Of a DNA stretch of 64,000 nucleotides, positions 1 to 64,000 are shown in pieces (within the stretch, counting starts at the first letter, position 1; every line of letters begins with the position of its first letter). The notes below the pieces were generated by a model that ran no database searches, was not told the DNA's origin, and worked only from the letters and a program-made list of their open reading frames with translations. Made by a program: the position numbers and the translations under genes. Source of the DNA: Sacculina carcini (Eukaryota > Arthropoda > Thecostraca > Sacculinidae); assembly GCA_916048095.2 (NCBI GenBank), contig OU696579.1:124001-188000 (forward strand), written 5' to 3'.

Positions 1-977
1 TGAATGATGGCTGTCATCCCCCCGAGCCTCGACATAGATCTACAATCACAAATCACAAATTCTTTCAAGCACATTATAAGAATATTATCTTGGTGATTCT
101 GTCCTACCACTATATTTTCATAATACTGCGCAGTAACAGTACATAATAATGTTTATTTGATGAAACACTTCCAGATGTATACAATGTTATTAGTGGACGT
201 TTTGCTTAGGTACTGCTTATTCAATTCGCTAGGGCCACTAACAGTATAAACCATTGATCAATTCATGATCATTAAATAATGCATTTAAAATCCTAAGATA
301 TCATACGATCATACATCCTAAAATATCATACATCGTAATTATATCGTTATAGCTCATTTCATGACTTTAGGAGAAAAAAACAAAAAGAACGGGTTTTCGG
401 GTCGAGGATATTTTTGGCTAAAATGGGTAAAAAACGGTTCTTGAGGAGGCATCTCTGCATGCAAGTTACATAATATCCAATTACAACTGAATTTTGTCGA
501 TTAACCAAGCGAGCGCAACTTTTCTGGGTTAATGAATATTGTCACAATGAAGATAATATAATGATATAATATAATGTAACATAACATAATATAATATAAA
601 AAATAATAATATAATATGATGAAATATAATTTAATGTAATATAATGTAATGTAATATGATATAATACAATGATATAATATAATATGATAAGCTTTGTAGG
701 CTTCGTTGCTGCCTTATATTTTTATCGGATTTTGAACTACGATTAAGTATGAAATACTGCCGCCATATTTTCTGGGTGTTATTAAGGAGGACTAAAGACA
801 GTCCTTTGCTCTCCAGTTCTCACGAATTATTCACAGTGGCTGTGCATCACTCGAAACGCAATGGTTTGGGCTGGTACCGCGGCACAACATTTTTTCCCTC
901 CAATAAATCAGAAAATGACATTCGTGGAATGGTTGTGCATACTGACTCGTAGTATATGCCACATTGAATGGTCACAG
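1..977. other. AT-rich upstream region of the cuticle gene
   Basis: No gene is supported here. Positions 540-690 are a degenerate ATAAT/TAATAT run of low complexity. A short open stretch from the ATG at 749 could contain the missing first coding exon of the cuticle gene just downstream, because cuticle genes often split the signal peptide after a few residues. No donor stands out clearly enough to call it. Confidence 0.4.
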
Positions 978-2628
978 GGTGTTCTGGCCGCTCTGATAGC
1001 GGTGATGATCTGTTGCCGCTGTTCACTGCTGCCCGTCGCCATGGCTGACACCAGCGCGAGAATTGTCAATTTTGAATACGGCATAGAAGAGGATGGTTCG
1101 TTTGAGTCACGGTACGTTTGGCACGCGACAATAGCTCACCTGACCCTACGTTAGTGAGCTCGTTAAGTGCTTTCATCATTACATTGGTCAACTTGCGTTT
1201 TATACAGCAAAACCCATCAGGCAGTATGCATTTACTGGTGATAATTAACTCGGGAGACTATTTGTTCCATACGTTAAAGACAAGTATGATACACGTCCTT
1301 CACGAAATTTCTCGCTCTAAAGCAAGAACCACTGGCGGATCCAGGAGGTACTCAAGGAGCTGAAGCCATCCCCAAATGTTTCTATCAACTCCTTATAACC
1401 AAGAGGTTCAATAAAAGAGGTCAAGAAAAAAAATTGTCTGTAGAATGTGTTGATATAAGCATTGTCGCAAATACGTTACATAATGATGCATGTACATGAC
1501 TGATCGCCCCCAAATTTGAGCCCCCCAAAATTATTTCAGCACCTCCCGAAATTGCACCCTGGATCCGCCACTGGCATGGTCCAATAAATACAACTTTTTT
1601 TCGCCGCCATCCATTTTTACACATGACCACGAGTCCATACAAACCCACGTAGTAGTGTTTGTTGTATTATGATCCCATTTTTTGCTCAACTATTTTTCCT
1701 TAAAAACTTGAAGCATTTGAGAGGAATCAACTTTACCGGTGATCCTGATTTAAACGTACTGAGTTAAACGTAAACGGAGCGAAATATTTTTGCACAAGAC
1801 GAAAAGTAACGCAAAGCACGCAAGCGCTATAAGCTGCATCATGCAGCCCCTACGCACTTTGCACGCGGAGAAGATGGGAAGCTGGAAGAGAGAGAGAGAA
1901 CACAATATCGCCGAATAAACCCTCAGTGGTGTAAGTGGTTCAATTGCGTACACAAGAGTCAAAATCTAACATATGCAACATGAAAAACAAATTCGATACA
2001 CAAAATATGCAAGCACAAAAACAATGAGGAGCATACACATAATTTTCTCAATAGCATTTGCTTAGAATAGAAGGTGAGTTGCCCATTAATACTATAAACA
2101 TATACATGAAAATGGAACAAACATACAAATTCTAGCATGCGCGGCTCTTAGTTGTAAATTAGCGTAAACAGATGTAGATTTAAAAAACAGATCCTCCATA
2201 ATAGGGACTCCATTTGGTGTGAATTGGCATAGCATTGTTAAAAATATTCACACTAATTCATAAAAGAATGAAATTTGTTATTACTTTCATGCGGTGTGGC
2301 TTCGTGCAGATATCCACGTTCTCAATATTTATTTCGTTCTATCCGCTATCCGCTATAGTCCGTCTTGCTTATATTTATCATTGAAATGTTGTGCAGGTAC
2401 GAAACGACCAATGGCATAAGCTCTGAGGAGTCGGGAATTTCGTACCCAGGCAACGAACAAGGAACTGGCAATTATGTACGCACCGGTTCATATTCATACA
2501 CGTGGGATGGTGTCACCTACACTGTCACCTGGACTGCTGATGAAAATGGTTATCATCCACGTGGAGACCATTTACCCGACTTCAGTCACACACAGGATCT
2601 GATTGGAAATATCGATTATTTTGAATAA
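978..2628 (+). CDS. RR-1 type cuticle protein (two visible exons)
   Basis: Structural chitin-binding cuticle protein, predicted to be secreted. Visible exons are 978-1111 and 2397-2628. The first encodes a hydrophobic stretch (LAALIAVMICC) and a cleavage-like end (VAMADTSA), then FEYGIEEDGSFESR. The intron begins gtacgt and ends tgcag, and splicing gives SRYETTNGISSEESG, the usual start of a chitin-binding R&R domain. The second exon carries the R&R core ending TADENGYHPRGDHLP and stops at 2626-2628. One conserved aromatic before TADENGY is Trp where Tyr is usual. The mature protein would be about 100 residues, short but normal for RR-1. The 5' limit at 978 is an inferred splice acceptor (gtcacag); the exon with the start codon is not identified. 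The family call is strong and the 5' structure weak. Confidence 0.85.
1330..1573. mobile_element. hAT-like MITE in the cuticle gene intron
   Basis: The ends are inverted copies of CACTGGCGGATCCAGG and CCTGGATCCGCCACTG (one mismatch). Termini of the form CAGTGGCGGATCC are known from hAT-type elements. The 8 bp flanking each side (gcaagaac and gcatggtc) agree at 5 of 8 positions, compatible with an old 8-bp target duplication. It has no coding capacity. Confidence 0.55.
1760..1890 (-). repeat. Dispersed retroposon-like repeat, copy 1
   Basis: The core at 1796-1890 includes CGCAAGCGCTATAAGCTGCA followed by TCATGCAGCCCC and GCGCACTTTG-like sequence. Related copies lie at 13798-13930, 38300-38435 and, reversed, 30705-30825. 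The reversed copy ends in a (TAA)n tail, so this family looks like a SINE or a LINE 3' end read on the minus strand. Confidence 0.55.
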
Positions 2629-2937
2629 CCAGAGATGTATGGTACAATACATATACGTGAAAACGCACTATCTAAATCGTAAATGAAATGTGTCTCCATT
2701 GTTTCATATCTGTTTGTATGATAGCAAAGAATCAGAGTGTTGACGGCTTGAAACATAAACATAACATGCACAGGCAATCTCGCGATGAAGATATCGAGTG
2801 ATTATGATTGGTGTTTAAGGGGCGCATCAGCCTTGTAACGCCCACGGCGTTATGAACACCAGCTTTGGGACGCGCGTGCATTCTCTCCACGTACAACGTA
2901 ATACAGCGTAACACAGCGATCCAAAGCTTCTGGCGTT

Positions 2938-3243
2938 TCGTAGGTTCGTAAGTTCGTAGGTTCGTAGGTTTGTAAGTTCGTAGGTTTGTAAGTTCGTAGG
3001 TTTGTAAGTTCGTAGGTTTGTAAGTTCGTAAGTTCGAAGGTTTGTAAGTTCGTAGGTTTGTAAGTTCGTAAGTTCGAAGGTTTGTAAGTTCGTAGGTTCG
3101 TAGGTTTGTAAGTTCGTAGGTTCGTAGGTTTGTAAGTTCGTAGGTTCGTAGGTTTGTAAGTTCGTAGGTTCGTAGGTTTGTAAGTTCGTAAGTTAGTCGG
3201 TTCGTAGGTTTACATGTTCGTAGGTTTATAAGTTCGTAGGTTC
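2938..3243. repeat. Minisatellite of GTTCGTAGGTTTGTAA type
   Basis: About 300 bp of alternating GTTCGTAGGTTC, GTTCGTAGGTTT and GTAA blocks, forming an 8-bp basic unit (TTCGTAGG/TTTGTAAG) with higher-order 16- to 24-bp arrangements. It lies just downstream of the cuticle gene. There is no coding potential. Confidence 0.9.
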
Positions 3244-3365
3244 AAAAAATACTGCTGCGATCGCTACGCGAACGACTCACAGAATGAATTCAAACACGCA
3301 CGCCACTCAGACATATCTCATCTCACACACATACACACACTTCTTCGCTACACTATCATTGCCAC

Positions 3366-3401
3366 ACATGGGTCGTGTAACACGTGTAACACGACCCATG
3401 T
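3366..3401. repeat. Perfect 13-bp inverted repeat (hairpin)
   Basis: ACATGGGTCGTGT and ACACGACCCATGT are perfect complements separated by 10 bases (aacacgtgta), which themselves contain CACGTG. The structure stands isolated between CA-rich sequence and the 40-bp repeat array. Confidence 0.8.
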
Positions 3402-3550
3402 AGCGTGCGCACGGTGTCATATTCGCTCAATGTACAGTTGAGTTGCGTAAGTTACACAACGAGCCACGCGTTCGACGGATTGTGCATCACAGGGACGCTA
3501 CAAAACAAACAATTGAAATTCGCAAAGCAAAATACAACACTCAATGTACA

Positions 3551-3722
3551 TATACATCACATATACACATATCATCACATATTGACCGCATATACATCAC
3601 ATATACACATATCATCACATATTGACCGCATATACATCACATATACACATATCATCACATATTGACCGCATATACATCACATATACACATATCATCACAT
3701 ATTGACCGCATATACATCACAT
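3551..3722. repeat. 40-bp tandem repeat, about four copies
   Basis: ATTGACCGCA recurs at 3581, 3621, 3661 and 3701, an exact 40-bp period, with nearly identical units containing CATATACACATATCATCACA. Apparent ORFs across it are by-products of the periodicity. Confidence 0.9.
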
Positions 3723-3802
3723 CGGGTGTTACAAGCCTGTTAGACCATATGACACCCGGATCATCGAAGCACGTTGAAGAATCAAAAACAAAAAATATAT
3801 GT

Positions 3803-3970
3803 AAGTTCGAAAATGACCGACTTCGGTCAATTTTGACGTTTTTGGAATGTCAGTTGAACTTGTGTGCACAAGTATCCAAAAATGACCGATTTCGGTCAAT
3901 TTTGACGTTTTTGGGATGCCAGTTGAACTTGTGTGCCCAAGTATCGAAAATGACCGATTTCGGTCAAATA
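3803..3970. repeat. 66-bp tandem repeat, about 2.5 copies
   Basis: Units begin AATGACCGATTTCGGTCAAT, which contains the palindrome GACCGA...TCGGTC, then continue through a shared stretch ending in GTGTGCCCAAGTATC. Confidence 0.8.
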
Positions 3971-4040
3971 AATAATTGTTAAATAAATATATTTGAAATA
4001 TTTGCATTATACTATTTATCGTAAACATCAGTCATATAAA

Positions 4041-4384
4041 ATCAGTCATGTAAAATAAAGCTAAAACGCAATAAAAGCAAACAGCCAACTGTCAAAAACG
4101 GCACTGGCGTTCTGTCCAATAATTTCGTCAATAGGATCATTTCGAACAAACAATCGGCGACGGCTCAGTTCATGATTAGGACACTCCACCAAGACGTGTG
4201 GCACGGAGAGAGGTGCGTGACATGCACTGCACATAGACTGTGGTTGTAAGAGAAGTAGGTAGTGGTGGGTATCGTGTGTGTGTGTGTGACCGACACGAAG
4301 TCGGCACAGTGCCACCTCTTCAAATATCTTCCGGTGATAAATGCACGTTTTAGCGCTTGTATTCCAGACAGCAGGCTGATACAT
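4041..4384 (-). mobile_element. 3' end of an RNase H-bearing LINE
   Basis: The minus strand encodes the C-terminal tail typical of I/R1-type LINE ORF2 proteins: CRLRVGHT, then a Cys-His cluster [20 protein letters not shown], then [10 protein letters not shown] near-identical copy is at 13080-13460. Only the last ~110 codons survive, consistent with 5' truncation on insertion. The next 450 bp (4385-4835) show nothing I can identify. Confidence 0.75.
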
Positions 4385-4835
4385 TCCTCGTGTTATCCTG
4401 ATAGGCGGTAAATGAAGCAGCTAGATGATATTGGGATGAATCAGTTGCAAAGCGGGACTTCTACTATGAGTGTATCTGAACTGAGTGAGATATTTGGCGT
4501 TTATCCAGCACTCGCTTTATGCTTGGGTACGACAAAGTGACGAAGAGATTTTGCCTTTTTCATTATATGGGTGCATTCATATTAGTAGCGAAAATAGCGT
4601 TTTATTTGTGTCTGTGTAGCTGAGATGGTTATGGATATCACATAAGCACGTGCAATGTGAAAGTACCAAGCAGAAGCAATACCTCATACAATCTCGTATA
4701 TTTTCAGTCGATTTTTGTGCAACAGAATGATAGGGAATATTATATAATGCCAACAGCACATCGACGTTAAAATGAACGAATACACAACCGACTGAATAAA
4801 CAACCGAGGATCACTTAGCCGCTGCTCAATCAATA

Positions 4836-4841
4836 TTTATT
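4836..4841 (-). terminator. Candidate poly(A) signal of the nucleotidyltransferase gene
   Basis: The minus strand reads AATAAA here, about 135 nt beyond the stop codon of the gene at 4977-17629. This is a normal distance for a 3' UTR. Confidence 0.45.
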
Positions 4842-4976
4842 TTGTATATCTACGTACGTATATCTGATACCTGTATTTGGATATGATTATCGCACTGACC
4901 TTGATGACTGTAATACAGGATATACCGGACATCATATAGGCGTTGCTTATGACACTTTTGTGATGTCTAGACGATG

Positions 4977-6145
4977 CTATGATTGTGTTTGCTCGGCGTT
5001 TTGATCTACCGGTAGTAGAGGCTTTTGTAACTCCCGACAACACGCAATATAGGACGAAAGACTACCGATGTCGTAACGTTTTTGTACCGGGTAATAGAAG
5101 ACAGCGACGTGAGACAACAGGAACCTAATCAGCAGCCCGGTGGCATCGCGTTCTGGCAGCGACGTGTGATGCGAAAGATAGTGCTCAATCAAGGGCACAC
5201 AGTCGGCTGACATCAGGTAGAAGCACGGACACTGGAGCAGCAGCCATTCACCAACGAGACAAAATCAAACAAAATCATCGTTACATGATGTTATGATCTC
5301 GCACCGATCAGAACTATTCATATGATCACCGAGTAGTTTTGACTAAATAAACCCACCGTTTCAACTCCATAGGAAACTTATTCTTCCGTGCCGATTTCTA
5401 AGCTTGATCATTTGACTTAAAATGTGGTTCCCAAATTATTCATTTCTACAATGTATATATTTCATTTGGTTACCATGATCACAAGCGAATTTGATAATCA
5501 AAATTTAATTTAGCACCCTCGAATGGCTTCAACTGTCACCATGAATTGCATTATCAATTCTAGTCTGCCAAGTACTGTGTGAAAGTTATATCAGATTAAA
5601 ACAATGGGTATAAGATTATGATTGATGTCTAAGCAGCACAGCGGCCTGTTCATAAAACATATGAGCATATCAAGTGTTCATAGTGCAAAAACAATGAAAA
5701 ATGGAGAAATGCTCTTGAAAATGCAGCTCTTGATTAGGTTATAAAAATAATAGGCAGATAAATTAAAAATATTGATTCAAAATAAATTGATCGTGATTGA
5801 TCGTGATTGATCGTCAAAATTCTTACACCAGTAAAATCAAAGTTTTTATAAAAAAAACTTTCAGAATAATCACCGCGGTATGTATATTTGCGGGTGTGTC
5901 TGTGTGTATGTGTGCGCCCATGTGTGTGTGTTCGTCCATATATTGTTGTGTGTCCATGTGTAAGCGTGCATGTGTGTGTGTGTGTTTGCATGTGCGTAAA
6001 GTATATGCGTGAGTGAGTGTGTTTCTAGATGTGTAAATATGTGGGCAAAATGCAGTAAATAGCTTATATTGCACAGCTTATACAGCACTTTCACTACAAT
6101 TGCAACACTGGCTACGTGAGTCTTTGTTTCTGCGTTTGCGTTAGT

Positions 6146-6191
<46 letters not shown>

Positions 6192-9100
6192 GTAAGATAT
6201 ACTTGCGACTTGAGTTTAATTCTGTGAGCATGTGAACTGAGCCGACGTGTGTGCTCTCATATGGGTCTTATGTGCAATAATCGGCAGCTGCTCATATCTC
6301 TTCCGGCGATAATTCCACGTCCAATTTCCTATATCAGGCTTTACTGCTTTCAATTTCTCACGACCACATTGATATCAAGCGCACTGCAGCCACTATCGAA
6401 TAAATTTATGAATAATTTGATTAATGTCCGAAAACGGAAAATAAAAATAAAAATAGTGTGATTTGTACAGCGCAGCGCGTTTTGCGACTCTGTCAGCCCG
6501 CTCATTACCCACAATACCAACGTGGGCCGGAATTCAGCACAATACTACACAGCCCTGCTGATGAAGCCGGTTATGTTTTATGTGAATCCGTTGTGAAAAA
6601 CGGTGAATATTAATGCATGAAATTGACGATATTGCACTTGAAGAATCAATAGGAATCAAAAAGCACTGTAGGCACCACGCGCCTGGCGCAAGCAGTATTG
6701 TAACCGCGCGTGACCGGTGGGGTCAACGACCGATAGTTTAGCGCGCGTGCTTGTGTGTGCGTGTGTGTAAGCTCAACCAGTGCCGGATCATTCGCTTGTC
6801 AAAAGTTGTGGCGATAATACACGGCTAGTGTTCCTACCGTATTTGCCTTCGCTACAGCACCATAGACAAGACGAGAGAATGAAAGTAGGACAAGGATGAT
6901 CGCGTATAATTCAGCCGTATATATAGAGGCGCTGAGCGGAGGTGAGCGGCATCCATCAGAGTTCAACCCGCACCAGTGCTCCACTGGTCCCTGTGAACCC
7001 AACAACCGCATTCCTACTAAAAAAGCGGGTAATACACCGGGCGGGCCTCCTTGAAGCACCAGTAATCCACAACCTTGACTCTCTTAAGCCCTATGCGGGC
7101 ATCCGTGCCAGTGTTGAACAGATCTCGCGCAGGCCGAAAACAAGTGGTGTGTAACACCACCACTACTCCCCAGGGGTACGACACTCACCAACCAGGGTCC
7201 TGTTTGCGAATCCGACGGGGGGTGGGGGATTGTCTCATAACCCCTGACTGGCAAATGCCAGTGGCAGGGCAGAATTAGTCGCCGCCATTTCGCCATGCGC
7301 CTGGTTGTAGTACTTACATGTACAACCAATGAATGATTACATGTAATCAGTAACAAGAGGAAGCTTGACCAGACATTGCCAGACTTTAGTAGTCTCTTAC
7401 GACACATCAGCAACGGCGATAGTACTCTAGCCCGTATCGTAGAAAATGATATAGAAGTTAAACGACATCGAGTTTAAACCCTTGTAACTTTTTTTAATAA
7501 AATAAAAAGCATCACATCATTTAATATAAAATGTCGAGAAGGCAATACATGTCTCTAGCATCTTGTTACAAACAAAAACACAACACCTTGATGTACTTGC
7601 CTGCACTCTGGACTCCGTGTCACTGAGAAAAGGTTTTTCCTTGAAATCGATTACTCTTTCTTCAATGGAGTCCGTCTCTATGATGCCGTGCTTGTGCACA
7701 ACCTCGGCCGCACAAGGAACGGCCGTTACTTGCACCGACATTTGTTGCTTGCTGATGCGAAACTTGGCCTTCGCCAGGAAATCATCCAATGAGAACGTCT
7801 TATCGAACAATGTATCGCTGTCATAACAACAACATATACTCGGCAAAACACTTAAATGAAACGACGACGCAAAAACGAAAACAGATAAACAACAAGAATT
7901 AGTGTCAATCACAGACGCAAAATGTTTAAATAAGGTTGAAAATATTGCTAGATGACCGTCTGCAACCGCAAATGACCGTATGGATGATAAAGCACTCGTA
8001 AAACACTAGAAAGTGGTACTGTTCAGCGACGTCGCAATTACAATGAGCGTCCTAAACGGCCGGCATTTTCCAGTCAAAATTGCTGCCAATTTTCTAGCGC
8101 GGCCAGTCGTTAGACTGACCGACCGATCGGCGATCTTCTGAGGCCGTCACTCAGTAGCCTTTTCTGGCTGCTAGAGTGTGCAAGTGGGCGACCGCGGCAA
8201 GCCAATCTCTTCAGGACGCCGAAAAACCACTTGTTGCTGTTTCACATGTCCAGCTTGGCGTGTGAACAGCAGCTCACTCGTCCAGCCAGCTTAAAACACG
8301 TGAGCCTGTCTGTATTTTTTTCAGATACGATTTCGCGGACTGCCAGGCTTGAGCTCAATTATTTAAAGCGCCGGCATACGAAGGGCCTCAATAATATAAG
8401 ACGATACTTACAACATACGATTCGCTGATTATGCAGCGCTGAAGAGTACATCTGAGCAATGGTCATGTGTGCTCATACAATGTGGCATATCGTACAAAGT
8501 TTTGTAATGTTGACGATGTCATTGACGACTCATGGGCAATACACAATTTGGCATTATCTCTGACTTGTTTTGTCTTTGTCAATTTCATCGTACAGATACT
8601 TCGTACAGATCACAGATGCGTCAAACGGTCAACGACAATCTCAGCAGCGTCAGTGGTGTCATAGGTGATGCTGAACACTTCGAAATCTAAAAGCTTTCTA
8701 GTTTCAATTTGGCGTACCATTCAATCTTTACATGGAGCTATTTCCACTAATGGCGCCCAACTCAGTTTGTGTGATAAGTTCAATAGCAGCAGTATCTCCC
8801 AAAGTTGTTTTCGTTGCTTCATTTTGTCAATTATGGAGTACAGTTGCTATTTCTAATTATTAGGATACTTTCTAGACATCCCATGTAATTATTGTGAAAT
8901 TAACGACACCATATATACTCATACAATTAACAGATATTTGCCAACAGCCGCAAGCTGGATAGATAATAACAAGAACGATGTGCGTTTCATTAGAATACAA
9001 TGCGTGAATTTCATCAGAGTATCACTGTGAGATGGTTGCCATCTCACCCGCCAATGAAAAGCACATGGTCGCCCCGAGGTACTCTAGCTGCTGCCAGATT

Positions 9101-12100
9101 CATGCATGAGATGGCACCACTTCTGCTGTCATTATCAATGCTGAGCTCGTCCACCGCGAAAATCACAGGCACATGGTTGTTCACGTGTCTTCTCCTCCAA
9201 GACAAGAATTGGTCGTGATGAAAGGCATTTACGACCACTACCACTAGGTCGCATGCCATATGCTGCACGTTGCTCACCTCCTCAATCCAGAAGTCTATCA
9301 GGGGTTTGCCACACACCGGCAATAAGGGTTTCGCGACTCCCTTAATACTCTCGAACTGACCGCTATCATCCTCAAAAACATCTCTCTGTAATCTGAAAAA
9401 CATTCAGGGTAAACAGAACAATACATACTAACGGAACAAGATAACAGCACAAATTATGAATTGAAAATGGCATGAGTCGGAAAAATTCATGCAAAAACAC
9501 GTCGGTATCAACATTTCAAATTTCTCCTAAATTAATTATCGGTATTAATTAATTAGTATATTAATTAGTAAGCATCGGTACTAATTATCTTACCGAAAAT
9601 TAGTTATCGCTTAGCATTCACCGACTCAGTATGCAGTGTTTGAAATCCATTTGTCCATAAAGTAGCGCCTAAACGTCCGCACCTTAATGGAAACCGAGGG
9701 GCTGTTCGGTAGTAGGGTGTGATAGTGCTTGTAATCCTCCCATGCTATTGGACTTACCTGTTATTAATAATTATAATAACAACACATTCACCATGACTGA
9801 TAGTCAGATTGTTCTGTGATGACTGTCTATTAAGATTCGATATTGTCAGGATTGTTGATAGATATTGTCTTCAAGAAAACCCCAGAGGAAAAAGTCTGGG
9901 GCTGAGATCTGGTTAATGTGATAACTCTGTGTTGACTCTACGACTGATGACCCGTTCCTCAAAATGGCTCTTAAACCAGTCAACGCAGTGTACTCTACGC
10001 ATAGAGATTTTTTTAATGTTAAGTTCGCAGTCGTCATCAGTCGCAATGTCGCAGTCATCGTCTCAAGCTCAACAAAATATTCATAATAACAACACAACAG
10101 TATTTCATCATAACAGACAACAGTCAACTCCCTGTTCATCCTTTGAATGTTTCGTCATTTCTCCCAATATTCCAGTCCACTCGAAATGTTCCATCATTAT
10201 AATATATTGTCATAATCATCCGGACACCGCGTAATTATTTTTTACCGATGATGATAATGATAACACAGGGTAACACATTTGTGCGGTATTTTTTATATCA
10301 AACAGTGAATATTGTACAATTTTTCACGCTGATTCCATATCTGGAGTTACTTTTTCTCTCAATGCTATAGATTTGTTGCAATAAACGTATTTATAAATCA
10401 CACAACTTTGCCATCATAGTGTTGACGTTGTAGTGTATTATGAAAGGTATTGTAGCGCGGCGTTGTGCGTATAGTGACCGCCTAGCCCGGACGTACTCAC
10501 TGCACTCGCAAGAGCCCCACAGAGGGCGCGCGAGAGGCAGCGTACGCCGCGAGTATTCGGGGTCTCCAGCCGGACGTACCTGCCGTTCCCGCACGCGACA
10601 AAAGGGCCACGAAAGGCGCGCGGGAAGCAGCGAAGCGCCGCTACTAGTTGCGCTCCCGATCAACCGGTTTGCTCGGCAGAGAGACCAAGCCGCCTTTGGT
10701 CCAGAGAGTGGACCCAAGGCTGGGAGCACGAAATAGAGGACAAGGAGAAGAACGTGAGGGCCCCGTGCTGTGCAATACTATTGGTGTGGAAAACACCATC
10801 GTAAACCAGCACCTACTGACCGGATAGGTGGAGATGGCATTCACTAACACTCACGAAAAACACGACGGTGTATTCAGAGTATGATCGCCTTCGAACACTG
10901 CTATGTGAATCTGTGGTTGTGGGCGCTACTTATCCTTTAAGTGCACAGACTAAAATGGACAATACACGTTATACAAACAATAACACGAAGACATTGGCGC
11001 TGATAAGATAAAGGTTAGTACTGAATGTATGACATAGATGAGCAACACGGAAAATCACAGCAATACACAATTACGACAAGAAATACGACAAGTGACTAGA
11101 AACAATAAAACAACATACACACTCATTGCGCTATCCCAGCGCCATCTGGTGACAGGCCTGTCGTCACCGTACACGCCACCGCTACAGTATGCTTTAAAAT
11201 ATATTATAAAACTATTTAAAATAGCTGGGCAAAAACAAGGAAGTGTTCGATAGCATACATGTATTTAAAATATCACAATTTGAAGGAATTCCCCAAATGA
11301 ACAGTGGTACTCTATATTATACTGGTAATATACTCTATATTATGACACTTGTCTTTATTAGGTGGCAAAGGCCGATTGTTATTTAACTGGCATGAATTTG
11401 CGTTTGTAACTTCTGAGTCTGTGGATATTCTCAGGAAATTAGCGTTTGATGCTGCAGAGGTAACCTGTTATCATATGTTTGTCCCATCTCCCTTGGTAAC
11501 GTTCATCCATGGTCTTGAGGTCCTGATGGAAGCGCTGACCTTGCTCGTCACTTACAGCTCCTAGATTATGAGGGGATGTATCAAGATGACTGTTCAAGTA
11601 ATGGAGTTTGTCATTCATGTTTATCCAAGGTCACGAAGAGCTAAAAACATACTCGCTACAAGGGTTTCATAGCTGAGATCTTTTTATTACCGAGAAACTT
11701 TTCTATCAATAAGCGGGAGGTCCGTGGCAAGAATATCGGTGGAAATGAATTTCATTGGGCAAATTATATAATCCAATAGCTCCTGTCCATCCAGCAATAA
11801 ATGGATACCAGATATCAGCCATGTGTTGTGCCATGCATTCTGGGAAGATTCTGGGCCCACTCTTATTCGACTTCCGTCCTTGTGTTGCCATAGCGTGGAG
11901 AGGGTTCTGCGGTTTCATTGAGCTGCACGGGACGCAACTGAGCTCATAAGCTTCGGCTTCTTCCCGTGTAGCAGCTGTCATTTAGGCCTTTAACCTTTAA
12001 CACAGGCATGCAAATGTAAACCATGCAGTTATTTTTTTGTCATTCATCTTTCTGACAAATTCTTGATCACGCACAAGTGCACGAATCTGTGGTTCATCAA

Positions 12101-15100
12101 GCACCCCTTCCTTCATATTATCGAAGCACAAACTAGGGAGCACAGAAAATATGTGCTCGAAACATTCACCTCAGGATTCAACGACTTCACAAATTGTTTC
12201 ATCAATCCAGCTTGATATGAATGGAAAGAAGTATATTTTATCGACTGACAATTGGATTGTGGACAATATTTGGCATATCTGCTTTCAGAGTCTCACGCAT
12301 GGATCATTCCTTCTGGACCCAGTTAATGTCTCGAGCTCTACTGTCTCACATACACTGATAGCAGGGGTACTTCGTAAATCCTTTTATTAGACCTAGAAGG
12401 AAATAGACTATTTTGAGGTCCACACAAATTGTCGAGTTTTGCTCGTGGTATTTTAGTAGACCAATCACAGTTATAAATCACATAGGGCATGCACACTCAC
12501 ACACACACGCAAACACACACACACACACACCGTCGCAGGACATGTACAATTTGCAGGCACAATCGTACACACAATCGTAACCTAACCCCGCACAAACTTA
12601 AGCACACTAACATGTTCACATACTCACTCACACACAGTTTCTCACGCTCTCTCACATTACACCATCGCACAACAATATCTTAGCACATTTCAGCAGCAAA
12701 GCACTTGCCGGTTAGCCAGTATAAACATCGCAGGTAATATACCAATGTGACAACAATGGAAAAACTGGGGTGTGCCACTGAATGGAAAACTCCAAATTGC
12801 AATACAACTGGAGCATGCCGAGATAAACCGAGTTCAGATTCTGATTCAGCAGACCAAAATACGTCAGAATGTGTGAAAAAAATCGTATGCAGCAGAAAAT
12901 TCGAAAAACGTTGTTCCCCTGTGTAATTGTTGTTTAAGAGGTGCAACGAAACAAGTGGGAAAATCAGAATAAAAATCAAAAAGCTCCCATTAAATCAAAA
13001 TGAATAATTGGTAAACAAATAGATTTGAAATAATTTCATTATTATTGATCATAAAAATCAAAGTAATACATAATGATTGAGTCGGTGTAAAATAAAGCTA
13101 AAACGCAATAAAAGCAAACAGCCAACTGTCAAAAACGGCACTGGCGTTCTGTCCAATAATTTCGTCCATAGGATCATTTCGACCAAACAATCGGCGACGG
13201 CTCAGTTCATGATTAGGACACTCCACCAAGGCGTGTGGCACTGAGAGAGGTGCGTGACATGCACTGCACATAGACTGTGGTTGTAAGAGAAGTAGGTGGT
13301 GGTGGGTATCTTGTGTGTGTGTGTGTGACCGACACGAAGTCGGCACATTGCCACCTCTTCAAATATCTTCCGGTGATAAATGCACGTCCAATGTCCTATC
13401 TCAGGATTCACTGCTTTCAGCTTATGAGGACCACATTCAGCCAAAACGTGCTGCCACCACAATAAAATAAATTTATGAATGACTTAATTCATATGCGAAA
13501 ATCGAACAGGAAAATAAATATCACGTGAAGGAAAATTACGGGCGACAGCAAGCTTTGGGGCTGTGTCTGTCCGCTCGTTACCCACAACTCACAACACAAC
13601 ACAACACAAGCTCGTTACCAACGTGGGCGCTCAGTGACAGCAGACGTGAGCATTTCCAGCAACACATTTCCAACACTACCCGACAATTTCGAGTCATCAG
13701 TGTACACGGCATTATGCCCATCGTAGTTGTAAATGCTTCCGTTAACAGAGCACTTGGAAGTGTACGACTTTTGGGTACAGATGCTAATGTAGTGTTAATT
13801 TATTATTATTCTTATTATTGAACAAAACGAACAAAGTGACGCAGGAAGAGCGCAAGCGCTATAAACTGCATCATGCAGCCCCTGCGCACTTTGAACGTGG
13901 AGAATAAGAAAAAGAGAAAGAGAAAAAATACACAAAGACACACACAATCATGACAGATCAATACATCACCCATCCACACACACACACCCATCCACACACA
14001 CACCCATCCACACACACACACACCCATCCACACACACACACACCCATCCACACACACACACACACACACACAGACACACACGCACACACACACACCCATC
14101 CACACACGCACACACACACACCCATCCACACACGCACACACACACCCATCCACACACGCACACACACACACACAGACACACACGCACACCAACATAAACG
14201 CACTCGCACAAACACACATAATTTGAGGTGTGATCAGCTCCCAAGGTCACTATGTACTGAACCGACATGTCGTCACTGTCTCTAATCCCACATTTGACTA
14301 GTAAATTTATTTTGAGCTGCAGCGCCCTGGTGGGGGCTCACCATCAACTGCCGACCAGACTAACCAGACTAACCAGCATCCAGCACTTACTCCGTAGGTG
14401 CCCTACCGCTCTTCTGCTACCGCCGGACGTAAACCGTAAGAAGTAACCGTCTGTGCAGCAAGGAATCAACACAATCAAGACTATCTCGACTTCTTGATGG
14501 CTACAGTTCCTAAACTACGTCGGTTTCGCCGCCTGACTGTGCGGCACGAAGACTTGATTGTGTAAAATATGTAGGCACGATGAAACTGTGTGCATGTGTG
14601 TAGTGTGTCGTAAAAAAACAGTCGGTCCAGAGAACACGTATTATTCCTTTGTTGTTCCGTGACCTGTGTCTGGTAGGGCTGGGCAGGAACCGGTTCCGGA
14701 ACCGGTTCTGACGGTTCTGCTACGTGGGTATTGGAACCGGGTCCGAGACTCGGAACCGGTTCTGGAACCGGGTCCACACGGATCCGAGTCCACACGGTTC
14801 CGATTCTCGGATCCGAGTCCACACGGATCCGAGTCCACACGGTTCCGATTCTTGGACCCGGGTCCACACGGATCCGAGTCCACACGGTTCCGATTCTTGG
14901 ACCCGGGTCCACACGGATCCGAGTCCACACGGTTCCGATTCTCGGACCCGGGTCCACACGGATCCGAGTCCACACGGTTCCGATTCTCGGACCCGGGTCC
15001 ACACGGATCTTAGTATCAGGACTGACAGGAAAATGTATGCGCATTGCGCACACACTACATGAACACTACGGTGCGTTTTAGAATTAACGCTAATATGAAA

Positions 15101-17629
15101 TTGCGGTGAATGCAGTTTTTCACGTGTATTTAAAAAATGCCTATTATATTTTCTTCTTTTTTCTGAAATACATGTACATTATTTGCAAGTAAGTCTGTGC
15201 GCGCAGAGTCATATTACACGAGGTATAATACTAAATTTAATACATATTATTTATTGCGCTTATTTTATTGAATATATTATTAATATATTATTTTTTGGCG
15301 TATGATTACCGGAATTTGATTAAATAACCGCATTTTCAGATAATTTGAGCGAAAAAGTATCGCATGAATGTTGATACAACATTTTTCTAAATCTGCGTGA
15401 AAACTGCATCCTTTCCATGGTGACTTCAATTACAATTCAACAATCAAACAAACAAACAACACTAATTTTAAAATCAAAGACAGCCAATTAATCGCTACAC
15501 GATCGCAATTTCACGACAAAATGGATGTTTCAACTTGACTTCCGGAAAAGGTTTTCTCATTGAATCCAATAAAATAGACATTTTCGGAATCAGCATGAAA
15601 AAATGTATCTACCGCAACTTGGTACTAGTTAAACTTTTGGAAAAGTAAATAATCCACCCATTCTAATGCACACAAGCATACATGACCAAAGCTGTGATCA
15701 CGGCACATCGATCACATTTGACGTGTCGCCCACAAAGAATGTGAAAACCCATACAGGTGTGAACCAGGCGAGAAAGATGCCTGCTAAGCTTGTTTGTATC
15801 GAACGAAATGTGCGTGAAAATCCTGGATGGAAGTCAGATTGTGTGGACATTGTTGAATCTGGTCATATTTGTGTGGAAACCGTGTTTTCACTCAGAATCT
15901 GTTATGACTGAAATCAGCAGGCTGCCTTGGTTGTACGCGGCTAAGGACAAATAATTTGTCAGTCAAACTGCCAGCGCCAACATCTCAACTAGTGTTTGAG
16001 CTGTTTAGTTGAATCTAGTGAGGTCCACCGTGTACACTTGAGTGGTGAGTAAAATTTGTCTTTGCCTTATTTTAAAACATTAGCGTGCATAAATATTTAG
16101 CATTACAAATTGTTTGCACTTAATAGAATGACATGTTTATCAATTTCAATCTTTTTTAAATTTAGTATTGTAGTGTTCCAACATTAGTAGCGTAGCAGAG
16201 GGGCCTGAGTGACATTGCGATTATTACGAAAATGTGCACAATGTTCATCATTGTATCTCATAATGATCACTCAATGAGGGCATTAAGGGGAAAATCACTC
16301 TTTTATTGAACTCGGCGTATACTGTATCATTTAAGCATTTAGTCATACTAATAACTAACATACTTCTTCCCTAATGTAACTTTTTTTTACCCGAGAACGC
16401 CCATTATATCGCTAATATGGAATTGTTGTGAAATTGCCAATATGCCTCGATATAGAACTATTCAAATTCATATTTTTCATATTTTCCATTTCACGTCTCC
16501 CGAGAAGTGAATCCATTATCATGGTGGAGGGACCGAGCGTTGTTACTGCCTCGACTACATGAAGTGGCGACAAAATATTTGTGCACACCGGCATCTTCCG
16601 TTCCATCTGAACGTTTATTTTCAAAAGCCGGTGAATGGATATCACACAGACGGAACAGTCTCAAAGAAGAAAACATAAACATGATTCTCTTTTTGAATAA
16701 AAATGTGTAATATATACGCGTTTTGTGTATGTGTGTGTGAACGTGTGCGTTACGGAATAAGCGAACGTTTTCGGGCAATAGCCGAAATCAAATTATTGTT
16801 TGTTTGAGATATTATGTAACAGGTGATACGCAAACATTGTTTATATTGGAAAGTACATTGACTATTTAGCACATTTTTGCAGCATTAGCCACATTATTGT
16901 GTCAGCATTGTATGCATTTTTCTGTTGTTAAATATAGAGATGTTAATGCCTTGTACATGTCTTCATTGAATATTAAAGCTTTTCTTCAAATTACAGGGCC
17001 GTAGTCAAGAGTTATATGCCTCACTCACCCAAAAAAACAAAATGAGGATCCCCCACAAAAATGAAATTTATGAAATGTTGAATTTAATTTTGTGAGAATA
17101 CCCACTATAATGAAACTGATAGAACTTTGACTTTGAATAAAATTTTGAATTTATATATACATTTGTTATTTTCCCAGTCACACGTTCATCTATGCCAACT
17201 CTCTTTTGTGTCTTCTCCCTTTGGGTGATCTCTAAACATGCGCACAGACAATATATTTTTTCATCCAAGCGGAACCGGTTCCGGAACCGGTTCCAACGGT
17301 TCCACTGCCCTACGGATCCGGAACCGTGAGTATCAATTTTCACGGTTCCTGCCCAGCCCTAGTGTCTGGCCACAATCACATTTCCAGTGTTTTCATTTTC
17401 TAGTTTCAATTGTCTCTGTCTGTAGATGAGCAAAGTGCATAGGGAATGCAGTCATACGCGTTATTATGATAATCGTCTTAGAACAGCTCAGTACGTCTTA
17501 GAACACAAACAGTATTACAATGAGAAAGTAGCAAAATGACATTGATCTGTAATGGAATTCCACCAACCTGGTTCCATAGCCAGCAGCCAGAATAACAGCC
17601 GTAAACTTTTCAATCACAGCACTGGACAT
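4977..17629 (-). CDS. Sugar-nucleotide-type nucleotidyltransferase, 4 exons
   Basis: Predicted NTP_transferase-fold enzyme that would join a nucleoside triphosphate to a sugar phosphate; the substrate is unknown and it is probably cytosolic. Exons on the minus strand: 17629-17568, 9392-9048, 7817-7601 and 5231-4977. The 879 nt encode 292 aa, and every junction keeps the frame. Exon 1 gives the start codon and [11 protein letters not shown]. Exon 2 continues with LQRD, then [11 protein letters not shown] and ends DHVLFIGG. Exon 3 starts [14 protein letters not shown] and contains VIDFKEKPF. Exon 4 begins [11 protein letters not shown] and includes RDATG and [11 protein letters not shown]. The Gly-rich nucleotide loop, the KPLLP motif and the GGDTLF metal-binding motif are all present and split exactly at introns. 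Intron 3 appears to use a GC donor (CAG|GCAAGT); an in-frame GT alternative lies 6 nt upstream. Length and order match a patchily distributed eukaryotic/bacterial-like family. Confidence 0.88.
5880..6290. repeat. TG microsatellite and dispersed repeat, copy 1
   Basis: Degenerate (TG)n at 5890-6000 and (TG)n(AG)n at 6140-6192 lie within a repeat shared with 25010-25275. Both copies have TGCAACACTGGC...CTACGTG, then ACTTGCGA and GAGCCGACRTGTGTGYTCTC in the same order. Confidence 0.65.
6249..7160 (-). mobile_element. Decayed LINE fragment with RNase H domain
   Basis: On the minus strand, [12 protein letters not shown] (about 6935-6900) matches the start of a LINE RNase H domain. Further on, a stretch ending [19 protein letters not shown] (about 6545-6475) matches its C-terminal motif, with the usual Trp codon now TGA. 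The last part (6400-6249) resembles the [11 protein letters not shown]...CRLLHIRP tail seen at 13360-13460. The order is as expected for an I/R1-type ORF2, but several frames are needed, so it is dead. Confidence 0.65.
8490..8860 (+). mobile_element. Fragment of a LINE reverse transcriptase
   Basis: The plus strand encodes [32 protein letters not shown] and then [13 protein letters not shown]. These resemble the region after the YADD box of Jockey/I-type LINE RTs (N-K-S-x-x-x-V-S-R-S-R-T...LEYC), with an internal deletion. It lies inside intron 2 of the nucleotidyltransferase gene, on the opposite strand. Confidence 0.45.
9846..9935 (-). mobile_element. Tc1/mariner-like transposase remnant
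   Basis: The minus strand reads [19 protein letters not shown], which resembles the mariner catalytic segment SPDLxPxDFFLWGxLKxxVY. The rest of the open frame (to 10139) shows nothing similar. It is a short fragment in intron 1 of the nucleotidyltransferase gene. Confidence 0.45.
10440..10738. other. GC-rich island with an internal duplication
   Basis: About 300 bp are strongly GC-rich in AT-rich surroundings. Two imperfect copies of about 85 bp start CGGACGTAC (near 10489 and 10571) and share GGCGCGCGxGAxGCAGCG and ACGCCGC-like blocks. Open frames on both strands reflect base composition. It may be part of a transposon or a CpG-like element; the function is unknown. Confidence 0.5.
11385..12130 (-). 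pseudogene. Decayed copy of a multicopy DEQG-type protein family
   Basis: The minus strand encodes [20 protein letters not shown] (about 12110-12050). Later (about 11610-11430) come [40 protein letters not shown] and WDKHM. This order matches an unnamed, high-copy, transposon-like protein family I recall from arthropod and cnidarian genomes. The intervening 11981-11706 frame ([20 protein letters not shown]...) is unfamiliar and may be an insertion. Stops and frame changes mark it as dead. I know of no assigned biochemical role. Confidence 0.45.
12131..13079. other. Intronic sequence with a CA microsatellite
   Basis: Part of intron 1 of the nucleotidyltransferase gene. (CA)n lies at 12490-12530. 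Otherwise no gene, transposon end or RNA is recognised. Confidence 0.4.
13080..13770 (-). mobile_element. 3' part of an RNase H-bearing LINE
   Basis: Reading the minus strand from 13770, [11 protein letters not shown] fits the first catalytic Asp strand of LINE RNase H and [10 protein letters not shown] fits its end. The tail follows: [27 protein letters not shown], a [19 protein letters not shown]ys-His cluster, and a stop near 13098. It is nearly identical to 4041-4384 over the last ~350 bp. The RNase H domain has an internal deletion. Confidence 0.7.
13798..13930 (-). repeat. Dispersed retroposon-like repeat, copy 2
   Basis: Same family as 1760-1890: GCGCAAGCGCTATAAACTGC then ATCATGCAGCCCCTGCGC. 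It begins on the plus strand with a TTATTATTATT run, the complement of a (TAA)n tail. Confidence 0.6.
13965..14215. repeat. (CA)n / CCATCCACA microsatellite
   Basis: About 250 bp of CACACA interrupted by regularly placed CCATC, giving overlapping cysteine-valine or threonine-histidine open frames on both strands. These frames are artefacts of the repeat. Confidence 0.9.
14740..15008. repeat. 45-bp subterminal tandem array in the hAT element
   Basis: Units contain TCCACACGGATCCGAGTCCA followed by CACGGTTCCGATTCT and GGACCCGGG, repeated about five times. GGTTCCGGAACCGGTT and GGATCCGG blocks also occur near the right end (17260-17330). The array thus grew from subterminal motifs where hAT transposases usually bind. 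The several 100-190 aa open frames across it are periodicity artefacts. Confidence 0.8.
16507..16710 (+). pseudogene. hAT transposase C-terminal dimerisation remnant
   Basis: The plus strand encodes [20 protein letters not shown] then [20 protein letters not shown], the classic hAT C-terminal dimerisation signature ([13 protein letters not shown]...R..L.......LFLN). It ends with a TAA near 16710. No BED finger or catalytic region is readable upstream within 14674-16500. Confidence 0.8.
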
Positions 17630-17764
17630 GATTCAACAGGACTTTCACATTCACACACAAACATCAAACGCATATTTCTGAAAATGAAACCAATAAAAAA
17701 TGTGAATATCAAATAAACGACAATATTTACCTTACTTCATAACGCAACATTAAAATATTTATAA

Positions 17765-18010
17765 TAACTAGGGCTGTCAAAAGTTAATAAAGTTACTTTT
17801 TCATCTAAAGGTCACCTTTTCTTAAGATGTCTAAAACTGCATGAAAAAGTTGTATATGATGAATTTTTTAAAAAGTTATTAGGTTACCAAAAGTTACTTT
17901 TTCGTCGTTAGGTTACTATTTTCCTTTTAGGTTACTTTTCCATTGTGAGGTTAATTTTGCCATATTTTTGTTATTTTGTTACTTGATCACGGGTTTTGGT
18001 AACTTTCCAG
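17765..18010. repeat. AT-rich dispersed repeat with GGTTACTTTTTC motifs
   Basis: It begins TAGGGCTGTCAAAAG, a hAT-like terminus, and contains repeated GTTACTTTT blocks. Similar sequence occurs at 39130-39320 and faintly at 23520-23610. No right terminus or duplication was identified. Confidence 0.4.
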
Positions 18011-18304
18011 GAATAGAAAGTGTATAAATTAGAATAAGAAGGAAAATTGGAGGATATATAAGCTCTGAAGATGAAAAAATGCATTTCTTTGGCTGTCAAA
18101 ATTTTACATTTGCTTGCTTACACATGTATATTGCTTACTAAGCTTACATTTGCTTGCTATTTACTGCGAACTTGTTTGCTATTGTTATTATGCGGTCTAC
18201 TATCAACACACATTGCTCAACACTTGTGGATGCGGTCTACTAACAACACACCACCGTACCCTACTATCAACACACATCCGTCGAGCACTCACACATTGCT
18301 CAAG

Positions 18305-18919
18305 CTGGACGTTATCGCACAGAGTTCCAGCGTGCCACACAGGTGCTGCTTAAAATGAATATCCGGAAGAGCAAATTTCAGAAACCATTGCGGCTGCGCT
18401 GAGCAAGCATTTTGAAGAGAACGCTTCGAGTGACGCCCGGAGGACTGTCTCACTTTTTAATAGAGAAACTGCATTCTGCGCATAAGGCGGACGAACGCGT
18501 CATGAAGGAGATCGTCGACAAGAGCGTCAAACCCACTAAATCAAGTAAGACAGTGAAATTGGTAATTTATTATCGTTCACAAAAAGCATCGAATCTTATA
18601 TTGCGCAACAAAGCGTACAATGACAGACCAGACAAGCTGCAGCGATACCACGTCGTCTACCGGTACAATTATGAAAGCGATGAGGGGTGCGGACCTCATG
18701 GATATGAGGTCAACACTGTCGCGCTGTTTAAGCTGCCATCTCAACAGCGGAACCGTCAAAAACTATAGTGCAGCGGCGCATAGCACAAAGATCAGCAGAG
18801 AAGAGATAGTGATACGAACAGAAATACTGGTGCATAAAACCGACAACATGCGATTGAAACTCATGGAAGCAGTTCACATCACAACAATACGCCCAAAAAT
18901 CAACGTACAGTTGGAATAA
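18305..18919 (+). mobile_element. Penelope-like element fragment (GIY-YIG end)
   Basis: The plus strand encodes FQRATQVLL and EYPEEQISETI, then KLVIYYRSQKASNLILRNKA and DKLQRYHVVYRYN. In another frame follow LSRCLSCHLNSGTVKN and EILVHKTDNMRLKLMEAVHI with TTIRPKINVQLE. This order matches the linker and GIY-YIG endonuclease domain of Penelope-like ORFs. At least two frameshifts and the lack of a reverse transcriptase upstream show it is a dead 5'-truncated copy. Confidence 0.75.
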
Positions 18920-19239
18920 AATGTTGTTCTCCCCACCAAGAGGTGCACTGGACGCGCCCATGCGCGAGGTGCCAAACCGGCCACGCGCAGTCAACAGTGC
19001 GAGAACCCTTACAATATAAGTGTGAATTTACACGCTGCACACAGGCACGAGGTGTTAAAAAACCGATCATATGTAAGCGCACACATAGCAACAAATGGCA
19101 ATTAGTTGACCGTATTGTCTGATGATGGAGACAGATTTCTACGAAGCATTATGTATAGGTGATTTATTAAGGAAGATTAGTAGCGACCCTGCCGCGATGT
19201 AAGTCGTTATTACAGTTTGCCCACCACGGCACGTTGAGT

Positions 19240-19735
19240 TGGCAGTATCAAGCAAGCATACTAACACTTCAGCGAGTATCAAGCAAGAATACTAACACAT
19301 CAGCGAGTATCAAGCAAGAATACTAACTCTTCAGCGAGTATCAAGCAAGAATACTAACTCTTCAGCGAGTATCAAGCAAGAATACTAACACTTCAGCGAG
19401 TATCAAGCAAGAATACTAACACTTCAGCGAGTATCAAGCAAGAATATTAATACTTCAGCGAGTATCAAGCAAGAATATTAATACTTCAGCGAGTATCAAG
19501 CAAGAATACTAACACTTCAGCGAGTATCAAGCAAGAATACTAACACTTCAGCGAGTATCAAGCAAGAATACTAACTCTTCAGCGAGTATCAAGCAAGAAT
19601 ATTAATACTTCAGCGAGTATCAAGCAAGAATACTAACACTTCAGCGAGTATCAAGCAAGAATACTAACACTTCAGCGAGTATCAAGCAAGAATACTAACA
19701 CTTCAGCGAGTATCAAGCAAGAAAATAAAAACTTC
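19240..19735. repeat. 31-bp satellite, about 16 copies
   Basis: The units contain CTTCAGCGAGTATCAAGCAA followed by GAATACTAACA. Variation among copies is small (AATATTAATA, ACTCTTC variants), so the array is young. It follows the Penelope-like fragment by about 300 bp. Confidence 0.95.
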
Positions 19736-20739
19736 ATCGAGTTCGACCAGCCCGGAAAGAGACCATTCTTTTTGCGCAGCCAAAGCTGGCCCGATGCTGG
19801 CGAGAAGGTCCTGAGCGAACTTATCGTCCGGAGCATACTAAATAGTAGTCAGGCTCCCCCACAAATATTCACGGTTCTCGGTCATATGACGTGTCGAGAT
19901 TAGACCATCGAAAAGCTCAGGTGTTGAGCGGTCATACAATCCGTATACTTCGGTTTTTATCGCGCTATAGCACGCGCACGCACGCATGAAGGCAGTAGCT
20001 GAAAAACCACGTCGGGAGGCAGTGCCGACAGTACATGGTTAAACTGGATTGCTTCAGATGCTCTGCAGCCAGAATTGAGCTTTCAAGACCATAAACTCGC
20101 GTACTGTTGGCTTTTGGCATAAATACTAGCGCCTTGGCAGAGACGCGGTTTATTGCGGTTTCACTATATTCACTATATCGTAGCTAGGCTACTTTTCTAA
20201 CGAGATAGTTGGAAACATGGACCCCTTGGAGGACAGATTACAATGTGAAAGTGAATTCCAATGTGTGAACTAGGTTTACAATGTGAAAAATTAGCCTTAC
20301 CGTATATGGCCACATAAAAAAAGAAAATAAATGGCGCATTTAGAGGTATCCTAGGGGATCCTTTCCCCGTTTTCTCCTACAAATCACTCTCGCAATTTTC
20401 TGCTATTGTGCAAGCATCTGAACAAATTTAACTTGAAAGATTCAACATCATCAGAAACAAGAAGAAATCGAATGAACCAATAGATTACCAGAAATAATCA
20501 ATTTGGTTATACACGTGCGGATAAATGCTAGATGAAGTACCACAATACTATGAAAAACATGAGTAAATATTACATACGTTTGGAAAGCACAAATATAAGC
20601 CCTCACGATTTAGAAGAACCAATGAGACACCAGATATCGCACACAGGCACAAAAGTTGAGCGACCGCACAACGAATCGCGACCAACAATCGAGACAAACC
20701 TGTTTCCTTCCTGGTTGAGGTACGATATTTCGACCTTTT
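19736..20739. other. Unassigned sequence
   Basis: Nothing is recognised with confidence. A GC-richer part (19750-20220) has a TATA-like CATAAATACT at about 20120, which could be part of a long terminal repeat, but no matching partner was seen. Confidence 0.3.
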
Positions 20740-21031
20740 ACTGTGCTTGTTTTGATGCAATTCCTTGGTGTTATATTTTATTTATCCATCTTTCCTTCAC
20801 TTAACTTTCGCTCTTTTCCCGTTTTTCCCTTTTTACATTGTACTATGAATATGGTAGTTTATGGCGTCTTTTATAGTATCTCTATCGTAGTGGGTTATTA
20901 TAGCCGTCGGCATGTTTTTTGTGTGTGTGCGGTGTTTTCATGTTTAATCTTCTCCTTTTTCCCTTGTTCGTTGTAGCTTGTCGCGATTGTGTTCCGCGAT
21001 GAGCGCTATACAAATAAATGATTGATTGATT
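20740..21031 (+). mobile_element. 3' end of an L2/CR1-group LINE
   Basis: A T-rich 3' UTR ends GAGCGCTATACAAATAAATG followed by (ATTG)n. The GAGCGCTATA...AAATA motif also ends the LINEs at 43305-47695, 50150-54330 and 61245-61320. It is a 5'-truncated copy with no RT coding left. Confidence 0.65.
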
Positions 21032-21734
21032 GAAACCAAGGCTTTCGATATTGCTGTGGGCGTTTACTCCGATTGCGACCACATCACACCCTACAATGAC
21101 AAAACCAAAACGTTATTATTGTTGTTATTGGTTACTGCATGTAGCACATGTTAGGCTCAGATGCAGATAAAACCAAAACATGATTTCATCGCGCCACAAT
21201 TGCAATCACAGGGATTTGGGAGTTTAATTGATAGTTGAAAATAGATTAGACTTTCGAAAACCAGTTGCCCGATTTCCCTCAGAATTAATTTTTAAAATAT
21301 TCAGTTTAAGTAATTTCAAGGTTAAAATAGATGAATATATATTCGTCATTGTCTGTTTATTTACCAACTGGGCATAAACCCACATAAATACAACCATGAA
21401 ATTCAGTATAATTTTGAAAATGGTTAAAAATGAAATGATTAATGAAAATGATTAATTAAAAAATGAAGCAATCAACAGAAATAAAGCAAAACATGCAGCA
21501 ATTTAAAAAATATCCAAATATAGTATGGACAAACATATATTTACCAATACAGGTATCATATCGATTTTAACTATGTTGTATGTATCATCAAATACATTGT
21601 CTCAATTTGTTTTGATTTCGAGACCGCACTTGCTTTGCAATAACAAGAAACCGTAGATCAGCCATACACGTCACCAGTCTGTACGCAGTCTGTAGTGTGA
21701 TTGGTCGCTGAAAGTGGATGGTGCATTATTCGGC
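21032..21734. other. AT-rich unassigned sequence
   Basis: No gene is seen. A short segment at 21105-21155 (TTGTTGTTATTGGTTACTGC then ATGTAGCACA) recurs at 39660-39710, so a small dispersed repeat is present. Confidence 0.35.
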
Positions 21735-22504
21735 ATGTGTCTCTCTATCAGACCGAGGGCGTCAGTTTGTCTCTGACCTCTGGAAAGAGTTATGGGCGTT
21801 ACTTGGAGCACAATTGACCACGTCCGGCGCCCACATGCCCCAACATAACGGTCTGGTTGAGCGCATGCACCGGCAACTGAAGGCATGATTGACAGCTGCA
21901 CTGCAGAATAACATCAATTGGCCATCAGCTCTCCCCGTCGTACTTATGGGAATGCGTTCGTCATACAAGCCCGACATAGGAACGTCGTCTGCAGAACTCG
22001 TTCTGGGGAGAAGTTCCGGCTTCCAGGTCAATTTTTCACCGAGACTCATCCAGTTCCTGCGAGTGAGATGGCGCGCCAGTTGGTGAAGTCATTTGCTGAC
22101 TTACAGACTGTCCCGACAGCTTGGCATCGCCGCCGGCCTTTCATCTCACCGTCACTGTCAACGGCTTCGCACGTATTCGTGAGGGTGGACAGCGTTAGAG
22201 CTCCGCTATCTCCTCCATACCAAGGACCATACGCGGTGATTCATCGAGGGGAGAAAGCGTTTGTGATAAACAATAACGGCAAGGAAGATACGGTTGCAGT
22301 GGACCGACTGAAGCACGCACATTTGGAGCGGAGTGACCAGACTTCACAGACGCCACTCGCGGCCTCGTCTCCAGCGCCAGTTCATGCTGATTCACCACAG
22401 ACGCCAGCTCAAACTCCATCGTCAGCGTCAACATCTCCACTGACTGTCAGAATCTAGTCCCGGCGCTCCAGACCAGTGCGGCCTCCATATCGCTTCAGGT
22501 AGTC
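21735..22504 (+). mobile_element. Ty3/Gypsy integrase fragment, C-terminal part
   Basis: Frames on the plus strand give SDRGRQFVSDLWKELWALLG, then MPQHNGLVERMHRQLK: the second Asp and the Glu of the integrase catalytic triad. These are followed by NINWPSALPVVLMGMRSSYK. After a frameshift near 21990 the frame continues with LPGQFF, HVFVRVDSVRAPLSPPYQGP and DTVAVDRLKHAHLE, the usual Gypsy integrase C-terminus, ending RPVRPPYRFR at about 22501. There is at least one stop (after RQLKA) and one frameshift, so it is inactive. Confidence 0.8.
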
Positions 22505-22574
22505 GATCGTCGTATATTTATATCGGTATATGGCAGCGGCCGGTGTGTTGGCTATCCACACTGACGTCACTGCG

Positions 22575-22670
22575 TGTATGAGTGTGTGTGTGATATTGTA
22601 TTTATGCGTGTATGTGTGTGTGTGTGTGTGATAATGTATGTATGCGTGTGTGTGTGTGTGTGTGTGTCAC
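22575..22670. repeat. (TG)n microsatellite
   Basis: Interrupted TGTGTGTG/TATGCGTG sequence directly downstream of the integrase fragment. Confidence 0.9.
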
Positions 22671-23019
22671 TGGACACAAGTTGCGTTGTACGGTCGTTCA
22701 CCCTTCACTGTATAATACATTCATTCGCACATCAATCACGCCACTGTTTGCATCCGCCGTGCTGCTACAAACTTATAGAACAAATAGGTCGTGCAATCTG
22801 ACTGATATGTAATTAGCTGAATATTCACATTACACCGCAAAATCATAGTCATTCACTCCTGTTTCCTTCTCTAATTCAAATGAACAAGGCAACTGAGAGA
22901 ACTCGCAACGCCCAATGTTTCGGGACGTTCGAGGGTGCAGATTTGTCACTCATCTACTGCCATACTGATGAAATTTGGACGACAACAAAATCCATTATTG
23001 TAGTTATAGAAGTCACTAT

Positions 23020-23117
23020 AATCTCTAGGGAATAGGTATTTTGAGAATTATGACACCAATTATATCTATCAATTATATCTAGGGAATAGGTATTTTGAGA
23101 ATTATGACACCAATTAT
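23020..23117. repeat. Short tandem duplication, two copies
   Basis: CTAGGGAATAGGTATTTTGA followed by GAATTATGACACCAATTATA occurs twice, about 53 bp apart, almost unchanged. Confidence 0.85.
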
Positions 23118-23196
23118 AGACGAATTTATTATAGCAGAAAATCTGTAACAAATCACGACAAATGCACAGCATAAGCGCATAACATCTAATATATGC

Positions 23197-23199
<3 letters not shown>

Positions 23200-23230
<31 letters not shown>

Positions 23231-23395
23231 CATACCAGCGAAAAATCGTGCGGTTTCTGTCCCTAAAAGATCCGAGCTACGTGTGTCTCGTTAACTCGGC
23301 GCCATTTTGCTTGGATCGTGACAAAATCTTGTAAACCCCCAGTGATTATAACCGTAAATCAGGCATAAGCAGCAATCACAGGATATCATTTGACG
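23200..23395 (+). repeat. Repeat A, forward copy beside (CA)n(TA)n
   Basis: After (CA)n(TA)n at 23200-23230 comes TGCGGTTTCTGTCCCTAAAA, GATCCGAGCTACGTGTGTCT and CGTTAACTCGGCGCCATTTT. The same block in reverse orientation lies at 25395-25560, also ending against a (TA)n run. Confidence 0.75.
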
Positions 23396-23794
23396 TTTAC
23401 GTTCTGCTATATTATGAGTAGGGTGACATTTTGCTGCAAATACAACTTTTTGATCAGAGACCCTATTCATCTGAAGAAACACAAAAATATATATTCTTAG
23501 ATCTGAGGTAAGTATTAAAGGAGCTATAAATGCAACTTTTTGTTTTTAGAGCTACCTTTTTCAATTTTGAGAGCAACTATTTGACCTTTACGAAAAAAAA
23601 TTAACTTTTAGATAAATTATTTTAAAATTTCACGACGAATATTTATTTCTAGTTATACAATGCAGCATATATCCATGCACTGTCAACACAAACTCGATAA
23701 ACATGTCGTATCTGGAAGACGGGTGAGCATTGTGTGGAAATGTGGTGCTAGGCATCCTGCGTGTGCACGCGCCCATACACACTATACATATATA

Positions 23795-23977
23795 CAGAGC
23801 CGTAGCAACCGCCCCACGTACCCCCGGCCGGGGGGCTTCGAATGTTGAGGGGCCCCGTTGCTTCACGTATTATGTGATTATGTCTAATAAATACATTCAT
23901 TATTTGGTGATTTATTCATAATGGGGCCCCAAGTGTTGCCTTCGGAGGAGGGCCCATAATTCCTCGCAACGGCTCTG
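23795..23977. mobile_element. hAT-type MITE with 8-bp target duplication
   Basis: Ends CAGAGCCGTAGCAACCG and CGCAACGGCTCTG are inverted copies with one mismatch. Flanks CATATATA (23787-23794) and CATATAGA (23978-23985) agree at 7 of 8 positions. The inside is GC-rich (GGCCGGGGGGC, GGGGCCCC) and non-coding. Confidence 0.8.
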
Positions 23978-24239
23978 CATATAGACAGTATAATATAGAC
24001 ATAGCACACTGAGTGTTATAGACACGTCCATATATGAATTAAATTTGTAATCTAGTGTTTATATTTTTCGAGCAGACTTGGAGCAACTAGCTAGACCAAC
24101 AGCACTTGCCGATAATTGTCGCATAATCAGATTATGCTTTTATCCTCAAAATCCACTTGGATTCTAGAACATTGATGCGAAATTAATGCCGAGTGATTCT
24201 GTCAAATTATATCGTAGATTTAGTATGTGGCGATCAGAC

Positions 24240-24483
24240 AGCAGCGACATAGCAAGACAACCTGCCTATTGTGGTTTCATTACGCACTACTTGACATAAC
24301 AAGACAGCCTGCCTATTGTGGTGGCATTACGCTTTACTTGACATAGCAAGATAACCTGCCTATTGTGGTGGCATTACGCTTTACTTGACATAACAAGACA
24401 GCCTGCCTATTGTGGTGGCATTACTCACTACTTGACATAGCAAGACAGCCTGCCTATTGTGGTGGCATTACTCACTACTTGAC
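24240..24483. repeat. 47-bp tandem repeat, five copies
   Basis: CCTGCCTATTGTGGT recurs every 47 bp, with units of the form TTGACATAGCAAGACAACCT plus a GCATTACGCTTTAC-like spacer. Confidence 0.9.
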
Positions 24484-25009
24484 GTTTAATTTCTATAACT
24501 GAGCTTGCCTGCAGTCGAAATCATTACTGGGAAAAATGAGAACTGCAATGCATCCTGCACTACGCTACTGCCAGCGAGGTGGCAGCAACGGTGTGAAACA
24601 CAATCTCAGCACAATCGCCAATTTTCAAAACGTATCTAAAATAGAAAGGACAACGTGAAACATGCAGTGATTGCAAAGCAAAAAGTGAATTCAGTGCATA
24701 AAATTTAGCAAAACATTAAGCTAAAATGTTTAGCATATTTTTTGCTATTTACCAGTAGTGAGGTGACAGATTATGAAGCATACAATCCTAGCACAACTGC
24801 GAATGCTCAAAAAAGTATTCAGTAATGATTGTTCAATGTGAAATACAACTTTTTGTCACAAAGTACGATTTTCATAATCAAATGGTTTTTCACCACCTTT
24901 TTGCAGGTTTCAGTGATATTTCTGAAAATTTTGTGTTTGTGTGTCCCCATGTGTTTGTGTCGTTGTGTGCGTTCATATCTAAATGTGCGAGTATATGGAT
25001 GTGTATGTT

Positions 25010-25275
25010 TATGTGAAGGTGTATATATGTTCACAAAGTAAAGTAAATAACCTCTTTGGCCTTGCTTATACACGACCTTCACTGTCAATGCAACACTGGC
25101 ACTTGGCTACGTGTTTGTTTGTGCGCGTGCGAATGTGTGTGAACTCTGTGCTGGGTACGTTTGCGACTAGAGTACACTTGCGATTTGTGTGTATATTCGT
25201 GAGCGAGTAAATTGAGCCGACATGTGTGTTCTCTGTAGTCTATGTGTGTTCTCAAGGTAGTCTGATCGTGTGCAA
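25010..25275. repeat. Dispersed repeat, copy 2
   Basis: Matches 5880-6290 over several blocks in the same order (CTTATACA, TGCAACACTGGC, CTACGTG, ACACTTGCGA, GAGCCGACATGTGTGTTCTC). It is non-coding and of unknown class. Confidence 0.6.
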
Positions 25276-25394
25276 TAATCGCACCAAGACTGACCTCATA
25301 AGCGTGATTATTAAACTTTTCCTCGCTACATAGCAAGCAACGATAAGAAACATGTTGAACTATTTATCTGCAATGATAATTTGGCTTGCGTTGA

Positions 25395-25560
25395 CTTCTG
25401 GTTTGTAATATCCTGTGATAGCTGCTCAAAACTGATTTACGGTTAAAAATCACTGGAGGTTTAATGGTTTTACAAGATTTGTTTACGATCCGTGCAAGAT
25501 GGCGCCGAGTTAACGAGATACACGTAGCTCGGATCTTTAAGGGACAGAAACCGCATTTTC

Positions 25561-25591
<31 letters not shown>
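25395..25591 (-). repeat. Repeat A, inverted copy beside (TA)n
   Basis: The reverse complement reads TGCGGTTTCTGTCCCTTAAA, GATCCGAGCTACGTGTATCT and CGTTAACTCGGCGCCATCTT, matching 23236-23395. The (TA)n run at 25564-25591 abuts the same end of the repeat as in the forward copy. Confidence 0.75.
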
Positions 25592-26195
25592 GGAAAATAC
25601 CAACATTTTCGGTCACCTATTATTTTCCGTGACCGAAGTCGGTTTCTTCTTATGCAGGAACAAATTTAGATTAGGAAATTAGGCCGAACCCCCACTTGAA
25701 CTGCTCAGAAAGTGTTTACAGACAAATGGACACAGGAAGCATAAGATAAGGCTCGCTCGTCTGAAAAACGCCAAATTTATTTTACGGCTTAAAGCTACCT
25801 CGCACCAAAAATAGCAGCGTATAGCACGATAAACACGTAAAACACGTACAAAGTAGAGCACATGAGCTCAGTCGACTCTGCTCGAAGAAAGACGGGCGGC
25901 CACCATATCACAACTTGCCGACACATGCTAATCTGTTGAAAGATCCTTCAACAGCGCAGACCGAGCGTTCTTCAGTTTATCAAGACGTTTCTTCAAGTGA
26001 CAATTTGTTGTTTCCAAATCCTCTATTACATTTTGCGACTCCCTCAGCTACAATACACACAAAACACACACATGTATGTATGACGCATGTGAAAAACACA
26101 AATGATTACTACTGTTGTCAAACGTTTCGGTCGTCACACCATTTTCAGTGATTTTAGACTGACTTGTTTATCCTTACATCATGTCATAAAATCAC

Positions 26196-26197
26196 AT

Positions 26198-26288
<91 letters not shown>

Positions 26289-26290
26289 GG
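26196..26290. repeat. (CA)n(TA)n microsatellite
   Basis: (CA)9-10 is followed by about 75 bp of TA repeat. Confidence 0.95.
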
Positions 26291-26419
26291 GATCAAAATT
26301 AGCAAACAAGTTCAAAAGATAGTTCATGCAATAAGTAGTGTGGTATAATAAAATACGACAAATGGCTCAAGGGCACATTGAGCTTAGACATCACGAGACT
26401 ATAAATTCGTAGTCAAATG

Positions 26420-27305
26420 AGGCCAGTTATTGGTGAGGACAATAATTGTCTTATCCAACTATTGGTTACGTCCAGTGGTCACACGAGTACAATACTAGCC
26501 AATAATTGTCCGGGGAAAAACATTGGCCTGGCCAATAACTCTACCGACAAAATGAAATTCAACTTTTCGAGTCAATTATTGGCCTGTAATTATATATAAT
26601 TATTGGCATGAACAATTACATTAAATTATAAATATATGTAATCATACACAATTGTTGGCTTTTCCAGTGCAATTACAGTGCATTATGACGCTGAAAATGA
26701 TTAAATACTCGCGCAATGCAAATATTCGATCCTCCGTTTTTCATCATATGCGCTGAGGCAACATGTGCAATGAATCCATTCATTTGCTTGATGGCCCGTG
26801 TTTTGTGGTGCGGTTTTTCCGTTTAGTGTTATATTGTGGTAAATTTACGTTGAGGTAAATGTTGTGTTAGTGTTATGTTTTGGTAAATAAACATAGAGAA
26901 CAATGATGTGAACATGGTGATGAATGAAATCAACGAAACAACTGTGTTTTCGGATATTTTCCAAAAACACCAAGCGTTACGAAATGCTACGCATAAACAT
27001 TGGAGTAGGAGACACTGTATGGAGATGCTGAAGGAAGAAATGAAATCGCTCAAAAGCACCAGCACCAAGGCAAAGCGTCATCACTACTGAAACAATCACA
27101 GTCGTAACAGCCAAATAAACTACACTGATACTGTAGTGTACTCTGCACAACACTCACTGATTTGGTCAATCACTGGCTCCATATGACCACTCGCGAGCCA
27201 ATTATTCACCAAAACCGTTATTGGTTCCGCCAATAATTGAACTCAACAAGACAATTAATAGCGAATCATTGTCCTGGTGGAAAATTAACCTCTTGTGACC
27301 GCGAC
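26420..27305. other. Two clusters of AATAATTG/CCAAT palindromic motifs around a short ORF
   Basis: Positions 26430-26660 and 27185-27285 carry many copies of CCAATAATT, its complement AATTATTGG, and palindromes such as GACAATAATTGTC. Near the outer edges are GTGGTCACACGAG (about 26475) and CTCTTGTGACCGC (about 27290), which are nearly inverted copies. The ~500 bp between contain a 60-codon frame at 26908-27090 (MNMVMNEINETTVFSD...MKSLKSTSTKAKRHHY) without a recognised domain. The layout suggests a non-autonomous transposon with motif-rich ends; this is inference. Confidence 0.4.
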
Positions 27306-27339
27306 TCACAACGCCTAGTTTTCGTTGTGAAATATAATC

Positions 27340-28968
27340 TACATTGGGGTGACATTTCTTTTACGAATTTTGAATTCCAATGAGTGCGGGTAATGTAATG
27401 GTTCCATTTGCTTCAAAAACACTGTATAAAATATTTGTGTAAAATATCAATATTTAGAACTAGCTTTAAGATGTTAGTTTCAATATTTTTGACCAAAAGA
27501 CCATATTTCCCACATTTTTTATTCCACTCAAACAAATTGAGTCTTTAATTTTTATAATAATCAAAATATAACTATAAAAACTTGAAACATAAACTATACA
27601 TCAGAAAGTCAGCCCAGTTGATATATAGATAAATCATATTATCACATGATTCGCGTTTACCGTCGCATAATAGCCAGACCGCCTGCTATCTTCATTTTTT
27701 GCTGCTGAAAAGTCACAAATATGCTTTTCAGCTAACTGTAGAAGAACATGTTTTTAGTATTAACAGATAGTCTTAAGATAGTCTCGAGAGTCTTAACAGT
27801 CTTAAGAGCGTGGATGCGGTGTGAATCAGTCACGAAAAATCTTTCGAATGATAATTTTTTTTATAAAACTGTCAATGATGTTCATTATACTGAACAGTCT
27901 TGATTTAGTCAGGTTTAGTCAGTCTTGGTTATTGTGAAGTCTATGAATAAGATATAATTTCCCATTTATTCGGCGTGGAGCATACCGCCAGATGGATGGT
28001 GAAAATTGTGAACACCAACAGAATTGTACTTTTCAAGTGCGAGTTTCTAAGAACAAGTTCTTCTCGGAGCAAGTATATGGAATAAGGCCTTTAACCATAT
28101 TCGCTACATCTACGCGACAGCATAGTCCAGGAATCCTATAGCAGCAAGGCTCCAGGAACGGATACCACAGTACTCAATTCTCCCAGTTTGTACCCAGACG
28201 CTGAGCAAGCCAAGGCAACAACCGCATCTTTCGCCGAACATCAGCGGTGTAAGAGTGGAAGGCTTGTGACTCTCGCCTGCTTGATGAAGATGTCGATATG
28301 GAAACAAAGCTTATGCATGTGAATGAGGACACGAAAAGTCAATGTAGATCTGTCTGTTGCGATATCCAGTAAACATCTGGCATACTTTTCAACAACTACA
28401 TCAAGACTGTTCAGTATATGAACATCGAATGAACTTTTGTTGACAGTTTTGTACAAAATAATCCTACAAGTGGTTAATATATATACGATTTCGCAGCGCA
28501 TGGAGTGGCGATAATGAAGTTGACTAACAAATTATGAATACTAAAAACATGTTCTTCTACAGTTAGTTGAAAAGCATATTTGTGACTTTTCAGCAGCAAA
28601 AAATGAAGAGATCAGGTCTGGCTATTAGGTGACGGAAAACGCGAATCAAGTGATCATGTGATTTATCGATATATCAACTGGGCTGACTTTCTGATGAATA
28701 GTTTATGTTTCAAGTTTTTATAGTTATATTTTGATTATTAAATACAGGTTATAGTGAAAAACATATCTAATTTGTTTGAGTGTAATAAAAAATCTGGGAA
28801 TCATGGCCTTTTGGCCATAAATCTTGAAACTTTAACCGTTCAGAGCTAGTACTAATACTTTCTAATAATAGTTTATACCGTGTTTTTCTAGGAAATGGAA
28901 CCGTACTTCTACCAGCACTCATTGAAATTCAAATGTTCGTAAAATAACCTAATGTCACCCTAATGTAT
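27340..28968. mobile_element. Foldback element with terminal inverted repeats of about 430 bp
   Basis: The left arm (27345-27768) and right arm (28543-28964, reversed) align over almost their whole length. Shared blocks include GGGGTGACATT/AGGGTGACATT, CAATGAGTGC, ACTATAAAAACTTGAAACAT, CAGAAAGTCAGCCCAGTTGA and AGAAGAACATGTTTTTAGTA. Similarity is lowest in the middle of the arms. The ~770-bp interior has no recognisable transposase; an 86-codon minus-strand frame at 28241-28501 is unfamiliar. No clear target duplication is visible. Arms this long are typical of foldback-type or long-TIR DNA transposons. Confidence 0.7.
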
Positions 28969-29358
28969 ACACACACAATGAGGGCAGGATATGAATGATA
29001 CAAAAAGCTACAAATTACCAGAGTATGCACAATAATTAAAATAATTAAATAAATAAATAATTATAATATGCACAGTAATTATCAGTGCATAATAATTAAA
29101 GCAACAGCTAGAGATTGGTTACACACAGACTAAGCAGATTATGGGTTGATGGACAACTACCACACACAACTCAGGCACGCACCTACATACACATGCACAC
29201 ACACACAAACACAAAGCCCAACTGATGGAGCATTTGTTGGCGCTTGTGGCATAGCAGACCGTATAATATATAGGCCGGGTACACACACACACACACACAC
29301 ACACACAAGCGCAAACCATTGTCAAGTGCAGATCGTACTAGTAGAATGGATAGCAAGT

Positions 29359-29948
29359 CTAGAGTCGCCTAAAGCGCTGCTGTCGCTCCATAGCCTTCTT
29401 AGCGGTGTCTAACTCGTCCATTTGCTGTCGTGTTTCACGCAACTGTCCCACCGGTAACGTCAACACAAACAAACGTATACACAAAGTGCGTCGTAGACAC
29501 GTTCGTTCATGACTGTACACAATAAGCAAAACAATAGAGAATAGAAGTAGCAACGTGACGACTTGATTAAACAACCTGACAAACAGCTAGCAGCTAGCGA
29601 GAAAAAGGCAGTCACCTCTCGTTGCAGCTTTCTGCGCTCCTGTTTCAATTCTTCCTCCGATTTTTCAGCGATTTCGGCCGCCATTTTGTAACGTTGAACC
29701 TGGTTCTCTAGACGTTGTACCTATAAAACACGCGATACCCCTCGAGTATATATGAAAGTTTTGACATATATGATGTGAGAGAAAACACACAAAGTTGGCT
29801 AAGATCAGTCATGCTGTTCTGTATGTCATAATATATGCGTGTGTGTGTGTGTGCATTCGTGCTTCTCTGTGTGCTGGCAATCTAACAAATATAGTCAGTA
29901 TTCTGACAATTCTGCTCATTTGTGTCAAATATAGTGAGTTTGTTACAA

Positions 29949-30013
<65 letters not shown>

Positions 30014-30155
30014 CATATATGACTTGAAGTTTAACTTCTTCAGACACAAGTATGTCTTTTGGGGTAAAAAAATACACACTTGTGTCTGAAGAAGTTCAAC
30101 TTCAACTTACTTCATATATCCACCAGACACGTGAGTACTCCACATATTTTCGATC

Positions 30156-30217
<62 letters not shown>

Positions 30218-33200
30218 TGTGCGTGTGTGTACGTACATTTGTCACATCATTGCACACAGTTGAAAGAAAGAAATGTAAACATATGTATGGTGAGAGAAGT
30301 CGGATACGCAGAAGCTTCTTGACGGACTTGTCGGGAATAAACATTTGAGATGAGCTACATGCATGAAGAAAACAATTACAATATACACTCTTCAATATAA
30401 TTGACTGACTAAATAACACTTATTAACAAACTAAGCTATTTCAGAGCAAAAGAAAACATCGCACACACGAACACTCACTGATACACACACTCCCGCAAAC
30501 ACAAACACACACATATCACGCACACACACACACACATTTACATACATACGGCCATTCCACTATACGCATATTAACATATTTGCACACAACAGCTCATGAA
30601 CACAAACGTGTTCATAAAAAAATCACTCGCACACATACGCATACACACACGTGTGTGTATGATCCGCGTTTGTCCTATAATATGCCTTACTCCTCTCTCT
30701 CTTCTAGTTTCCTATTTCCCCATGTGCAAAGTGCGTAGAGGCGATATGATAAGCTTATAACGCTTGAGTGCTTCCTGCGTTACTTAGTTCTCATTGTGCA
30801 ATAATAATAATAATAATAAAGTATAAAAACGAGCTGAAATTACAGAAACAAAACAGCTGAAATTGTTGAGCTAAAATCCAGCATAAAACAGGCAGAGCGG
30901 TGTTTGATGACGGATAATTACGTTTGTGTGCAGGTTGGTGATTTCTTGTTCAGACTTTTGCAGCTTGAAACGATATTCATCGACTTGCCGCGACACCTCG
31001 CCTGATAACACATATGCAACGCCAAACTTCACATTGTGCATCGCTCGAGCAAAAAACATTCTGCATTCTCTACAGCAAACTGCAAAACGAAATTTCATTA
31101 GATCCACAAAATAAAACATTAGTTTGAGATGAAAATAATCGACAAATCAATTTGGTAGCCGCTTTTGAGCGGATATAGCGAGCACCAAATATATATTGGA
31201 CAATTTTGTTACTCGTTCTAGGACAGAGGTTTAAGAACAGAAGACAGATCATACATACACATGCATACATATATCTCATTATTATATTATTAAAATAAAT
31301 GAACAATGCTTTAACAGATATTTCACACATACATTGGTATAAAAAATATTTTAAATGTTCTATAAATATAGTGTATAGATCAGTTAATAGAGGAGTAACA
31401 GTATAGTAATAGAACTTGCGTTATAATTAATATCAGTGTTGTATTCTATTTGGCGACGATTTAGAATGTTCCGTCTGGAAATCAATATATGAGCAACACA
31501 TGTGAAAATGCAGAGGATAGAGTAGATAGAGGATAGAGTAGATTGAAGGGCGTGCATTTGAGTCGTGCCTGAGACGGAGTCAGAACACTTGGTGATGTCC
31601 AGAGGACAGGTGGAGTTAGTTGACTCGGATGCCAAATGTCTCTGCTCCTCCAGCTGAAGTTTCAAACGTCGGAGCTGATCCTCCAAGTCGGCCTTCTCCT
31701 CGGCAATGCGGCGAAGGCGACAATCTGATAACAAACACCACCAATCTCGTCTCAAACCAACAATACGCCTTTGTATTTCACCCAGCACCAAGACATGCAC
31801 GAACAAGCCAGACACAATATCATAATTCAGCCATATACACATATGAAACGTGATATAAAACATATCAACTGGAGAAATAAAATGTAGCCATATCCATGAT
31901 CGATGAGTGATGTCATGGTCGTTTTTGGCCGATTTCAGTGGTTCTCAAACTGCTGAACGTAAATTGTGGTATGATAGACCTACTTTGTGATACAACTCAA
32001 GCATTTACCATTATGAGATATATATTAATAGTCGGTGAATTAGACAAGATATCACACCGTCAAGTACTAAGGCACGATATTATTTGGTCTGTTAGAGCTC
32101 TCATCACAAACTAATTTAGCTGTAGCGAATTGAATATTCCATGACTGAGCAGTAAAGCGGATGTTCATTAATTGCAAACACCGCATTTGTCCTGCATGCG
32201 CGCAATATGAGAATAATGTGTGCGTGTGTGAGCAAAATAACTAAATAGGAAGAGGAAAACTACCTGAGCGATCGCTATGCTACTCCGCCTTGTCATAACA
32301 GTCACGGTGAAGTTAGATTCTCGCTGCCTGAAGCAGTACCTCAGCGTTTAGTATGAGCGGTAGATTTTACTCAACTTGCGGTGCGTCCTCTTACAAAATG
32401 CAAAACATTAGTGAATTTGCGAGCGCTATGCACATGAAACAATAAGCCAGTGCCAATCCGAACAATTGGATAGGAAAACCGACCTCGTGTTCGAGCCCTG
32501 ATCACGAGAAGTCCCGGGGGCACCCATATGAGCATATGCTCCCCTCACGACCACCTAGAAATCACGCCATTGCAACTGCCTCAAGGCAGTAACTGACTGC
32601 AGTAACTGACACCAGCAGTGGTGAGTGGCCAACAAGAGGCGGCGTGGACTGTGCTTCTAGCGCCTGTAAGTGCAGCATCGATCTTCTGAAAGAAAGCTCT
32701 TCTTAGTGGCAGTTCTGTTTGATGAAGAGTACAGCCGATTGTGCGTAGTCTCCTACCTACAAACTTCACCAGTTTGACTATTCCTTGCATGTTACCGGTG
32801 TTCACCGCTATATTGTCGGTGAGAACAGCTTGAACATTATCTACACTTTTGTACTGCGGAAATACATCAAATGCTTCCTCAACAAGTACATTTCCTGTGC
32901 CAGCAACATTATGTAATCCCGTTAGTCAAGTGGGTCACACGAGCCCCACCTTCATAACTGAATGTTACACGATGTTATGCTGTGAAACCTTTTCTAGGTG
33001 GATTCATGTACGCCTATATCTTTAAAAAGCATTGTATTTTCATCCAATTATCCATGCACACCAATTAAACACAACCGAAAACCGCCCAGACAACAACTGT
33101 AAAACAGCACATAGCGTGCGCCAAACAATAGAATTCATACTTGACTCAATATTACACATGATGTAGCATACCCTGCTCGCGGGCTGAATTTCTGGATAAA

Positions 33201-36200
33201 GGGAGTTTTTCAAATGCACTTATGGAAGAAGCTAATGAAATATTGGCAATATAAAAAATAATCTCGGAATCTAGGTGAAAAACTGCACCTATTGTGAGCC
33301 AAAAGTAATTTAATTTATTTTCAATTTAATATTATACCTGGTGTAACCCTACATGACGCTGAATTACTTGGAAAGCCCCACGTTTTAAATGCATTTCCAG
33401 AGAAAGTTGCTGAAATACTAGCAATATAAAATTTTCATGCAGTGAAAGACTGCATTTTACGCAGCTTGATACTACATTAAATACAAAAATCAACCCGCCC
33501 TATGCGAACACATTAAACCCAGACGAGCTGCGTTATAATGTGCGCATCAAAACAATTGACATCCTGATTGTTGCTGCGGCTGCCATTTGATGAGCATATA
33601 AAAGCAACCTGCAACCACTGAACGTCACAGCACTTCTAGAAAAATTAAGTCCGGTACAATAAACACTCGGCAGTGTACAACAGGAACGAGTTGCTAACAG
33701 TGACAGAGTTGTGTGCAAATAATCACCAAGGGAACCGTCGCCCGCGTTCTGTAGCAATTCGGCGGCACACTGACCGACAAGAGCTGCATGAAGCGAACGA
33801 GCTTGCGTGGCGTTTGAGTCACTGTCACCCTCGTCATCACTACCAACCATCACCAGCCCGTGTTCCTGCAGCATCAAACACATGCAACGCCGTTGTGTCG
33901 AGCGTTTATCATGAACACTAACACTAGCGTTTAGCATAACACTAACACACTAACACTAGCGTTTAGCATAACACTAACACACTAACACTAGCGTTTATCA
34001 TGAACACTAGCGTTTATCATAACACTAGCGTTTATCATGAACACTAACACACTAACATAACACTAACACACTAACACTAGCGTTTATCATGAACACTAGC
34101 GTTTATCATGAACACTAGCGTTTATCATGAACACTAGCGTTTATCATGAACACTAGCGTTTATCATGAACACTAACACTAGCGTCTATCATGAACACTAG
34201 CGTTTATCATGAACACTAACATAACACTAACACTAGCGTTTAGCATAACACTAACACACTAACACTAGCGTTTAGCATAACACTAACATAACACTAACAC
34301 ACTAACACTAGCGTTTATCATGAACACTAGCGTTTATCATAACACTAACACTAGCGTTTATCATGAACACTAGCGTTTATCATGAACACTAGCGTTTATC
34401 ATGAACACTAGCGTTTATCATGAACACTAGCGTTTATCATGAACACTAGCGTTTATCATGAACACTAACACTAGCGTCTATCATGAACACTAGCGTTTAT
34501 CATGAACACTAGCGTTTATCATGAACACTAACATAACACTAACACTAGCGTTTAGCATAACACTAACACACTAACACTAGCGTTTAGCATAACACTAACA
34601 CACTAACACTAGCGTTTATCATAACACTAACATAACACTAACACACTAACACTAGCGTTTATCATGAACACTAGCGTTTAGCATAACACTAACATAACAC
34701 TAACACACTAACACTAGCGTTTATCATAACACTAACATAACACTAACACACTAACACTAGCGTATATCATGAACACTAGCGTTTAGCATAACACTAACAT
34801 AACACTAACACACTAACACTAGCGTTTAGCATAACACTAACATAACACTAACACACTAACACTAGCGTTTATCATAACACTAACATAACACTAACACTAG
34901 CGTTTATCATGAACACTTGACGCGACGTGTTCAGCATTACTCACATAGACACGACTTTTGCCGGCTGTGTTGGAAGTGTTACCTCACTCGACAAGACATA
35001 TCAAGACTCGACAAGACATATCAAGACTCGACAAGACATATCAAGACACGACAAGACATATCAAGACTCGACAAGACATATCAAGACACGACAAGACAAA
35101 CCATATACGATTAATCTTATTCAGAACGTATATGACCAATTGACCGCATAATACCACTTATTATCCAAACGTAATACTAGAAAATTTGTAAACAATTCTA
35201 AATAAAAGCATTCGGAGATACTTCACAAGGCTTTGTCGAAGCCCCATACCCCCAACCATTAACATAATTTATTATGGAAGAATTATGTTATGCTGAACAA
35301 AATCTCCATGAACGAAACCGTCGTGTGTTGACAGTATTACTATTTTCTATTGGCAATGTGTTTCTTGTTTGTGTGCGACAATTAATATATGAGTTAAATT
35401 CAACAAACACACACACATACACACCCAATATACGGCTGCATTACACATGCACATCCAGGAAAATTTGCACATGATAACGCACTGTTATGTCATAATGTTG
35501 ACATTTGTGTCATGATGAGCGCAAGACAATGGTGTAAGAGGTGATGGTTGATATTGTTCAGACAATCAGAGGATAGAGAGAGGTGCGCACCGTGATCAGG
35601 CGGTCTCTCTCGTGCAGCTGTTTCTGACAAACATCCAGCTCACACTTGACCCGAGATATCAGTCGCTTCAATCTCTCGTGCTCACTGCAGTTGTTCTTGT
35701 AGTTCCGCTTTCAACACCAACACACACACAACATGATAACGATACACATACGACACTGACAGGCACAAACTCACACCAATCTGCTCGCAAACATTTGAAA
35801 TACATGAAAAAGCAAGCAAGCCAAATGTGGGTGTGTACATAAAATACCACGTATCAAGCTGCATGAAACTAGAGGAAATAGCTAGACCTGAGATGAGGCA
35901 GTGTGCCCGAATTCGTGTCTCTTTCTGTATGTGTTTGTGTGTGTGTGTGTATATATATGTGAGTATGTGAAGGTATATATGTGCGTGTATATATGTGTAT
36001 GTATGTGAGTGTGTGTACGTATGCATGTACATGTGCATATGTATATATGTGTATGTATGTATATAAACGTGTGTATGTGTGCATGTGTGCCGACCTGCAG
36101 CTGACAATGTGATTCGTGTAGATCGTCGATTTTATCGTTGAGAAGTTGCACTTGATAAATAAGCGTTGATTTGTCGTTGTCTAGCTGTGCCGATGACAAC

Positions 36201-39200
36201 ATACTCTTGCGCAACTTCTCCTCTAGCTCGCGCAGCTCGTGCTGACAACACAGGCAACAACATATCAGACACGTGCAAGCACAGGCAATAAGTAGGCACT
36301 TGACAAGTTCTTCTCGAGTGGCGTTCCTGAGGAGCGTGGGAGTTTGGCATCGAGACCATATGTGATTGCAACTTGTATAAGGTGTATGTGACAAGGAAAC
36401 AGAGTTGAAAATTAGCTGTTATCATTCCAGTTGTGTTTTGTATGTTTTTTACAGTTATTCGCGCAGTATCCACGTGTGATAGTGCAAGTATCCACGTGTG
36501 ATAGTGCAAGTATGCACGTGTGATAGTGCAAGTATCCACGTGTGATAGTGCAAGTATCCACGTGTGATAGTGCAAATATCCACGTGTGATAGTGCAAATA
36601 TCCACGTGTGATAGTGTAAGTATGCACGTGTGATAGTGTAAGTATACACGTGTAATAGTGCAAGTATCCACGTGTGATAGTGCAAGTATCCACGTGTGAT
36701 AGTGCAAGTATCCACGTGTGATAGTGCAAATATCCACGTGTGATAGTGTAAGTATGCACGTGTGATAGTGTAAGTATACACGTGTAATAGTGCAAGTATC
36801 CACGTGTGATAGTGCAAGGGTCATTATGATGCCCAGTTACCAGAGAATATCCACACGTAGTTTGTAGTTTGACGCATCTCAAGCCAGCTAGGAAATGTAT
36901 TTGTGTACTGACAGAGTACCTTGACCACGCCAGCAGGTGAACTTTCTCTGTTGGCAGTGTCTGTAACCGTAATCTCTGCGTTCCATTTGTTTTGCACCAT
37001 TGGTGTGGGGTGGTAACGTTCAGTAATATGCGACCGTATTGAATAGCTAGCATCTTACAGTGAAGTTTAGTGATTATTATAGAATTTGAGCATTTCAAGT
37101 GGGGTATATTTGCGCCGCACTTTCTTGTTGCTCATGCACTCGTAGAATCACCATCATGTCTGCTATAGACCTGGCGGCTGCATTTATAACATTGTCGCTC
37201 ATTTTCAACAGTTGAAGAAATCACGCTACGCTAAATAGTTGACACACACACACAGTCAAATAAGCCACACCATACTCAAACTGCCCATTGCATATGTAAG
37301 AAAACAGTACAGCCCATATGACTGTGCATACCCGCAGATCACGAGCAGTGTCATGTGTTGACACGCCATTATCCACAGCAGCGCCAGAATCGCCGCTGGT
37401 GCGCCGACAAGCAGCACTTGCTTGTTGAAAACACGTCAAACCACCAGTGCCAGGTGCAGCTAGCGATAGACAGAAAACAACACCGGTATCAGACACAAAC
37501 ACATCGAACAAGAGCCGAGTATCGTGTCAATAAGTCGTCTTGTGTCAGGTGGCACGACATTGAAACAAAACAATACGCTTATACGCTTAAAACGGCATAT
37601 AAAAGAAAAACATATTCAGGCAATTCCACAACGCTCGTATCGATTTTCGCACAATACTTCATCAAGCCAGACTATGACTGACAGAACAGACATATCAATT
37701 TTTCAATACTCCGCGATAAAAAAACACATAATAAATATAATAGTGCTATATAACTTCCGTGTTTGTATTGCTTGTATCTGTTTTAATGATGTTATTCATT
37801 TTCACACCACCTACTATATTAAATAATTCAGAAAGTCACAATGAATGAATGAATGTTTTGAAGAGTATAAAGAGCACCAGACTAGCACGCACCAGTAGCA
37901 AGACTGGCGTCCTCCCCGCTCACATTCTCCTCCGACTGCTGCTGCTGTCGCTCTAGCTCGCGAATACGAAGCTGGCGCGCCTCAACACGAGCCTGTCTCC
38001 TAGCTGCCAATCGAGCTTCAGACTAGACACACACACATACACATACATGTTAGTCTATTTTTCACACGCTCCCTTAGAAACACGTTTAATAAATGATCCA
38101 TGTGTATGGCATGTCATGTTTCTTTGTACCGTAATGGAACTTTGGCATGGCTAATCACTAAAAATTCAAATTATTTCACAATTCCAACGTTTTACTCTCT
38201 CGCTTAGACAGAAATAATTAAGCAGATTATGTTAAACTCCGCACAAGACTTCAAGACAAGACTAACAGACATTGTGAGGGAAACTTTTCATTCCTTATAA
38301 ATTCATAATTTATTACTATTACTAGAATTGCACCCAACGGAGAAAGTGACGCAAGAGTGCAAGTGATATAAGCTGTATCACGCGACGAATACACACTTCG
38401 CACGTTCAAAAGATAGGAAACTGGAGGAGAGAAAGAGAACACAAATACGGCACAAAAGATGGCAAATCATGGCTGAGACTAATGCACACACCATCAAATA
38501 TAGATAACAAATAACAAAATGCCCAGATTATATACAAATTAATAGAACTTGCATAAGGTTGACTAGATTTGTTGGATTCACACTACACACACGCACGCAC
38601 GAATGCACACTAACACAAAATACAAATTAAGACAAAATTTTCGGATTTTCAAATGCACACAATGGCAGATATAGATAATAACAGACACACACACACACAC
38701 ACTAACATACACGAATATAAATACCCGTCTTCATAACTTAAATCAATATTTACAGTGGGTGTCGTCACAGCCACACAGCGGCCAAGTAAATGACAATACT
38801 TGTGAAAAACAGGAAATTTTACTTCTTCAAATGTAAGGTATGTGAAAAGTAATTTAACTGATCTTCACAAAAACACCAAGTCAAGTTTAAAATAAAATTT
38901 AAAGTATGTTCTAAATCGCCGAATCGTCTCAATGTCATTCGAATGTATTAAAATAAGCAGTTTTGTCAAATGTTAGACTGATTCGGTTTTCACTTCCAGC
39001 TGTTCTCGAATTTAAAAATGTATTTAGTCTATTTCATCGAGAATTCACTTTCACCAATTTGTCCGAGGCAATATAAGAAATTGTTGCGATCATTAATGAA
39101 AAATATATTGCATTTGCCTTTAAATTAGCTATTTACTTTTTGCTTACTTTTGGATGGTCATTTTCCGTTTTGCGATGTTAGATCAAAACGTAGGTCACTT

Positions 39201-39506
39201 TTTGGTGGTATATTGTGAAAATGAAACCAACAACTCGTTTTTCCGTTGAGCGAATGATGACTTTTTCGCTAAATTTCAAGGTTACTTTTTCTTAAAAATA
39301 AAGTTACTGTTTATAAATTATATATTACCATTTGGCAGCACATGATAATATAACGAGTGGTAGATAGCAGACAGAAAAGTGCAAGCAGTGGGAGATTTAT
39401 TGTGGCCACTAACTTCTTTGGTGATACGGTCCAGAGCCTCGTCCTCGATCGTGTAATGTTTGCCCGATCGTTTTCTGCTGGCCACACTACCTCCGCTCGC
39501 ATCCAT
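29359..39506 (-). CDS. LRRFIP: LRRFIP-like protein (flightless-interacting family), 10 exons
   Basis: Coiled-coil adaptor of the LRRFIP family, whose members bind the gelsolin-related protein Flightless-I and act in cytoskeletal and immune or Wnt signalling; cytoplasmic. Exons on the minus strand: 39506-39414, 38022-37893, 37459-37332, 36241-36095, 35707-35591, 33865-33727, 31724-31569, 31001-30922, 29720-29616, 29442-29359. The 1,179 nt encode 392 aa with all phases consistent. Exons 1-2 give YTIEDEALDRITKE and SEARLAARRQARVEAR then RIRELERQQ, the conserved N-terminus. Exon 4 gives KLRKSMLSSAQLDNDKSTLI. Exons 5-6 give ERDRLITEHGLVMV. Exon 7 gives RRLKLQLEEQ. Exons 8-9 give YRFKLQKSEQEITNL and LENQVQRYKMAAEIAEKSEE. 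Almost everything after exon 3 is predicted coiled coil. Exon 3 is low-complexity and poorly conserved. Intron 7 seems to have a GC donor (CAG|GCACGA). The exon 5 acceptor (gttgaaag) is weak. Confidence 0.93.
29949..30215. repeat. (TA)n - hairpin - (TA)n structure in an LRRFIP intron
   Basis: (TA)n tracts at 29949-30010 and 30163-30214 flank a 28-bp inverted repeat. The left arm at 30024-30051 contains AACTTCTTCAGACACAAGT; its complement at 30078-30105 differs at one position. The loop is 26 bp. This could be a MITE inserted in a TA tract or a replication-generated palindrome. Confidence 0.85.
30705..30825 (+). repeat. Dispersed retroposon-like repeat, (TAA)n-tailed copy
   Basis: Opposite orientation to the copies at 1760, 13798 and 38300: CAAAGTGCGTAGAGGC, AAGCTTATAACGCTTGAGTG, CTTCCTGCGTTACT, ending in (AAT)6-7. 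The tail marks this as the sense strand of the family. Confidence 0.6.
31725..32580. other. LRRFIP intron 6, left part
   Basis: No gene is seen. Positions 32490-32580 contain GTGTTCGAGCCCTG, resembling a pol III B box, and CCCGGGGGCACCCAT. A related segment is at 59570-59720, so a SINE-like dispersed repeat may be present. Confidence 0.35.
32581..32906 (-). pseudogene. Transposon-like ORF fragment (NELPLR-type family)
   Basis: A 109-codon minus-strand open frame encodes VDNVQAVLTDNIAVNTGNMQ, then GRRLRTIGCTLHQTELPLRR and AFFQKIDAALTGARS. It resembles a multicopy protein family in invertebrate genomes with a CLLHxNELPLR motif and a preceding DNTxVNTG motif, presumably transposon-derived. It lies inside LRRFIP intron 6, has no splice-site support as a host exon and ends in a stop. 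The family name is not known to me. Confidence 0.4.
32907..33726. other. LRRFIP intron 6, right part
   Basis: AT-rich. A short block appears twice in divergent form: GAAAAACTGCACC near 33280 and GAAAGACTGCATT near 33443, each preceded by TATTGGCAATATAAAA/CTAGCAATATAAAA, suggesting an old duplication of about 160 bp. No gene. Confidence 0.3.
33893..34915. repeat. 1-kb satellite in LRRFIP intron 5
   Basis: About 1,020 bp are built from AACACTAGCGTTTATCATG (19 bp) mixed with AACACTAACAC and CATAACACTAAC variants in a shuffled higher-order pattern. Only about 30 bp separate it from the acceptor of exon 6 (33865). Confidence 0.95.
34988..35098. repeat. 20-bp tandem repeat, about 5.5 copies
   Basis: Units of TCGACAAGACATATCAAGAC, with CTC/CAC variation. 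It lies next to the 1-kb satellite in the same intron. Confidence 0.95.
35101..35590. other. LRRFIP intron 5, AT-rich part
   Basis: No exon or element is recognised. A plus-strand open frame at 35274-35474 has no support. Confidence 0.35.
36459..36818. repeat. 22-bp minisatellite with 16 CACGTG E-boxes
   Basis: Each unit contains TATCCACGTGTGATAGTGCA or a close variant, and CACGTG is kept in all 16 copies counted. Variant units (GTATACACGTGTAATAG at about 36637 and 36772) recur 6 units apart, a higher-order repeat. It lies in LRRFIP intron 3, about 220 bp from exon 4. Minus-strand frames of up to 230 codons across it are artefacts. Confidence 0.95.
38300..38435 (-). repeat. Dispersed retroposon-like repeat, copy 4
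   Basis: AGTGACGCAAGAGTGCAAGT then GATATAAGCTGTATCACGCG with a flanking TTTATTACTATTACTAG: a more diverged member of the family at 1760, 13798 and 30705. It lies in LRRFIP intron 1. Confidence 0.5.
38436..39413. other. LRRFIP intron 1, remaining part
   Basis: Short CA tracts (38690-38700) and, at 39130-39320, GTTACTTTTTC-type sequence like that at 17765-18010. No gene is seen. Confidence 0.35.
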
Positions 39507-40537
39507 TGTCTATATGAGCAGACGCACAATGATTACGTTCAGTAGGCCTTGGATTAGTGAGGGTTGAAAAATGAAAGCATTGGGTGTCACTGTATCAGTG
39601 TAAAACATGACCAACAACAATTTAACACGGCAAAGCGCAAGTATCACGCTGGTAATCACTGTTGTTGTTGTTGTTATTGTTGTTATTGGTTACTGCATAT
39701 AGCACAGGTAATATCTGGTAATCACACCATAGCTATCATATAGCTGGTAATCACAACCAACGTTGAGGTGGTGAATGTCACACTGACGTCACAGACAAAC
39801 TAACAACCCTTCCAGAAAATAGTCTAAAATAAACTCCAAATTAAACTTGAAACCAATTTAAAAATAAAATACAGCCATGAATCTAAGAGCAAGTCCAATA
39901 GCGACCAGCCAGAGAAAACACCACAAATGTGAACATATACATAATACAGAAATCCCTTTCAATAGATTACTTATATATTTACGCACACATAGATATGAAT
40001 ACACATGTATGCAAGCATAAAAACTCTAGCTCACAGAAAAAACTACGTTCAACCAAATGAGAACAACTTCACACTGCCAGATTTGTCCAAGTTCTTCTGA
40101 TATCATTGATGCCAAATGATCCTGTAAATTGCACATTCGGGCATTAGGGTGTGTCTGGTGCAAAACAATAAGATAGTAATTTGTAGCATTATAATTGTAC
40201 GTATAAGGGCAATCTGAGTGAAGTTCACGTTTTATTCTTCAATTCACATGTGAAGTTTTCATTTGACTTTCATACGCCTGCATAATAGGAAAACTAGTAA
40301 TAGCTAATAGGAAAACTAGTAATCTTCGCATTATCTTTATTTGTTCTAATAACTCGAATATTATAGTGTCTTTTTGCGTTTGTGTATCTGTTTTCATGTT
40401 TTCGATGTTGCGATTCATATAGGGCGTTTACAAGATGTGACGTGATACAAACACCGGCCAACGGATTTCACTTACGACACGACACGATGTACACTCACAC
40501 TCACCAGCAAAGAAGACCCGACCCAAGCATGCCTTCC

Positions 40538-40564
40538 TATTTATAACCTTGCATCACGTGATGC
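40538..40564 (-). promoter_or_regulatory. TATA box beside a palindromic E-box
   Basis: On the minus strand the perfect palindrome GCATCACGTGATGC (40551-40564) is followed 5 bp later by TATAAATA (40545-40538). TCACGTGA is the site preferred by USF/TFE-type bHLH-zip factors. It is about 1 kb upstream of the LRRFIP start codon, so it could be that gene's promoter with a 5' UTR intron. It could instead belong to the LTR of the Gypsy element to its right. Confidence 0.4.
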
Positions 40565-41256
40565 TTGTCACAAATCCACGTACACACGCATGCACTTTAA
40601 GCTTGACCTGATAATGACAACATGGTGCCAACATGATAATGACGATATATATATATATATTATAGCTGTGTTTAGAATATATTTGTCAACAAATAACAAA
40701 AAAGCATGAAACAATATATAAATCCGTATAAATAACATTGAAAAATGTACATTGAGCGCAGCTCTGACGGATATGATATATTTACACATTGTAACACCAT
40801 TATTATACAAATTATTATGTACATTACACATTATTATACACATGATTGTTATGCCCATTATTATACACACGATATATAAAATAGTGTTTCTCAACGTAGA
40901 TCATATGACCCCCTTGGGGCTATGGTTTTGTTTTGAGGGGTCATAGGACCGAATTTAAAAAATGGGAGTTCACCATATTTTCTCAGGGGTAACAAAAATA
41001 TATGTTGAAACAGTTACTATGATTATTATTGTAGAAGTATATTTAACAATAGTAAAAACGAACAGGAACAAGTCAATCACGCACACATTATAGACACTAT
41101 CACACTATACTACAACATATTACGATTATCCCTCTAGCATACTCACGAATTTCAAACCTCCGCTAATACCGTTAATTCTAATCACGGCAAAGTATAAACA
41201 ATAACATCATGTGACATTGATCAACGCACCTCTCTCATATCAACATCTAAATAAAC

Positions 41257-43304
41257 TCACACCTCCTCCTGATTATTACACTCACACAAATGGCATACAC
41301 GGCCTCTTCCACGCCTAGAACGAATTCGCTCTGATCTACGAATTGGCACACGATCATCCGGTGTCAAGCCGGCTCCGGCCGATCCACTGTCAATCTGGGA
41401 CGTTGTTTGATCACCCGCAGGGAGACGGACGACGAGGTCTTCGTCACTCGTGTCCACAGATGCATTCACGCTGGCTTCCGTACACGCGTCCTTCAGCCGC
41501 ACATCGCGAACGTGTCTGTACATCCCATCTACTTCAATACACTGAGCAGACACTACACCCTCTGTATATCTATCATCACATCGTGCTCCTGGCGGCTTCA
41601 CCCACACTGTATCACCCTTTTTAAACTTAGGTGCCGCCGGCTCATCATCCATTGCAGAGAGTTTTTCAACGAATCTCACTCTGACCCAGTACTTGTAGAT
41701 CAAAGAGGCTGGTGCACTGCCATGAGAGACGTCGTCCAGGGGTGTAATGTTGTAAATATGAACAGCCTCAGCGACACTGAATCTTTTTCTTGTAGCAATT
41801 ACTTCAACGGTACGGTGATTGCGTTCTATTAATCCGTTGCCAGAAGGAGCGTATGCGCATCTGAACCTGACCTGTACTCCCCATTGATGGGCAAACTGGA
41901 CAAAGCGTTGACTCCGGAATGACGCTTCGTTGTCGGTGAGGATCGATTCTGGAGGACAACGGTCGTAAAACACGCCTTGCAGAACGTGGGTAATATTATC
42001 GACACTGTGAGAGCGTAACTCGCGCCAGATGGCAAATCGAGAAGGCCCACAGTCAATTAAGGTCAAATAAGACTTGCCTCGAAAATGAGAAATGTCCATT
42101 GCCAAGCGTTCCCACACTTTTTCAACAGCCGTACTACCCTTAGGCCATCGAACGGGAGCAGGGTCAATGGATTTGCAGACATCACACGCAGACACTACTT
42201 TCTTGACGTCGTTCCTACTCGCCTCACAGCCTCACAGCCTTTTAGCGAAATACAAAGTTCGTTTAATACCCGGGTGACCCATTTCGTGGTGAATTTCACG
42301 AATTCTCGCTTCAACTGGCATGGCCACGGCGGAACAGGACACACAAGCTTGAGCGGGCTGTCTTTCGAGCCAATCAGTCGGTACCCGAGTCAGCTGGTCT
42401 GCTTTTTATCTTTTGACGGCAGTAGACGTATTTCCACTTGCAAACGATACTCTTAAATCAAAGACTTTACAATATCAAACCTTCTGCGAGCGAGCATTTC
42501 CCCAGCTGCTTTCGTTCGTAGCCTTTGTTTGTCTGTCAATAGATCAGAGACCCATCTGTACACTGTGAGCGAATCAGTCACCAATTCAACTTTGTTCATG
42601 TCCCACGCGAGTGCCAAATTCAATCCTTTTATTACGGCGTCCAACTCAGCCATGTTGATATGTCGAACATTTTCCTTCCTCAACCAGCTGCCATCTTCCA
42701 TTATTTCACCATTCACTTCAATAGCTGCTCCCAACGCGAGACTACTTGCATCCACCCAAACTTTTGCTTTATTTCCTAGAACAGCCCAGCGCCCACACGC
42801 GGGATCATGTTGATCTAGCTGAGCTCTAAGACGGTGTAGACAGTGATGTACAGCTTCGCTTTTAATCTCATCATCCCATGATTTACTATTCTCATTGGCA
42901 ATCCTGTATATATATGCGGTCGTCACGCGCAGCCATCCCCCGACAGGTAAGTGACCTATCCATTTCCTACAAATGTAAAATATAGTTATTCGAGTCAGTA
43001 GCTCGGGTAAGTCAAATACAGCACTGTCACGACACCATCTCAACTGTCCTTTTCTATTAAACACTCTCAGACCGAGAAGTCTAGCTCCACCCTTGGCTTT
43101 CTCGCTTTCTTTGCACACCAGTCCATATCTAAGTAAATGTCGTCGCACATGATCAACACCTACTATGTCCTCATTCACCAACACATCATCTACATACGGG
43201 ATGGCTCCTGCCTCGACAAGCTCATCTCGATGAATCACGGCCTTCAGTACAGCTTTCATGATTAAAGGGGCCACGTTAAGCCCAAACCCCAACCTGGTAA
43301 GACA
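41257..43304 (-). mobile_element. Ty3/Gypsy-like pol, RT end to integrase (downstream half)
   Basis: The minus strand starts inside reverse transcriptase at LTRLGFGLNVAPLIM and has YVDDVLVNED, then RNase H (KVWVDASSLALGAAIEVNGE, NMAELDAVIKGLNLAL). After a stop at 42453 and frame changes come an integrase zinc finger (HHEMGHPGIKRTLYFAKR ... CDVC) and the integrase core at 42195-41257. The core has MDISHF, SILTDNEASF and GNGLIERNHR, which supply the catalytic D, D and E, and it is followed by a C-terminal FKKGDTVWVKPPG segment. The 312-codon integrase frame is uninterrupted. The other half of pol lies at 47696-48350 beyond a nested LINE. No LTR pair was found. Confidence 0.8.
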
Positions 43305-43478
43305 ACAACAACAACAACAACAACAAAACATGTATTTCATATAGCGCTCTAATTATCATAGGCGCGAGGAACGGCTAGCTATAAAATGTATACAATGTGG
43401 AATAAACAAAACAGTATCGCATAAACAAAAATATAAGCAGCGATATACTATGAAGGAACAATTGAAAATAACTATGGA

Positions 43479-43515
<37 letters not shown>

Positions 43516-43537
43516 AACAGTTATTCACACAATATAA

Positions 43538-46441
43538 TTATTCATCAGAGGAGACACCGAGAAGATATGTACAAAGAGAAGTGGAAAAAGACCTGTAAGA
43601 GAGAGAAGATCGAATTTTAAGAGGAAGTTCATTGAACAAACGAGGTCCAGAGAAAAAAAGAGATTTCGAAGACCAGGTGGAGTCGTTGAGAGCACGGGGA
43701 CAGAAGAGACTACGTGATAGTGAGCGGCCCGGACGATCAGAAACAGTAAGAAGAGAACGGAGATAAGGAGGAGCAGAGTCGGAGTGGATGATCTTGAAGA
43801 TGATGCAGCAAACCTTGTGATGGATTCGCTGCCGTGCAGGAAGCCATCCAAGTTGGCGGATGAATTTCGAGGTGGGAGTTCTCGGTGGAAGAAGAAAAAC
43901 AAAACGGCAAGATTGGTTTATAATTTTCTGAAGCGAGCGTATATTTTTACAAGAAACATGAAGATAAAGAGAGTTACAATAGTCTAACCTGGAGAAAATT
44001 AAGGACTGTACAAGTGTGATTGCTGTAGCATTATCAAGGAATCGACGGATAGGATAAAGTTGGCGGAGAATAAGACGACAGGAGCGAGTCACACGTGATA
44101 TGTTAATTGAGAAAGAGAGATTGTGATCAAAATGTACACCAAGATCACGAACACACTGAGATAGGGGTAATGGAATTATTGGAGGAGATAATTTGGGAGG
44201 ATGAAACACAATATATTCAGACTTGGAATGGTTCAAAAGTAGATGGCGTGATGAAGCCCAGGATGTAATATTATTCAAAACCGCAGAAATGCAATTTTCT
44301 GAAAATTTTGAGATAGGAAAGTACAGCTGTAGATCATCCGCATAAATGTGGTAAGAAATAGGAAAACGATGAAGAATTGGACAGAGAGAAGACATATACA
44401 AATTGAACAATAACGGACCCAATATTGATCCCTGAGGTACGCCACTGGAAAGTTTTACAGAACTCGAAAAAGTGGAATTAGAGCGAACAGAATAAGAACG
44501 ATTAGAAAAGTATGAATTCATCAATGAAAGAGCCGTAGAAGAGAGTCCAATAGCGGCAAGGTCGTCACACAAAATTGCATGATCGACGAGGTCAAATGCC
44601 GAAGAGAGATCCAGCAGAACAAGCAGAACAGAGTCACCAGAGGCAAAATGATTGAAGATATCGTTCAATAGGTGCAAAAGGAGAGATTCAGTGGAACGAT
44701 TAGATACAAAGCCAGATTGAAAAGGATCGAGAACGGTGTTTATCAAAGGTGATAATTGCTCGTGTATGGCCGACTCCAGCAGCTTGGCAGTGAAGCTCAG
44801 AACGGAAACAGGGCGGTAATTACCAGGACAGTTAGGGTCAAGAGTGGGTTTTTTCAGTATTGGTGTGACAATAGCAGATTTATCAGCAAAAAATAAACCA
44901 TGTAGAAAAGAAGAATTGATGAGATGGGAAAAAATGGGGGAAAGGAGGTGAATGGAGTCAGACAAAGCAGAGAAATTAATCGGATCGAGAGGACAACGAG
45001 AAATTTTAAGTTTTTTAATAAGGCGAGAAGTATGAGCTACCGAGATATGGGAGAAACTAGACAGAGTGGAGGATGAAGTAGTATGAGTGAGAACTGTAGT
45101 GGTTGTAGGAAGTAGGGCACGAACCGAATTTAGTTTTTGAGGGAAGAATTGAGCAAAAGTAGAAGCCGAAATAGGATTGGGAGAGGAGCTGCCAACTGTC
45201 AACTGTTTTAGAGTGGACCACTGACGCGAAGGAGAACGAGCACAGTCTGCAAGGCGTGACTTATAAAAATCGGCTTTGGCCGTGGTCAGTGTAGTAAGAA
45301 ACGAATGTCGAGCAGAGCAAAAAGAGTCCCAGTCACTAGGCGACCGAGAGCGACGCCACCTACGCTCAAGACGGCGGGACGAAGTTCGCATATGAACTAA
45401 GTCCGACGAAAGCCACGGAGGGGGACGGGTTTGTGAGCGAACACGACGAGTGATCAGTGGAAATAATCGTTCATTGATCTCACTGAGAGAAGATGATAGA
45501 AAATCAAACACAAATTTGGGATGAAAGCCGTGGTAGGTAATGGGAGGCAAAAGAGAGGAGATCAAAGATTGAAAAATGATAGGACAGAACGACCTGTAAT
45601 CACGTGCGGAAAAGATGTAGGGCCCCTTGAATGGTGCGGGAGGAGAATAGTATAATTGGCAAGAAAGGAGAGAATGATCGGAAAAAGTATTGTCGGGAGG
45701 AAATGTGAGTGTATCATAAAGACGAAACTTGCTCAAAGTCGAAGGGTAAATGATAATGTCGAGAACATGGCCAGCTGTGTGAGTAGGAGTGGAATTTGAT
45801 ATCACCAAGTTATGAGAATTAAGAAGTGAAAGAAAATCGGACGCAAAAGGATTAGCCAGAGGATTGTCGAGCCAGAAATTAAAGTCGCCGACAATTATGA
45901 AGTTATCCAAAAAGAATTGAGAGAATTTAAATATAAGAGAATCAAACTCGTCAAGAAACATGGGTGTAGTACCAGGGTGATTTGGGCGATATACAATTAA
46001 AATTCCCAATTTTGGCATGGAGGGTAAAGATAAAGATAGCGGCAAGAATTCAAAAGCTTGTGAAGTAAATTGAGCGACAGCAAGTATAGAAAATGAAAGA
46101 GTTGACTTATATACTATACTTAAACCGCCACCGGAGGATTTGACAGACCCGGAAGAAGAGCGAGGAGCATGCAGTACGCTGTAAGTAGCAGGGAGATTAG
46201 CTGAGAAAGAACCGAAATCAGTATCCAGGAGCCATGTTTCGACCAGGCATAGAAAAGCAAAGTTATGAGACAGTAAAAGCTCGGAGATATATGGACACTT
46301 ATTCCTAGCCGAGCGTATGTTGAGTAAGCCCAGCAGGCTGTTGTGCGAATAATCAGGATCAGCAGACTTGCAGAACAGTTGCACAGGAAAACCATTTGTA
46401 GAAGATAACGGTGTGGTGGGAATATCAGCTGAAGACATTAG
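43538..46441 (-). CDS. LINE ORF2: endonuclease-reverse transcriptase
   Basis: The frame starts with CTA directly after the ORF1 UGA; the first ATG is the next codon (46438). The 966-codon open frame carries an APE-type endonuclease (GLLNIRSARN, CLVETWLLD, VGDFNFWLDNP, SDHSLL). The reverse transcriptase follows (LLDLSSAFDLVDHAIL, GVPQGSILGPLLFNLYM, IYADDLQLYF), with a C-terminal LNDSTWSSKSLFFSGPRLF segment. There is no RNase H domain, as in the L2/CR1 group. All catalytic motifs look intact. It is about 35% GC and strongly leucine/serine-rich. Confidence 0.9.
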   Translation of the reverse strand, partial: LMSSADIPTTPLSSTNGFPVQLFCKSADPDYSHNSLLGLLNIRSARNKCPYISELLLSHNFAFLCLVETWLLDTDFGSFSANLPATYSVLHAPRSSSGSVKSSGGGLSIVYKSTLSFSILAVAQFTSQAFEFLPLSLSLPSMPKLGILIVYRPNHPGTTPMFLDEFDSLIFKFSQFFLDNFIIVGDFNFWLDNPLANPFASDFLSLLNSHNLVISNSTPTHTAGHVLDIIIYPSTLSKFRLYDTLTFPPDNTFSDHSLLSCQLYYSPPAPFKGPYIFSARDYRSFCPIIFQSLISSLLPPITYHGFHPKFVFDFLSSSLSEINERLFPLITRRVRSQTRPPPWLSSDLVHMRTSSRRLERRWRRSRSPSDWDSFCSARHSFLTTLTTAKADFYKSRLADCARSPSRQWSTLKQLTVGSSSPNPISASTFAQFFPQKLNSVRALLPTTTTVLTHTTSSSTLSSFSHISVAHTSRLIKKLKISRCPLDPINFSALSDSIHLLSPIFSHLINSSFLHGLFFADKSAIVTPILKKPTLDPNCPGNYRPVSVLSFTAKLLESAIHEQLSPLINTVLDPFQSGFVSNRSTESLLLHLLNDIFNHFASGDSVLLVLLDLSSAFDLVDHAILCDDLAAIGLSSTALSLMNSYFSNRSYSVRSNSTFSSSVKLSSGVPQGSILGPLLFNLYMSSLCPILHRFPISYHIYADDLQLYFPISKFSENCISAVLNNITSWASSRHLLLNHSKSEYIVFHPPKLSPPIIPLPLSQCVRDLGVHFDHNLSFSINISRVTRSCRLILRQLYPIRRFLDNATAITLVQSLIFSRLDYCNSLYLHVSCKNIRSLQKIINQSCRFVFLLPPRTPTSKFIRQLGWLPARQRIHHKVCCIIFKIIHSDSAPPYLRSLLTVSDRPGRSLSRSLFCPRALNDSTWSSKSLFFSGPRLFNELPLKIRSSLSYRSFSTSLCTYLLGVSSDE

Positions 46442-47588
46442 TCATTGGTCACATGACGAACGCAGTGGAGATACGGAAACGGACTGATCAACGCTACATT
46501 GCTCAGCTAACAGCGTCCGACTACGCAGGGCGTTTCGGACAGCGACGAGTGAGGGACACTGGGGCGAGAACGATGAGTGATCATGCGGACGATTAGACTG
46601 ACGACAGTTGACACAGCACACTGAGGACTTATCTGGACAGTCCTTTGACAGATGAGACCCCGCGCAAATGCCACAACACGTATGATTTCTTGGGGAGCAG
46701 CGGGATGACGTGTGTCCAAGACGAGCACAGCGGTGACATCGTGCCACCCAGAAGCGGTCATACACAGGGCATGACGTCAGATCGACGAATAGACGATCAC
46801 CAGCCCTCTTGATGGACTGGCGGACCGCCGGCGACACTGATAGAACTCCGAGACCAGCACCAGCGCGCGTCTTTGAAATGAAGAGTACCTACCAAGTCCG
46901 CTGGTGAGGCATCAGCTAAAACCCAATTTTTCAGCCGAATAGATGTTGCAAGACTCTCCGGCGTCGAGTCAAGTGGGATATTGACCACTGTGACTTTCGG
47001 CTGCAGCATAGGAGCAGGGATAGCGACCTTCACGTCATGCATGTTATTGCGAACAGATGCAGCCACCCGGTCCACCTGTTCCTGAGAGCCACACTTGAGC
47101 ACGATTTTGTTGTCAGAAGATCTTGCTGCGAGAATAGGCTCAGTCTTCAGGACCGATCTGAGCTCGTCCTGGTGAATTTTGTGTTCGCCGGCACGCACGA
47201 CTACGGTATACGATCGTTTCACGGGTGCGTTGGTGCTGTGTGGGGCGAGACACTCTGTTACGCTGGCTGGTTTACCGCAGGTGTGTTGACCGATGGTCGT
47301 TTCCATGGTCGTCACTGACGTCTTTATGTCAGTGAGCTGACTGCATATTTCCGACAATTTCTCCGCTGGAGGAGACTGCTTAAATGAGCAAAATTCATTC
47401 TTGCAAGTTGGGCAGATCCAGAACAAGCGATGCTTTTTAATTGCATTCAATGCAGGGGTGGATAGAGCAGCGCAAGATGCGTGGAACGACTCACTACAAC
47501 CCTGGCACTGTATATACGCCCCTGATTTGAGCGAGTCACCACAGTGACAAACACGGTCGGCAGAGGGAGGAGCAGCAGCAGAGGGCAT
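46442..47588 (-). pseudogene. LINE ORF1: PHD finger and CCHC knuckles, one frameshift
   Basis: The ATG is at 47588. The N-terminus has a PHD-like finger (CHCGDSLKSGAYIQCQGC, then C-H and CPTCKNEFC), followed by an RNA-binding-like middle (KPASVT...KVTVVNIPLDST). The frame changes once near 46860 and continues to 46442 with zinc knuckles (CHRCARLGHTSSRC, CGICAGSHLSKDC, CCVNC). It ends CDQ-TGA, followed in frame by CTA and the ORF2 ATG. Without the single-base shift it would be about 380 residues. ORF1 proteins of this type bind LINE RNA. Confidence 0.8.
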
Positions 47589-47695
47589 GGCTAATCCCTT
47601 GTCCGAACAGGGGAAGCGCACACAAGATCAACACAAAGATAAGAGAACCCACGAAAACACAACCACACACGGCGACGACTGAAACACGCCAGTAC

Positions 47696-48350
47696 AAGAC
47701 AGTACCTCTGTCCTTGTATCATTACCGTCTGATAAGGCCACAAAGAAGGGTGAACCTTAATCTGGAGGTAGGCTTTTTCAGATCGACAACACTCACATTA
47801 TCTCCTTGTCTCCTCCATTTTCTCAAGATATCTCCACACACATTAACATCTCGAGTATGTGCCTCAATGAAAGCATTCAGTTCTCTAAAGTCCATGACCG
47901 GCTTCACTTTTTTACGCTGTGGCACGGCCATAAAATGTATCAAACATTTTGGAGGGCCAAGTCGTGCTTCGTCATACCTTATAAGCCAGCCTTCGTCAAT
48001 CCACGACTGCAGTTCGTCTTCGAAAGCTGCTCGGTGATGATCACCCACATGGTACAAACTAAAGCAATTGTTTAGGCAACCAGGCTCTACACCATTCACC
48101 CACTTCCACCTGGCTATCCACGACATATCATTTTCATCATAATCAACTACAAAATCTGACTCATCAACTTTCAAATTAGCACTGTTAGACGCCACAGCAG
48201 GACACGCAAAATCGGCGACAGATTTTCTCATCACCGATCCTGATTCACAATTTCCAATTCCAAACATAACTTCTCCCGGAGCCCAGATCGACACTCCGCC
48301 AAGCGCGACTATGGCGTCCATACCCATTATCATATCTCATATCATATCAT
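47696..48350 (-). mobile_element. Ty3/Gypsy-like pol, protease end and RT start (upstream half)
   Basis: The minus strand encodes MIMGMDAIVALGGVSIW (end of protease), then MSWIARWKWVNGVEP, DELQSWIDEGWLIRYDEARL, VKPVMDFRELNAFIEAHTRD and GDNVSVVDLKK (RT motifs 1-2). A 1-base frameshift lies just after VDLKK (about 47765). It is cut at 47701 by the nested LINE and resumes at 43304. Upstream gag is missing; other repeat sequence begins near 48400. Confidence 0.8.
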
Positions 48351-48399
48351 TCATTTCAATTTTAAACTTCATCAAGGTTATCCACTTTCAAATTTGATT

Positions 48400-49160
48400 A
48401 ACGATTCCCGGGTAACTTCTGAGGAAGGGAGATCGAATACTGTCGCGTGTCGTAAAAGGCGACTAAAGGCAGAAAGTGCCCTGTCAGGATATGTATTGTC
48501 TTGCTACTGAAACATGGAACCCAGTACTACCAGCCTCATGGTCGCTGTGTCGGCGACTAAACCGGCCTCCCCACTGTCTCTACCAGTGAGAAGGGTGGCT
48601 AGACTCCAAGCAGGACTGAAAACAAGACCTGTTAGAAGACGGACGCGCTGCTAGTCAACCAATGGTCACCTAGCAACTGAGGGTGGATATAGATCTCCAA
48701 CCATAGCTGTGCACCCAGTCTTCCTGTCAGATCTCCATTCTCCATGTTCTAGAAGAGCGTCACTTTGAGTTTCTGGTCTGCTGCCTCTGTTCCCTTTCTC
48801 TCTCCTATTCTAATAATCATATTCTTTCTAATCAGAATCATTCTCGTTTATATCTTTTCTAATAATAATCATACTCTTTCTTGTGCTCATAATTATTATC
48901 TTCATTATCATTATTCCACATTTGGGTTGAATCTGCTCATCCTGCACAGAAGTAACACAGCTGCTGCTTGTGATCAGTCACCTCACTCGTTACGCGCAGG
49001 TGGTGACAGTGGGAAGGTCCATCACATGCCAATTGAGAAGTAACGCCCGCTCAATCAAGGCAGCCCCTTGTCAATTGGTTCTTCTCCTGTCGGTCTCTTG
49101 TGGACAATTTGAGCCGTTCTCCTAGGTTTTATACCGAATAGAATGATGTTAAACAATCAG
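48400..49160 (+). repeat. Dispersed repeat, LINE 3'-UTR-like
   Basis: Contains CGTGTCGTAAAAGGCGACTA, a motif I associate with untranslated ends of invertebrate LINEs. Further on come a GC-richer stretch and an end GAATAGAATGATGTTAAACA. There is no coding sequence. The class is uncertain. Confidence 0.4.
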
Positions 49161-49272
49161 CTGAGAAAGAACAATGAACACATATGGACTGTGTCACCGG
49201 ATTCTATGTCGGCACTGAGATGGACTGATTAGGATAATTTGATTAATATATTCATTTATATGTTCATTCATA

Positions 49273-49555
49273 TTGTCTATTGTATTGATGTACATTCATT
49301 GGCGTATTGTCTTTCATGTGATTTTTAGGGTTGTTCATATTGTGTCGTTATTTTGTTTGTATCTCTCGTGTATTGTCCAATTGGGTATGTATGCATCGTA
49401 CAATATGTTTTCGTGTGTGTATTTTGCTTGTGCTTCATTCACACATTATCAATCTGTCCTTTCTGCTATTGACGTTTGGTGATGTTGAGATTAATCCTTC
49501 CCCTCATCGACAACGAAAACGATTTCGTGCAGTGCAGAATTTAATTTTCAACTGA
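49273..49555 (+). mobile_element. 5' LINE fragment encoding a degenerate 2A peptide
   Basis: A hydrophobic plus-strand frame ends LSFLLLTFGDVEINPSPHRQ and stops at 49555. D-V-E-x-N-P-G-P preceded by a leucine-rich stretch is the 2A ribosome-skipping motif, known at the N-terminus of ORF1 in some CR1/L2-type LINEs of sea urchins and other invertebrates. Here Gly is replaced by Ser (TCC), which should abolish skipping. ORF1 is lost after about 15 further codons. The upstream ATG candidate is at 49331. Confidence 0.6.
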
Positions 49556-49559
49556 GAAT

Positions 49560-50149
49560 ATAATAGAATAATGCGACAGCACTTGTCATATTGCTGTAGA
49601 CAGCTTCCCATATGCCTGAAAAGTCAGATATGTGACGACGACAGGTCATATAATATACAATAATTCACTATCACAGTTAGAGTGAAAGATTTTCACGCAA
49701 ATAAAATCTGTCACAATTTTAAGGAATGATTACTGGGTTAATGAAATTTTATAAATGATTCATTTTAATTTTATTCGCATTTAAATATCCTCGGTTTTCA
49801 TTTAGTATTTCATGACGTAGAAAAAATATATAAATGACACAGCGTACCAGATTCGGGTCATTTTTCGCGGGAAAAACTGAGAAATGTTTATGGCTCGGGT
49901 GGCGGGTGTTGCCGAAGTCAAAAATAAAAATAATTGTGACATTAAGTCTATTCAGACCTTGAAGAATGGAAAAAAACATCGATCGGCATCAATTTGAGAA
50001 AAATAACCTCTTTGAATAAATCTAGTGTGCAGCCAATATTCTCATAGCTAGATGCAGTGGGGTTGTCGGTTTGATCGCTAAAAACTCGCCCATGCGCACT
50101 GGTGGAAACTTCTTACCAAATATCCGTGATGACGATAAAACATAATTGC
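49560..50149. other. AT-rich spacer
   Basis: No gene, repeat array or transposon end is recognised between the 2A-bearing fragment and the second LINE. Confidence 0.4.
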
Positions 50150-50370
50150 GCAATACACAAGACAAACAAACAACAAACAAACAACAATGTATTTGTATAG
50201 CGCTCACACAGAAACAAGCGCGAAAGAGACAACAACAACAACAACAACAGTACACGACATCAAGATGTGAGAAAAGAAGTAGAAAATTCACAGAAAGGAA
50301 ATTTTTTTCAATAATAATGGAGATAAATAAAATGAAAATAAGTAAAAACATAAGTAATTGTAAATTAGAG

Positions 50371-53283
50371 TCATAGGGAAGCGTAAGGTGTAAGAGTGCG
50401 AGAAGTGGGATCAAAAGATTTAGCAAAAAGATATTTACGAAGTGAGGAGGAAAACCTACTAAAGGATGAAGAGGAAGTGATTGAGGAGGGAAGATCATTG
50501 TAGACCCGAGGCGCATAGAAAGAAAAGGATTTTGCGGACCAAGGTGACTCGTTGATAGCGCGAGGACAGGATAAAGGACGATGAACACGAGAATTAAAGT
50601 CATTAGAAGAAACTAGAAGATCAGAAATATAGGACGGGGAAGAGCTATTGTGCAGAATTTTATATATGAGACAACACAGCCGAAAATGAATCCTAGGAAT
50701 GATGGGAAGCCAGTGGAATTGGAACAAGAATTGAGAGGTATGGCGGCAAGGTGTAGGATGGAGCACAAAACGACAGGATTGATTAATAATTTTTTGAAGG
50801 ATTTTCAGGGATTTGTTGGTAAGAATGTAGTGGAGTGAGCTGCAATAATCAAGACGAGAGAGAACAAGAGACTGTATTAATTTAATAGAAGAAGGCTGGT
50901 CTAAACAGGATCGAATAGGGTATAGACTGCGTAAAATCAAACGACAGGTGCGCGAAATAGAGACAACATTGTTTGAAAAGGACAAGTTGGAATCGAAGAT
51001 AGCACCCAAGTTTCGAACAGAGGAAGATACAGCGATTGGGAGTAATGGAGGAGAAATGCGCGGAGGGTGAAGGATAAGAAATTCAGACTTAGAAGTGTTG
51101 AGAATGAGGCGACGAGAGGTGGTCCAGGACGTAATATCAGAGAGAATATCATTGAGAAGAGTGGCATGAGAGAAAGGACAAGGAATTAGGAGTTGTATAT
51201 CATCGGCATAAATATGGAAAGGAATGTTGTATTTACAAAGGACAGGACAGAGAGAAGACATGTAAAGATTGAAAAGAGTAGGACCCAAGATAGAACCTTG
51301 AGGGACACCAGAAATAAGAGAAGCAGATTTTGAAACAGTTGAATTGAAGTTTACTGAAAAAGTGCGACCAGAGAGATAGGATTTGAGGAGAGACAATGCT
51401 GACGAGGATAGACCCAGAGAAGAAAGATCATTGATGAGAATGGCATGATTGACAAGATCGAAGGCTAGAGACATATCGAGAAGAACAAGGAGAACTGATT
51501 GACGATAGGAAAATTTAGATAAGATTTCATGAGTAACTGAAATAAGGACGGATTCCGTAGAGTGACAGGAGCGAAACCCAGATTGGAAAGGATGAAGGAC
51601 CTGGGAAATAAGGGGAGACAACTGGGAAAAAATAGCTGATTCAAGGAGTTTTGAAGGAAAGCTGAGAAGAGATATAGGACGGTAATTAGCGCATTCAGAC
51701 GGATTTAATGTAGGTTTTTTAAGGATAGGATGGACGATGGCATGTTTATCAGATAGGAATTGGCCATGAAGAAATGATGAATTAATGAGATGTAATAGAT
51801 AAGGAACAAGAGAAAATATTGAAGGGGAGATAGCTCTAAAATTAATAGGATCAGCCGGAGAGGAGGAAATTTTGAGGGAAGATATCATGGTAAGAATATC
51901 TGAAAGATGTATTTGCGAGAATGAAGTGAATTGTAGAGACACACGAGTATGTGTAACAGGGATATTGGAAGAGGGGAGTTTAGACTGAACAGTTAGGACT
52001 TTATTAGTGAAATGAGAAGATAATTGAGAGGCAGTTAGATTAGATAAAGAGGAGTTAGATCGAGAACCAGTGAGAGAGTTTAGAGTTGTCCAAAGAGACT
52101 TAGGGGTTCGGGAGAGCGAAGAGAGACGGGAGGAGAAGTAATTTTGTTTAGCTGCAGACAAGGCCGAGATATAAGAAGAGCGGGAAACAGAGAAGGAAGA
52201 CCAATCAGATGGATGAGATGTACGTTTCCAGATTCGTAGAAGTGAACGTTGATGTCTTTTCAATAGACGAAGTTGAGAGTTAAACCAAGGAGGAGAAGAA
52301 TTAGTTGTATTGCGCCGGATAAGTAAAGGAAACAAAGAGTCACTGATTTTAGATAAAGCAGAAGATAGGTGGGGATAGATGTCCGAAGGATTCAGGAAAT
52401 AAAGCGTTTGCAGAGGTAATAAGGAATCAAGTAATAGGTAAAACTGCATCGGATCGAATTCTTTAAAGTTACGATAGGCAATCAAAGCAGGAGTATGAGG
52501 AGGCAGCGAGGCGAGACAAGGAAGAGTGGTAAGAAGAAGACTATGGTCAGACAAAGAAAGATCGGAAGGAAAGACAGTTACATTGGAGGGGGAATTGTCG
52601 GTAGAAAGGACAGGCGATGGGAAAAGGATAAGATCTAAGGAATGACCGGATATATGAGTAGGCGAGGAAACAGGAGAGAACAAACCATGAGAGTCTAAGA
52701 TAGTTAGAAATTGAGAAGCAAGGACATTAGAGCTAGGCGAATCCACCCAAAAGTTGAAATCGCCTAGGATAATAAAGCGACTAGAGAAAGAGGATATGAT
52801 GCAGTCGAGGAGAGTAGGAAATTCAGTGAAAAAAGAAGAGCAAGTGCCAGGATGATTATGGCGATAAATGATGGTGATACAGAACTTCGGAGAAGAAGGC
52901 GGTGAAAGTTGTAGAGCAAGGAATTCAAAGGATGAGAAAGAACAAAGAGACGGAAAGGATAAGACTGAAACATGTAGAGATTTAGAGAAAATGCAGCCCA
53001 CTCCACCACCGGAAGACTTGGTATTTGACCTAGATTTGTGTAGGAAGGAGTAACCTGTGGGAATGTTAGAGGAGAAAGAAGGAATGTCGGAGTCAAAGAG
53101 CCAGGTTTCAACAAGACACAAAATTGCGAGAGAGTGGAGGGATAGGATATGGCAGAGATGAGTAGTTTTATTGCGACAGGAACGAATGTTAATAAATCCA
53201 ATAGGAATATTAGACCAAAGAGAGGAACTAGACAAGGAAGAGCGATTAGAGGAATGCTTAGGAGAGGATGCTTGGGAGGCTAG
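50371..53283 (-). CDS. LINE ORF2: endonuclease-reverse transcriptase without its own ATG
   Basis: The frame is open from the codon after the ORF1 UGA (53283) to the TGA at 50371, about 970 codons. No ATG precedes the endonuclease, whose first motif GFINIRSCRN comes within about 30 codons. Endonuclease motifs are CLVETWLFD, SGGGVGCIF, LGDFNFWVDSP and SDHSLL. RT motifs are LLDMSLAFDLVNHAIL, GVPQGSILGPTLFNLYM and IYADDIQLL. The C-terminus has INESPWSAKSFSFYAPRVYN, also seen in the truncated copy at 58340-59020. The absence of an ATG and the shared frame suggest that it is made as a fusion with ORF1. Confidence 0.92.
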   Translation of the reverse strand, partial: LASQASSPKHSSNRSSLSSSSLWSNIPIGFINIRSCRNKTTHLCHILSLHSLAILCLVETWLFDSDIPSFSSNIPTGYSFLHKSRSNTKSSGGGVGCIFSKSLHVSVLSFPSLCSFSSFEFLALQLSPPSSPKFCITIIYRHNHPGTCSSFFTEFPTLLDCIISSFSSRFIILGDFNFWVDSPSSNVLASQFLTILDSHGLFSPVSSPTHISGHSLDLILFPSPVLSTDNSPSNVTVFPSDLSLSDHSLLLTTLPCLASLPPHTPALIAYRNFKEFDPMQFYLLLDSLLPLQTLYFLNPSDIYPHLSSALSKISDSLFPLLIRRNTTNSSPPWFNSQLRLLKRHQRSLLRIWKRTSHPSDWSSFSVSRSSYISALSAAKQNYFSSRLSSLSRTPKSLWTTLNSLTGSRSNSSLSNLTASQLSSHFTNKVLTVQSKLPSSNIPVTHTRVSLQFTSFSQIHLSDILTMISSLKISSSPADPINFRAISPSIFSLVPYLLHLINSSFLHGQFLSDKHAIVHPILKKPTLNPSECANYRPISLLSFPSKLLESAIFSQLSPLISQVLHPFQSGFRSCHSTESVLISVTHEILSKFSYRQSVLLVLLDMSLAFDLVNHAILINDLSSLGLSSSALSLLKSYLSGRTFSVNFNSTVSKSASLISGVPQGSILGPTLFNLYMSSLCPVLCKYNIPFHIYADDIQLLIPCPFSHATLLNDILSDITSWTTSRRLILNTSKSEFLILHPPRISPPLLPIAVSSSVRNLGAIFDSNLSFSNNVVSISRTCRLILRSLYPIRSCLDQPSSIKLIQSLVLSRLDYCSSLHYILTNKSLKILQKIINQSCRFVLHPTPCRHTSQFLFQFHWLPIIPRIHFRLCCLIYKILHNSSSPSYISDLLVSSNDFNSRVHRPLSCPRAINESPWSAKSFSFYAPRVYNDLPSSITSSSSFSRFSSSLRKYLFAKSFDPTSRTLTPYASL

Positions 53284-54327
53284 TCAGGTGGAAGAAGGAG
53301 AAACGGACGGACCGGAGGACATAGTGCGGAGCCGGATAGAATTTCTTACAGCCAAGAAAGAAGGACAGGAAGAGCTGAAAGATGAATGGTTATGTGGACG
53401 CAAGGACGAAGCACAATTGTTGCACCTTTCAGGTGCTGAGCGGTCACAGTCACCAGACCTATGAGGGCCTGCACAATGACCACACATCACCGGACGTGTG
53501 CAGTGTGTTTCTTTGTGGCCGAGACCAGCACATCGACCACAGTGAGCTACCCAGTAACGATCGTAAACTGGGCATGAGCGCAGTTCGATGAAGAGACGGT
53601 CACCGGCATTTTTGATGACTGAACGCACAGCTGGTGAAACAGACAAAACAGCATGTGATATATTATTACGAGGAGTGGTGAAAAATAAAAGTTTGATCTC
53701 CGAGTCAGGCACAGATGACAGACAGTAATTTTTTTGCTTTAGTGAAGAAACGAAAGAATCAGAAGAAAAGTTGGGAGGAATGTTAGCCATAGTAATCTTC
53801 GGGCGAAGCTGCGTGGCAGTCGGCAGTGAGACTTCAGCGTCCGGCATGGCCATGCGAACACGATCGGCAGCCTTTTTGGCTGTAGCGGCGGAATCGCAGC
53901 GCAGCACCAGTCCGCCATTGACAGCAGGGCGCGAGGCAGACACCGGAATATCGCGCAGAGCCGGAGCAACAGACGATGTCGAAATGGGCGAGCTAGTCTT
54001 CGACTTTAAAACCACAGCATGTGACTGTTTCGGTTGAGGAGACGGTCGTGGAGTGGTAGAGGAATCCTGTGGTGGCTGACGTAGTTCATTTAGAGTGCCC
54101 TCAATGGTCTGCAGGCGCTGGCCAAACGAAGAGAAATCTCCAGCCAACTGGATCGCGAACTTAGCTCGACCAAGACAGGGAGAACACACCCAATTGACCA
54201 TTTTCAGTAGGTCCGTCCTGATACCAGTTAGAGAGGCACATTTGATGTGGGCCCGCGAATCACATAAGTTGCATCCAACCCATTTGGAAGTCTCACCGGG
54301 AGATTTACAAATACAACATCTTATCAT
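53284..54327 (-). CDS. LINE ORF1: PHD-like finger and zinc knuckles
   Basis: 347 residues from the ATG at 54327 (a TTG precedes it in frame). The N-terminal zinc finger starts CCICKSPGETSKWVGC and ends WVCSPC with H/C ligands between. A low-complexity Ser/Pro linker follows, then a middle domain (RPKITMANIPPNF). CCHC knuckles come last (CGRCAGLGHKETHC, CGHCAGPHRSGDC, CNNC...C). It ends SST-TGA-CTA-GCC. Predicted role: RNA binding in the LINE ribonucleoprotein. The frame continues straight into ORF2 after the UGA. Confidence 0.9.
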   Translation of the reverse strand: MIRCCICKSPGETSKWVGCNLCDSRAHIKCASLTGIRTDLLKMVNWVCSPCLGRAKFAIQLAGDFSSFGQRLQTIEGTLNELRQPPQDSSTTPRPSPQPKQSHAVVLKSKTSSPISTSSVAPALRDIPVSASRPAVNGGLVLRCDSAATAKKAADRVRMAMPDAEVSLPTATQLRPKITMANIPPNFSSDSFVSSLKQKNYCLSSVPDSEIKLLFFTTPRNNISHAVLSVSPAVRSVIKNAGDRLFIELRSCPVYDRYWVAHCGRCAGLGHKETHCTRPVMCGHCAGPHRSGDCDRSAPERCNNCASSLRPHNHSSFSSSCPSFLAVRNSIRLRTMSSGPSVSPSST

Positions 54328-54330
54328 CAA

Positions 54331-54748
54331 ATCAACAAAGACACCAGTTCATTGATTCATACCAACACTGAGCAGGAAAAATCGCATACATCTCGATTGC
54401 CCTGGGTGATTGGACACGAAACGAAAATCAACGGTTCAAAAACACCAAGGACGAGTACCTCTGAAATGACAAACACGTGCGATTGCTTGAAAATATTCCC
54501 AATAGATATGTTTAGATAAGAATGGATGCACTCACAAGGGTAAAAAATAACACTTATTACCTTAAAAACCAAAGTATTTTTACTCATATAAAAAAATTGA
54601 AATGACATTAGCACCAAGATGCATAAACGTGACAAATTAATAGGCATAAATAACCCAAGAACATGAGACAATCTGACAACGCCTTTTCCTAACGTCACTA
54701 CGAACGCGCGTTATCTGCATTCGGGAAAATATATCAAGAAAAACAGAC
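54331..54748. other. Spacer between the LINE and the secreted-protein gene
   Basis: AT-rich. A 113-codon minus-strand frame (54698-54357) is hydrophobic and unfamiliar. It abuts the 5' end of LINE-2 and may be its 5' UTR or chance. Confidence 0.35.
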
Positions 54749-54751
54749 CAA

Positions 54752-54761
54752 TATATAAAAG
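54752..54761 (+). promoter_or_regulatory. TATA box of the secreted-protein gene
   Basis: TATATAAAAG lies about 95 bp before the start codon at 54849, a normal distance for a TATA-driven gene with a 5' UTR of about 65 nt. GC-richer sequence follows. Confidence 0.65.
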
Positions 54762-54848
54762 CTCACAAGTCGCTTCCACCAGCCAAAAATCGGTCTTCAG
54801 TACAAAACGCATTCAGTTTAGCTCCAATCGGCAGCATCGATAAACGCG

Positions 54849-55730
54849 ATGACCAATATTCTATTGAAATGCATGCTGGTGGTGCTAGCGACCACAGCAG
54901 TGCACGCGGGCCCGCTCGTGCCTCGAGACAAGATGAAATATTGCATGCGTCAACCACTGTTCAGCGACTCCCGCAGCGGAGATACGCGTCATGTGGTCAC
55001 AGGCAGCACGTCGGATCGCCTTCAAGCTGACGACATTTTGGTGCGCGTGGAGAGCTTCACTGGTTTTGAACGTATGATTTCATGCCGCGTAAAGTGTTTC
55101 CTTCAAAAGCTTGCCCATTTCAAGAACCATATGATGAAGGCTCTTCCGCTGCCGCTAGAGTTGGCCTCACCGCCGGGACGCAGTGGAGTCAGCGACCAAT
55201 TGCTCGATGACATGCCACCCAGCGTTGTTAATGTGGTGGCCATCGACCTAGACTCAGGACTGGTGAGCGTCGAGTTGGCATTCAGCGGCCTTCTGCTCGG
55301 CTATAAGCCCCGCCAAATGCCAATCACGCTGCACACACCGGCTGAGAGATGGCGCGTAACGTCTCACATTGTCCTCAGACGAGAGCCCAGTGGAGCCACA
55401 CACTTGCACGCAAAAGACGTGGCTGTCAAGATAATGATGGCCGAGAAGCCTGATGTGGTGGGAACTATGGCAAATGGGAATTATCGTCCAGCATTCGACA
55501 TGATCAACACTATCCTCGGAGCAAAGTTCAACAAGATGCTCAATAAAGCGGACCACCATCACCTTGATACTCTTAGCGGCTGCATCAAGGACAGAATTAA
55601 TAAGGTGCTGCACATGATCGACATTACAATGTTCCAACCTGATTTAATACGCAAGTTGACCAAAATGGAAGGAGCTCTAGACAGTGGCGTCAGAACTATC
55701 AAGAAGGTGAAGGAAGCAGCGGCTATCTGA
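54849..55730 (+). CDS. Secreted protein of unknown function, intronless
   Basis: 293 residues. A clear signal peptide (ILLKCMLVVLATTAVHAG) is followed by the mature chain from about residue 21. Base and codon composition (GC-richer, no stops) and an adjacent TATA box support a real gene. No catalytic motif is evident. Four cysteines near the N-terminus (KYCMRQP, SCRVKCF) and one later (SGCIKD) could form disulphides. The C-terminal part (FDMINTILGAKFNKMLNKAD ... INKVLHMIDITMF) is amphipathic helical and distantly recalls the C-terminal helix of takeout/JHBP or mite group 7 allergen proteins, lipid-binding secreted proteins. That resemblance is weak and is inference. A possible AATAAA is at 56386. 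The nearest neighbours are LINE-2 and a DNAJB gene, so context gives no hint. Confidence 0.75.
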   Translation: MTNILLKCMLVVLATTAVHAGPLVPRDKMKYCMRQPLFSDSRSGDTRHVVTGSTSDRLQADDILVRVESFTGFERMISCRVKCFLQKLAHFKNHMMKALPLPLELASPPGRSGVSDQLLDDMPPSVVNVVAIDLDSGLVSVELAFSGLLLGYKPRQMPITLHTPAERWRVTSHIVLRREPSGATHLHAKDVAVKIMMAEKPDVVGTMANGNYRPAFDMINTILGAKFNKMLNKADHHHLDTLSGCIKDRINKVLHMIDITMFQPDLIRKLTKMEGALDSGVRTIKKVKEAAAI

Positions 55731-57009
55731 TGACAGTCAAGTTCTACTAATGTTCACCACTGTGTTACGTTGCACATTCTTGCACACTGTATCAATTTCC
55801 TGCAACGTATAACATAAACCAGCACTCATCAGATTATAAACGAATTGTACTATACAATTTACATTGTATAATATATTTGAAGGTTTTGGCACAAATTTAA
55901 ATGACAAATATACTCATTTCTTTCAATGCTGAATGAATAGCAAATGGATATTCTATGGATATACAGGATTGGATAGATTGATAACCAAGACGCACAACGA
56001 ATACAAACGTTTATGAATGAATAGTGTTTACAATACTGTATCCCACTACTACGAGCGAGGCGAGTCTACATGAACATTGGGGCCCATAAGAGCGGTCCGA
56101 CTCGATCTGACTCTGGACGCGGTGCATCCTTACAGTCAAATAATCAGAGAACGTCGGATTTTCAATCGATATTGTCTTCTTTCAGCCTTGAATTAAAACA
56201 ACTTATATGGAATAGTATATTCATAAATACTGCGTTAATTCAATAGCAAGTTTTTAATGATAGTATGTTGTGTTGACACGCACTGACAAACTACATATTT
56301 CAATGCGTTATATTCGTTCATTGCAGTCACTCACTCATTCGCTCCATGCATCGTAGAAACACTATTGTCAGGTAATATTGTTTTCAATAAAGCCGTATCT
56401 ATAACAAAAAAAGTCATACTGTACTGTACACAATAACATGTAATATCGTCTTATTGTTATCGTCCTATTATTCACCTCTGAACAAGCGCTATATTTGTAG
56501 CAATTTTTTTCGTTGTAACTGCCCGGCAGATGACCAGATTTTTGTCCAAAATGTTGTGTGTGATCGTCGTGCGTTGTGCGACCTCCCGGATGAATGGACG
56601 CAGCTAGGTAACATACTGTGGTAGTATGCAATCACAACATTGGTATGGGACATACTGCTGTCGATACTCGCATAATAGTTATAATCGCATGACGTGGCCA
56701 CTCATCACCCGCACGAAATGTGTGAGTATGTGCACGTGAGCGGAAAGTGTCCAATTAATTCTAATAAGTTAACACTGCACGAATAACGCCAATAAGATCA
56801 AACGGATGTGAAAGGAAATTGCAACAAATCTAGGGAAATCAAACAATGCCATACAAATTTGAACAACGCTTAGTCTTATCAAAGATGGTCAAATAATGTA
56901 AATAAATGACAGACACCATCCAAGTTACAAATAAAAATGTCGCTTATTTGTAGTAACAATATATTATTATCGGATATATAGTTAAGCACGCGAAACAATA
57001 TTTTACAAA
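55731..57009. other. Intergenic region
   Basis: AT-rich, with convergent 3' ends of the secreted-protein gene (+) and the DNAJB gene (-). Nothing else is recognised. Confidence 0.5.
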
Positions 57010-58071
57010 TCACAAAATACTAGACAAAATTTCACGTGCACTCGTCGATAGTGCATCAGGAAACTTGATATCAAAATTCACAAGGATGTCTCCACGTCGA
57101 CTGATTTCCTTTGGATACGGCAATCCACGACCAGACAGGCGTTTCACTGAGTGTGGCTTGATAATTTCTGAAGTTAAGTCAAGCGGAATCTTCTCTCCTG
57201 TTAGGGTCGGAATTTCGACAACTGTGCCACACAAAGCCTCTCGTAAGCTGACCTTGCACGTATAGCGCAAATCACTGGAATCTCTCTTGAACAACGGGTG
57301 TGGCTTGTCTCTGATGATGAACACAATATCGGCCGGAATGTTGCCATGAACCTGGTCGCCCTCCCGTTGAAACGTGATTTTCGTGCCAGCTTTCCATCCC
57401 GGCTTGACGTTGATTGTGAGTACTTTGTCTTCTCGGCGGGAAGAAACCCCGTCAGGGTTTAGCACTTTTCGAGATATTTTCATCTTCTTGGTGCAGCCAC
57501 GTGCTACATCTTCTAACGCCACATACAAATCATGTTCCACGGGAGCGTCTTGCTGGCTGGATCTTGCTTTGGGAACATCTGTATTAAATGACTGAGAACG
57601 AAAAGCCCCTGAACGAGACGCAGGACCCATTTCGAAAAAAGAAGGACCTCCAGCATCATTCACCTCCTCGTTGAAAAATACCCTACCAGCTCCGGCACCG
57701 GGGCCCATTCCCATATTGAAAAATGACTCGAAAGGATTGTTAGTGCCGAAAAATTGAGCAAAGGTTGCTCTAGGATCACCATGGAAAGTGTAGCTGAAAG
57801 ATCCATCCGACCCAGGAACACCAGAGCTTCCACCTGGCCCACCAGCACTTCCTTTCAGACCTTCCTCTCCATATTTATCATATATTTCTCGTTTCTTCTT
57901 ATCGCTCAATACCTCATAGGCTTCGGCAATGTTCTTAAACTTATCCTCGGCACCAGCCGCCTTATTTTTATCCGGATGAAACTTCAGTGCAAGTTTCCTA
58001 TATGCTTTTCTAATTTCGTCTTCAGAAGCATTCGATGAAATGCCCAGTATCTTGTAATAGTCCTTTCCCAT
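57010..58071 (-). CDS. DNAJB: DNAJB-type Hsp40 co-chaperone
   Basis: 353 residues from [11 protein letters not shown]. It stimulates Hsp70 ATPase and delivers clients; cytosol/nucleus. The J domain (residues 1-70) has the essential HPD in [13 protein letters not shown] Gly/Phe-rich linker follows ([32 protein letters not shown]). Then come two C-terminal beta-barrel domains ([60 protein letters not shown]) and a dimerisation end ([15 protein letters not shown]). There is no zinc finger, so it is class II (DNAJB1/4/5-like), and length is normal. An in-frame ATG at 58119 would add 16 residues, but the sequence before the canonical start (TTTGCTTTACAG|ATTT) looks like a 3' splice site. A 5' UTR intron is therefore more likely. 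Confidence 0.95.
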
Positions 58072-58339
58072 CCTCCTCTTTCCAATAAATCTGTAAAGCA
58101 AACCAATCAAACCAAACATCCTTTATAAACAAGCCAAAATAACACCAATTTATGTTAATTGTGTGCGTTGCCGCTAAATACCAGTAGTTGAATATTGCGC
58201 CGCGGTGAGGCATCCAGCAGCAAATTATCATCTGCGTCTATTGGTCATCGCAACAGCTACGTTTATGTGTGGTTGCAAAGCTAATAAGAACCATAATCAC
58301 CGACATAACGTTAGCAGCCTACGTATGCTTAATAAGATC
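58072..58339. other. Upstream region of the DNAJB gene
   Basis: Contains the probable 3' splice site of a 5' UTR intron near 58092. No promoter element is certain. Confidence 0.35.
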
Positions 58340-59020
58340 AAACGCATTGAGTCCACTGACCCACACTCCTCTCGTCCCCTTCTTCCTCTCGCTTGTCCTC
58401 GTACATCTAACGATTCTTCCTGGTCTTCGAAATCGTTCTCCTTTTACGCCCCTCGCTTGTATAATTTTCTTCCCTCTCATATAATCCGCGCCTCTACATT
58501 TTGATCATTCCGCCGTCGTCTTCGCCTTTACCTTTTGGCATTTAATTTGATCCTGTCTCTACTTTCGTCTCTCTGTCGTTCAACTATTTATTCGTTTCAG
58601 GTTTGTTTCAATTCTCCTCGTTGTCTTATTTCTCCCTGTCTTGAGCACAATTGCTGCTTCTTTGTTTTTCTTTTTCTATTGTGAATGTTCTCTACGTAAT
58701 TCAATCCTCAATCGATTTTATTGTTGTGTGAATATCGCACTTGATTTTTGGGATTGTGATATTTGTGTTTGTGCTCTTATTGTTCTGGTTGCTAATTTAC
58801 TTTGTTGTATTGTGTTGTCACACTCTCGCTATTCTATGTTGGATGCATTTATCTTGCTATTTTGTTGCTACCCATTTTGGTTTGCTTTGTGACTTCACGC
58901 TCTTACACCTGCTGATTTCTCCCTTATTCTTTACAATTGTTATTTTACCACTTTGTTGATTTTCTTTTTTCGCGCTTGTATTTCACCGGCGCAACAAATA
59001 CATGTTGATGTTGTTGATGT
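58340..59020 (+). mobile_element. 5'-truncated L2/CR1-group LINE
   Basis: Starts within the ORF2 C-terminus (TDPHSSRPLLPLACPRTSND, SSWSSKSFSFYAPRLYNFLP), closely matching the same part of the LINE at 50371-53283. It has a stop at about 58502 and a T-rich 3' UTR ending GGCGCAACAAATACATGTTG with a TTGATG-type tail. It is inserted just upstream of the DNAJB gene. Confidence 0.75.
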
Positions 59021-59569
59021 AGTTGCAGTCCCTAAATGACGAAGCCCTGATGTCTGCTGCCGTGAGGAATACTAAAAAAACGGCTATTATTTGCCGACAA
59101 TTTAACTTCTGCATTTCACTCTCAGTATACAATAGATTAATACGGCTTTTAGTCTGCTGCAAGCTTGGTGGATTAAAATTGTGGGCAAAAATACTGAAAC
59201 ATATTTTAGTAAGTAATTCATACACTTGAAATTTAGCAAATAATTATTAGACCTGTCATATGAAAGCGATATTAGAAAATCGCATGCTTATTGTTTGACC
59301 ACCTTTGTTACAGATTGGCCGCTGCTGTGTATTGTAAGTTAACATGTTGTACGTGCCTGGGAGCAAGTTCGATTATATTTCATTATGTTTCATTTTCAAT
59401 GTTGTTCAGTTTATGTAAGGTTTGTTTTGATCTCTCTGTCTGTATGTTGATGATCAAGGTGCATGGAGATTGCAAGCATGCAATTCATAGCGATCCTACA
59501 TTCCCCATGTTACCTTGTTCATATATTTTGATAATAATATCGTTTATCATCCCATTCGACCTCTGATTG

Positions 59570-59720
59570 CGAGAACAGAACTCCCGGGTGGAGATATAGT
59601 GAGCACAAGCTCACATCACGACTACCCAGACAACACCTCGCTGCAACTACCTCAAGGCAGTGCCCAGGTGTAACTGACGATAGGACGCACATTTGTGAGT
59701 CGCCAACAGAATGTCATCAT
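59570..59720 (+). repeat. Dispersed repeat also found at 32505-32640
   Basis: CTCCCGGGTGGAG, CTCACATCACGACTACC, CTGCAACTACCTCAAGGCAG and GTGAGTCGCCAACAGA have counterparts in the same order at 32505-32640. It is non-coding and SINE- or LINE-UTR-like. Confidence 0.5.
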
Positions 59721-59942
59721 GAGCGATGATCGTGGTTTGATGAAAATAGAAAAAGGACGGAATCGGAACAGAGACAACATGACAGGAGGCAGAGCTCTTC
59801 TGGAGAGCGGAACTTAAACAATCTCAAAAGGTGTCTTACATTATTATAATTTCATCAAAACCCTCTATTATTTCATTGTAAAATGGGCAAAAAATTGATA
59901 ATACTAAATAAAAGTAGACAATAGTCAAAGAACGAAATAAAC

Positions 59943-60430
59943 TCACAAGGCACATAAACCTTGACAGTACAGGCACCCATTCGCAGCGCTTCGCTTGACA
60001 TCCCCTCTCACCAGTTTCAAATGATCATCCACTGTCAGCAGTCCACCCACATCTAAGGCCGGGCTGATTGCTTCACGGAACTTGTGTACGAAACCCCTGA
60101 CTGGTGGAAGCTGCGATACAGAACATACACAACATACGCCTCGCCAATACTGCATCGTTGGGCAGCACGGATCGCTAAGATCTCTCTCATTGATCCATTC
60201 AGGGCAATCACGCGACGAGGACGTGATCATTGCTTTTACAGTTGATACACATGAGTGATACTGGAATATTCGACAGTGGTGCGCTGTCTCGACGAGCAAC
60301 GACCGCAAGATTCGACGTGATTGCAGTGACTACTATTAAGTGCCAACCGTTGGCACCTGAAGCACCGAACCGGGTAGTAAAGTTTATTTTGCATCTCCCA
60401 TATACATTTTCCGCTTGTATTCATGGCCGC
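59943..60430 (-). pseudogene. LINE ORF1 fragment with CCHC knuckles
   Basis: The minus strand encodes YYPVRCFRCQRLALNSSHCN, then CGRCSSRQRTT. In a second frame come TVKAMITSSSRDCPEWINER and DLSDPCCP. This resembles the knuckle region of I-type LINE ORF1 (RCFxCQRFGHxxxxC ... CxxCxxxHxxxSxxCP). The first knuckle has lost its Gly-His. At least one frameshift is needed. 5' and 3' extents are uncertain. Confidence 0.55.
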
Positions 60431-60517
60431 TATAACATGAAATCAATACACCAGTCACGGCGTGAAGTCCCGTAGGCGCGCATAGAGTGATGCCCTCGCG
60501 CACCTTTCTGCTAATTA

Positions 60518-60924
60518 GACTGACCATATTACGAAACTATAAAGAGGACAAATGTGTGAACGTGCGCTTCGCACGTGCGAAAATTGACCATTTGAATGAG
60601 AAAATCTTTGTATTGATTATTTCTTTATATTGACAATTTGACCTTTTCATAGGCCAATGTTTCAATTGACTTTTTGAGCAAAATGTTGGAAAGGGAGCCA
60701 AAATCGGAATATTTGGCAAAAAAGGTCAATATGGCAACCCTGCGCCCCGCTCCTACCTACGTACCACGGACCGAACCATTATACACTCGCAGATAAACGT
60801 CTTGATTTTTAACTAGTCTAACTGAATACACCCCGGGCGTTTGAGGGATTTTTAGAGAGAACACAGAGGGTCCTAAAGCCCCCAAAGAGAGGTCATGTCC
60901 GAGGAAGAGAACGTATGGTCACCC
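60518..60924. mobile_element. MITE-like element with GACTGACCATA/TATGGTCACCC ends
   Basis: The left end GACTGACCATATTACG pairs with the right end CGTATGGTCACCC, and inner GAGGACA pairs with TGTCCGAG. TA occurs at both outer edges (60516-60517, 60925-60926), as after a Tc1/mariner-type insertion. A hAT assignment is possible since similar GGGTGACCATA termini occur there. It is non-coding. Confidence 0.5.
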
Positions 60925-61244
60925 TATGTAAATACATTATATTATATGTAATTAATGCGTACATAGTATTATCTTCGTTCACAATATACATTTTCTACTT
61001 CTCTATTCGTTTCCCATAAAGAGCAATTGATGTGTGCAATAGCCTAGTAGAGCCGGTCGTGAAAAGCAAGACCATACAATGGTAAGAAAACAACTTAGAT
61101 GATTTCTGGAAGCATGAAAATCAATTATATAACCACGATGAATAGTATTCCACGCACATCGTCAGACGTAATAGTCATGAGAGTCGGTGGAGACTATGAA
61201 AACCCCAAAAATGGACTGAACAGCATTTTATGGAAGAGTTAGCT

Positions 61245-61320
61245 ATATCTCAATCAACGATGTATTTGTTATAGCGCCCGTGGTCACAAGCGCGAAAATG
61301 ACAAAAACAAGACTACTACA
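61245..61320 (-). mobile_element. 3' terminus of an L2/CR1-group LINE
   Basis: The minus strand reads GGGCGCTATAACAAATACAT followed by CGTTGATTGAG, the same terminal motif as the other LINEs. How far the copy extends to the right (to about 61400) is unclear. Confidence 0.5.
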
Positions 61321-61940
61321 TACACAAGTACAAAGTGAGAATCAGAAAGAGAATATTCACATAGAGTAGAATAAGAAACCCATAGCAAACAAACTGCAAA
61401 CGCGCATAGCAAGTACAATAATCAGGTAGTATATCAGCTTGATTGAAACCAGCAAATTAGAAGTCGATCTTGTGAGTACCACTGCTAAACATTTATCGAA
61501 TATCCAAAAACACACCAAAATCCATGATAATAAGATATATGCTTACCTGACAAGTGGTCACACACTTTTTTAAACGACAGATATGACGACCACAAAAACA
61601 CTAGAGAAATGGGCTTATATTTATGTTGTTATCAATGGCAGAAAATGGCAGCTACTGCTACGTTTGTTGTTGCATGTGAAATTAGAGGTGGGCTGGAATC
61701 GACCCAAGAATCGATTCAAACGACACTATCAGCACCATCAAAATCTATCTATTAGACATAGGCATATTACACATAGACATAGACAAATCGTTTGACTTCT
61801 TGGACACGATGAATTTGCGTCGATGAAATTTCTGAAGCCAGCCATTGCTGAACATGAAAATTTTCATAAGTTGTTCAGCAAATTATTTAATCTTGTTTCG
61901 AATGCGTGGGTCGGTGATAGGCACATTTTTGTTCGGTTAA
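61321..61940. other. Unassigned sequence
   Basis: No gene is supported. A plus-strand frame at 61583-61795 is low in conserved features. A short ACATAGACATAG-like repeat lies near 61760. Confidence 0.3.
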
Positions 61941-62100
61941 CCCATTAATGCCGATAATTTCGAAATGTTAATTTTTTAGATTTTTTTCAAGAAATGTTAT
62001 TTCTGGGGCACTTTCTGCATGTTCACGAAGTTTTGTAGAAAAAAATGCAGAAATAAACCGCTTCACAACAGCTTCCACACCTTCTCTTCGCACCGAAGGG
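61941..62100. mobile_element. piggyBac-like MITE
   Basis: 160 bp flanked by TTAA on both sides (61937-61940, 62101-62104), starting CCC and ending GGG, as piggyBac elements do. The termini CCCATTAATGC and (complement) CCCTTCGGTGC are partly similar. Confidence 0.45.
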
Positions 62101-62329
62101 TTAACCAATCTTGCCAAATACAGTGTTCTCTCAGTACCAAAATGGTGGTCTGAATGCAGTCTTTCAATGTCGACGACTGGCGCTATTGCAGCAGCCACTG
62201 TATTTGTATTATTCCATATCTTCGGAACACATCAGATTTGTTTTCTCCGATGGAACCAGTGTCAAAGAAATAATAAGTTTCAACTCATCAACGAGTTCTT
62301 TCAAAAGTGAAGTCATCTGCTAGAAACAA

Positions 62330-62800
62330 TGCAAGATGGATAACCCCGACCTACATCAGTTGTTAAAGACAGCGAGAATGCTTGTTGCAGACAATTAGCG
62401 AACAATTGGTGTAGCAGCTGCCACCAGTTGTAAAAACCCAGGCGAGAGCCGAACACATCGCCAAAATCGAGGTATCATCCGCTTCAAGTGTGTTCAGGAA
62501 ATTTCGCCAGGGACGGACCAGAACTTTTCGCAGACATTTTGTTCAAAGAAATCAATGCACGTATAATGTGATGCTACCAGTGTGGTGAAACTGGCTATAT
62601 AAGCTCGAAATACTCGGGAAAGAATGATGAAGAAGCAGCGAATGCACCGGTTCCTTCTCCGCAGAATCACTGAGCATATCTGCTCCTACGGCGCACGCGT
62701 GTTAATGGTGTACATTGTGATGTTTTAGTAGGCATCGGCTGCAGTAAATGCTTGGTTCATGCTGCACTATATGGACGAGTGAAGGAATATTGTAGCGGTG
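62330..62800 (+). pseudogene. Ty3/Gypsy gag knuckle and protease remnant
   Basis: The plus strand encodes CYQCGETGYISSKYSGKNDE, a CCHC knuckle with His and last Cys both changed to Tyr, then VNGVHCDVLVGIGCSKC. The latter resembles a retroviral-type protease active site (VDTGCS) with Asp-Thr lost. Stops interrupt the frame. Dead copy. Confidence 0.5.
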
Positions 62801-63496
62801 GTGGAGAATCGATCATTGTACTGACACATCAAAAGTCCCACATATATTTTCATACGTTATGTGCCGTTTTCATACGTTTCAGCTGTACATCCACAACAAA
62901 GAAATACACTAATTACAGCACAGCCAACATTTTGTGAATCAACATACAAATACTTCTATAAATATAAAACAAAAACAAAACATGAATGTCAATATAGTGC
63001 ATACAACGCATTAAAAGGTGGGTAAGAACAGTATCACTCTCTAACCTTGCCGGTTCCCAAAGCAAAACAGCGACACACACACACACAAATTTACAGGCCC
63101 TTCTGTAGAACAGTGCCTGGCAACACTACTATTGTACAGAGTAACGCATTCAGTACGCAAACAGTACAAATGTACGTGTGCTAACTCAATCGTTCACGTG
63201 TGTACCAGTTATTCATGTAAGTTGATTACTTAATGTTTCTATATGATTTTGCTCAATTGTGTTATATAAATATTATAATGGCTTAATATCCAAACATGCT
63301 TATAGCCAGTAAGCGCATATAACTGTATTCAATAACTGCGTGTGACTTATCACGTATCATATGTTCTGAGGTATTTTCCAGTTGTGCATTATTTGTTTTC
63401 CAGATATTTGCATTCGTAGAATAAACATTTCTCGAACGTCATTTTGATCATGCAAATATATGACCTCACGACGTATTAGTAACGACTATAGCAATA
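62801..63496. other. Unassigned AT-rich sequence before the gag ORF
   Basis: Nothing is recognised. It may include the 5' LTR or leader of the element whose gag starts at 63497, but no LTR partner is in the window. Confidence 0.3.
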
Positions 63497-63877
63497 ATGT
63501 CTGCATCACTCAAATGCGAATCAGCGGGATGTAGCGAGATCAAGTATGCAGATGACCTCCCAACATGTATTGCACTAATGCAACTGCACCAAAGAAACGT
63601 CCATGACGTCGCCAGTGGTCGCCAACCACCGCCTAAAATAAATCGCCCGTCAGTGCAGCATGGCATTGGTGAGGACGACTGGGCGGCTTTCACCAGACGC
63701 TGGGAGATGTTCCGGGACGGCACCGAACTCGCTCCATCCCAAGTTAGCGCACAGTTATTGGCTTGCTGCGTCTCTAACCTTGAGGCAGCGTTGTTCCGGG
63801 ACGACCCTGAGATCGCCCGTCGACCAGAGAGCGAAATACTCGCCGCCATCAAACGTCTGGCGGCAATGCTATCTTAG
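63497..63877 (+). CDS. Retrotransposon gag-like N-terminus (Ty3/Gypsy), runs into decay
   Basis: 126 codons with an N-terminal Cys-His pattern (CESAGC, then H-x3-H in QLHQRNVH). A gag capsid-like stretch follows: GEDDWAAFTRRWEMFRDGTE, SAQLLACCVSNLEAALFRDD. This organisation (zinc-finger-like head, then W-x-F-x-x-R-W) is common in Gypsy gag of marine invertebrates. A stop at 63875 truncates it, and related sequence seems to continue out of frame to the window end. It may belong with a pol beyond the right edge. Confidence 0.6.
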   Translation: MSASLKCESAGCSEIKYADDLPTCIALMQLHQRNVHDVASGRQPPPKINRPSVQHGIGEDDWAAFTRRWEMFRDGTELAPSQVSAQLLACCVSNLEAALFRDDPEIARRPESEILAAIKRLAAMLS

Positions 63878-64000
63878 TCGTACTGTATTAGCGGCTCTTG
63901 GTGTAATCGGACCAGACTTCCCAAAAATTGGTGCAGCTAACACCCAGGTCGCCACACTGGACAACAGAGAGAACCATGTGCTGGCACCATGCGGATGTCC

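Follow-up and report, generated by a model that had tools for sequence, protein, structure and literature searches.

LINE copies in the window

The window, a 64,000-nucleotide stretch of the Sacculina carcini genome (assembly GCA_916048095.2, contig OU696579.1, positions 124,001 to 188,000), contains two LINE copies, assigned to families F1 and F2 (Table 1). Similarity to 22 other F1 copies starts at 54319, and full-length alignments stop at 50165–50183. As a result of the 5′ truncation at 54319, the ATG of ORF1 in the window copy (54327) is supplied by flanking DNA and lies outside the element. The complete F1 ORF1, found in L012, L014, L015, L017, L018 and L019, encodes 347 residues and starts with MCQCCICK.

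Table 1. Features of the F1 and F2 LINE copies, numbered by position in the window.
Feature	Position	Strand	Remarks
F1 LINE copy	50165–54319	-	3′ end in TTG/TTTG repeat; 5′-truncated by a few codons
F1 ORF1, including TGA stop	53284–54327	-	PHD finger; CCHC-type zinc knuckles (by eye)
UGA stop between F1 ORF1 and ORF2 (proposed readthrough codon)	53284–53286	-	TGA in 38 of 38 junctions
CUA codon directly 3′ of the F1 stop	53281–53283	-	Next base G; CTA in 37 of 38 junctions
F1 ORF2, 970 codons plus stop	50371–53283	-	First AUG is codon 279, past the endonuclease
F1 ORF2 endonuclease (EN), residues 32–247	52543–53190	-	Pfam PF03372, E = 2.4e-9
F1 ORF2 reverse transcriptase (RT), residues 523–761	51001–51717	-	Pfam PF00078, E = 7e-31
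F2 LINE copy, ORF1 (PHD) and ORF2	43538–47588	-	One frame change in ORF1, near 46890
F2 UGA stop between ORF1 and ORF2, in frame	46442–46444	-	Followed by CUA (46441–46439) and AUG (46438–46436)
F2 ORF2, 967 codons plus stop	43538–46441	-	EN and RT above Pfam cut-off

The F1 ORF1 frame is open from 54348 to 53287, and ORF2 lies in the identical frame, open from 53283 to 50371. The junction given in the initial annotation, ACC TGA CTA GCC on the minus strand, is present at 53289–53278, and the frame of about 970 codons that it described beyond the TGA is that of ORF2. Its further claim, that a first endonuclease motif follows within about 30 codons without an ATG, also holds: this motif, NIRS, lies 31 codons past the stop, with no methionine in between. 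Because 278 codons lack an AUG, an AUG start in F1 would cost the entire endonuclease.

Both PF03372 and PF00078 score above cut-off in the F1 ORF2, the combination that defines an APE-type non-LTR retrotransposon (LINE), and its best PDB profile matches are LINE-1 ORF2 structures. As is typical of LINEs, F1 copies are spread over many contigs, several are 5′-truncated, and their TTG-repeat ends vary in length. The ORF2 of F2 is 48.8% identical to that of F1. The F2 junction, TGACTAATG, has an AUG 3 bases past the stop (codon 2) in all six copies read (the window copy, L085, L086, L147, L148 and L149).

Conservation of the junction among F1 copies

The 38 F1 junctions come from 37 loci, L038 contributing two, and the only departure from TGA-CTA is L045, which has TGA-CTC. 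Identity across the junction is mostly 91–100% (86% for L045), and L033/L034 and L041/L042 have common flanks. These copy counts therefore tell little about selection, since the copies are near-identical and some have common flanks. Synonymous to nonsynonymous codon changes between F1 subgroups number 8:2 in the endonuclease and 11:2 in the reverse transcriptase, compared with 12:12 in ORF1, 1:3 in the linker between the stop and the first endonuclease motif, 9:14 in residues 261–500 and 3:5 at the C-terminus. With such counts and many codons skipped, this test is silent on the linker.

Six F1 copies have a complete ORF1 and ORF2 flanking one TGA. The initial annotation had named a different frame, a different stop context or an ORF2 ATG in other intact copies as evidence against its proposal; the complete copies keep the frame and TGA-CTA and have no ORF2 ATG. 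An in-frame UGA would also be present if UGA were an ordinary sense codon or encoded selenocysteine in the host. However, the junction is the sole TGA within the ORF1-ORF2 frame of the six complete copies, where 13–14 tryptophans are all encoded by TGG, and it sits in an unconserved linker. Rfam includes a SECIS family, and no Rfam match was found in positions 43400–54600 of the window at gathering thresholds. The probability of such a decoding is, in our judgment, negligible.

Related families in the host genome

An in-frame TGA-C occurs in ten LINE families of the host genome (F1–F9 and C1). The codon after the TGA is CTA in seven of them (F1, F2, F3, F4, F7, F9 and C1), and is CTT in F5, CAA in F6 and CGT in F8. 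These three non-CTA families count against a reading based on readthrough context. In the RT tree, which has no named L2 reference, the ten families form a single clade (support 100/99), with C1, a CTA family, outermost. The tree gives this clade no name, and the label LINE-2 used for F1 in the initial annotation is provisional. Among F1–F7, ORF2 identity is 44–64%.

The junction was visible in 17 of 20 stretches read; L092, L099 and L104 differ upstream. The ORF1 tail shares the frame of the endonuclease match in 16 of the 17, the exception being L093, which has an indel in the linker. The linkers differ between families in sequence as well as in length, the distance from stop to endonuclease motif being 31 codons in F1, 40 in F2, 47 in F3, 39 in F4, 44 in F5, 63 in F6 and 24 in F7, with the frame kept throughout. 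AUG is absent before the motif in F1, F4, F5, F7 and F8, and likewise from the 30 codons read in F9. The linker does contain an AUG in F6 (codon 11), in C1 (codon 17) and in three of the four F3 copies (codon 20 in L087, L088 and L089; absent in L103). An AUG start is thus possible in F2, F6, C1 and most F3 copies.

Elements on Poribacteria-binned contigs

Five LINEs on contigs binned as Poribacteria belong to a separate, distant RT clade and have an in-frame TGA-C as in the host families, the codon after the TGA being CTA in L059, L064, L068 and L072 and CTC in L060. The stop lies 6–11 codons ahead of the endonuclease motif, and all five are AUG-free before it. The base at +7 is G in F1 and L064. 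The ORF1 of L059 also carries a 2A-like sequence, GDVEVNPGP, beside its UGA-CUA.

In a set of 35 loci that were read, L084 gave no match, and a stop upstream is lacking in L067, L075 and L082. An in-frame ORF of at least 90 codons precedes the stop in 12 loci (L054, L055, L059, L060, L064, L068, L069, L072, L077, L078, L079 and L081) and in none of the others. The stop context of L069 is UAG CAA CUA, which we take to resemble that of tobamoviruses.

These linkers bear on termination-reinitiation, the mode described for SART1, in which ribosomes that have terminated at the UGA would resume translation of ORF2 from an AUG or near-cognate codon close by. The linker AUGs of F2, F6, C1 and three of the four F3 copies suit this model. 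However, the AUG-free linkers of F1, F4, F5, F7, F8 and the five Poribacteria-binned elements, and of F9 over 30 codons, do not, and near-cognate starts are scarce in those scanned: among F1, F4, F5, F7 and the five Poribacteria-binned elements, CTG, GTG and ACG are absent before the motif in F1, F4, F5, L059, L060, L068 and L072, with one each in F7 and L064. Reinitiation does not require a shared frame, and it accounts for neither the common frame nor the conserved CTA. Since the design recurs with linkers unlike in both sequence and length, selection for readthrough fits better than reinitiation, which we regard as unlikely.

Conservation of the stop context

The ten host families and five Poribacteria-binned elements make up 15 grouped elements, chosen for the in-frame TGA-C design. 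The +4 base is C in all 15, the grouping itself being by in-frame TGA-C, and the next codon is CTA in 11, so that the stop and its context are conserved across diverged relatives. CTA makes up 2.0% of ORF2 codons (208 of 10395). Over 12 elements, positions +4 to +6 form an island of conservation, with a mean of 1.59 bits versus 0.47 upstream and 0.36 downstream, so that only the stop and the codon after it are conserved. A binomial probability of 1e-13 (9 of 12 elements) overstates the case, because it treats kin families within one clade as independent.

The junction could also be an inherited coincidence, an ancestral TGA-CTA merely retained while ORF2 is expressed in another way. The F1 copies are indeed young and the ten host families form a single clade, but TGA and the following C are invariant despite the 44–64% ORF2 identity among F1–F7 and near-random flanks of the stop, and the identical hexamer is found in a distant RT clade. 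We therefore consider mere retention very improbable.

The ORF2 stop itself is TGA in two of the ten elements with the ORF2 end read. The ORF2 end reads TGA CTA in L068 and TGA CTC TAA in F1; given this resemblance, such a context also occurs away from the junction. Other kinds of host LINE differ: in one family ORF1 is in another frame and ends in TAA, in a second it is in another frame with TGA-GTG, and in a third it is in frame with TAG-AAC and a methionine at codon 15. The control families were hand-picked from 46 places, of which a subset was read. In control families A (L150–153) and B (L154 and L155), no ORF1 could be recognised in the part that was read; the last in-frame stop there in family B is TGA-CTG.

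No stable RNA structure was predicted within 120 nt 3′ of the stop in 14 sequences (z from -0.95 to +1.87), namely 11 TGA-C elements and L054, L055 and L069, using a model of local, pseudoknot-free pairing. Stimulation by a near hairpin is thus unsupported. Structure-stimulated readthrough of the MuLV type is likewise unsupported, as no stable fold is predicted just 3′ of the stop.

This result also concerns recoding of the RNA before translation, either by A-to-I editing of UGA to UGG or by splicing out of the stop. Such recoding, too, would fuse the two ORFs in frame with no need for an AUG in ORF2, but it explains neither CTA nor the +4 C, and a stable fold, of the kind expected to favour editing, is not predicted 3′ of the stop. 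Moreover, retrotransposed copies would tend to hold the edited base, whereas all 38 F1 junctions have TGA. We judge recoding at the RNA level to be extremely improbable.

A search of viral contigs for relatives gave pattern matches without confirmation (one was checked by tblastn and not upheld); one short match, L049, was left aside.

Proposed mechanism

F1 combines a known leaky stop context, UGA CUA G, with an in-frame downstream ORF that has no start of its own. On this sequence evidence, programmed UGA-CUA stop-codon readthrough is the best explanation for ORF2 expression in the F1-type LINE, with a probability of roughly 0.86. The proposal of the initial annotation, that ORF2 is a readthrough extension of ORF1, thereby gains support from the same design in nine more families and in a distant RT clade. 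Most ribosomes would terminate at the UGA and release ORF1p, with its PHD finger and zinc knuckles, while a minority would incorporate an amino acid at UGA-CUA and read on, yielding a rare ORF1-EN-RT fusion. We infer this occurrence and rate of readthrough, and the fusion would be the active form. The arrangement suggests that the copying enzyme is made only via occasional readthrough of a stop, as in some viruses, where a little polymerase is fused to an abundant first product.

More broadly, UGA-CUA readthrough is probably the standing route of EN-RT production across a whole clade of animal LINEs. It would have originated, or persisted, in no fewer than two distant RT clades, with further LINEs doing likewise by means of UAG (L069, perhaps L054, L055 and L079).

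According to one study, strongly read-through stops in human cells have the consensus UGA CUA, with the highest levels apparently when +7 is G, and this context is similar to that of alphaviruses (PMC4359377). Abundant readthrough in insects and crustaceans is a conjecture of the authors of another (PMC5100048); among named matches, the host's DNAJ comes nearest to Pollicipes (73%). That conjecture, as worded there, is restricted to Pancrustacea and would not cover a sponge host.

Comparison with known systems

SART1 and mammalian L1 resemble F1 in having two ORFs with EN and RT in the second (PMC5972666, PMC5009743), but their ORF2 has its own AUG or an unconventional kind of initiation, whereas the F1 ORF2 is AUG-free and in frame behind UGA-CUA. 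LINE-encoded 2A (StopGo) is likewise a recoding device within a LINE product (PMC4981915, PMC5972666); in 2A a peptide bond is left unformed and no stop codon is involved, while the F1 junction retains one. Gammaretrovirus Gag-Pol (UAG) and alphaviruses (UGA) also place an in-frame stop ahead of the polymerase part (PMC5009743, PMC4359377), and the alphavirus UGA C context is like that of F1 (PMC4359377). MuLV uses UAG and a pseudoknot, whereas F1 is a LINE with no fold predicted near the stop. LDHB, AQP4, SYTL2 and other cellular readthrough genes share the linear hexamer UGA-CUA with F1 (PMC4359377), but the LDHBx extension is 18 nucleotides long and that of F1 would be about 970 codons of enzyme.

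A search at title and abstract level, with subscription papers and Repbase Reports mostly outside it, returned no report of LINE ORF1-ORF2 readthrough, which is weak evidence of novelty. A conserved leaky stop would offer an answer to the question of how a LINE that lacks a start codon for ORF2 produces its reverse transcriptase. If readthrough operates in F1, one hexamer would set the ratio of ORF1p to EN-RT, the active enzyme would carry a fused nucleic-acid-binding part from ORF1, and non-LTR retrotransposons would have a further recoding device in addition to reinitiation and 2A. If it extends to the clade, LINEs would resemble retroviruses and RNA viruses in making the first product and the polymerase fusion at a fixed ratio.

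Gene finders that demand an AUG may drop the endonuclease from such elements, as illustrated by P0001, a protein 61% identical whose predicted start is a methionine inside the endonuclease.

Structure of the F1 junction

The LINE under study, F1, carries a PHD finger (Pfam) and, as judged by eye, CCHC-type zinc knuckles in ORF1, which ends at the junction TGA. The initial annotation placed an ACC-TGA-CTA-GCC junction here on the minus strand, followed by an open frame of about 970 codons in which the first endonuclease (EN) motif comes after about 30 codons without an ATG. Re-reading of the sequence returned the same junction at the same place; the ORF1 frame stays open for 970 codons past the TGA, with the endonuclease and reverse transcriptase (RT) inside, and the motif is reached after 31 codons with no AUG before it. 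The observation is confirmed. ORF2 has no in-frame Met until codon 279, beyond the endonuclease.

The window copy is 5′-truncated: 22 other copies are similar to it only from window position 54319 on, and full copies start with MCQCCICK. ORF1 of the window copy seems complete, with the element's own start gone, because flanking DNA supplies an in-frame ATG by chance.

Coordinates and junctions of the elements discussed (window positions unless a locus is named; linker, codons from the junction stop to the first EN motif)
Element	Coordinates	Junction or feature	Codon after TGA, additional windows	Linker
F1	53289-53278, minus strand	...TCCACC TGA CTA GCCTCC...		31
F1, window copy	54319-54327	ATG, flanking DNA		
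F1 copy L029	C36:1395089-1395226	short repeat		
F2	46333-43544, ORF2 match	CAA TGA CTA ATG	CTA 3/3	40
F2, window copy	near 46890	single frame change in ORF1		
Frame beside F2	47722-48336	204-aa open frame		
F3		CAA TGA CTA TCT	CTA 3/3	47
F4		TTT TGA CTA ACT	CTA 15/15	39
F5		GCG TGA CTT CCT	CTT 9/9	44
F5 copy L095	G000:C26:578659-579393	intact junction TGA		
F6		TCC TGA CAA CCC	CAA 9/9	63
F7		CAA TGA CTA TCA	CTA 1/1	24
F8		TCC TGA CGT TCA		
F9		GCT TGA CTA CCA		
C1		GAT TGA CTA TGT		
L059, L064, L068, L072		TGA CTA		
L060		TGA CTC		
L059	2-1474	ORF1 with 2A-like GDVEVNPGP		
L069	1644-1652	TAG CAA CTA		
L054	416	TAG GAT		
L055	292	TAG GGG		
L079	1459	TAG GAA		
L077; L078	353; 1230	TGA CAA ACC		

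F1 copies across the genome

A search of the 264 Mb assembly (43 contigs) with an F1 junction probe gave 42 matches. TGA is present in 38 of 38 junctions (37 loci) and TGA-CTA, whose conservation among copies had been proposed as a check, in 37, the exception being TGA-CTC in L045. Six copies (L012, L014, L015, L017, L018 and L019) are complete in both ORF1 (347 aa) and ORF2 (970 aa). The copies are young and a few have flanks in common, so their agreement is by itself weak evidence of selection. One further copy, L029, has the same ORF2 and a longer ORF1 (388 aa versus 347); a short repeat lies near its ORF1 end, and part of the junction region matches twice.

Other TGA-C families in the host genome

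F1 ORF2 also matched a second LINE in the window, F2 (48.8% identity), whose frame is kept for 967 codons past the junction; two F2 copies, L085 and L086, have an ORF1 without frame change in the stretch read. The F2 endonuclease found 140 matches in the genome, and short windows upstream of 20 of these revealed families F3 to F7. The junction was visible in 17 of the 20, with the ORF1 tail and the EN match in the same frame in 16; the linker of L093 has a frame-shifting indel. In all 40 additional windows the in-frame stop nearest upstream of the EN match was TGA. ORF2 identity among F1–F7 is 44–64%, and their linkers all differ in length, which implies repeated length change with the frame never lost.

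Two side observations concern these families. The F5 copy L095 has a reported open frame of 2158 aa despite its intact junction TGA. The 204-aa frame beside F2 resembles, by eye, part of an RT-bearing element; Pfam gave no match to it.

As controls, 20 upstream windows from eight families were picked by the analyst among 46 further places found with a distant LINE protein (P0014). Three families have an in-frame TGA-C junction: C1 (2/2), F9 (2/2) and F8 (4/4). The others differ: a CCCH-finger ORF1 in a different frame, stopping at TAA; a zinc-knuckle ORF1 in a different frame, stopping at TGA-GTG; an in-frame TAG-AAC junction with Met at codon 15; a last in-frame stop TGA-CTG with no recognisable ORF1; and no ORF1 within the stretch read. 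The in-frame TGA-C design is therefore not general to LINEs of this genome. The RT tree unites F1–F7, F8, F9, C1 and the protein P0001 in a single clade (100/99), in which C1 branches outermost.

No AUG precedes the EN motif in F1, F4, F5, F7 or F8, nor occurs within the 30 linker codons read in F9. Reinitiation or another AUG start is possible in F2, F3, F6 and C1, where the linker contains an AUG: at codon 2 in F2 (6/6 copies read), codon 11 in F6, codon 17 in C1, and codon 20 in three F3 copies (L087, L088, L089), being absent from a fourth (L103).

LINEs on MAG contigs

Of the 35 eukaryote-like MAG-contig loci, five, all from Poribacteria bins, combine a long ORF1 with an in-frame TGA and, 6–11 codons past that stop, the start of the EN motif of ORF2. 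Since Poribacteria are sponge symbionts, these are probably sponge LINEs. In ORF1, L064 has a PHD finger that passes the Pfam cut-off, L072 and L060 have one that falls below it, and L059 and L068 had no match. In the RT tree the five make up a separate clade (99/96) that is distant from the host clade. The TGA-C design may have had two origins, or one with losses. L059 may use two recoding devices, because its ORF1 has a 2A-like motif near the N-terminus besides the UGA-CUA stop.

In other LINE-like loci (L054, L055, L069, L079) a TAG separates ORF1 from an ORF2 in the same frame. The tobamovirus-type readthrough motif is UAG CAR YYA, which the L069 sequence fits; UGA CAR YYA is named in PMC4359377. 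One LINE-like element on two MAG contigs (L077, L078) has an in-frame ORF upstream of the TGA, and its first Met lies 37 codons past the stop, roughly where EN seems to start. It is a candidate for a further TGA-C member outside both clades.

Constraint at the junction and proposed mechanism

The stop and position +4 are identical across 12 elements (F1–F7 and the five Poribacteria-bin LINEs), an invariance that is partly by choice, because the elements were grouped for having in-frame TGA-C; the control families and the remaining MAG loci serve to balance this choice. Mean information content at +4 to +6 is 1.59 bits, versus 0.47 and 0.36 in the flanks, and CTA makes up 2.0% of ORF2 codons. 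Among 10 elements with a read ORF2 end, TGA closes ORF2 itself in 2, so a general preference for TGA does not explain the junction; those two ends, however, read TGA CTA (L068) and TGA CTC TAA (F1).

This comparative evidence supports the earlier suggestion that ORF2 is expressed by readthrough. In human cells UGA CUA is a high-readthrough consensus, with G apparently the most favourable base at +7, and is akin to the alphavirus context (PMC4359377); readthrough has been conjectured to be abundant in insects and crustaceans (PMC5100048). The DNAJ protein of the host matched, among named hits, Pollicipes at 73% and Amphibalanus at 67%, which makes a thecostracan crustacean the probable host. 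LINE strategies described in PMC5972666, PMC5009743 and PMC4981915 are reinitiation, unconventional initiation, HeT-A frameshifting and 2A. No paper on LINE readthrough was found by title or abstract, which is weak evidence, as much LINE literature lies outside the search. No fold was predicted just downstream of the stop in 14 sequences; the UGA-CUA context alone would therefore drive readthrough.
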